Part shown: in pieces, positions 1 through 36,494 of the stretch
How positions within the stretch are numbered: the first letter of the stretch is position 1
Layout: the number at the start of each line of letters is the position of its first letter
Source of the DNA: Gemmatimonadaceae bacterium
GTDB taxonomy: Bacteria; Gemmatimonadota; Gemmatimonadetes; Gemmatimonadales; Gemmatimonadaceae
Assembly (NCBI GenBank): GCA_025358925.1
Contig: JANYHT010000069.1
Span: 1-36,494 of the forward strand
Length of the DNA: 36,494 nt
Reading direction: 5' to 3'
The notes under the pieces: generated by a model
The model's input: the letters and a program-made list of their open reading frames with translations, nothing else
Told to the model about the DNA's origin: nothing
Databases searched by the model: none
Made by a program: the position numbers and the translations under genes

Positions 1-778
1 CGCCGATTGCACGTAACAGCGCGTTGTACGTCGCGAGATCGCTTAGTCCTTGCTCTTGTACCAATGCGGTTTCCACGAGCTGTCGAACCGTCCCTTCCCG
101 CGCGAGACACAGCGTCGCAATGTTGTCAACGAGGGAGTGACGCGTGGTGATGCTGGCCAAGTAGCGCGGCGTACCTCCGAACACGCAGTACATCATGACG
201 CGATCCCGCAGCGCCGAAAACGGTGCCAGCTCGGCGGCATACCAATAGTTGAACGGTTGTAAGCGACAGGTCCATTCAAACCGACCATACAACGGTGACC
301 CGCTTTGATTCAGTGTTTCGAGCAGACGGATCGATGAACCGCACAGCACAAACACCAGGGATCGGTGCGGACGTTTCGCTTCCCACACCGCATTGAGTTG
401 TAACGCAACATCGCGCAGTCCGTCGTCCGTACCGTCACTCAAATACTGAAACTCGTCGAGCACCACTACGAGCGGCCCAGTGCCGTCCATTTCAATCAAG
501 TGACGAAAGATGTTACGCCACGACTGAAAGTCTTGGTCGTCCAGCTGCTCACCGGTAAAGATGCGCATCGCGTCGACTAATGCCGAGCGATTTTGACCCC
601 CCGTCGTTTCAGCGGCCGTGAAGTAGAAGAGTCGCGTCTCGGTCGGCCATGCGTTTGTAATCAGGAACGTCTTCCCAACGCGCCTCCGTCCATACAGCAG
701 CATGAGCTGCGGAGAGCCCCTTCCAAGAAGTCCCAAGAGGCGCTGCTGTTCAACTTCCCTGTCAACGAGTTTTGTCAT
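1..778 (-). CDS. AAA+ ATPase, ATPase_2/DUF234 type (partial)
   Basis: The gene starts at ATG 778-776 and runs off the left edge, leaving 259 visible codons. A Walker A motif (YGRRRVGKT, residues 29-37) and Walker B motif (VVVLDEF, 104-110) followed by QYL are the hallmark of the ATPase_2 family. A sensor-1-like strand (VFVLCGSS) lies near 142-149 and a SPLYGR motif at 161-166. Such proteins usually carry a C-terminal DUF234 or nuclease-like domain, which would lie outside the window. The family is common in archaea and patchy in bacteria, often on accessory DNA; its role is poorly known and no substrate can be given. The gene points away from the flagellar operon and its upstream DNA is AT-rich, so acquisition by transfer is plausible but inferred. 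Confidence 0.85.
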   Translation of the reverse strand, partial: MTKLVDREVEQQRLLGLLGRGSPQLMLLYGRRRVGKTFLITNAWPTETRLFYFTAAETTGGQNRSALVDAMRIFTGEQLDDQDFQSWRNIFRHLIEMDGTGPLVVVLDEFQYLSDGTDDGLRDVALQLNAVWEAKRPHRSLVFVLCGSSIRLLETLNQSGSPLYGRFEWTCRLQPFNYWYAAELAPFSALRDRVMMYCVFGGTPRYLASITTRHSLVDNIATLCLAREGTVRQLVETALVQEQGLSDLATYNALLRAIG

Positions 779-1113
779 TGTAGTGATGTAATACCTATAG
801 TACTATGATGCAATAATCAGGATGAGTATTTATTGTGTCGTCTTACTATAGTAATATACTACTATACTTTATCATAAGTTACTTTGAATCGGCAATTATG
901 CCCCGTTCCTCGGCAGTTTGTGCCGTAGCACACAGATTAATCCGCATTCGAAGTTTCGAAAGAAATCAATAAGCACTTGCGATTAAAAGAGTTACACATC
1001 GACCTCGACATCCAGCAGCGTGGTACGAGCCCTGCTTTATCGATGGTCGAGAGCGTCCGTCTGGCGACCTCCGCCTGCGCGGCGTGCTCCACCACTCGAA
1101 TTGCCAACGCCCG
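779..1113. other. AT-rich intergenic region between ATPase and fliQ
   Basis: This 335-base stretch has no convincing gene. Its left part (about 785-890) is markedly AT-rich and has two perfect palindromes. A tandem TTCGAA-GT-TTCGAA lies at 947-960. Positions 1000-1113 return to the base composition of the flagellar genes but no frame there resembles the end of fliP or another flagellar gene. Promoters for the ATPase (leftward) and fliQ (rightward) should lie here, but no confident -35/-10 or sigma-28 site could be assigned. Confidence 0.6.
797..854. repeat. Pair of AT-rich TAGTA/TACTA palindromes
   Basis: ATAGTACTAT (797-806) and TTACTATAGTAA (843-854) are perfect palindromes sharing the TAGTA/TACTA half-site. 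More TACTA units follow directly (TATACTACTATAC, about 856-868). They lie 19-90 bases upstream of the ATPase start codon. The arrangement fits operator sites for a DNA-binding regulator of that gene, but no regulator is visible, so the role is inferred. Confidence 0.5.
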
Positions 1114-1383
1114 ATGTCGCACCAGCTGGTCATCGACTTAACGCGAGATGCCATCATCACGGCGCTGATGCTAGCGGCCCCGATGCTGCTCATTGCGCTG
1201 GGCGTCGGTCTCATAATCAGCATCATCCAATCGGTCACGCAAATCCAAGAACAGACCTTGGTTTTCGTGCCGAAGCTCGTGCTCGTTGGCGGTGCATTCA
1301 TCGTCGGCCTGCCGTGGTTGCTGCAAATCCTCATTCGCTACACGCAACAATTGATTCGCGGCATTCCGACGATGGTGTCATGA
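1114..1383 (+). CDS. fliQ: Flagellar export apparatus protein FliQ
   Basis: An 89-residue protein with two hydrophobic helices (about 15-40 and 50-75), the usual FliQ size. The central segment SIIQSVTQIQEQTLVFVPK is highly characteristic of FliQ. FliQ packs with FliP and FliR as the export gate inside the MS ring. ATG 1114 was chosen because it gives the family's N-terminus (MSHQLVIDL); a GTG at 1084 would add ten untypical residues. The stop overlaps the fliR start by four bases (ATGA), indicating translational coupling. fliP, its usual upstream partner, is not directly upstream. Confidence 0.95.
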   Translation: MSHQLVIDLTRDAIITALMLAAPMLLIALGVGLIISIIQSVTQIQEQTLVFVPKLVLVGGAFIVGLPWLLQILIRYTQQLIRGIPTMVS

Positions 1384-2186
1384 ACAATTTCGTCGCGGCA
1401 GGGCTCCCTGATTTTTTTGCGCCGGGCATTGCAACCGCATTCCTCCTGACCACGCTCCGCGTTGGTGGACTGCTACTCACCGCGCCCGTATGGTCAGCCA
1501 AAACCGTACCGATGAAGTTACGCACGGCATTGATGGTGATGTTCGCCATCATGATTGCGCCGTCGGCCAATGCCAGTGCGGATGTCGCCACGTTGCAACT
1601 CACGCCCGCGACGTTTCTCACCGAAACCGTCATCGGATTGATCATCGGACTCTGCGCGTCATTAACAATCGCCGCCGCAGAATTTGGTGGTGAGTTGATC
1701 ACGACCACGATTGGTCTCTCGGGCGCCGCCATTCTCGACCCAACCAACAATACACAAGGTTCGGTCTTTTCAACGCTGATGCAGTTGCTCGCGCTTGCGG
1801 TGCTCTTGGTCAGCAATGGTCACATCATCATGCTGCAAGCACTCGCGCAGAGTTTTCACGCGATGCCATTAGGTGTCGTTCCCGATATACGCGCTGCCAT
1901 GGGAGCGTTTGTGCCAACGGCGAAAGTGATCTTCACCTCAGGATTGCAGTTCGCGGCACCAGTCATCGCCGCGATCTTCGTAACCAATCTTGCGCTTGCC
2001 GTACTCGGTCGCGCCGCGCCGCAATTGCAGATCATGAGCGTGGCGTTTCCGCTGCAGATTGGTGTAGGACTGCTCACGTTTGCTGGCTCCATCGCGTTGA
2101 TGATTCACGTGATGAGTGATTGGACGACGGGATTTAACGGCACGTTGGAAATATTCGCACGCGCCGCGCGCGTGGCGGTGCGCTGA
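1380..2186 (+). CDS. fliR: Flagellar export apparatus protein FliR
   Basis: A 268-residue membrane protein with about six hydrophobic segments, the usual FliR length. The early LRVGG, the PVWSAKTVPMKLR segment near residues 38-50 and the hydrophobic C-terminal half with a PLQIGVGL motif are family features. FliR is the single-copy subunit of the FliP5-FliQ4-FliR1 gate. ATG 1380 overlaps the fliQ stop (ATGA). The reading frame stays open back to 1020, but that extension has no FliR similarity and overlaps fliQ in another frame. One base separates its stop from the flhB start. Confidence 0.95.
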   Translation: MNNFVAAGLPDFFAPGIATAFLLTTLRVGGLLLTAPVWSAKTVPMKLRTALMVMFAIMIAPSANASADVATLQLTPATFLTETVIGLIIGLCASLTIAAAEFGGELITTTIGLSGAAILDPTNNTQGSVFSTLMQLLALAVLLVSNGHIIMLQALAQSFHAMPLGVVPDIRAAMGAFVPTAKVIFTSGLQFAAPVIAAIFVTNLALAVLGRAAPQLQIMSVAFPLQIGVGLLTFAGSIALMIHVMSDWTTGFNGTLEIFARAARVAVR

Positions 2187-2187
2187 G

Positions 2188-3279
2188 ATGGCGGACGATG
2201 CCGGCGAAAAGACAGAAGACCCCACAGGCAAGCGCCTGGAGGAAGCGCGATCGCGAGGACAGATCGCAAAAAGTCCAGAGCTCATGACGGCCGTGCTATT
2301 GCTCGGATCGACGATGACGCTCTCGATGGCGGGACCAACGCTGTGGCGCTTCCTGCTTGATACGATGGGTCAGAGCTTGGCCACTTCATCTGATGTCGAA
2401 CACGCCGGCGCTTCAGTCATTCCGTATATACAGTCAATGGGATTTCGCGCCATCGTCGCGATGGTCGGTGTCATGGGCGCGATGGCGGTTATGGCGCTTG
2501 CCGTTCAGGCCGCGCAAACCGGCTTCATGTTTTCGACCAAAGGGCTTGCACCCAAGTGGAACAAGCTCAATCCGATGAACAATCTCAAACGACTGCTTGG
2601 CAAACAGTCACTCATTGAGCTGGCGAAAGCATTGCTAAAAATGAGCATCGTCAGCTGGGCCGTGTACGCCACGCTCAGCGATGCATGGCCCGACATTCAA
2701 GGGCTGGCGCTGCAAACACCGACTGCCTTGCTCGCCGTCATACAGAAGTATTGCTTGGCGTTGTTGCGCAATGCGGGTTTGATGTTTCTCGCGCTCGCCG
2801 GTGCCGACTATGCGTGGCAGCGCTTTAGTACAACACAAAGCCTGCGTATGACGAAGAATGAAGTGAAGGAAGAGAACAAAGCGCAGGAGGGCGATCAGGG
2901 GATGAAGGGTCGTCGCCGAGCGATTGGTCGGGAACGTATACGTCGTCAGATGTTTGCTGCGGTGCCCAAAGCCGATGTGGTGATTGTGAATCCGATTCAT
3001 ATCGCCATCGCCATTAAGTACGATCCGAGCATTGCACCAGCGCCGTACGTGGTCGCACTCGGCCAACGCAAGATCGCGCTACGCATCAAAGAACTCGCCT
3101 TTCAGCACGGTGTGCCCGTCATTGAAAATATCCCGCTGGCGCGCGCGCTGATCGCATCAGCGAAAGTCGGTACTGTCATTCCGGTCGAGATGTATCTCGC
3201 CGTGGCTGAAGTGTTGGCGTTCGTGTTGAAGCAACGTGAACGCTATGGCTCGCGCTGGCGTGGAACGGTGGCCGCATGA
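2188..3279 (+). CDS. flhB: Flagellar export switch protein FlhB, variant NPIH site
   Basis: A 363-residue protein with the FlhB N-terminal signature (EKTEDPTGKRLEEARSRGQI), four hydrophobic segments, and the cytoplasmic domain starting near 225 (MTKNEVKEENK). FlhB cleaves itself between Asn and Pro of NPTH to switch export from rod/hook substrates to filament substrates. Here the motif reads N268-P269-I270-H271 (2989-3000), so Thr is replaced by Ile while the cleaved Asn-Pro pair and His remain. Length and flanking residues (VIVNP, then AIAIKYD) are otherwise normal. Translation is coupled to flhA by a four-base overlap. Confidence 0.95.
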   Translation: MADDAGEKTEDPTGKRLEEARSRGQIAKSPELMTAVLLLGSTMTLSMAGPTLWRFLLDTMGQSLATSSDVEHAGASVIPYIQSMGFRAIVAMVGVMGAMAVMALAVQAAQTGFMFSTKGLAPKWNKLNPMNNLKRLLGKQSLIELAKALLKMSIVSWAVYATLSDAWPDIQGLALQTPTALLAVIQKYCLALLRNAGLMFLALAGADYAWQRFSTTQSLRMTKNEVKEENKAQEGDQGMKGRRRAIGRERIRRQMFAAVPKADVVIVNPIHIAIAIKYDPSIAPAPYVVALGQRKIALRIKELAFQHGVPVIENIPLARALIASAKVGTVIPVEMYLAVAEVLAFVLKQRERYGSRWRGTVAA

Positions 3280-5393
3280 CCACCACGGCGTCGTCCGTTC
3301 CGTTCGAGAGTGCAAACTCGCGGAAGCGTGCCGAAGCGGCACTCGCGCTCTCCGTCGTACTCATTTTGGCGTTAATCGTTGTTCCGCTGCCGCCGGTGCT
3401 GCTCGACTTGTGTCTCGCGGCAAGCATCGGTCTGTCGCTCGTGGTGTTGCTCGTCGCGTTGTACACCACAAATCCGCTCGACTTCAGCAGCTTCCCAGCA
3501 CTGCTGCTGTTGTTGACCCTGTTTCGTATTGGTCTCAACGTTTCGTCAACGCGACTGATTCTCACGCATGGTCACGCCGGCAAAGTGATCGAAGCGTTTG
3601 GACAGTTTGTGATTGGCGGAAACTACGCAGTTGGTATCGTCATTTTCCTGTTGTTGATCGGCATTAATTTCATCGTTATTACGAAGGGTGCTGGTCGTAT
3701 CGCCGAAGTGGGAGCGCGTTTCACCTTGGACGCGATGCCAGGCAAGCAAATGGCCATCGACGCCGACCTCTCTGCAGGACTGATCGACGAAAAGGAAGCG
3801 CGTTCGCGCCGCAATGAAATCTCCCGCACCGCGGATTTTTACGGCGCGATGGACGGCGCATCCAAGTATGTAAAGGGTGACGCCGTACTCGGTCTGCTCG
3901 TGGTGGCGATCAACATTTTGGGCGGCATTTTCATTGGCGTTGTGCAGAAGGGCATGGACATCACCAAGGCGGCCAGCACCTACACACTGCTGACTGTTGG
4001 TGATGGCTTGGTGTCTCAAGTACCGGCGCTGATCATCAGCACCGCTGCCGGTTTGATGGTTACGAGCGCAACGGGTACAGATCGCATTGGCGTGGTGTTG
4101 AGCCGCCAATTGGGTGGACATCCGCGTGCCATGTGGATGGCGGCTGGTGTGCTGTCGTCATTCGCGCTTGTGCCGGGGCTACCGATGTTTCCGTTTCTTT
4201 CGCTGGGTATTGGCGCGGCGTTTCTCGCGCGATCAGCCAGCAAGAACGAAATCCGTCGCAATGCACTCGCGCTGGTGTCGGATGCGCCGGTTGCGGAAGC
4301 GCCCGCGCCGGCGGACCCGATGCGTGATCTGTTGCAGCTCGATCCGATCGAGCTTGAAGTGGGCTACGCGCTCATTCCGTTGGTGGACGAGGGACAGGGT
4401 GGTGATCTGCTTGAGCGCATTTCGTTGCTGCGCAAACAAGCCGCGCTGGAACTCGGCATTCTCGTACCGCCCATTCGTATTCGCGACGACATCCGCCTTC
4501 CCGCCAACGAGTATGTCATCAAGTTGCGCGGTTCCGAAGTTGCACGCGCGGAAGTGTTGCCACGGTTCATGATGGCGTTGGACACCGGTGGTGTTGTTGC
4601 AGAGATCGACGGGATGGAAACAGTTGATCCGTCGTTCGGTATGCCGGCCCGTTGGGTCGCGATGTCGCGTCGCACCGAAGCTGAAGCCTTAGGCTACGTC
4701 GTCGTCGAACCGACGACCGTGATTGCGACACATCTGTTGGAGACGCTCAAGACGAGCGCTGCAGATTTGCTTGGTCGCCAAGAAGTGCAAGAAATGGTGG
4801 AGACCCTGAAGAAGACACATCCGGCGCTTGTGGAAGAAATTATTCCGGGCAAGGTGTCGCTCAGCGTGCTGCATCGGGTGCTCCAGCGGTTACTGCGCGA
4901 GCGCGTGCCTATTCGCGATCTCGTCACGATTCTTGAAGCAATTGGCGATGGCGCAGAAACTACAAAGGATCCAGAAGCACTCACCGAAATTGTGCGCAGA
5001 TCGCTTACCAACGTCATCGCGCGCCTGTTTGCCGATCAAAGCGGACTTGTTCGCGGCATCACGATTGGCGCGAAGCTCGAGTCGGCATTGCTCGGTCTTT
5101 TCTCTCCGCGTGGTGCGCAGCCGAACGCACCGATGCTCACGCCCGATTCGCTGGCCGCGATGCTACGCGACCTCAATCACATGGCAACCACTTATGCCAT
5201 TGACGGACGCCCGTTGCCCCTCATCACACCGCCGTCGTTGCGCATTGGCGTTCGTCGTCTGATCGAACCCGTGCTACCGAGTTTGCCTGTGATCTCGCTG
5301 GCAGAACTGCCGCCGTCTATCACGCTCAGTAGCGTGGCCACTTGGGAAATGCAGCATGCCGCCACGCAATACGCAGGATCTTATGCCGCTTGA
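3276..5393 (+). CDS. flhA: Flagellar export gate protein FlhA
   Basis: A 705-residue protein, typical length for FlhA. The N-terminal half has about eight hydrophobic helices. Between them lies the conserved cytoplasmic loop with PGKQMAIDADLSAGLID and the R-R-N-E-ISRTADFYGAMDGASKYVKGDA region (about residues 155-205, quoted in parts). The C-terminal half (from about 345) is the soluble FlhA-C domain that docks chaperone-substrate complexes and forms the nonameric ring. ATG 3276 overlaps the flhB stop. The last ten bases overlap the flhF start. Confidence 0.97.
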   Translation: MTTTASSVPFESANSRKRAEAALALSVVLILALIVVPLPPVLLDLCLAASIGLSLVVLLVALYTTNPLDFSSFPALLLLLTLFRIGLNVSSTRLILTHGHAGKVIEAFGQFVIGGNYAVGIVIFLLLIGINFIVITKGAGRIAEVGARFTLDAMPGKQMAIDADLSAGLIDEKEARSRRNEISRTADFYGAMDGASKYVKGDAVLGLLVVAINILGGIFIGVVQKGMDITKAASTYTLLTVGDGLVSQVPALIISTAAGLMVTSATGTDRIGVVLSRQLGGHPRAMWMAAGVLSSFALVPGLPMFPFLSLGIGAAFLARSASKNEIRRNALALVSDAPVAEAPAPADPMRDLLQLDPIELEVGYALIPLVDEGQGGDLLERISLLRKQAALELGILVPPIRIRDDIRLPANEYVIKLRGSEVARAEVLPRFMMALDTGGVVAEIDGMETVDPSFGMPARWVAMSRRTEAEALGYVVVEPTTVIATHLLETLKTSAADLLGRQEVQEMVETLKKTHPALVEEIIPGKVSLSVLHRVLQRLLRERVPIRDLVTILEAIGDGAETTKDPEALTEIVRRSLTNVIARLFADQSGLVRGITIGAKLESALLGLFSPRGAQPNAPMLTPDSLAAMLRDLNHMATTYAIDGRPLPLITPPSLRIGVRRLIEPVLPSLPVISLAELPPSITLSSVATWEMQHAATQYAGSYAA

Positions 5394-6225
5394 ACGCATT
5401 CGCGGAGCAGACATTTCGCATGTCGCCGATCGTGCCCGCCGCACGTTGGGTGATGACGTCATGATCTTACACACGCGCATGGTACGCGAAGGTGGCGTGT
5501 CCATGGTGGAAGTGCTCGCTGCCCCGTCATCGGTGATTGATCGAGTACGCGCACAGCTGGAACCGCAGCCGTTTCCGCGCAACATGCGCGCGGCCGATGG
5601 GGCGCCGTATCGCATTGCGCTGGTTGGACCAACCGGCGCCGGCAAGACGACAACGGCAGCGAAATTGGCGGTACGTCGTGGCATGTTTGGCGCCGCTCGA
5701 CCAGGGTTGCTGACGCTCGACACGTATCGCGTGGGCGGCATGGAGCAACTCGCGACGTATGCAGAACTTGCCGACGTGCCGTTTGAAGTGGTGTTTGACG
5801 CGCGTGATATTCCGGCCGCGATGAAAAGATTGTCGTCATGCGACGTGGTGATCATCGACACGCCGGGGCGTAGTCCTGCGTCGGCAGAGCTGACTGAACG
5901 CTGGCGAACGTTGCTCGACGAGCTCGCGCCGGATGAAGTGCATCTCGTGATGCCGGCGACAGTGCGCGCCGACCTCGCGATGGATATTGGTCGCGCGTAT
6001 AGCGCAACGAAAGCGCATCGCGGCGCGACGCATGTGTTGCTGTCGAAGGTTGATGAAGTGCCGCGCGAATCCGGTATCGCTGATCTCGCACTTTCGTTGG
6101 ACATGCCGACACGTTGGGTCAGCGATGGGCAAGATGTACCCGCCGATCTCAAGCCTGGTGTGCAACGCATGTTACGCGCGTACGGATTACCGGTAGATGC
6201 GGAAGCTGACTGGATGCCCGCATGA
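5383..6225 (+). CDS. flhF: FlhF-type SRP-family GTPase, short N-terminus
   Basis: A 280-residue SRP-type GTPase. The P-loop is GPTGAGKTTT (82-91), followed by the LTLDTYRVGG (G2) and IIDTPGRS (G3) motifs and LSKVDE (G4) near 220. FlhF sets flagellar site and number in many bacteria, with FlhG as partner. ATG 5383 has AGGA four bases upstream and overlaps the flhA end; an earlier in-frame ATG (5356) is possible. The basic region before the G domain is only about 75 residues, shorter than in well-studied FlhF proteins (350-450 residues), so this is a compact form. The gene is coupled to flhG by an ATGA overlap. Confidence 0.9.
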   Translation: MPLERIRGADISHVADRARRTLGDDVMILHTRMVREGGVSMVEVLAAPSSVIDRVRAQLEPQPFPRNMRAADGAPYRIALVGPTGAGKTTTAAKLAVRRGMFGAARPGLLTLDTYRVGGMEQLATYAELADVPFEVVFDARDIPAAMKRLSSCDVVIIDTPGRSPASAELTERWRTLLDELAPDEVHLVMPATVRADLAMDIGRAYSATKAHRGATHVLLSKVDEVPRESGIADLALSLDMPTRWVSDGQDVPADLKPGVQRMLRAYGLPVDAEADWMPA

Positions 6226-7106
6226 CGGCGCCCGTCGTGACATCCAACCGCGGTGGATCGCAAATCGATGCGCTGTTGCGCGACGCGAATCGTGGCCACG
6301 CGCGCGATGCACGCCATCATGCGGATGAGCGTGGCGTGCCAACGCTGTTGTGCGCGAGTGGGCGTGGCGGCAGCGGCACATCGCTGATTGCCACGCTCCT
6401 CGCCGTCGCGGCGGCGGGAGAAGGTTATCGCGTATTGCTCGTAGACGCTGATGATCTTGTTGGACCGATCGCGATGCTGCTCGGTGTCAAAGCACGTGCG
6501 AGCTGGCAGGATTTGCGTGGTGGTCGCGTGCAGCCGATGGATATCGCACTCCGACTGAGCACGACGCTCACATGTGTTGCCGGTGGTGCGGCGCGCGTTG
6601 AACACGGTGCCGCGTCGCTGGTGACGGCCGCCGAACGGAAAGCGTGCATGCGTCGCGTGAGTACGTTGGCCGAACACATGGATCTTGTGGTCATCGACTG
6701 TGGATCGCGCGTCGATACGCTGATGGCAGCGATCACGCCGCATGCGAATGAACGACTGCTTACCGTCACGGCCGGAAGTGATCCGATCGCACTCGCGGCG
6801 ACGTTCGCGTTGTGCAAGGCTGCGCGTATGCGCGCGGGTGCCCTTTCGCTGGATGTACTCGTCAATCGGCATGAGGGAGCCGAAGCGGCGCATTGCTTCG
6901 ACGTCATCGATGCCGGCGCTCGCCAATTTCTTGGAACTGCACTGCGTTTTGCTGGTGCGGTGCCCATCGATCCGACGCTCGACACTGCGCTTCGTGCAGG
7001 GATGTCCTTCCCCGATGCCGTCGCTGGTTCGCCCGCAGCAATTGCCGCTCACGAAGTCGTGATGCGCGTGCTCACCGGCGCCTCTCTCTCCCGCTCAGGT
7101 ACCTGA
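6222..7106 (+). CDS. flhG: FlhG/MinD-like protein with degenerate P-loop
   Basis: A 294-residue protein placed and shaped like FlhG (YlxH/FleN), the MinD-family ATPase that limits flagellar number and acts on FlhF. The fold is recognisable: VLLVDADDLVGPIAMLLGV resembles the MinD segment after the P-loop, and LVVIDCGS matches the Walker B strand. The deviant Walker A motif, normally K-G-G-x-G-K-S/T, is R48-G-G-S-G-T53-S54 (6360-6383), so both lysines are gone. Lys loss at the second position should strongly weaken ATP binding or hydrolysis. It may be an inactive FlhF partner. The N-terminal tail keeps a DQ-like QIDALLR segment (about 14-20), as in FlhG activators of FlhF. Confidence 0.85.
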   Translation: MTAPVVTSNRGGSQIDALLRDANRGHARDARHHADERGVPTLLCASGRGGSGTSLIATLLAVAAAGEGYRVLLVDADDLVGPIAMLLGVKARASWQDLRGGRVQPMDIALRLSTTLTCVAGGAARVEHGAASLVTAAERKACMRRVSTLAEHMDLVVIDCGSRVDTLMAAITPHANERLLTVTAGSDPIALAATFALCKAARMRAGALSLDVLVNRHEGAEAAHCFDVIDAGARQFLGTALRFAGAVPIDPTLDTALRAGMSFPDAVAGSPAAIAAHEVVMRVLTGASLSRSGT

Positions 7107-7142
7107 ACCGTGTCCCTTGCCACACTCCAAGGATCTCCCGCC

Positions 7143-7898
7143 ATGACCACTCAGCTCTGGCAGTCGTACCACGCGGGTAATCAGTCCGCCCGTGATCGTC
7201 TGCTCGAAGATCACTTGGGGCTTGTCCATCATGTCGCACGTCAGGTATCGCGCACGCTTGCGGTTCGCGCCGACTTTGATGAATTGGTAAGCGCCGGAAC
7301 GATTGGCCTGATGACCGCGCTGGAAGGATTCGATTCGTCGCGCGGTCTCGCGTTTAGTACGTTTGCGGCACCGCGAATTCGCGGCGCGATCCTCGACGAA
7401 CTGCGCAAACAGGATCACGTGCCGCGTTCGATTCGTCGCAAGACGCGCGACATGTCGGCCGCACGCGAAGCCTGGATGCGCGCCCATGGACGCGCGCCCG
7501 AAGATCGGCAGTTGGCTGAACAGTTGGGGATTGACATGGACACGTTGTGGCGCTGGCAGGCTGACGTCGAAGGCGCACATCACATGCCGTTGGATCGTGC
7601 GCCAGGTGATCGCGAAAACAACGCGCCGACGCCAGCTGACATGCTACCAGGTTGCGAAGAATCAGAAATCGAAGACAGTCTCACACATGAACAGGAAGTC
7701 GCTCATCTCAAACATGCGATTTTGCGATTGAAGGATCAGGAGCGTGTGGTGTTGTCGCTGTACTACTTCGAAGAGCTCAAGCTGCACGAAATCGCAAAAG
7801 TGCTTGAGCTCACCGAGTCGCGCGTTTCACAAATTCGCTCAAAGGCCTTGAGTAAGCTGCGTGTTGATCTGAAGCCGTTGCGCGAGCAAGTGGCGTGA
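7143..7898 (+). CDS. fliA: Flagellar sigma factor FliA (sigma-28)
   Basis: A 251-residue group 3 sigma factor. Region 2 is clear (LVSAGTIGLMTALEGFD, then FSTFAAPRIRGAILDELR), followed by PRSIRRK of region 3 and region 4 with the helix-turn-helix LHEIAKVLELTESRVSQI. The order and RGAILDELR motif match the FliA/WhiG family, which directs late flagellar and chemotaxis genes. ATG 7143 was chosen because AAGGA lies nine bases upstream; a GTG at 7110 could add 11 residues. The anti-sigma gene flgM is not in the window. The stop overlaps the next gene by four bases. Confidence 0.95.
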   Translation: MTTQLWQSYHAGNQSARDRLLEDHLGLVHHVARQVSRTLAVRADFDELVSAGTIGLMTALEGFDSSRGLAFSTFAAPRIRGAILDELRKQDHVPRSIRRKTRDMSAAREAWMRAHGRAPEDRQLAEQLGIDMDTLWRWQADVEGAHHMPLDRAPGDRENNAPTPADMLPGCEESEIEDSLTHEQEVAHLKHAILRLKDQERVVLSLYYFEELKLHEIAKVLELTESRVSQIRSKALSKLRVDLKPLREQVA

Positions 7899-8422
7899 GC
7901 ACGCTCAAGCATGGTGCGATGGTGGTGGCCTTGGCCATCGGTGTCACGATTGCGGGGACCGCTGCTGGCGCGTTGATCGTTGCTCCGGCCGTGTCGCACG
8001 TATCGCAGTCGGGATGGCATGTGTCGATGCCGACGATCGCGTTACCACACGTTGCCCTGCCGCATTTGATCGTACCGCCGATGGCACTTCCGACTGCGTT
8101 GCGACGTGCGGTCAGTGCGGGCTCGCCGTTTCCCTATGCCTTGCCGGCGCTGGTCGCGATCCTCGCCGTTGTGGCGTTGGTGCGTATGCGATGGACGCGG
8201 AAGCGCGCGACGGCGCACGTCGGTCGTGAGGCGCAACCACTCCGCACGGAAGGACGTCCCGATCGGACACCACGCGCCGTGCAGGCGTTGGCGGCCTCCG
8301 GAACATCGCCGAGTGAAATTTCGTGGCGCACAGGGTTGCCAGTGGACGCGATCGCCTTGCTGTTGGCCATCTCTACCGTGCCACGGCAGCTCCAGCCGCC
8401 ATCGGCACAATTTGCCGAGTGA
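7895..8422 (+). CDS. Small membrane protein, unknown function
   Basis: This 175-residue product is not recognised. GTG 7895 overlaps the fliA stop (GTGA). There is a hydrophobic segment at about 8-32, a short proline-rich stretch with repeated ALPH units (about 48-66), and a second hydrophobic segment at about 81-100, followed by a basic stretch. The C-terminal part (about 125-160, from TPRAVQALAASGTSPSEI to TGLPVDAIALLL) looks like a small helix-turn-helix or helical hairpin of the kind seen in short flagellum-linked proteins of unknown role. As last gene before the terminator it is probably co-transcribed with fliA and may serve flagellar regulation, but this is position only. Confidence 0.7.
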   Translation: MSTLKHGAMVVALAIGVTIAGTAAGALIVAPAVSHVSQSGWHVSMPTIALPHVALPHLIVPPMALPTALRRAVSAGSPFPYALPALVAILAVVALVRMRWTRKRATAHVGREAQPLRTEGRPDRTPRAVQALAASGTSPSEISWRTGLPVDAIALLLAISTVPRQLQPPSAQFAE

Positions 8423-8435
8423 TTCTCCGAATCAC
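8419..8435 (+). repeat. Hairpin over the stop codon of the membrane protein gene
   Basis: GTGATTC-TCC-GAATCAC is a perfect 7-bp inverted repeat with a 3-base loop that contains the TGA stop (8420-8422). No T-run follows, so it is not a standard terminator. It could stabilise the mRNA end or be a binding site. Confidence 0.5.
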
Positions 8436-8500
8436 GGGCTCGCGTTGAGGGTAACGAGGCTCGCTAACTGATTGTATAGTAATGACTTATAAGAATATCA

Positions 8501-8536
8501 AACGGTCGGGCCTTCGTGGCCCGACCGTTGCTTTTT
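8501..8536 (+). terminator. Strong rho-independent terminator
   Basis: A perfect 12-bp GC-rich stem (AACGGTCGGGCC at 8501-8512 with GGCCCGACCGTT at 8518-8529) has a 5-base TTCGT loop and is followed by GCTTTTT. It lies 79 bases after the stop of the last gene of the fliQ-fliA operon and separates it from the flgF operon. Confidence 0.93.
8517..8531 (+). promoter_or_regulatory. Possible sigma-54 (-24/-12) promoter for the flgF operon
   Basis: TGGCCCG-N4-TTGC followed by T matches the sigma-54 consensus TGGCACG-N4-TTGC with one mismatch and the exact GG-GC spacing. The predicted start of transcription, near 8543, would give a leader of about 30 bases before flgF. Sigma-54 controls middle flagellar genes in many bacteria. 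The element overlaps the right arm of the terminator hairpin, so the match may be chance. No rpoN or activator gene lies in the window. Confidence 0.4.
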
Positions 8537-8573
8537 CTACCAATGAGTTCCTGCACCTTTTCCCGAGTGTCCT

Positions 8574-9278
8574 ATGCCTGATCCGGTTCGACTGAACGGT
8601 ATGACGAGTGCCGCCGCGACGCTCCAGATGTTGGAGCGTAAGCAGCAAGTGCTTACCAACAACCTCGCCAACGCGTCCACGCGTGGCTTTAAGGGCGAGA
8701 CCACGTTTGCGCGGATCATTGGCAACGCGTTGGCCACAACGGGTACCGCGCTGGACGTAACGCCAGGCTCACTCACTGAGACACGCAACTCACTCGATCT
8801 CGCGGTGGAGGGCAATGGATACTTCGTCACGCAAACGCCCGCGGGAGAGCGTCTCGTGCGCAATGGCAGCTTTCATATCGACGGTGAGCACAAACTCGTT
8901 GACGATCACGAAAATCCGGTGCTCGGCGAAAACGGACCGGTGGTGCTACCGAATGGAACGATCGAAGTCGACGGCACGGGGATGATCAAAGTTGACGGCA
9001 AGATGGTGCAACGCCTCCGCTTGGAACGCGTTGCTGATGGCACGCAACTGCAACATGAAGGCGGAACGCAATTCGTACCCGATGCGACGCGCGCGGCTAT
9101 TCCGCCAGAAGAACGTCACGTCAAGCAAGGCTACATCGAAGAATCAAATGTGAACACGATGTCCGCGATGACCGCGATGCTCGAAGTGCTGCATCGCTAC
9201 GGAGCCGCACAGAAAACACTCTCGACGATCGATTCCGCGCGCGGTATCGCCGTCACCGAACTCGCCAAGCCCGTTTAA
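8574..9278 (+). CDS. flgF: Flagellar proximal rod protein FlgF
   Basis: A 234-residue rod protein of the FlgF/FlgG family. The N-terminal motif NNLANASTRGFKGE (about 25-38), the core segment LDLAVEGNGYFVTQTPAGE (about 75-93, quoted in parts) and the C-terminal ESNVNTMSAMTAMLEVLHRYGAAQK helix region are typical. It is shorter than and placed before flgG, so FlgF is the best call. FlgF forms part of the rod in the periplasm and is exported by the flagellar apparatus without a cleaved signal. It is the first gene after the terminator at 8501-8536. No clear Shine-Dalgarno sequence precedes its ATG. Confidence 0.92.
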   Translation: MPDPVRLNGMTSAAATLQMLERKQQVLTNNLANASTRGFKGETTFARIIGNALATTGTALDVTPGSLTETRNSLDLAVEGNGYFVTQTPAGERLVRNGSFHIDGEHKLVDDHENPVLGENGPVVLPNGTIEVDGTGMIKVDGKMVQRLRLERVADGTQLQHEGGTQFVPDATRAAIPPEERHVKQGYIEESNVNTMSAMTAMLEVLHRYGAAQKTLSTIDSARGIAVTELAKPV

Positions 9279-9297
9279 CCTCGCCAAGAGCAATCAT

Positions 9298-10086
9298 ATG
9301 GATCCGGCACTTCGCGCCGCCGCGAGCGGCATGATGGCGCAACAGACTCGCACCGAAGTTATCTCGAATAATCTGGCCAACGTCAACACGCCTGGCTTCA
9401 AACGCAGTCGCGCGCACTTTGAGGATTTGTTGTATCAGACCATTCAAGGACAGCAGGTGCTGGGCGATCCGAATGCGCAGACGGCACCGGCCATTCAGGT
9501 TGGACGTGGTACGCGGCTGGCCGGCGTGCAGCGCCTGCACGAGCAGGGTCCGATCGAACAGACGGGACGTAACCTCGATATCGCGATTGAAGGCGAAGGG
9601 TTTTTTCAGTTGCAGACGCCGAATGGTGAGACCACCTATTCACGCGACGGCAGCTTTCAGATCTCTGATCAAGGCGTGCTCGTGGCAAGCAATGGGTACG
9701 CACTCCAACCGCACATCCGTGTACCGGCGGATGCGTCAGAGATCGTGATCTCCACGACTGGCATCGTGACGGTGCGTCGCGGGCAGGATATTCAGCCAAC
9801 AGAAATTGGTAAGATCGAACTGGCGCGGTTCGCCAATCCATCGGGTCTGCTGTCGCTTGGACAGAATTTGTTCGCGCCGACTGCATCGTCGGGTCAGCCC
9901 GTAGTTGGATTTCCTGCTGATTCGGGCATGGGACATCTGCAGCAAGGAAATCTTGAAGGAAGCAATGTTGAGATCGTACAGGAGATGGTCGACATGATCA
10001 CGGCAATGCGCGCGTACGAGATTAATTCGAAAGCGATTAAGCAAGCCGATGAGATGGGTCAGATGGCCAACAACATGACGCGGTAA
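9298..10086 (+). CDS. flgG: Flagellar distal rod protein FlgG
   Basis: A 262-residue protein, the usual FlgG length. It begins with ALRAAASGMMAQQTRTEV, then NNLANVNTPGFKRSRAHFEDLLYQ (about 25-48) which is diagnostic of FlgG. The core contains LDIAIEGEGFFQ (about 96-107) and the C-terminus EGSNVEIVQEMVDMITAMRAYE followed by NSKAIKQADEM. FlgG builds the distal rod through the P and L rings. ATG 9298 is preceded by AAGAG. The TAA stop shares one base with the next start (TAATG). Confidence 0.97.
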   Translation: MDPALRAAASGMMAQQTRTEVISNNLANVNTPGFKRSRAHFEDLLYQTIQGQQVLGDPNAQTAPAIQVGRGTRLAGVQRLHEQGPIEQTGRNLDIAIEGEGFFQLQTPNGETTYSRDGSFQISDQGVLVASNGYALQPHIRVPADASEIVISTTGIVTVRRGQDIQPTEIGKIELARFANPSGLLSLGQNLFAPTASSGQPVVGFPADSGMGHLQQGNLEGSNVEIVQEMVDMITAMRAYEINSKAIKQADEMGQMANNMTR

Positions 10087-10559
10087 TGTTGCATCGGCAT
10101 GTTGTTGCGTTGTTGATCGCGATGGTCTGGTCGGCAACGTCTGTTGCCGCGCAGATGGCGGCGACTCATGGAACGGTGCGCGTCACGCTACCCGTCGCCA
10201 CACGCGCGTTGCAACGCGGCGATACGCTGCACGCCAGCGATATCGCGTTGTTGGACACGACGATCGTGTGGCACTGGAATGGCATCGCACCAGAGATAGC
10301 GCGTCCACTGCCTGGTTGGGTGACGCATCGGCCGATCGCTGCGGGCGAAGTGTTGCGCGCGCCTGCGGTGAGTGCACCACCAATTGTGGCAAGCGGCGCT
10401 ACCGTGTCTGCGATCTGGCAGGATGGCTCGGTGCGCCTCGTACTCATAGGCGTGGCAACCAACAGCGCCGCGCTTGGTGCACCGGTCAGCGTGCGCGTTG
10501 ATCGGATGCGCCGCCTTGATGGTGTTGCCGTTGCGCCAAATACCGTCCGTCTCCGGTGA
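10086..10559 (+). CDS. flgA: Flagellar P-ring assembly chaperone FlgA
   Basis: A 157-residue exported protein with an N-terminal signal peptide (hydrophobic stretch at about 6-20, likely cleavage after VAAQ or nearby). A SAF-like segment with RGDTLHASDIALLDT and a RPIAAGEVLRAPAV motif matches FlgA. C-terminal VRVDRMRRLDGVAVAPNTVRL corresponds to the FlgA ending (V.N..S...I.G.V...G.V). FlgA is a periplasmic chaperone for FlgI P-ring assembly. The protein is shorter than enteric FlgA (about 219 residues). Position between flgG and flgH supports the call. Confidence 0.85.
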   Translation: MLHRHVVALLIAMVWSATSVAAQMAATHGTVRVTLPVATRALQRGDTLHASDIALLDTTIVWHWNGIAPEIARPLPGWVTHRPIAAGEVLRAPAVSAPPIVASGATVSAIWQDGSVRLVLIGVATNSAALGAPVSVRVDRMRRLDGVAVAPNTVRLR

Positions 10560-11233
10560 ACGAGCCTTTCATGCACCTTCCCGTTATCTCCTCTCGCACT
10601 ATCACGTCGATGCGTGTCATCACTCTAAGCGCCGCCCTCTTGGCATGCGCGTCTGCGCTGCGGTCCCAAACGCCGCCAGCGGCAACGCCTGCAACGACCG
10701 CGGCGGCCGCTGCTCCGACCGTCGCCGCGCGCACACCACGTGAATCATGGAGCAGCGATCGTCGCTCGTTCGTAGTGGGCGACATCATTACCGTGCTCAT
10801 CGACGACTACACCATCTCGACCGCTGTCAAAGAAAACACAGCGTCGGATACGCGCTCACGGGGGTTGGCAGTCACTGCCAACTTGCCTGGCGGTTCGAAA
10901 GGCGGCGGCTTGGACTCGCGCAATAACGCGGATCAACAGCAACGTGGTTCTGCACGACGCGAGAATCGGTTTCAGAACGAGATGAGTGTTCGCGTCGTCG
11001 CCGTTGGACCGAGTGGCTTGCTGCAGCTCAAGGGTCATAAAAAAATCGACGTCGATAAGGCGGCGCAAGATATCGTTTTTACTGGATGGGTGCGCGCACA
11101 AGATGTCTCGACGCAAAACATGGTGGAATCCAATCGCGTCGCTGATGCGCAACTTGCCTACACATCGCCCGGACCGCTCGGCACGCCGAAACAGGGCATT
11201 GTGAGCAAAGTGCTAGGAGCGTTGTGGCCATGA
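10556..11233 (+). CDS. flgH: Flagellar L-ring lipoprotein FlgH
   Basis: FlgH forms the outer-membrane L ring. The GTG at 10556 overlaps the flgA stop (GTGA) and gives 225 residues; ATG 10571 or ATG 10610 are alternatives. From the ATG at 10610 the product has a short lipoprotein signal with lipobox LLAC, giving an acylated Cys. The mature part has RRSFVVGDIITVLIDD, a T-A-V-K-E-N-T-AS region, NRFQNEMSVRVVAVGPSGLLQLKG and VFTGWVRAQDVSTQNMVES followed by VADAQLAY, all FlgH features. An alanine-proline linker follows the lipobox. Confidence 0.93.
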   Translation: MNEPFMHLPVISSRTITSMRVITLSAALLACASALRSQTPPAATPATTAAAAAPTVAARTPRESWSSDRRSFVVGDIITVLIDDYTISTAVKENTASDTRSRGLAVTANLPGGSKGGGLDSRNNADQQQRGSARRENRFQNEMSVRVVAVGPSGLLQLKGHKKIDVDKAAQDIVFTGWVRAQDVSTQNMVESNRVADAQLAYTSPGPLGTPKQGIVSKVLGALWP

Positions 11234-12282
11234 TTCTAACACGTTTTGTGTGCACCGCGACCGTGAGCATCGCGCTCGTCGTGTTACCGATGCTCGCACG
11301 CGCACAAGCGGATGTGAAGATCCGTGATCTCACGTCGCCCGAAGGAGCGCTACCCGTACGCTTAGTTGGCTACGGCTTAGCCATTGGACTTGATGGTACA
11401 GGTGATCGCGCCATCGGTGGCCAGAGCGGTGGACCCACCGTACAAAGTATCGTGAATATTTTGCGCCGCTTCAATATTGAAGTTCCGCCCGATCTCATTC
11501 GCATGCGTAACGTGGCCGCTGTATTGGTGACGGCCGAAGTCTCGCCATTTCTGCGCGCTGGCGGTCGCTTTGAAATTCACGCCTCATCGATGGGCGATGC
11601 TCGATCACTGCGCGGCGGCGTGTTGTATATGACGCCACTCGTCGCGGACCCAAATGGTCCGGCCGTCGCAACGGCACAAGGCTCGCTGCTTGTAAGCGAC
11701 GGTGGTTCCACGACGCGATACGCACCGACCGTGGAAACGTCCGCGCGCATTCCGACGGGCGGTGTGCTTGATGTGGATTTGCCGCGTCCCGTGGTTGGCG
11801 CCGTGTCTCGACTGTTGTTGCGCGAGCCTGACCTCGGCACGGCGACGCGCATTGCAACCGCCATCAACGCGTCGCTCGGCGAGAAGACTGCCTCGGTCGA
11901 GGACGAGGGCTCTGTGGTGGTCACGCTTGCCGACACGGTGAATCGCCCAACCGCGTACACCAAGATTCGCGAATTGTCGATCAAGCCGGAGCGTATTCCG
12001 CGATTGATGATCGACAGTAAGGATGGAAGTGTTATTGCTGGCGGCGAGATGCTCGTTGGCGCCGCGACCATCAGTCATGGGGCGATCACGCTGGCCATTG
12101 GCGCTGAGACGGCAACGGATATGAGTCCAATTCCGGGCAGCGTTCGTCTTCCGGTTGGCACGTCCGTGCAACGTATCGCGACGGCGCTGCAAGCGGTACG
12201 TACTCCACCCAACGAGATTGCCGCCATTTTTGCGGCGCTCAGAGAAGTCGGTGCACTGACTGCCGAAGTGGTCGTCAGATGA
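11230..12282 (+). CDS. flgI: Flagellar P-ring protein FlgI
   Basis: A 350-residue protein of normal FlgI length with an N-terminal signal peptide (hydrophobic 6-22, cleavage near ARAQA). It carries the family motifs VKIRDLTSPEG, LVGYGLAIGLDGTGD, MRNVAAVLVTAEVSPFLRAG, and the C-terminal VQRIATALQAVRTPPNEIAA segment. FlgI polymerises in the peptidoglycan layer as the P ring. ATG 11230 overlaps the flgH stop (ATGA); a GTG two codons earlier is less likely. It is coupled to flgJ by another ATGA overlap. Confidence 0.97.
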   Translation: MILTRFVCTATVSIALVVLPMLARAQADVKIRDLTSPEGALPVRLVGYGLAIGLDGTGDRAIGGQSGGPTVQSIVNILRRFNIEVPPDLIRMRNVAAVLVTAEVSPFLRAGGRFEIHASSMGDARSLRGGVLYMTPLVADPNGPAVATAQGSLLVSDGGSTTRYAPTVETSARIPTGGVLDVDLPRPVVGAVSRLLLREPDLGTATRIATAINASLGEKTASVEDEGSVVVTLADTVNRPTAYTKIRELSIKPERIPRLMIDSKDGSVIAGGEMLVGAATISHGAITLAIGAETATDMSPIPGSVRLPVGTSVQRIATALQAVRTPPNEIAAIFAALREVGALTAEVVVR

Positions 12283-12674
12283 TTGATCCCGTACGAGCAC
12301 GCATCAACATGCAGGCTGTTGTGACACCAACGGCCACGACGCCTACGGTACCCGCGAAGCCTGACGCCAAGTTGAAGAAGGCAGTGGGTGACTTAGAAGG
12401 TGTCTTCGTACAGCAGCTGTTTAAGGCGATGCGCGAGACCGTGCCACAGGGGGACGGAATCGTTTCAGGCGGATCAGGTGAAGACATTTTTACGTCGCTG
12501 ATGGATCAGCATCTTGCTGCCGAAACTCCCAATCAGTGGCAGGGGGGAATCGGCGAAGCGCTCTATCGCCAGTTGCGCCATGGTGCGGTGTCGCCAACAA
12601 CGATCGCCACGCCTGCGACACTCGTTCCAGACATTCCGACGCTCGGCACACACTCTGACTCATCCGCTCTCTGA
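12279..12674 (+). CDS. flgJ: Rod-binding FlgJ N-terminal-type protein
   Basis: A 131-residue protein matching only the rod-binding domain of FlgJ: DLEGVFVQQLFKAMRETVP (about 38-56) and a G-S-G-E-DIFTSLMDQHLA segment (about 66-80). It lacks the C-terminal muramidase domain of enteric FlgJ, so wall opening for the rod must be done by another enzyme not seen in this window. Single-domain FlgJ is common outside gamma- and betaproteobacteria. The start overlaps the flgI stop and its own stop shares a base with the next ATG. Confidence 0.9.
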   Translation: MIDPVRARINMQAVVTPTATTPTVPAKPDAKLKKAVGDLEGVFVQQLFKAMRETVPQGDGIVSGGSGEDIFTSLMDQHLAAETPNQWQGGIGEALYRQLRHGAVSPTTIATPATLVPDIPTLGTHSDSSAL

Positions 12675-13216
12675 TGTCGATGACCATGATCAACCAGGAC
12701 GCGACATCTCGGCATGGACCGCCGAGCGCCGCATTGCTCGATGCGCTGCACGATGCGCTCGTGAGTGAGCGACGGCTGCTCGATGATCTCATCGCGCAAA
12801 TGCGTCGACAGCGTGCTGCGGTGACTGTGGACGACATTCAAGGTGTCGATGACAGTACGTTCTCCACGCATCGCATCCTCGCGACGCTCGGCCAAGCGCG
12901 CACGCGCCGTCGGCAACTCAATTTGCTGTTGGGCGGTGCGGAAGACTGCACCTTGCGCGATCTCGAAGCATTGCTCGCGGATCAGATGGACGGTCGCCTG
13001 CGTGATGCGCGCCTGCGCTTGCAGCAAGCGGCTGATCTCCTCACACGTGAGGTTGGCATGAATCGCAAACTGTTGCGCGAAGCGTTGAGCTCCGGCGATC
13101 AGCATGTGCGTACGCTGGTGGGCGCGCCAACCACGGCATCAACGTATGCGCACGAAGGTGCCGCAGCATCGTCCGCAGTCGCGTCGCGCGGCATGCTGGT
13201 TAACCGGAGCGTCTGA
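12674..13216 (+). CDS. flgN: Probable FlgN-type flagellar chaperone
   Basis: A 180-residue, largely helical protein without a signal peptide. Sequence similarity is weak, as is usual for FlgN; the call rests on size, predicted helices (about 18-110) beginning with an LLDALHDALVSERRLLDDLI heptad-like stretch, and position directly before flgK. FlgN binds FlgK and FlgL and escorts them to FlhA. The last 30 residues look disordered. Its ATG shares one base with the flgJ stop, and flgK follows three bases later. Confidence 0.7.
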   Translation: MSMTMINQDATSRHGPPSAALLDALHDALVSERRLLDDLIAQMRRQRAAVTVDDIQGVDDSTFSTHRILATLGQARTRRRQLNLLLGGAEDCTLRDLEALLADQMDGRLRDARLRLQQAADLLTREVGMNRKLLREALSSGDQHVRTLVGAPTTASTYAHEGAAASSAVASRGMLVNRSV

Positions 13217-13219
13217 GAT

Positions 13220-14668
13220 ATGTCTTCCGGGCTCTTCAGCATCGCGAATAGCGCGCTGCTCGCGCATCAGCAGGCACTGCAAACGATCTCGCAGAACATC
13301 GCGAATGCAGAGACGCCTGGCTATTCGCGACAAGAAGCGCAGATGTCTGCGAATACGCCGCTACGCATGGCGTATGGCAGCGTGGGTACCGGTGTATCGG
13401 TGTACACCATCACTCGCAAACGTGATGCATTGCTCGACGACACGTTCCGGGCCTCGAACGCGCATGCCGGTGGTGCCGAAATGCATCGGGATATGTTGGG
13501 ACAGCTCGAGAGTGTGTTTGGAGAACCGACGGACGCGGGCATGTCCAACGCACTGGATCAATTTTGGGGTTCGTACAGTGACTTAGCGACGTCACCGAAC
13601 AGCGGCTCGACGCAGGCCGTCGTGCAGCAACGCGGTCGACAACTGGCGGGACTGTTTAACGAATACGATACGCAGCTTACGCAGCAAAGAGCGACCTCTA
13701 CCGAACGACTGACGAGCACGATTTCGCAGATCAACGGTCTTGCTGCTCAAGTTGCGGAGTTGAACGATCGCATTGTCACGTCCGAATCGAACGGCAACAC
13801 CGCGAACGATTTGCGCGATCAGCGTGATCTGCGACTTGACCAGTTGTCGAAGCTCGCTGGAACGCGCGTGATCTCACAGGCCAACGGTGCGGCGACGGTC
13901 GTGATTGGAAACTCAACCTTGGTTGACGGCAGCACGTCGCGTCCACTGAGCGTGCAGTTTGTCTCTCCACAACCGCCACCCGCCGTCACACCAAGTGATA
14001 TCCCGGTGAAAGTGTTGCTTGGCAATTCGCCGGACACGCTGCAACCACTGGGCGGTGAGCTTGGCTCCATTGTGCAGTACATGAACACCGACATCCCGGG
14101 CATTCGCGGCCGCCTGGATGCAATGGCACGATCGTTAGTGACGACGGTGAACGCGCAGCATACGCAGGGATTCGTCTTTAGCGGTACCACCATTCCGGGT
14201 ACGGCAGCCGGCAACTTCTTCGATGTGGGCACGCTTGTAAATCCCGTGCGTGCTGGCACGATCAAACTCGACAGCGTGATCGCAGGAGACGCGTCAAAGA
14301 TAGCGTCGAGTCGCGACGTCTTGGCGCCCATGGACAATGGCACGGCCAAAGCCATCGCCTCGCTTCGCAATGATGTGACTGCGGTGAGCTTCACGACGCC
14401 CAGTGGAGCGACAGAGACCGGGTCACTCGTGAGTTTTCTCCGTGCAACCGTCACCGGACTTGGCTCGCAAGTCAACAGTGAAACGGATAATGCCACCTCC
14501 TACCGTGCGTTGGCCGATCAAGGAGAGGCGCGCCGGCAAGCGGTGAGTGGCGTGAATACGGACGAAGAGCTGGTACAGATGTTGAAACTGCAGCAGTCAT
14601 ACACGGCGGCGACCAAGTTGATCAAGACGATGGATGAGATGATGCAAACGCTGTTGCAGTTGGTTTAG
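13220..14668 (+). CDS. flgK: Hook-filament junction protein FlgK (HAP1)
   Basis: A 482-residue hook-associated protein. The N-terminus SIANSALLAHQQALQTISQN and NIANAETPGYSRQ (about 6-37) is the FlgK signature; the middle has FGEPTDAGMSNALDQFW, a NDLRDQRDLRLDQLSKL segment (about 194-212), and the C-terminus ends in LQQSYTAATKLIKTMDEMM before LQLV. FlgK forms the first junction ring on the hook. FlgL, which normally follows and makes the second ring, is not encoded next to it. Confidence 0.95.
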   Translation: MSSGLFSIANSALLAHQQALQTISQNIANAETPGYSRQEAQMSANTPLRMAYGSVGTGVSVYTITRKRDALLDDTFRASNAHAGGAEMHRDMLGQLESVFGEPTDAGMSNALDQFWGSYSDLATSPNSGSTQAVVQQRGRQLAGLFNEYDTQLTQQRATSTERLTSTISQINGLAAQVAELNDRIVTSESNGNTANDLRDQRDLRLDQLSKLAGTRVISQANGAATVVIGNSTLVDGSTSRPLSVQFVSPQPPPAVTPSDIPVKVLLGNSPDTLQPLGGELGSIVQYMNTDIPGIRGRLDAMARSLVTTVNAQHTQGFVFSGTTIPGTAAGNFFDVGTLVNPVRAGTIKLDSVIAGDASKIASSRDVLAPMDNGTAKAIASLRNDVTAVSFTTPSGATETGSLVSFLRATVTGLGSQVNSETDNATSYRALADQGEARRQAVSGVNTDEELVQMLKLQQSYTAATKLIKTMDEMMQTLLQLV

Positions 14669-14673
14669 CGATC

Positions 14674-14913
14674 ATGCTCATTCTCGGACGTCGCGAAGGC
14701 GATTCTATTTTGATTGACGGCGGCATTCGGATTGTCGTGGTGTCGTGCGATCGCGGTGGAGTGCGCATTGGCATTGAGGCACCCCCCGACGTGAAGATTT
14801 TGCGCGGTGAGATTGCGCAGCAGGTCACCACCGAAAACCAGCGTGCCACGACCATTCCTACGGATGCACTGCGGGCGATGCTTGGCAATGCGCCCATCGA
14901 AGTGGTGACGTGA
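14674..14913 (+). CDS. csrA: Carbon storage regulator CsrA
   Basis: A 79-residue RNA-binding protein that starts with MLILGRREGDSILID and has VKILRGEI where most CsrA proteins have V.VHREEI. The key Arg of that motif is kept, but the preceding His is Leu and the following Glu is Gly. CsrA dimers bind GGA hairpins in mRNA leaders and often repress flagellin translation. The C-terminal tail is longer than in E. coli (61 residues). Five bases separate it from flgK, so it is the last gene of the flg operon. Its usual antagonist fliW is not in the window. Confidence 0.93.
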   Translation: MLILGRREGDSILIDGGIRIVVVSCDRGGVRIGIEAPPDVKILRGEIAQQVTTENQRATTIPTDALRAMLGNAPIEVVT

Positions 14914-14921
14914 TGAACCGG

Positions 14922-15593
14922 CTATCGCTCTCGCGACGCCCGCTCGGAGGCGAGGGTCGTGATCTCAATGCGGCATCCATGGTCAATCGCGAATGCACGG
15001 CCGTGGCACGTCTCGACGAGCCAGTGCGCGGCCGTGATGTCGACAGCGTTTTCGGTGCGAACGTCAATGCGATCGACGACGGCACTCGTCGGTGTTCGCA
15101 CGACGTCGAGGCGCACGATGTCCGGTGTGCTGCTGATGTGAACCTGCGCGGCGCCCAGTCCACCTGCACTCCGCTTCGCGACATTCAGAGCGACGACAAT
15201 CGCGTGTTGCAGCGCGGAGGGGTCGGCCCATGCCGGTGCGAGATCGTCATCGAGGAGCAGCTCGCACGGGATGTCACGCAGCGTCGGGTGAAACGTGTGC
15301 AACTCGATCGCCGAGCGCGCAGCATCGGACGCCATAATTGGCTCCGGTTCGCCATGGTCATGACGCGGCAGCAATCGCAAAAGGTGCAAGAGATGCACGA
15401 GATGGTCGGTTTCGACGCGCAGGATAAGCATCGACCGCTCGTCAGACTGATTCGCCGGTTCGATCATATGCGCGACGGCAGAAATCGTTGCAATGCGGTT
15501 GCTGAGCGCGTGTGTCAGCCCGCGGAGCAGTTCGTCATGTATGGCAAGCCAGCGCGCCGCGCCCTCGCGGCGGTTCGCGGCTGATTCTTTCAC
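14922..15593 (-). CDS. Kinase-like dimerisation protein without sensor or clear ATP site
   Basis: GTG 15593 is preferred because GGAG lies five bases upstream; GTG 15599 is possible. From 15593 the product has 223 residues. An N-terminal helical part with LLRGLTHALSNRIATISAV resembles a HisKA H-box (His within GLTHAL), and a later ADPSALQHAIVVALNVAKRS resembles the N-box region of a HATPase domain. Clear glycine-rich G1 and G2 boxes are absent, and no transmembrane or sensor domain is seen. This recalls Spo0B/ChpT-type phosphotransferases, which keep the fold but not ATP binding. It lies convergent to csrA and divergent from motA, so a role in motility signalling is possible but inferred. Confidence 0.6.
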   Translation of the reverse strand: MKESAANRREGAARWLAIHDELLRGLTHALSNRIATISAVAHMIEPANQSDERSMLILRVETDHLVHLLHLLRLLPRHDHGEPEPIMASDAARSAIELHTFHPTLRDIPCELLLDDDLAPAWADPSALQHAIVVALNVAKRSAGGLGAAQVHISSTPDIVRLDVVRTPTSAVVDRIDVRTENAVDITAAHWLVETCHGRAFAIDHGCRIEITTLASERASRER

Positions 15594-15614
15594 TCGCACT
15601 CCAGGACTGTTCGC

Positions 15615-16472
15615 GTGTTTATCATCGTAGGGCTCGTGATCGTGATGGGTGCGGTGCTCGGCGGCTATGTCATGGGCCACGGGCATCTCAGTGTGCTCTT
15701 TCAGCCTAACGAGTTTCTGGTGCTCGGTGGTGCTGGCCTAGGCAGCATGATCATTGCGAACCCGGTGTCTGTGTTGAAGGCCTCGGTCAGCCAAACCATG
15801 GGATTGCTAAAGCCAAATCCGTTTAGCGCCACTGCGTACGCGGAGCTGTTGCAGGTACTCTACGATATTTTTCAGAAGGCGCGCAAGGACGGCCTCGTCG
15901 GTTTGGAGTCGCACATCGAGAATCCGGAATCGAGCGATATCTTTCAAAAGTATCCATCGTTCATGGGAAATCATCACGCGGTGTCGCTGTTGTGCGATAC
16001 GCTGAAGGTACTACTGACGGGAACGGTTGAAGATCATAATCTCGCGGAAATTCTCGACGTCGATCTCGAAAAGCATCATCATGAGGCGATGTTAGTACCA
16101 CATGCAATTACGGCCGTAGGCGATGCGATGCCGGGCTTTGGCATCGTGGCCGCCGTGCTTGGCGTCATCATCACTATGGGTGCGATTGGTGGTGCAGCGT
16201 CCGAAATTGGTGAACACGTAGCGGCGGCGCTCGTCGGCACTTTTCTTGGCATTTTGCTCGCGTACGGCGTTTTTAGTCCAATAGCGAAAGCGCTCGAAAA
16301 CCGGATTCACGCCGAGCATGACTACATGTTGTGCGTACGCACGGCGTTGCTGTCATTCGCTCGTGGTGATGCCCCGATGACCGCCGTTGAGTTTGCGCGC
16401 CGCAATGTTGAACCGCACGAACGTCCCAGCTTCGCCGAGCTTGAAGAGCTCACGCGCAAGAAGGCGGCGTAA
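15615..16472 (+). CDS. motA: Flagellar motor stator protein MotA
   Basis: A 285-residue protein with four hydrophobic segments (two near the N-terminus and two at about 170-220). N-terminal GLVIVMGAVLGGYVMGHGHL and then NEFLVLGGAGLGSMII, and the later AMPGFGIVAAVLGVIITMG, match MotA. The large cytoplasmic loop (about 60-160) contains the charged residues that contact FliG. GTG 15615 has AGGA eight bases upstream. The gene forms an operon with motB, two bases apart. Confidence 0.95.
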   Translation: MFIIVGLVIVMGAVLGGYVMGHGHLSVLFQPNEFLVLGGAGLGSMIIANPVSVLKASVSQTMGLLKPNPFSATAYAELLQVLYDIFQKARKDGLVGLESHIENPESSDIFQKYPSFMGNHHAVSLLCDTLKVLLTGTVEDHNLAEILDVDLEKHHHEAMLVPHAITAVGDAMPGFGIVAAVLGVIITMGAIGGAASEIGEHVAAALVGTFLGILLAYGVFSPIAKALENRIHAEHDYMLCVRTALLSFARGDAPMTAVEFARRNVEPHERPSFAELEELTRKKAA

Positions 16473-16474
16473 CC

Positions 16475-17359
16475 ATGGCATCGCGCAATGCAGGGAAGAA
16501 AATCATCATCGTCAAAAAGAAGATCATTGCTGGCGGCGGTCATCACGGCGGCTCGTGGAAAGTTGCGTACGCGGACTTCGTGACAGCCATGATGGCATTC
16601 TTTATGGTGATGTGGATTCTCGGTATGGACGATAAAACCAAGCAGGCAATCGAAGGGTACTTCGCGAACCCCGTCGGCTACAAGAAGGGATACGGCGCTG
16701 GCTCGAGCCCGTTGTCGACCGGGACATCGCCGTCAAACGTGCAGCGTACGCCGTTGCGCATGTTAGTGCGATCGAGTGAACAGCGCACGTTCGAAGCGCT
16801 CAAACAGCAAATTCAAGACAAGCTCGCCAAGAGTGATTCGCTGAAGAAGCTGAACGCACTGGTGGATGTACAAATCACCAACGAAGGCTTGCGGATTGAG
16901 CTCGTTGAGACAGGCGCTGGTGATGTGTATTTTCCGAGTGGGTCTGCGCGCATGAAGTCCGCAACGATGCTCGCGCTACAGCTGATTGGCAGCGAATTGG
17001 CGTTGTTGCAGCATCCCGTCGTACTCGAAGGTCATACAGATGCGGCAAAATTTGGCGTCGACGGCAGCTATGGAAACTGGGAATTGTCGGCGGATCGTGC
17101 GAACGCTGCACGCCGCGTGTTGTTGGGCGCCGGGCTCGGTGAAGGGCGCATTATTGAGGTGCGCGGATACGCGGAGACCAAGCCACGCGTGCCAAATGAC
17201 CCAATGTCTCCGTCAAATCGACGGATCTCAATCTTGTTGCCGTTTAGTCGGCCGCCCGAGGGTGACGGTACTTCAGAAACGCTGGCGGCGTCGAAGGTGG
17301 AAGCGATTTCAACGCCCATCGCGCAGCCAATGCCAGTCTCTTTACCAAAGCAACGGTAG
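16475..17359 (+). CDS. motB: Flagellar motor stator protein MotB
   Basis: A 294-residue protein with a basic N-terminal tail, one membrane helix (about 29-50) and the essential proton-path Asp34 in WKVAYADFVTAMMAFFMVMW. A linker follows, then an OmpA-like peptidoglycan-binding domain (about 150-265) with LEGHTDAAKFG, NWELSADRANAARR and SNRRISILLPF. MotB anchors the stator to the cell wall. Asp and the lack of a sodium-type PomB signature suggest proton use, but this cannot be settled from sequence alone. Confidence 0.95.
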   Translation: MASRNAGKKIIIVKKKIIAGGGHHGGSWKVAYADFVTAMMAFFMVMWILGMDDKTKQAIEGYFANPVGYKKGYGAGSSPLSTGTSPSNVQRTPLRMLVRSSEQRTFEALKQQIQDKLAKSDSLKKLNALVDVQITNEGLRIELVETGAGDVYFPSGSARMKSATMLALQLIGSELALLQHPVVLEGHTDAAKFGVDGSYGNWELSADRANAARRVLLGAGLGEGRIIEVRGYAETKPRVPNDPMSPSNRRISILLPFSRPPEGDGTSETLAASKVEAISTPIAQPMPVSLPKQR

Positions 17360-17379
17360 CACGCCGCAGCGGTGCGTTG

Positions 17380-18726
17380 TCAATCGTTTGATGACGCAGT
17401 TGCGAGTCGCTCGGCCGCCCACGCGGTAGCCTCGCTGTAAATCGCGAGTAGTTCGCCTTGCAGCTGCGCGTTGTTGTTGCATAACGCGTCAACAGCTGCC
17501 CAATCGCCCGCTTCGTACGCGCGCGCCAAGGTGAGCACGTGTGCATGCGGCCCGCTTGTGTGCAACAGCGCATCCCGTACGTCCGGCGCGATCGGAAGTC
17601 GCTCCAGCACGATATGCATTGGGCTGCCCATCAGCACGTCAACCCGCGAGAGCAACCCGACAAGGAATTGCGACGACGGATCGATCGCGCCTCCAAGTGC
17701 CAAGAGTTCGCAGAATCGTCCGCGGATGAGGGCCTGCGTGACCGCTTCGCTGGCGACTGGGCTCTGCGCTGCAACGGAGGCGACAATCATCACCATCATC
17801 CAACGCGAGAGCGCTTGGCGGCCGATCAAACGAATCGCGTGTCCAATCGATTCGACCGAGCGTGCTCCGAACGACGCGGAATTCACTATGCGCAAGAGCG
17901 CGAACGACAACGCAGGGTGTGACTGGAACGCGTCTTCAAGTGCGCCATCCAACACGTCGGGGTTGCCGAGCAACGACACGATACTGAACATGGTCGATTG
18001 CTGGACAGACATGGCGCGACCATTCACCGTTTCTGGCCGACTAAACACGTAACCTTGAAATAGCGTGCAGCCGAGTTCTGTACTGAGGGCGCGCATCTCC
18101 AATGTTTCGACCCGTTCGGCGAGCAGTGTGAGCCCGCGGTTGCGAACGCGCGCGAGTCGTCGTTCGAGTTCGCTGCGCGTGGCGCCGAGCACGTCGAGTT
18201 TGATGATCTTGACGAAGGGCAGCAATGCGTCAAGTGAAGGTCTTCCATCGTAGTCATCGAGCGCGAGCGTGTATCCGTCGGCCACGGCGCGCGCGCACGC
18301 GTCAATGATTGCGGGCTCGGCCTCGATGGATTCCAGCAATTCGATCACCACCTCTGCAGGATCAAAGATCTTGTGCAGCTCGCCCAATAAATGTTCGCGT
18401 GTGATGTTGACATACGCGATATGTCCGCTGGTTAGTCGATCAAGGCCGATTGACACGACCGCGTGCAACGCCGTATCGCTGCACATCGCGGCGGCGGAAA
18501 TCGGCCCTGAATCGGTGGCGTGCTGACTTGCGCGATAGAGCAGTTCGTACGCGACACGCCGATCGCCGACGTCAAAGATGGGCTGACGGGCGATGAAGAC
18601 ATCGTGGGCGATCTGTGACGGAGTCTCTTCGGTCAAGGGGTCGATTGGATCAGTTTGATCAGATTGACACGCGATATCGCGGGCAGATGGAGAAATCGGA
18701 CGATAGCCTCTACGGTTGACGAGCAC
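17380..18726 (-). CDS. EAL-HDOD domain signalling protein
   Basis: A 448-residue cytoplasmic protein of the YuxH/CdgJ architecture: EAL domain at about 42-235 and HDOD domain at about 240-440. Residues typical of EAL enzymes mostly persist: E61 (ELL in place of EAL), N107, E129 (ELLE), D157-D158, K176, E204 (AERVE) and Q224 (QGY). Whether it degrades cyclic di-GMP is uncertain because the EAL, DDF and AEG motifs are altered. CdgJ of Vibrio affects motility. GTG 18726 is the assumed start; no strong ribosome site is seen. It converges with motB and diverges from the ABC gene. Confidence 0.88.
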   Translation of the reverse strand: MLVNRRGYRPISPSARDIACQSDQTDPIDPLTEETPSQIAHDVFIARQPIFDVGDRRVAYELLYRASQHATDSGPISAAAMCSDTALHAVVSIGLDRLTSGHIAYVNITREHLLGELHKIFDPAEVVIELLESIEAEPAIIDACARAVADGYTLALDDYDGRPSLDALLPFVKIIKLDVLGATRSELERRLARVRNRGLTLLAERVETLEMRALSTELGCTLFQGYVFSRPETVNGRAMSVQQSTMFSIVSLLGNPDVLDGALEDAFQSHPALSFALLRIVNSASFGARSVESIGHAIRLIGRQALSRWMMVMIVASVAAQSPVASEAVTQALIRGRFCELLALGGAIDPSSQFLVGLLSRVDVLMGSPMHIVLERLPIAPDVRDALLHTSGPHAHVLTLARAYEAGDWAAVDALCNNNAQLQGELLAIYSEATAWAAERLATASSND

Positions 18727-18777
18727 GATACTTCTTTCATCACGAGGATATGCGCTTGCAACGATACCGGGAGCGAT

Positions 18778-19518
18778 GTGATCGACGTTGAAAATTATAC
18801 AAAACTGTACGGCGAGACGGTGGCTGTGCGCTCGCTGTCCTTTACTGTGCAGCCGGGCGATGTGCTGGGGTTGGTCGGACCGAACGGCGCTGGGAAGACG
18901 ACGACGCTGCGCGCGATGGCGGGCATTTTGCAGCCCACGTCGGGTTCAATTCGCATTGGCGGGATCGATCTCTCGAAAGATCCGGTTGGCGCGAAAGCGC
19001 GTCTCGCGTTCATTCCGGATGAACCACAACTCTTTGACTATCTCACCGTTGCCGAGCATTTGCAGTTCGTGGCGCGACTGTATGGCGTGACGGACGCAGG
19101 GCCGCGCATCCCTGTGCTGCTTGAGGAGTTGGAGCTCACGGCGAAACGTGACGCGCTTCCCACGGAGCTCTCACGCGGCATGAAGCAAAAGTTAGCCATC
19201 GCGTGTGGTCTGTTGCATCGTCCTGCGGTGTTGCTTCTGGACGAACCGCTCACTGGACTTGATCCGGTGGGGATCCGTCGCATGAAGGAGACTATTGCGG
19301 CGCGGGCGCGCGAGGGCACCGCGGTGATTCTGAGCTCGCACCTGTTGCACTTGGTGGAAGAGCTGTGCACGCGCCTGCTCGTCATCCGTCTTGGAGAAAG
19401 TGTCGCGTTTGGTACGATCGCGGATATTGTGGCGGCGCGTCCGGCGCTTGCGGGTCGTTCGCTCGAAGAAATATTTCTCGCATTAACGGGTGACGAATCG
19501 TCGTCAACATCCACGTGA
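18778..19518 (+). CDS. ABC transporter ATP-binding protein
   Basis: A 246-residue ATPase subunit. Walker A GPNGAGKTTT lies near 39-48, the signature LSRGMKQKLAIA near 137-148, Walker B VLLLDEPLTGLDP near 155-167, and an H-loop SSHLLH near 191-196. GTG 18778 is chosen because GGGAG lies five bases upstream and the usual family start VIDVENYTKLYG follows; the frame is open further upstream. It belongs to the multidrug/ABC-2 exporter group by sequence style. The stop overlaps the permease start (GTGA), so the two form one transporter. Confidence 0.95.
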   Translation: MIDVENYTKLYGETVAVRSLSFTVQPGDVLGLVGPNGAGKTTTLRAMAGILQPTSGSIRIGGIDLSKDPVGAKARLAFIPDEPQLFDYLTVAEHLQFVARLYGVTDAGPRIPVLLEELELTAKRDALPTELSRGMKQKLAIACGLLHRPAVLLLDEPLTGLDPVGIRRMKETIAARAREGTAVILSSHLLHLVEELCTRLLVIRLGESVAFGTIADIVAARPALAGRSLEEIFLALTGDESSSTST

Positions 19519-21329
19519 CACTGTACTCTGATCCATCGCTCGTCGTAGAACGATCAACATGGCCGGACGACGCCTCGCGTCGAACACCGTCCCCCGTGTC
19601 AGCGCTGCGTTTTCTGTATGCGCGCACGGTGACCAATCGACTGCGCGCACAACTCGCGCGTGCGCGCAGTCCGCGCTACCTCGTGGCTGTCGTACTGGGG
19701 GTGCTGTATTTATGGTGGGCGCTCTTCCGTAACGCACGGCTCGGCGGTGGGCCGCTGGCTAGCATCGTGCGCGCCGAAACAGCGATTCCCGTCTTCGCGC
19801 TGTTTGCGTTGCTGTCCGCCGCGCGCTGGTGGCTTTTTGGGTCGGATCGTAGTGCGTTAGCGTTCACGCCCGCCGAGGTACAATTCCTGTTTCCGGCACC
19901 AGTTTCGCGGCGCGCGTTGGTGCAGGCAAAGCTTGTTCGCACGCAACTCGCCATACTGCTCAACACATTGATTTGGTCGGTGCTGCTTCGCGGTGGTGGA
20001 GGCTCGCTCGCCGGTTGGCGTCGCGGTCTGGCACTGTGGGTGGTGTTTTCCGTGTTGGCTTTGCATCGACTTGGTGCCTCAATCGTTCGCGCGAATGCAT
20101 TAGAGCATGAAGGGGCGGGACGTCGGCGCAGCGTGCTTCCGATATTGGTGTTCGGTGCGATGATTAGCGCCGTCGTGGCAGGTCTTATACTCGAGCTTCC
20201 CGTCCTGCGCGCCGCAACGCAGGATGGCATGCGGAGTGTCATCACCGCAGTCTTGGCCACACTGCAACGGCCATTACCTTCCATCGCGCTGTGGCCCGCG
20301 CGCGTCGTGCTTGAGCCAGTCTTTGTCACAACGGCGTCGATGTGGTTTCGCACGATTCCAATTGCACTCGGGATTTTATTGCTGCACTACTTCTGGGTGA
20401 TTCGCCTCGATGCAGCCTTCGAGGAAGCAGCGTTGGAGGCCACGCAGCATCGCGCGGATCGTCTCTTGCGCATTCGTTCGTCGCAGTTGGGGAAATCGCG
20501 TTCACGCAAAGGGAAGCTTGCACGCATTCCATCATTGGCGTTGACGGGTCGACCCGAAGTGGCCATTGCGTGGAAGAATTTCGCGGCTGCCGTCCGCGGC
20601 GGCGCGTGGCGCACACAACTCATCATTTTCACTGGCGGCTTGATCGTGTTGGCCATTGCGACACGTTCGTCATCGGCTAAGGCAGGCGATGTATTTCTTG
20701 GCGTGACCGCAGCGTGGGGCGTGATGTTGCTCTTTTTGGGGCCGCTCTGGATGCGGTTTGATTTGCGACTCGACTTGCGACGTCTCTCGATACTGAAGAC
20801 GTGGCCGTTGCCGGGTCATCGCATCGTCGCGGCCGAGATTGCTGGGGTGACGCTGCTGCACTCCATCACCGTCTGGTCGTTGATGTCGGTGCCAATCGTG
20901 ATGCTGCTGATCAATCCTGAATTGTGGGAAAGCAGCGGCGCGACGATACCGATGATGGTGGCCATTGCGATCGCTGTGCCGGTCTTTAACGCGCTGATGT
21001 TCACCGTCCAGAACGGCACCGTGTTGCTGTTTCCGGCGTGGGTGCGACTTGGTACAGAAGCGCGCGGCTTTGAAACGATGGGGCAAAATTTGCTCACGAC
21101 GGGTGCAACATCGTTAGTGGCGGCGGTTGCGCTTGTGTTTCCTGTTGGACTTGGCGCACTTATCGTTTGGCTGAGTAGCACGCTCGACACGGCACTTGGC
21201 AGTTGGGCCATCGTGTTCGGCACCGTGATGGGCTGTGTCGTGTTGGCCGTGGAGATGTGGCCGGTGATCCTTTGGCTCGGCACGGTGTTTGATCGCACCG
21301 ATATCAGTGATCTCGCGCCGGGCAACTGA
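19515..21329 (+). CDS. ABC exporter membrane subunit
   Basis: A 604-residue membrane protein with about ten hydrophobic segments spread over residues 50-590. It resembles the large putative ABC exporter family (PF16962-like), which pairs with a separate ATPase. A soluble basic loop lies at about 295-350 with RIRSSQLGKSRSRKGK. The GTG start overlaps the ATPase stop. The substrate cannot be inferred; no maturation or immunity gene is adjacent. Confidence 0.85.
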   Translation: MTLYSDPSLVVERSTWPDDASRRTPSPVSALRFLYARTVTNRLRAQLARARSPRYLVAVVLGVLYLWWALFRNARLGGGPLASIVRAETAIPVFALFALLSAARWWLFGSDRSALAFTPAEVQFLFPAPVSRRALVQAKLVRTQLAILLNTLIWSVLLRGGGGSLAGWRRGLALWVVFSVLALHRLGASIVRANALEHEGAGRRRSVLPILVFGAMISAVVAGLILELPVLRAATQDGMRSVITAVLATLQRPLPSIALWPARVVLEPVFVTTASMWFRTIPIALGILLLHYFWVIRLDAAFEEAALEATQHRADRLLRIRSSQLGKSRSRKGKLARIPSLALTGRPEVAIAWKNFAAAVRGGAWRTQLIIFTGGLIVLAIATRSSSAKAGDVFLGVTAAWGVMLLFLGPLWMRFDLRLDLRRLSILKTWPLPGHRIVAAEIAGVTLLHSITVWSLMSVPIVMLLINPELWESSGATIPMMVAIAIAVPVFNALMFTVQNGTVLLFPAWVRLGTEARGFETMGQNLLTTGATSLVAAVALVFPVGLGALIVWLSSTLDTALGSWAIVFGTVMGCVVLAVEMWPVILWLGTVFDRTDISDLAPGN

Positions 21330-21416
21330 ACGCGTACCTCGCACTACCGTGCATGCGGTCCCGTGTCTAACCTGCCGATCGGCCGACCATTCTGACCACC
21401 ACGTTACGTTCTAAGT

Positions 21417-22031
21417 ATGCCGCCTGAAGATTTCGAGATCCCGGATGGAAATCCGCTGGGTGACCACGACGACAGTGATGCAAAACCCGCCGTGTTTGTC
21501 ACGACGCGCGAGCCTATTGCCATTTTAGTATCTCGGCTCGATGAACCGCGTGCGCCGGAGTCGTCGGCACTCGCGGCGTATATCGGCGGACGACTCATCG
21601 CACGCAGCGCGATGGCGCCAGAAGCGATCGAACGACTGCTTGAACTTCGTCTCTTCGAGGAGCCCATTCCGCTCGGCCTCTTTGCGTACGAGGCGGCGCC
21701 CGGCTTGCAGTGCCGACTCTTCGCGTTGATTCCGCGAACGGCGATGGACGCCAACGCGCACGCGTCAGAACCGTGGAAGGAAAGTGTGCCGAGTTACGAG
21801 GCAGCACGCGATGCGGAGCCAGACGATGAGGACGATGATGATAGCGACGATGCGGAGCCGGCACCGTTTGAGACCATTCTACTCGGCCACATCGTGCGCT
21901 TTGATAAAGATCGCCGACATCCAGATGACCTTGCGGCGGAGGCCGTCGACATTTTGCAGCGCATCATTCACGGTGCGGAACTGGAAGACGCGGATCGGAA
22001 AGCGATCGATGATTTATTGGGGTCGTTGTAA
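21417..22031 (+). CDS. Acidic hypothetical protein
   Basis: A 204-residue soluble protein that is not recognised. The N-terminal two thirds (about 25-110) look globular, with TREPIAILVSRLDEP and RTAMDANA. A low-complexity acidic run of Asp/Glu lies at about 134-147 and a helical tail follows (LAAEAVDILQRIIHGAELEDADRKAIDD, in parts). No signal peptide or membrane helix is seen. It stands alone, 87 bases after the ABC exporter, and converges with rmuC. The function is unknown. Confidence 0.65.
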   Translation: MPPEDFEIPDGNPLGDHDDSDAKPAVFVTTREPIAILVSRLDEPRAPESSALAAYIGGRLIARSAMAPEAIERLLELRLFEEPIPLGLFAYEAAPGLQCRLFALIPRTAMDANAHASEPWKESVPSYEAARDAEPDDEDDDDSDDAEPAPFETILLGHIVRFDKDRRHPDDLAAEAVDILQRIIHGAELEDADRKAIDDLLGSL

Positions 22032-22155
22032 TGCCTCGTGATCGTACTACATTCGGCACTTGAACGTCAGAACAACTGTCGGCCAAACAGCAACTGCTGA
22101 CCGAGAATTTCGCGAATCCGCCAAAAAACAGTAACATCCTTTTTGTGGTTCGCTG

Positions 22156-22192
22156 TATCCGTGAGGTATCCGTTGCAGCCACTCATATCCGT
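22156..22192 (+). repeat. Three TATCCGT direct repeats in a convergent gap
   Basis: TATCCGT occurs at 22156-22162, 22167-22173 and 22186-22192, in the 186-base space between two convergent genes (22032-22217). Spacing is 11 and 19 bases. The gap shows no clear terminator or gene. The repeats may be chance. Confidence 0.4.
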
Positions 22193-22217
22193 GTCCCGTC
22201 GTTGCGGTTGATTCTTG

Positions 22218-23363
22218 TCACACCACCTCTTCTCGCACCACCGTGTGCACCAACATCGGTGTCTTGAGCGCGCCTCCATCTGCACCCAATTCACCCAGCT
22301 TGCGCGCACTCACCAACACGCGCGATTCCAGTCCACCAATGGCGCGATTGTATGCGCTCACCGCGCGCTGCAACCCTTTGCCAACGTCGCCGAGCTGCTC
22401 GTCAAACGCCACGAGGCGTTCTTGTAATTCACGAGCGAGGGCGACAATACGACCGGCATCCTCTGTCGCGCGTTCTTGTCGCCAACCGAAGGCGGTTGCT
22501 TTGAGCAAGGCGATGAGCGTCGTGGGCGTTGCCAGTAATACACGCTCGCTCATCGCTACTTCCAGCAGCGATGGATCGGCCTCAAGCGCCGCGGCGAAAA
22601 ATGCTTCCCCGGGCAAGAACAACACGACGAAATCGGGTGCGTCGTCGAATTGCGCCCAATATTTCTTTGCCGACAAGCGCTGCACATGGTTGCGGACGTG
22701 CGCCGCGTGTTCGACGAGTCGTGCAGTGCGCGTTCGATCATCGATCGCACCCGTCGCTTCGAGATACGCCGTGAGCGGTGCCTTTGCGTCGACGACAATA
22801 CGACGATTGCCCGGCAAGCGCACCACTACATCCGGACGCTGGACACCGTCCTCATTTCGCACGGTGACTTGCGGTTCGAAATCGCAGTACGCAAGCATTC
22901 CCGCCAGCTCGCATACACGTCGCAATTGCAACTCACCCCACTGGCCACGCACCGTGGGCGCGCGCAGCGCTTGCGACAGCTGTTGCGTCTCGCGTCGTAA
23001 CGATTCACCGGCCAGCGCTACAGCATCGAGACGTTCGCCAATCGCACCCGCCGTGCGCGCCTGCGCGCGCCCCATCTGACCGAGTACATCATCGTACCGT
23101 GCAAGCGTTTCGCGAATCGGTGCCAGCAACTCCGCCACGTTGCCGTGTCGCAACGTGAGTGCTGCCTCGGCTTCGTGACGCCCGAGGGATTCGCGCAGCG
23201 GCGCCAAGTCGGCGCTGGCGCGAGCCGTCGCATCGCTCGATGCGCGTGCTATCTCGGACACGAGCAGTCGTTGATGCACGAGCCACGTCAGCACCACACC
23301 GCACAACAATCCAAGCACGAGCGCTCCCACAACGATCAGAACCAGCGAGAGCGATACGTCCAT
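22218..23363 (-). CDS. rmuC: DNA recombination protein RmuC family
   Basis: A 381-residue protein with an N-terminal membrane helix (about 4-26), a long coiled coil (about 30-130) and the RmuC nuclease-like domain: VRGQWGELQLRRVCELAGM (about 136-154), IVVDAKAPLTAYLEA (about 190-204), then FLPGEAFFAAALE and VLLATPTTLIALLK. RmuC is thought to limit inverted-repeat rearrangements. ATG 23363 is chosen because it starts with the membrane helix; the upstream open frame would overlap cysK's end region. It is last in the minus-strand run and 49 bases from cysK. Confidence 0.92.
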   Translation of the reverse strand: MDVSLSLVLIVVGALVLGLLCGVVLTWLVHQRLLVSEIARASSDATARASADLAPLRESLGRHEAEAALTLRHGNVAELLAPIRETLARYDDVLGQMGRAQARTAGAIGERLDAVALAGESLRRETQQLSQALRAPTVRGQWGELQLRRVCELAGMLAYCDFEPQVTVRNEDGVQRPDVVVRLPGNRRIVVDAKAPLTAYLEATGAIDDRTRTARLVEHAAHVRNHVQRLSAKKYWAQFDDAPDFVVLFLPGEAFFAAALEADPSLLEVAMSERVLLATPTTLIALLKATAFGWRQERATEDAGRIVALARELQERLVAFDEQLGDVGKGLQRAVSAYNRAIGGLESRVLVSARKLGELGADGGALKTPMLVHTVVREEVV

Positions 23364-23412
23364 CAGCGATGCCGTTCCAACCACCACGGCACGCCAACGA
23401 AACACACCGCTT

Positions 23413-24330
23413 TCATACGGGGAACAAGCCGTCGATGGACAGATATCGTTCGCCCGTGTCATAACAGAACGTCAACACGCGCGCACCGTCAGCCATTTCT
23501 GGAATTTTTTGCGCGACCGCCGACAACGATGCACCGCTCGAAATACCAATGAAAATGCCTTCTTCCTTCGCGGCGCGCTGCGTGTAAGTGAAGGCGTCTT
23601 CTTCGGTCACCTGAATCGTGCCATCGAGCGTATCGCGATGCAGGTTGTTGGGAATGAAGCCTGCGCCAACGCCCTGAATTTTGTGCGGGCTGTGCGTGCC
23701 GCCGCTAATGATGGGCGACTTCGCGGGCTCCACGGCAAACGACTTGAGTGTCGGAAAATGCTTCTTGAGTTCTTCGCTACAGGCCGTCATATGACCGCCC
23801 GTGCCGACACCGGTAATGAGGTAGTCAAGTCCATCAGGAAAATCCGCAAGAATTTCCGGAACGGTGGTCTCGACGTGCGCACGAATGTTGGCGGGATTGT
23901 CGAACTGTTGCGGCATCCACGAATTGGGCGTTGCGGCAATGAGTTCACCCGCGCGTTCAATGGCGCCCTTCATTCCTTTCTCGCGCGGCGTGAGATCAAA
24001 CGTGGCACCATATGCGGCCATGATGCGTCGACGTTCGATTGACATGGACTCGGGCATCACCAACACCAGTTTGTATCCCTTCACCGCCGCGACCATCGCC
24101 AGCCCAATACCCGTATTGCCAGATGTCGGCTCGATGATGACACTGTCCTTATTCAGCAACCCGCGCTGCTCCGCGTCCTCGATCATCGCCAAGGCAATTC
24201 GATCTTTAATACTCGCCCCAGGATTCGCGCGTTCGAGCTTCATCCATACCTGCACGCGCGGATCGAAGAGTCGCTGCATCCGCACGTGCGGCGTATTGCC
24301 GATGGTGTCGAGAATCGTGTTGGCACGCAT
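23413..24330 (-). CDS. cysK: Cysteine synthase (O-acetylserine sulfhydrylase)
   Basis: A 305-residue PLP enzyme that makes cysteine from O-acetylserine and sulfide. The PLP lysine is K42 in PGASIKDR; the substrate loop TSGNTG is at 69-74; GTGGH of the phosphate-binding loop is near 176-180 and SSGAS near 262-266. Length is normal. The ATG is preceded by a GGAGCGAG stretch. cysE lies 39 bases upstream in the same operon, so both final steps of cysteine synthesis are encoded together. Confidence 0.96.
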
Positions 24331-24369
24331 GTGCTGCTCGCTCCGTTCAGTAAGGTGTGTACTCTATAC

Positions 24370-25212
24370 TCAAATATGAAATTCGAGCCCATCGTCATCA
24401 GACGGTCGTTGCTCGACACGACTGCTAAACTGCACAACAGATCGCGGTGGTACCGACGCCGTGAGCCACACGTTGCCGCCGATAATCGATCCTTCCCCAA
24501 CCACCGTGTCGCCGCCTAAAATTGTCGCGTTCGCGTAGATCACTACATCGCTCTCAATCGTCGGATGTCGCTTGCGACTGGCATACCGTTTGCTCACCGC
24601 CAGTGCACCGAGTGTCACGCCTTGGTAAATGCGCACGCGTTCGCCAATGGTGCTGGTTTCACCAATCACAACGCCGGTTCCGTGGTCGATAGCAAAACCT
24701 TGACCGATGGTAGCGCCCGGATGAATGTCGATGCCCGTTTCACCATGCGCCCACTCCGACAACAAGCGCGGGAAGAGCGGTACATCGAGTTGATATAACT
24801 CGTGTGCGAAGCGATGCACGGCCGTCGCGAGAAAACCGGGATACGCGAGCACGACTTCTTCCATACTCTCCGCGGCCGGGTCGACCGCAAGAATCGCCTG
24901 CGCGTCAGCCAGCAACGCCACGTGCACGGCCGAGAGTTTGTCGAGAAATGCCGACGTTACGTGCGCAGCATTTTCCACGAGTGGCAAAATCGCCTCATGC
25001 AACAGCGCTGCAATTTTCTGTGCATCCTCGCGTACCGAACCCGGCGCAATACGCTCGCTACGCGCGAATTGCGGAAACAAGAATGCGAGCGTGCGCAGCG
25101 CGAAATCCTCCGCCATTGCGCGCATAGGCCGTGGTGCAGCAAGCGACAGCCGCTCCTCGGCCAAAACGTCAACAAACGTGGACCACGACGGCGACAACGG
25201 CAGATCGGCCAT
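24370..25212 (-). CDS. cysE: Serine O-acetyltransferase
   Basis: A 280-residue enzyme forming O-acetylserine from serine and acetyl-CoA. The C-terminal left-handed beta-helix has hexapeptide repeats starting at IDIHPGATIGQGF and including VVIGETSTIGERVRIYQGVTLG and ATILGGDTVVGEGSIIGGN (quoted in parts). The active-site His is expected in the AIDHGTG segment. ATG 25212 was chosen for a normal start (MADLPLSP); the frame is open to 25254. The long N-terminal helical part fits the EpsC/SAT type. It is the neighbour of cysK and a methyltransferase. Confidence 0.93.
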   Translation of the reverse strand: MADLPLSPSWSTFVDVLAEERLSLAAPRPMRAMAEDFALRTLAFLFPQFARSERIAPGSVREDAQKIAALLHEAILPLVENAAHVTSAFLDKLSAVHVALLADAQAILAVDPAAESMEEVVLAYPGFLATAVHRFAHELYQLDVPLFPRLLSEWAHGETGIDIHPGATIGQGFAIDHGTGVVIGETSTIGERVRIYQGVTLGALAVSKRYASRKRHPTIESDVVIYANATILGGDTVVGEGSIIGGNVWLTASVPPRSVVQFSSRVEQRPSDDDGLEFHI

Positions 25213-25254
25213 GAGCCCTAACGCAAAAGAAGATGAAAGTCGAATTCTACACAA

Positions 25255-25893
25255 TTACCAGCCACGTTCCATCCTGGCGATTCGACCCTGCTCCGCCTTT
25301 GCGACATAGCACTGCATACCAATCGGTAGTAGACCGGTTCGGCGCAGTACGCGCTGGTACCACGCAGCTGGCTTTGGCGTGGGCCAATGCGTGTCTCCTT
25401 CAAACGCGTCACCGTCAGCGAAGATTTCCAGATAGGCGACGCCTCCCGTGCGTGCCGCAACTCGTGCCATACCGTGCGTAAACTGCTCAGCGTCGAGATA
25501 GTTTAGCATGCCGCAGCACACCACCAAATCGTACGTGTCACGCAACGGTAACGCGTCCAACTGCTCGATCCCACCTAATTGCAGCCGGCGACGTGCGCCA
25601 TATCGGGCAATCGCGTACGCGCTCGGGTCGACACCATCATACAGCACACGCGGCCGAAGTTTCTTCAGTACGGGCTGCCAGTTGCCTTCCCCGGCACCCA
25701 CATCGAGTACGGTTCGAATGGGCCGACCGAGTACCCATTCGGCGGTGTGTAGGACGAAGCGTACTTGTCGAAGCAGCTCGACCGGGGACTTTACGCGATG
25801 GCGTGGATGACGATACCATTTATCGAAATACGCGCGATCATATCGCGCGCCCGCACCGGTGTCCGTCGATTCGCGCGACCGCTGTGCGGTCAG
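25255..25893 (-). CDS. Class I SAM-dependent methyltransferase, likely CTG start
   Basis: The catalytic core begins at VLDVGAGEGNW (SAM motif I), followed by YDGVDPSAYAI, YDLVVCCGMLNYLD and GGVAYLEIFADGD. The frame contains a further well-formed N-terminus with YDRAYFDKWYRHPRHRV, typical of this family. No ATG, GTG or TTG exists between the upstream stop (25915-25917) and the GTG at 25701, which would cut into motif I. The CTG at 25893-25891 overlaps the upstream gene's TGA (CTGA), has GGGGGA six bases upstream, and gives 212 residues. The substrate is unknown; context is next to cysE and an outer-membrane protein. Confidence 0.75.
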   Translation of the reverse strand: MTAQRSRESTDTGAGARYDRAYFDKWYRHPRHRVKSPVELLRQVRFVLHTAEWVLGRPIRTVLDVGAGEGNWQPVLKKLRPRVLYDGVDPSAYAIARYGARRRLQLGGIEQLDALPLRDTYDLVVCCGMLNYLDAEQFTHGMARVAARTGGVAYLEIFADGDAFEGDTHWPTPKPAAWYQRVLRRTGLLPIGMQCYVAKAEQGRIARMERGW

Positions 25894-28076
25894 AGCATCC
25901 CCCAGAACGCGCGATCAATATCGATCGCGAAGCGCCACTGTCCGTTGCGCAATCCGCGTGCAACGTCAACGCGTAACAAGTCGAAGAAAAATAGCGTGCC
26001 GAGTCCGACGGATGGATAGACGCCCGCAACCGGAGACGGCACATGGCGTAGGCCTGACCCGATCGCAATGGCTTGCACAAACGGTGCGAGCGTGATGTGC
26101 GCAGGCGATTTACCGAAGCGGCCCAGTTTGATACCCGGTGCTGGAATAGGTTGCCGCACTTCTACTCGTTGCGACACATACGCGCGCGTTTCGAAGTGAC
26201 TGAAGTTGTAACCTGGAGCAGACCACGGACCACCGGCGAACGCCAGCCATTGCGGCGGTAGCGCACGGCCTCCGGCGAGTGCCATTTCGCTTTGCGTCAT
26301 GAGCGTGCGGTCGCCGCTCGTTTTACGTTCGATGCGGAGCGTTGCTGAAATGCGTGCGACCAACGGAGCGACGTGCATTGCCGATTCATCGGAACCCGTC
26401 AGCGCGCCAACCGATGACCAGACGTTCCACAAACCGCGCGTGGCGCGGTCGCCGTCGGGCACCCATCCCCCCGAGCCCCGGAGTTCTGCACGCACACCGG
26501 CAATACGCCACGTTGGCAACACGGGCTCGAACACACCGGAAATTGGAGTCGCCGCAAGTCGCACCGGTGTGTCCGATTCGTAAGCGACACGGAGCGTCCA
26601 TGGGTCGCGAGGATCGCGTCGTAGCATCACGCCCACGGCTCGCGTATCGACCTGCGTCGTGTAGTCGCTGCCGAATGCTTGCGCTGCCATCGAATTGGTC
26701 ACGCCCGCGCGTTCGGGTGCCGCGAGGTCGCGATAATCGCGTTCGATAAATAATTGCGCCAGTGGAACGCGACCAAATGCCGGTGTGCGTCCAAGTGCTA
26801 ACAATCCCTTCACTTCGTGATCAGAGAATCCGTACCGTGCGCGACCGGAAAGCATCCATCCATTCGCGAAATGTCCAGCGGCACCAGCGCCTAACGCAAA
26901 TCCTTCCGTGCGTGAAAAGCGCGCGAGGTCGCTGATACCGCGTCCCGTTATCGACGCGTGCGACGGTCGTGAGAGCAGCGAAGCGCGCACCGCCAGTTCC
27001 GCTTGCTCACGCGCGTGTACGACGTCTTCGCTACTCGCGATTTGAATATTGAATGGGAGGACATCGGCAATTCGACCTTCAAAATGATGCGCGCGCAACG
27101 AATCGCGCGGCACTGAACTCCAGCGCGGCATCTCCAGCGTGGCGGCAGGCAAGCGTTCGTTGACGGTGTAATTCGCGACGTCCCAATGTCCCCGCACGAT
27201 GCCACGAATGGGGATATCCAGCCAGGTACTACCGCGTGATACTTCCACTTCTTGTCGACGTGGTAGCCAATATTTGTCGCGTATCAATCCATTTTCGAGT
27301 GTCACGACGAGTGTCTCGATACGTTTGTCGATGATCGCGGCGCGCGTGAACGTCATCGATAATTTGACAACTGCACCGGTTTCGCGATCAAGATAGACGG
27401 AACCAATCGCCGCCGGTTGTGAGGCATCGCGCGGCCGAAATTTCACTTCGTCCACAAGAATTTCACGACCTGGGAAACTGATGCGCAACGGACTCCCACG
27501 TTCGAATTCGTATAGCGCACGCGCGCTGGCAGCGAGTGGATGCGGCACGTCGCGCACATCCTGTCCGTCACCCAACCGAATGCGATCCGGCAAGTTGTCG
27601 AGGATGACGCCATAGCGATCACGGTAGTAGCCAACATCTGCCGGAAGCAATGTGGTGTCGCGTCGTCCAACAAGTTGCTGTGCGCTGCGACCTGGTTGCC
27701 ACCACGCAATGGTGAGTGCCAACTCTTCGCTTTGCACCACCTTGGGCGGAATGATCAGCCCTTCACCAATTTGTGCGAGAAAGGCGAGAAAGCCGTGTGC
27801 ATTTGCTTGATAGCTCAACAGCGTGCTATCGGCTAATTGCATACCGCGCCTCGCAGTAGCGCGATCAACAAGTGAGTCGGCGACGGCGTCGCTCCAATGC
27901 GTGTCCTTTGCTATACCACGGGATGGTGCCGATTGCGCCGAAAGCGTGACCGCAGCTCCGAGCGCCAGACACGCGGCCGCGCATGGCGTGCGAACGACGG
28001 GGCGTCTCGCGGGGTTGCGGTCAGGACTGGCGGGCAGATGCATATGGGGCGGGAATGTAATCATCTCGCTTTGCAT
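25890..28076 (-). CDS. Outer-membrane beta-barrel protein, unknown function
   Basis: A 728-residue protein with an N-terminal signal peptide; ATG 28076 is used, though ATG 28043 (MHLPASPDRN) is also possible, with a hydrophobic stretch ending at LSAQ. A periplasmic part (about 50-320) with KFRPRD, IGSVYLDRETGAVVKLSMTF and DKYWLPRRQEVEVS resembles domains placed before surface-protein barrels. The rest (about 350-728) is rich in alternating aromatic and polar beta strands, suggesting a barrel. No ligand is suggested. It follows the S41 protease by 33 bases and overlaps the methyltransferase. Confidence 0.75.
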   Translation of the reverse strand: MQSEMITFPPHMHLPASPDRNPARRPVVRTPCAAACLALGAAVTLSAQSAPSRGIAKDTHWSDAVADSLVDRATARRGMQLADSTLLSYQANAHGFLAFLAQIGEGLIIPPKVVQSEELALTIAWWQPGRSAQQLVGRRDTTLLPADVGYYRDRYGVILDNLPDRIRLGDGQDVRDVPHPLAASARALYEFERGSPLRISFPGREILVDEVKFRPRDASQPAAIGSVYLDRETGAVVKLSMTFTRAAIIDKRIETLVVTLENGLIRDKYWLPRRQEVEVSRGSTWLDIPIRGIVRGHWDVANYTVNERLPAATLEMPRWSSVPRDSLRAHHFEGRIADVLPFNIQIASSEDVVHAREQAELAVRASLLSRPSHASITGRGISDLARFSRTEGFALGAGAAGHFANGWMLSGRARYGFSDHEVKGLLALGRTPAFGRVPLAQLFIERDYRDLAAPERAGVTNSMAAQAFGSDYTTQVDTRAVGVMLRRDPRDPWTLRVAYESDTPVRLAATPISGVFEPVLPTWRIAGVRAELRGSGGWVPDGDRATRGLWNVWSSVGALTGSDESAMHVAPLVARISATLRIERKTSGDRTLMTQSEMALAGGRALPPQWLAFAGGPWSAPGYNFSHFETRAYVSQRVEVRQPIPAPGIKLGRFGKSPAHITLAPFVQAIAIGSGLRHVPSPVAGVYPSVGLGTLFFFDLLRVDVARGLRNGQWRFAIDIDRAFWGML

Positions 28077-28109
28077 ACCCGACGTGCGCGGCAGCGTTCG
28101 CAGACCTCG

Positions 28110-29606
28110 CTACGGTCGCGCTCCCGGCAGCAGGCGAGACACAACCGTCGGCGATTCCAACAAATCGAGCCCTGCGCGCAAGGCCGGATCATCACGCAGC
28201 GCGAATCGCAGAAGTGATTCCGTCTCACGCTGAATCTCCAACACGCGAGCCGTCGCCAATCGCGTCGCGACCGGCACCCACAGTGCACGTGACAGATCGC
28301 GACGCCGTTTGGACGGAGCGGACGGCTGCGCTATTCGCGTCCGCAGTCGCGCCTCGAGTTCTGTTACCGGCGTGGTGATCCAACCCTCGCGTATGGCGAG
28401 CATCGCGGCAGAATCGGCAATTGTTGACGCGCTCAACAGCTGCGCCGACGTCCACTCCCGTGGAACAGCGAACGGATCGGACCGCGACGCGTCCGCGAGC
28501 GTCACGTCAGGCAGCAATCCACCGTGCGCGTCCTTACCCGTCCCAACGCGACGCTGCAGCGCATTACCGTTGGGGGTCAGCCAGCGTGCGGTTGTCAATC
28601 GCAACGAAAATTCAGGCGTTAGTCGCACCACGCGCTGCACCAGACCCTTCCCGTACGTCGGCGCACCTACCAACAGCGCCCGTCCGTGTTCACGTAGACC
28701 GACCGCAATGACCTCGGACGCACTCGCGGTGCCCGCATCGACCAAGATGCTCAACGGCATGGTCGGCCAGCGCGACACTCGTCCCTTATGCCGTTCCGGT
28801 GGCACCGCGCCGCGACTCGCTAACGACGCGACCACCGCATCGCGCGGCAAAAAAAGTCCCGCGACATTTACGCCCTCGTCAAACAAGCCACCACCATTTC
28901 CGCGCAAGTCCAACACCAACGCACGTGCACCACGCTGTCGCAAGGCATCGACGGCGTGCTCGACTTCTGCAGACGCCTTCGCTGTGATCGACGCGAGACG
29001 CACATAGCCAATGGAGTCCGCGAGCATCGCCGCATCAGCAACCGCAGGCACATGCCATTGTCCGCGACGCAGCGCGACCCGCACGGTATCGCCCGTTGGT
29101 GCGCGCCAAACCACGAGACGCGCAGTATCGAGTGGTGTTGCACTCGTATCCGCCGCGCGACGGCCCCACCCTTCGGCGACGGGAATCGCATTCACCGTGA
29201 GGACGCGATCACCCGGTCGCAAACCGGCCGACACTGCCGGCGAACCGACGGCCACTCGGACCACGCTGACCACGCCCGCTTGGGTACGTAGCGTCAGCCC
29301 AAAACCCTGCCCCTCGCCCTGCAACGATCCGCGATACCGTTGATAGCCGTCGGGCTTCAGCAGCGCCGCGTACGGGTCGTGCAACTCGCGTAGCATCCCC
29401 GATACGGCGCGCTTAATCAATTCCTCACTCGGTAACGAATCCAACGCGTTTGCGCGCACGGAGTCGATCGCGGTCGACAGCAGTCGACCGTCCACCCATT
29501 CATCGCGGTCACGCACCCGATGCGCGCCAAACACGCTGCCAAGCGCGAAGGTAGTGCCGAGCACGAATACGGCAGCAGTGACGACAACAACGACGCGAAC
29601 GTTCAC
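28110..29606 (-). CDS. S41-family C-terminal processing protease with PDZ domain
   Basis: A 498-residue secreted or membrane-anchored protease. The signal/anchor helix is at about 4-25. A PDZ domain (about 98-145) has GEGQGFGLTLR and GLRPGDRVLTVN. The S41 domain has LVLDLRGNGGG, and the catalytic triad-like set is Ser295 in GTASASE, Lys320 in TYGKG and Gln324. GTG 29606 is chosen because GGAG lies seven bases upstream; the open frame continues to 29669. CtpA-like proteases trim periplasmic proteins. It leads the minus-strand operon. Confidence 0.9.
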   Translation of the reverse strand: MNVRVVVVVTAAVFVLGTTFALGSVFGAHRVRDRDEWVDGRLLSTAIDSVRANALDSLPSEELIKRAVSGMLRELHDPYAALLKPDGYQRYRGSLQGEGQGFGLTLRTQAGVVSVVRVAVGSPAVSAGLRPGDRVLTVNAIPVAEGWGRRAADTSATPLDTARLVVWRAPTGDTVRVALRRGQWHVPAVADAAMLADSIGYVRLASITAKASAEVEHAVDALRQRGARALVLDLRGNGGGLFDEGVNVAGLFLPRDAVVASLASRGAVPPERHKGRVSRWPTMPLSILVDAGTASASEVIAVGLREHGRALLVGAPTYGKGLVQRVVRLTPEFSLRLTTARWLTPNGNALQRRVGTGKDAHGGLLPDVTLADASRSDPFAVPREWTSAQLLSASTIADSAAMLAIREGWITTPVTELEARLRTRIAQPSAPSKRRRDLSRALWVPVATRLATARVLEIQRETESLLRFALRDDPALRAGLDLLESPTVVSRLLPGARP

Positions 29607-29924
29607 ACAGTCTCCAAAGAGCAACGAGGCAACAACCATCCAACGGGATGGTGTGTTCGGTCGGTGCACGACTCATACCATAGTATGCTACGATCCGCTC
29701 GCGGGTCGCGTCACTGCCCAATCCATGGACGAGACGGCTTGCGTGTTCGCCCGTCCGCAGTACGTTGCTGCTGCATTAGTTTCTTTAGGGAACAAATACA
29801 ACTCCGGCGTCCGGCCTCCCTCCCGTCCGTTCTCCGTGCAGTTCCCACTCCCTGATCGCGAGATGGCCGTCGGACTCCCTCTGTCCGCCGCCTCGCGCGC
29901 CCGCCACACCTCTTGGAGCGGCAC
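29607..29924. promoter_or_regulatory. Divergent regulatory gap between S41 protease and SusC-like gene
   Basis: This 318-base region has no gene. It contains an inverted repeat CATAC-CATA-GTATG (29674-29687) with AT-rich sequence around it, suitable for an operator or a promoter core, and the leader of the SusC-like gene with GGAG at 29915-29918. No certain promoter was assigned for either side. Confidence 0.5.
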
Positions 29925-31174
29925 ATGCGGCGTTCGTGGCAGATTCTTCTCGCCGTCGGCGTATTCCTCACCGGCTCGGCCATTCCCATTTCCGCCCAGA
30001 CACCGGGTCGCGTGATCGGATTGGTGCGGGATGCGTCGAGCAGTGCGCTGCTCGTGAACGCGTCGGTAACTATCGACGGCAAGAACGCCGCGCGGACTGG
30101 CGATGATGGTCGTTATATCGCCACCAATGTTGTGCCCGGTTCGCACAAAATTCGTGTGCAACTCTTGGGCTATGCGATGTCTGAGGGCGACATCAATGTG
30201 GCGGCCGACGCAACGATCACGTACGACGTCGGCACGCGCGCCGTCTCCGTGGCGCTCCAACAAGTGGTCGTCGTTGGCTACGGATCGCAGAAACGTTCCG
30301 ATTTGACTGGCGCCGTGGCGTCCGTCACGCCCAACGTTGATCGCGCGCCTATTACGTCGCTTGAACAAACGCTACAGGGTACCGCGCCAGGCGTTCAAGT
30401 GACGCAGACATCGAGCGCACCGGGCGGCGGCATGTCAATTCGTATTCGCGGTGGTTCCTCGGTGAATGGCAACAATGAGCCACTGTACGTCATCGACGGT
30501 TTCCCGATCGAGAACAATCCGGCAGACGGTGATCCGACAACAGCCGGTCGTACCAACACCGCGCCGTCCAATCCGCTCGCTGCGCTGAATCCCAGCGACA
30601 TCGCCGCTATCGAAATTATGAAAGACGCGTCGGCGACGGCAATTTATGGATCGCGCGGTGCGAATGGCGTGGTCGTCATTACAACGAAACGTGGTGAAGG
30701 TGGTCGTCCTCGCTTGCCGGTAGATGCGTACTCCGCCACGCAGAGCCTCGCCAATCGTTACGACCTGCTCAATGGTGCCGAGTTTGCGACGTTCGCGAAT
30801 GAGTGGGCCGTAGCGCAAAATCAGACGAAGCCCTTCGCCGTCCCGGCAAGTTTTGGCGCCGGTACCGCTTGGCAGTCAGCCATTTTTCGTCGAGCGTCAA
30901 TGACCAATCTGCAACTCGGCGTCACGGGCGGTACGACCGGTTTAAACCCGACGCACTACGCGCTCTCCGGTGGCGTCTCTCAGCAGAACGGCGTTGTGAC
31001 CAACTCGGATTTTAAAGCATCTCATCGCGCGGGAATGTCGATCAACAAGTTGGTCGCCTCAAGCTCTCGAGTAATCTGTTTGTCGCGCGTGTGAGCAGTT
31101 CGCAAATCCCGGCCGATGGCACATTTAACGCTGGCGCGGGCGCGGTTGGCGCGGCCTCTTATGCCCGGCCGTGA
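29925..31174 (+). pseudogene. SusC/RagA-type TonB-dependent receptor, frameshifted and truncated
   Basis: ATG 29925 has GGAG six bases upstream. The product has a signal peptide (about 1-25, SAQ), a carboxypeptidase-like regulatory domain (about 28-95), and the SusC plug with VVVVGYGSQKRSDLTGAVA, SIRIRGGSS, LYVIDGFPI and IYGSRGANGVVVITTKRGEG. The intact frame stops at 31094 after an unrelated tail. A second frame from about 31055 gives SSNLFVARVSSSQIPADG then AGAGAVGAASYA, which is SusC-like, so one base seems lost near 31053-31055. Similarity ends at about 31160. Full-length receptors have about 1000 residues; here about 410 remain, without the barrel. No susD partner follows. Confidence 0.9.
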
Positions 31175-31310
31175 CGGCTTCTGTCAGTGTGACCGTGATA
31201 CGACCCACGGTAATGCGCGCACCCGCGTCGAGCGGACGCAGCGCAACGGCGACATCATCCGCTTCGTGTACACGAAAGGCGAGCGGCCCTTCAGGGCGCA
31301 GAACACTCAC
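31158..31310 (-). pseudogene. 5' fragment of a uxaA-like dehydratase gene
   Basis: A 51-codon fragment from GTG 31310, with GGAGG seven bases upstream, so a real gene start. It encodes the N-terminal SAF domain of UxaA/GarD-type altronate or galactarate dehydratases: AFRVHEADDVAVALRPL, then GRITVTLTEAVTAGHK. Similarity ends at the Lys codon (31160-31158), where the SusC fragment from the other strand ends. The catalytic remainder is absent. It is divergent from the ROK regulator, which suggests it was the original target. Confidence 0.7.
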
Positions 31311-31365
31311 AGCATCGCCTCCATCAGCGAAAGCGCATCGAAAAAAGGCTGGAAATCTTTTGTTC

Positions 31366-31413
31366 GTAGCAGAGACAAATGCTACTTGAGTGTACGTTAC
31401 ACGGCGTTACGCC
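31366..31413. promoter_or_regulatory. Three inverted repeats between uxaA fragment and ROK gene
   Basis: GTAGCA-N8-TGCTAC (31366-31385), GTGTA-CGT-TACAC (31390-31402) and GGCG-TTA-CGCC (31403-31413) lie in a row in the 171-base divergent region. Placement fits operators for the adjacent ROK repressor and promoters of both genes, though binding is not shown. No clear -35/-10 pair was assigned. Confidence 0.55.
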
Positions 31414-31481
31414 GCAATTGCCCGGTCGACGTCCGGCCAGCATGTTGCCCTGTTTCGCGACCCTCCAGACCGACCCTGCCT

Positions 31482-32699
31482 GTGCGGAAGATCGATACCC
31501 GCCGGTTCGTCCGCGCTACCCGCTCGACGCCTCGCGAGATCAATCGACAGATCCTGCTGAACTTGGTGCGCGAACACCAGCCGATTTCACGTGCCGATCT
31601 CGCGCGGCACATGGACATCGGCCGCGGCATGATCACATCGCTGGTCGACGAGCTCCTCGCCGAAGAAGCGATCTATGAAGGCGCGACTGTCGACGTACCG
31701 CGCGGGCGCAAACCTCAGATGCTGTTCGTGCGTACACGAGACCGGCTTGTCATCGCCGTCGACGTGCGCTTCAGCCGTACCTACGTGATGCTCGGCGACT
31801 TCGCGGGCAATGCGGTAGCGACGGAATCGTTCGACACCATCGTCGATCCGAAATTGTTTATACGATCCATCATCTCGCGCACCAAGCGCTTGCTGCGCGC
31901 AAACCGCGCGAGCGGACGCTGCGAAGGAATTGGATTGGTCGTGCCCGGCATGGTAGATCAGACGACCGGTCGCATCCTGAACTCCCCACAGCTCGGTTGG
32001 CGCGATGTCGACGTGCGTGACGCCATCGCACTCGGGACCGGTCTCACGGTACATATTGAAAATGCACCTATTGCCTGCGCTCTTGCCCATGTATGGCTTG
32101 GACAGCGCGGACGTGATACCGGAGACTTTGTCTACGTTACGGTCTCAGACGGGGTTGGTGTCGGTATCGTGGTGAACGGCCAAGTGGTACGTGGTCACTC
32201 ACACACGGCGGGAGAGTTCGGACACATTCCGCTCGATCTCAACGGACCGCGATGTCTGTGCGGCAACCGTGGTTGTCTCGAGGCATATACGTCAAATCTC
32301 GCGACACTGACACGTTATCTCGGACACGAATTGTCCTCAGAAGAGACACGCGAACTGTTACGGGAAACCGGTCTCACAATCGGCGACGTCATGACCCGTG
32401 CGCGTGAAGGTGATGAGCGCGCGCGCACCGCGCTCGACGATACTGCGCGTTTTCTTGGACTCGGTCTCGCGATGATTATCAATGCACTGAATCCATCACA
32501 GATTGTGATCGGAGGTGAAATCACCGTCGACTGGTCGCGTATTGAGCCCATCGTGCGCGAGATGATTGCGCAACGTGCACTGACCACCGAGGCTGCGGCA
32601 ACGCCGATCATCCCTGAGGATTCAGACGTGTCACCGCGCTTGCGCGGCGCGACCGCGCTGGTGGCGGCGCCGCTGTTTGCGGCGCCGAAAGTTGCATGA
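31482..32699 (+). CDS. ROK-family transcriptional repressor
   Basis: A 405-residue regulator. A winged helix-turn-helix (about 12-70) with INRQILLNLVREHQPISRADLARHM (in parts) precedes a ROK sugar-kinase-like domain (about 85-395). The zinc motif has GEFGHI and CLCGNRGCLEAY; the DGVGVGIVVNG strand and GGE motif (IVIGGEI) are also present. ROK repressors sense sugars or sugar phosphates. GTG 31482 is used because the family N-terminus (RKIDTRRF) starts there, though no Shine-Dalgarno is visible. It overlaps the next gene by ATGA. Its likely target, the uxaA-like operon, is broken. Confidence 0.92.
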   Translation: MRKIDTRRFVRATRSTPREINRQILLNLVREHQPISRADLARHMDIGRGMITSLVDELLAEEAIYEGATVDVPRGRKPQMLFVRTRDRLVIAVDVRFSRTYVMLGDFAGNAVATESFDTIVDPKLFIRSIISRTKRLLRANRASGRCEGIGLVVPGMVDQTTGRILNSPQLGWRDVDVRDAIALGTGLTVHIENAPIACALAHVWLGQRGRDTGDFVYVTVSDGVGVGIVVNGQVVRGHSHTAGEFGHIPLDLNGPRCLCGNRGCLEAYTSNLATLTRYLGHELSSEETRELLRETGLTIGDVMTRAREGDERARTALDDTARFLGLGLAMIINALNPSQIVIGGEITVDWSRIEPIVREMIAQRALTTEAAATPIIPEDSDVSPRLRGATALVAAPLFAAPKVA

Positions 32700-33433
32700 C
32701 AAGGAAGAAAGTGTACGGTATACTGATCGCGTTTTTCCTCGCGGTTTCGTCCGGTCAAGCACAGACCACCGACTCGTCGTTTGTTATGAGACATCGGAGC
32801 GCAACAATTGGCGCGATCGGTATGATCTCGACCCTGGCGCTATTTTCTGCGGACGAAAGCCTCCTGCGTCGATTGCGTACGCCGTCGTTGCAGCACAACG
32901 TGACCGTTCACAACACTGCGGATTTCTTCAACGCCCTTGGCGGACCCGGCGCTGTCGTCGCGAGCGCGACGTTGCTCGGCACGGGTTTGCTTTCGCACAA
33001 CGTGACCGTCACGCAGCTCGGCGTGCGGAGTAGCCAAGCGCTCATTATTGGCAGCACGACGACAGCTATTCTGAAAGGTGCATTTGGTCGTCAGCGACCG
33101 TTCATCGACGAGCATGCACCGCATGTGTTTGCGTTCGGCCGCGGCTTCGGTACACCGGGCCGTACGTCCATGCCGTCGGGACATGCGACGAGCGCGTTTG
33201 CCGTCGCAACGGCCCTGTCACATGAACTGCGCGTTCTCGCGCCGCCCGCAGGCCGCGTGGCGACGCCGATGCTGTACAGCGCGGCTACGCTTGTGGCCAT
33301 CTCGCGCGTGTATGGTGCGCATCATTGGCCAAGTGATGTGGCGGCGGGAGCGATGATCGGGATGTTGAGCGGCACACTCGTCACGCGCCGAGATGTGGAC
33401 ATTGGTGCAACAGGAGTGAGGTGGCGCTTTTAG
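32696..33433 (+). CDS. PAP2-family phosphatase
   Basis: A 245-residue protein with a signal peptide (about 6-23, QAQ). The three acid phosphatase motifs are K127-x6-R134-P135 (KGAFGRQRP), P160-S-G-H163 and S203-R-x5-H210-x3-D214. Hydrophobic segments at about 85-102, 115-127, 195-205 and 216-230 suggest a membrane-bound form that acts on lipid phosphates on the periplasmic side. The ATG overlaps the ROK stop (ATGA), so it is co-transcribed with the repressor. Confidence 0.92.
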   Translation: MTRKKVYGILIAFFLAVSSGQAQTTDSSFVMRHRSATIGAIGMISTLALFSADESLLRRLRTPSLQHNVTVHNTADFFNALGGPGAVVASATLLGTGLLSHNVTVTQLGVRSSQALIIGSTTTAILKGAFGRQRPFIDEHAPHVFAFGRGFGTPGRTSMPSGHATSAFAVATALSHELRVLAPPAGRVATPMLYSAATLVAISRVYGAHHWPSDVAAGAMIGMLSGTLVTRRDVDIGATGVRWRF

Positions 33434-33515
33434 GGACTTGCGTTTGTAAAAAATCAGTTGCGCATCCCGTGTCTCGATATTCTGTCACCTACTGTCCGCA
33501 GGCAGTGACATGCAC

Positions 33516-33537
33516 GCCAGCGACACGTGTCGTTGGC
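33516..33537. promoter_or_regulatory. 22-bp palindrome upstream of the duplicated-domain gene
   Basis: GCCAGCGACAC and GTGTCGTTGGC form a near-perfect palindrome with a single mismatch pair; the core CGACACGTGTCG is perfect. It lies 140 bases before the ATG of the next gene and 82 bases after the PAP2 stop. It may be an operator. Confidence 0.5.
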
Positions 33538-33637
33538 GAAAAGGTCTCCACGTTGCAATGCCTTCCACTGCATGCGCTTATGCGTTTGCTCGTCGTCATT
33601 ACCGACCCTTGATGGACTTGGCATTAGCAATGCTTTC

Positions 33638-33651
33638 TCTCGCTTGCGAGA
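33638..33651 (+). repeat. Leader hairpin before the duplicated-domain gene
   Basis: TCTCGC-TT-GCGAGA is a perfect 6-bp stem followed by AAA, placed 25 bases before ATG 33677. It lies in the probable mRNA leader and could affect translation or mRNA stability. Confidence 0.45.
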
Positions 33652-33676
33652 AAACCACCCTTTCGTCGGAGAAACA

Positions 33677-34516
33677 ATGTCTCTGCTTCGTTGGACCGCT
33701 CGCACGCTTCCGCTCGTGACTGGCTTCATTGCGGTCACGTCATCATCGGCTGCTGCCGATCAACCATTGTTCACGTGGTCTGGCACGGTCGATCGTGAGG
33801 TGTACATCGTCATGCACGGCAACGACATCAGCACGCAGGGCCGCGACGCGAATTTACCGTACCAGGCACGCGTGAACAGTGCCATCCCGCGTGGTCGCGG
33901 CGATGTCGAGGTGCGCGTCGAAGAAGGACGTGGTAACGTGGCAGTGATCGAACAACCGTCCGCGAATAACGGCTACCGAACCGTCATCCGTGTGCAAGAT
34001 CCGAGTGGTGGCGCGGATCGCTATCGCCTCACAGCATTCTGGCGCGACAACGGTTCCGTTGATCGGAATGGTCGCGACGACGGTGACCGATATGACCGAT
34101 ATGACAAGAAAGACAAAAAGGAAAAGAAGAGCAAGCACGAACAGGATCGAGATGATGACGATCGTCGCTATGATCGCGGTCGCTGGGATAACCGCAACCC
34201 TCGCGCCGATGACATCGGTGGTCCCGGCGTGCTCCGATGGAGTGGACTCGTAGATGACGTCGCCGAAATCCGCATCCAAGGTCGTCGCGTGGACATGATC
34301 ACACGCAGTGGTGCACCATTGCAGAACGTCAACAGCGATATCGTCGGCGCTGGACTTCCGCGTCGTGATGTGCGAGTCGATGTCGACCAACGCGGTGGAC
34401 GCGGATCAGTATATGTCGTCCAGCAACCGAACGCTTCAAACGGGTTTACGGCAATAATTCGCTTGGAAGATCGCCGTCCGGGTGCGGCGTTCTATGATTT
34501 TAACGCGCGCTGGTAA
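33677..34516 (+). CDS. Secreted protein with two copies of an uncharacterised domain
   Basis: A 279-residue protein with signal peptide (about 8-27, SSAAAD); ATG 33677 has GGA just upstream. Two similar domains of about 80-95 residues (about 31-125 and 185-279) share the pattern W-S-G-x-V-D, a middle D/G turn with IPRGRGDVEVRVEEGRG in one and LPRRDVRVDVDQRGGRG in the other, V-I/V-QQ/EQPxAxNG(Y/F), and a RLxDRR/P end. The linker (about 134-180) is extremely charged, with a Lys run, then an Asp/Arg run. The domain is not recognised. The gene stands alone. Confidence 0.75.
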   Translation: MSLLRWTARTLPLVTGFIAVTSSSAAADQPLFTWSGTVDREVYIVMHGNDISTQGRDANLPYQARVNSAIPRGRGDVEVRVEEGRGNVAVIEQPSANNGYRTVIRVQDPSGGADRYRLTAFWRDNGSVDRNGRDDGDRYDRYDKKDKKEKKSKHEQDRDDDDRRYDRGRWDNRNPRADDIGGPGVLRWSGLVDDVAEIRIQGRRVDMITRSGAPLQNVNSDIVGAGLPRRDVRVDVDQRGGRGSVYVVQQPNASNGFTAIIRLEDRRPGAAFYDFNARW

Positions 34517-34539
34517 CACGAGCCGTTATCGAGCCACAC

Positions 34540-35031
34540 TCAGTGCGGTAAGCGCGGACGCAGGTACCCGTATACCCAAGTACCTGCGACCGCGCTCACG
34601 AGCGTCACCACGATGACGCTCGTGCCACTACCGATTAACGCGAACAGTGGACCCGGACATGCACCGGTCAGTGCCCATCCTAAACCAAAAATTGTGCCAC
34701 CAAGCCAATAACGCGTGCCGGTGCCCATTGGCTTTGCTGGAATAACGATTGGATCTCCGGAGAAGGTGCGCACGTCAAAGCGCTTGATGATAAAAATCGA
34801 ACCCGCTGCCACGACCACCGCCGATCCGATGATACCGTACATGTGGAATGACTGAAATCGAAACATCTCTTGGATGCGGAACCAAGAGATGACCTCCGCT
34901 TTCGTGAACAAAATGCCGAAGAGCGTACCGATCACCGCGTACGTGAGCAGCGCAGAGAGAGAATCGAACGCGTCGGCTGCCTTGCTCACACGCAGTGCAT
35001 CGTCGGCGTGCTGTGTCAACGGAACGTTCAT
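34540..35031 (-). CDS. YeeE/YedE-type transporter half, C-terminal-type (DUF6691-like)
   Basis: A 163-residue membrane protein with four hydrophobic segments. The motif GLGWALTGACPGPLFALIG holds the conserved Cys of YeeE-family sulfur transporters. ATG 35031 is chosen because it overlaps the stop of the upstream gene (ATGA). With its partner it forms a two-gene version of the YeeE/YedE fold, thought to bring in thiosulfate or other sulfur species. It is the last gene of the run. Confidence 0.85.
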   Translation of the reverse strand: MNVPLTQHADDALRVSKAADAFDSLSALLTYAVIGTLFGILFTKAEVISWFRIQEMFRFQSFHMYGIIGSAVVVAAGSIFIIKRFDVRTFSGDPIVIPAKPMGTGTRYWLGGTIFGLGWALTGACPGPLFALIGSGTSVIVVTLVSAVAGTWVYGYLRPRLPH

Positions 35032-35603
35032 GTATGCAAACCCTGGAGCAGAAAGGGAAGAATCAGCCATGTGGTGATCAAGCCACCGGCGAAAAATCCA
35101 AGCACAGCGACCAACGATGGAAGCTGCAGATTAGCGAGGCCGGAAATTGCGTGGCCAGACGTGCAGCCACCGGCGTACGCCGTACCAAAGCCCACCAGCA
35201 ATCCGCCGACGACCAGCATAACGAACCCGCGCAACGTGCCGAGACTGTGCCAATTAAATAATTCTTTCGGCACTAAACCGGAAAAATTTGTCAGCCCAAA
35301 GGCGGATAGGTCGGACTTCGTTGCACTCGAGATCAGCAGCGGCACGTCGTTCGTTAGCCACTGTCCGGCGATAAAGCCACCAAGTAGTACGCCGAGGATG
35401 AATGCGAGATTCCATCCGCCAACCCGACGCCAGTCGTAGCGGAAGAACTGCACACGACCGGGTGCGACAATGGCGCACGCATGTCGTAAATTGGCAGAAA
35501 TGCCGAACTGTTTATTGTCGATCAGCAGCAGCGCTGGAACCACAAGTCCGATAAGTGGTCCGGCGACATACCACGGCCACGGTTGCGATAGAAATTCACG
35601 CAT
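35028..35603 (-). CDS. YeeE/YedE-type transporter half
   Basis: A 191-residue membrane protein with about five hydrophobic segments. The motif GTAYAGGCTSGHAISGL contains the conserved Cys of the YeeE/YedE family. ATG 35603 gives the expected start MREFLSQPWPWYVAGPLIG, and overlaps the end of arsR by eight bases. Paired with the following gene it likely makes one sulfur-compound permease in the inner membrane. Confidence 0.88.
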   Translation of the reverse strand: MREFLSQPWPWYVAGPLIGLVVPALLLIDNKQFGISANLRHACAIVAPGRVQFFRYDWRRVGGWNLAFILGVLLGGFIAGQWLTNDVPLLISSATKSDLSAFGLTNFSGLVPKELFNWHSLGTLRGFVMLVVGGLLVGFGTAYAGGCTSGHAISGLANLQLPSLVAVLGFFAGGLITTWLILPFLLQGLHT

Positions 35604-35949
35604 GTGTCGTCGCACGACGCGGGAGAGGAAAAACTTGCTGCCGCACTTCCACCTCGGCCTCGATTTGCTCACACATCAAGTCGCACAGGCGAAAGACATG
35701 AGCACCAGCAAGACGGTAATATACGAAGAGGCCGTTTTTTCGACGCGCGACGAAGCCAGCCGAAAACAGAATTTGCAAATGCTTCGACACGTTGGCCGTA
35801 CCAAGCGCCGTGATCTCTACAAGCTCGCTCACGGTGCGTTCCTGCTCACGCAGCGCGTTCATCAAGTGCAAGCGCGCAGGCTCGGAGAGCGCGTGGAAGC
35901 GTTCAGCAACCACTTCGATTTGTTGTGGCGACAAAGAGGCTTTTGTCAT
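35596..35949 (-). CDS. ArsR-family regulator with C-terminal CX3C
   Basis: A 117-residue winged helix protein. The core has ALSEPARLHLMNAL, then ANVSKHLQILFSAGFVARRKNG (in parts) with GLFVYYRL as the wing. The classic metal motif ELCVCDL is not present (SELVEITAL). Two Cys residues, C89 and C93, sit in the last helix. Persulfide sensors such as SqrR/BigR use a Cys pair, but a different spacing, so sulfur sensing is a reasonable guess from the neighbours. It starts directly after the rhodanese gene stop (TGAATG). Confidence 0.9.
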   Translation of the reverse strand: MTKASLSPQQIEVVAERFHALSEPARLHLMNALREQERTVSELVEITALGTANVSKHLQILFSAGFVARRKNGLFVYYRLAGAHVFRLCDLMCEQIEAEVEVRQQVFPLPRRATTHA

Positions 35950-36494
35950 TCAGCTCGATACCACCGGCAGTCCCGCGTGTTTCCACGCGGTGATCCCGCC
36001 AACGAGATTGATCACGTTATGCACTCCGTGTGCTTGCAGCACGCTCGCCGCGATTGCAGAGCGTGAACCACCCTGGCAATGCACGACCACCGGCTTGTCA
36101 GTCGCAAGTTCGCCGATGCGCTCAGCGAGATATCCTAGTGGAATATTCGGCACGCCGGGCAGATGTCCCGCATCCCACTCCGAGTGCCCACGCACATCGA
36201 TGACTTGCACTTCTCCACGCTCAATCATGTGCGCGACTTCGGAGGCCGTACGTTGCGTCGTCGTTTCAAGTGTGCGGCCGGAGCTACTCCACGCGGTGAT
36301 ACTTTCACTGCCGAAAATGCCCGTGACGCGATCGAGTCCGATCATCGCGAGGTCGCGCACTGCAGTACCAGCGCAATCCTGACACTCATCGTCCACGAGG
36401 AGCAACACGTCTCGGTCGTACGGCAGCAACCATCCAGCCCATGTGTTGAAACTGCCGTTGAGCGGAATGTTGATCGTTCCCGGGACGTGCCCCA
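35950..36494 (-). CDS. Rhodanese-repeat protein, probably MBL-fold sulfur hydrolase (partial)
   Basis: The gene enters from the right edge; 181 codons are visible, without its start. An upstream part with GHVPGTINIPLNGSF and WLLPYDRDVLLLVDD is the end of a first rhodanese-like domain. A second (about 80-180) has VIDVRGHSEWDAGHLPG and the active-site loop VVHCQGGSRS with its Cys. Tandem rhodanese repeats after a metallo-beta-lactamase domain (persulfide dioxygenase type) have this layout. The MBL part would lie outside the window. First gene seen of the sulfur operon. Confidence 0.82.
   Translation of the reverse strand, partial: GHVPGTINIPLNGSFNTWAGWLLPYDRDVLLLVDDECQDCAGTAVRDLAMIGLDRVTGIFGSESITAWSSSGRTLETTTQRTASEVAHMIERGEVQVIDVRGHSEWDAGHLPGVPNIPLGYLAERIGELATDKPVVVHCQGGSRSAIAASVLQAHGVHNVINLVGGITAWKHAGLPVVSS

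Follow-up and report, generated by a model that had tools for sequence, protein, structure and literature searches.

A Gemmatimonas FlhG without the lysines of the deviant Walker A motif, and a possible departure from the usual ATP cycle

The window analysed here, a stretch of 36,494 nucleotides from a Gemmatimonadaceae bacterium (contig JANYHT010000069.1), carries flagellar genes in the order flhA-flhF-flhG-fliA, as in P. aeruginosa. It belongs to Gemmatimonas; among public sequences, a Gemmatimonadaceae MAG (94% identity) and a Gemmatimonas sp. come closest. The features of the locus are as follows, with residue numbers referring to FlhG.

3276..5393, + strand: flhA, upstream in the same operon (ORF position)
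5356..6225, + strand: flhF, 289 aa, with a shortened N-terminal part (SRP54 GTPase domain, 5.5e-27)
6222..7103 (stop codon to 7106), + strand: flhG with a variant Walker A motif, 294 aa (profile search, AlphaFold2 model, fold comparison)
6261..6326, + strand: N-terminal enhancer helix (residues 14-35), with the DQAxxLR motif in the form SQIDALLR (a helix in the model)
6261-6263, + strand: codon of Q14, the Gln of the enhancer helix
6360..6383, + strand: Walker A variant G47 R48 G49 G50 S51 G52 T53 S54 (canonical form GKGGxGKS/T)
6444..6452, + strand: D75-A-D77 of the switch I region, both Asp present in 23/23 aligned genus sequences
6696..6710, + strand: Walker B D159 and switch II D-C-G-S-R163, with R163 at the site of an invariant Gly in canonical FlhG
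6798..6800, + strand: A193, at the position of Vibrio FlhG D171 and P. aeruginosa FleN D159
6864..6866, + strand: N215, a conserved Asn at the presumed base-recognition position (alignment)
7110..7898, + strand: fliA, flagellar sigma factor, downstream of flhG (TIGR02479, 2.6e-63)

The earlier note described an FlhG that lacks both lysines of the deviant Walker A motif although its gene is full length, in frame and coupled to flhF, and this description is accurate: the motif reads exactly R48-GGSG-T53-S54, and the start of flhG overlaps the stop of flhF (ATGA at 6222). The GTPase motifs of FlhF are intact, among them the P-loop (GPTGAGKTTT), on which the note had said the same. TIGR03499 matches this FlhF in two pieces (model positions 1-55 and 200-286) that fall below the cut-off, and about 145 positions are missing from the 289-residue protein between the start of that model and the GTPase domain. 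With the window flhA as query, one FlhA per genome was found in 12 relatives, with a match to the FHIPEP family in one relative.

P-loops without lysines are frequent among CpaE/TadZ-type proteins, and the protein encoded beside flhF could be one of these, or another ParA protein, instead of an FlhG. In NCBIfam it indeed scores highest with the CpaE-like Ssd model, at 2.3e-13 and far short of that model's cut-off, and Liberibacter CpaE has KGGVGSS, with R/H at the signature lysine (PMC8513845). However, a profile built from 66 relatives scores FleN (2.4e-72) and Geobacillus FlhG (8.5e-65) far ahead of archaeal MinD (3.4e-32) and the ParA-family structure 3ea0 (4.3e-18), and FleN and FlhG also top the fold comparison, where the AlphaFold2 model of the window protein (mean pLDDT 89.7) best matches FleN-AMPPNP (VIA Z 28.8; 243 residues at rmsd 2.4), with Geobacillus FlhG on a par. 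In addition, the gene order is Pseudomonas-like and a tree groups the clade with FlhGs of a family, f2, that bear the DQAxxLR motif. On profile, fold and gene order we reject a CpaE/TadZ identity and see only a very slim chance for it; the locus is flagellar and not a tad/cpa pilus locus. The window protein is an FlhG by descent that departs from the family in its Walker A motif. In a phmmer alignment with P. aeruginosa FleN, R48 pairs with the signature lysine K19 and T53 with the P-loop lysine K24.

A search of 395 genomes of the phylum gave a match in 95, and we checked the conservation of the R/T change among the relatives. None of the 24 Gemmatimonas genomes (including the window's own; 23 genus sequences are in the alignment) has a lysine at position 48 or 53: the former is Arg in 24/24, while the latter is T in 19, A in four, S in one and K in none. 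Codons at the motif positions vary synonymously, the flhG frame is intact in every one of these genomes, and two genomes in the set are complete and come from cultured species: G074, taken as G. groenlandica TET16, and G039, taken as G. phototrophica AP64 (PMC7844134), both of which contain reaction-centre genes. A sequencing or assembly error at the two codons, for which nothing speaks except the draft state of the window's genome (72 contigs), is refuted by the agreement of the 24 genomes, which far exceeds chance, the varying codons and the two complete genomes, and its probability is practically nil. As for an ATPase supplied in trans, an FlhG query on the same genome finds no second canonical FlhG or MinD; it returns two Mrp-like proteins (KGGVGKS), one weak ParA-like match and nothing more.

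Outside the genus, lysine-less FlhGs mostly read K-GG-x-G-T/A/V-S (32/48), with the signature lysine kept and the P-loop lysine gone. Both lysines are present in family f2, which belongs to the same order, and in Azospirillum, Pseudomonas, Bacillus, Aeromonas and Acetoanaerobium; FlhGs of other phyla were sampled from plasmid records only, and separate lysine losses may have occurred there. In a tree of 86 FlhGs (16 lysine-bearing and 70 lysine-less, with columns 48, 53 and 163 omitted), the P-loop lysine is lost once, on a branch of length 0.8 and support 100/100 that leads to the ancestor of the 70-member clade, in which Gemmatimonadaceae are joined by further families of the same class. Losses of the signature lysine came later, around eight in this tree; the residue is Arg throughout Gemmatimonas, a change that the genus has in common with its sister genus g21 through a shared ancestor. 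Being conserved clade-wide, the lysine change is real and old. Taxonomy and gene tree disagree on f2: by taxonomy it shares an order with the window's family, whereas the gene tree places it outside a clade that unites that family with families of other orders (f4-f6). The flagellar locus of f2 may therefore have had a history of its own. This conflict bears on when the lysine was lost; on the gene tree the loss is still a single one. A tree of FlhA is compatible with that of FlhG when unrooted and cannot root it, its single outgroup row being unusable (branch 3.2).

All 23 aligned genus sequences have G49, G50, G52, S/T54, D159 and N215, which also show almost no variation across the clade; K199 is invariant too, and the genus retains P248 and D250 as well. 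The residue at position 215, which we take to serve in base recognition, is Asn in 23/23 genus sequences, 42/48 other lysine-less FlhGs and 16/16 lysine-bearing ones. D75 and D77 are both invariant in the genus; D75 is mostly kept in the clade, D77 in only 25/48 of the other lysine-less FlhGs and in 3/11 of the lysine-bearing family f2. The invariance of S/T54, D75, D77, D159 and N215 within the genus suggests that nucleotide still matters. As a separate observation, eight of the 11 f2 FlhGs (L065-L067, L070-L072, L074-L076, L078, L081) have S, A or E at switch I position 77, and since these proteins are without the catalytic switch I Asp despite both lysines, weak hydrolysis is possible in f2 too.

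Close pairs of Gemmatimonas FlhGs give a dN/dS of ~0.1 (0.04-0.12), similar to values for FlhF and for lysine-bearing FlhG, and this low ratio identifies flhG as a maintained protein and no dying gene. Elsewhere in the clade, FlhG can be strongly reduced. In genus g4, a mini-FlhG of ~190 aa has a deletion that extends from the P-loop helix almost to Walker B and takes out switch I and neighbouring strands, and in the model a compact core is still present (mean pLDDT 81.5):

L092:3607-4158 and L093:3608-4159 (genomes G023, G021): mini-FlhG, 190 aa, directly after flhA, no FlhF in the genome

FlhGs of genus g8 (L080, L086 and L087), encoded beside flhF, have the P-loops EGAGATT, RRGSGVS or RRGSGAS and a partly deleted switch I. 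Such extreme erosion, in the g4 mini-FlhG and in the switch I of the three g8 genomes, would be expected if flhG were being lost and the motif change were neutral degeneration. We regard this as very unlikely for Gemmatimonas, where the dN/dS range resembles that of FlhF and lysine-bearing FlhG, the frames are intact in every genome and the fold is conserved, as judged by the confidence of the model (mean pLDDT 89.7).

A column comparison of the 16 lysine-bearing with the 70 lysine-less FlhGs reveals further changes. Switch II residue 163 is Gly in 16/16 of the former and Arg in 53/70 of the latter (23/23 aligned genus sequences; 31/48 other lysine-less FlhGs), residue 140 goes from Ala (13/16) to R/K (57/70), residue 187 from Glu (16/16) to mostly Asp, and the Asp found at residue 193 in 15/16 lysine-bearing FlhGs occurs in 0/70 of the lysine-less clade. 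R163 arose on the same branch as the loss of K53 and was later lost in several lineages in which no lysine was regained. Asp193 equals FleN D159 and Vibrio FlhG D171, the latter two being related by a constant offset of 12 (K19/K31, D48/D60). In Vibrio, D171A increases ATPase activity sevenfold and strengthens both polar localization and the inhibition of flagellation, FlhG with mutated Walker A residues is non-functional and the cells are hyperflagellated, and D60A abolishes hydrolysis, leaves ATP binding and affects function only slightly (PMC7226244). The Walker A phenotype indicates that losing the lysines has a cost for an ordinary FlhG and, judged by it and by D171A, the lysine-less clade pairs in nature a loss-of-binding-type change with an activating-type one. 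D60A, for its part, already hints that hydrolysis is partly dispensable in FlhG.

The C-terminal tail of Gemmatimonas FlhG has 10 residues, is unstructured in the model and is without an amphipathic membrane-targeting helix; tails of 25-32 residues that read as such a helix are found in the FlhGs of Pseudomonas, Bacillus, Aeromonas and Acetoanaerobium. The f2 tails are also short and without the helix, and the membrane helix was therefore gone before the lysine or was never present.

Retained and altered residues together could describe a rewired but working ATPase, in which R163 and R48 replace the lysines at the phosphate in a TadZ-like manner and FlhG still cycles with ATP. The appearance of R163 on the branch of the K53 loss, the basic residue at 140 and the conservation in the genus of the P-loop Gly residues, S/T54, D75, D77, D159, N215, P248 and D250 are consistent with this, as are reports on lysine-less relatives: E. 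rectale TadZ without either lysine is reported to retain ATPase activity, a lysine of an adjacent helix compensating (PMC10482377), and the K52A and K57A mutants of MSMEG_3743 reportedly keep theirs (PMC10482377). Against it stand the later disappearance of R163 from lineages that did not regain a lysine, the poor conservation of D77 in the wider clade and in f2, and the lack of a membrane helix on which an ATP dimer could rely. We consider a rewired ATPase possible, with the odds somewhat against it. The retained P-loop Gly residues, Mg-binding Ser/Thr, Walker B Asp and Asn, the new R163 and the reported TadZ activity also bear on the earlier note's proposal that this FlhG no longer hydrolyses ATP, which is plausible and goes beyond these results.

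FlhG is known to activate FlhF through the Gln of its N-terminal DQAxxLR helix (PMC12826062). Most f2 FlhGs have DQAxxLR itself, and Gemmatimonadaceae have [ST]Qx[DE]xL or similar; in the SQIDALLR of the window, Gln and Leu are kept and the Asp and the +5 Arg are gone, and P. aeruginosa FleN is also without the motif. The Gln is present in 23/23 genus sequences with a readable N-terminus, the +5 Arg being often lost. Seven genomes from genera g4, g6, g20 and g28 (G021, G023, G244, G176, G254, G143 and G342; completeness 93-100%) have FlhA and FlhG and no FlhF, with matches only at the level of Ffh/FtsY, and the enhancer helix is absent from the FlhGs of all seven. The link between FlhF and helix is imperfect, as nine lysine-less FlhGs adjoining flhF are also without a recognisable helix.

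In the usual model, flagellar number is set by an ATP-driven monomer-dimer and membrane cycle of FlhG. Our preferred reading, to which we assign a probability of about one half, is that the window protein is a true FlhG that has given up the MinD-type ATP cycle or changed it profoundly and is now a non-cycling, active-like activator of FlhF. Rather than shuttling between a membrane-bound ATP dimer and a cytosolic monomer, such a protein would stay permanently in an active-like state, in which R48, R163 and the main chain might hold a nucleotide. This FlhG would limit flagella by stimulating the FlhF GTPase via Q14 and also by contacts with the flagellar base, those with the C-ring being reportedly nucleotide-independent in Geobacillus and Shewanella (PMC7226244), so that flagellar number would follow from the amount of FlhG and from FlhF, not from an ATP switch in FlhG. 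We favour the non-cycling reading because the loss of the lysines, by descent and under selection, went along with that of further elements of the ATP-membrane cycle, whereas the Gln that activates FlhF was kept, because some lineages discard nearly the whole nucleotide site and yet keep FlhG, as in the 190-aa mini-FlhG, and because FlhF-less relatives are also without the enhancer helix. It is weakened by the frequent loss of the +5 Arg in the genus and by the nine helix-less FlhGs adjoining flhF. The earlier note's interpretation is thus supported in part: the conservation across the clade for which it told readers to look is found, and three results agree with a role as scaffold or FlhF activator, namely the retained co-catalytic Gln, the missing membrane helix and purifying selection. 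More tentatively, the FlhG of the whole lineage may be permanently outside the ATP cycle, a membrane-free, constitutive activator of the FlhF GTPase, locked in the active state by its altered switch II, that in some genera has outlasted FlhF and most of the nucleotide site.

G. phototrophica, the only species for which we found a flagellar count, has cells with a single flagellum (PMC9862903), and number control is thus not visibly broken with a lysine-less FlhG. As FlhG is still strongly conserved next to FlhF in Gemmatimonas and its relatives, flagellar number control in these bacteria may bypass the usual ATP cycle. A clade that had lost the P-loop lysine by the time its genera separated, and that includes a single-flagellate species, is a natural experiment on what in FlhG is indispensable, and the complete succession of forms, starting with canonical FlhG and leading via KGGxGTS and RGGxGTS to the 190-aa remnant, offers a way to reconstruct how an ATPase turns into a regulator.

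The FlhG/FleN proteins of P. aeruginosa, Geobacillus and Vibrio share with the window protein the fold, the flhA-flhF-flhG-fliA order, the Walker B Asp, the base-recognition Asn and the FlhF-activating Gln, whereas the window protein has no Walker A lysines, Arg for Gly at 163, no D171 equivalent and no C-terminal membrane helix. Lysine loss is already known in ParA/MinD relatives. TadZ/CpaE pilus proteins have independently lost the P-loop lysine with the Gly skeleton and Ser/Thr kept, some with Lys to Arg at the signature position, but they serve a pilus, have no FlhF partner and are further away in sequence and fold than FleN/FlhG. McdA, which positions carboxysomes in S. elongatus, is likewise a ParA/MinD protein without the signature lysine; unlike in the window protein, only that lysine is reported missing, and its ATPase is strong (PMC6328274). 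MinD is of the same fold and superfamily, but differs in possessing the two lysines, in its C-terminal membrane helix and in acting together with MinC/MinE. Our searches of open-access papers found no description of a lysine-less FlhG, or of FlhG in Gemmatimonadota. Finally, in one draft genome (G376) the C-terminal part of FlhB is joined to an additional FlhG-like domain whose P-loop reads GKDGAGAS (L046:7963-9213); the fusion lies between full-length flhB and flhA and is absent from two relatives of the same genus.
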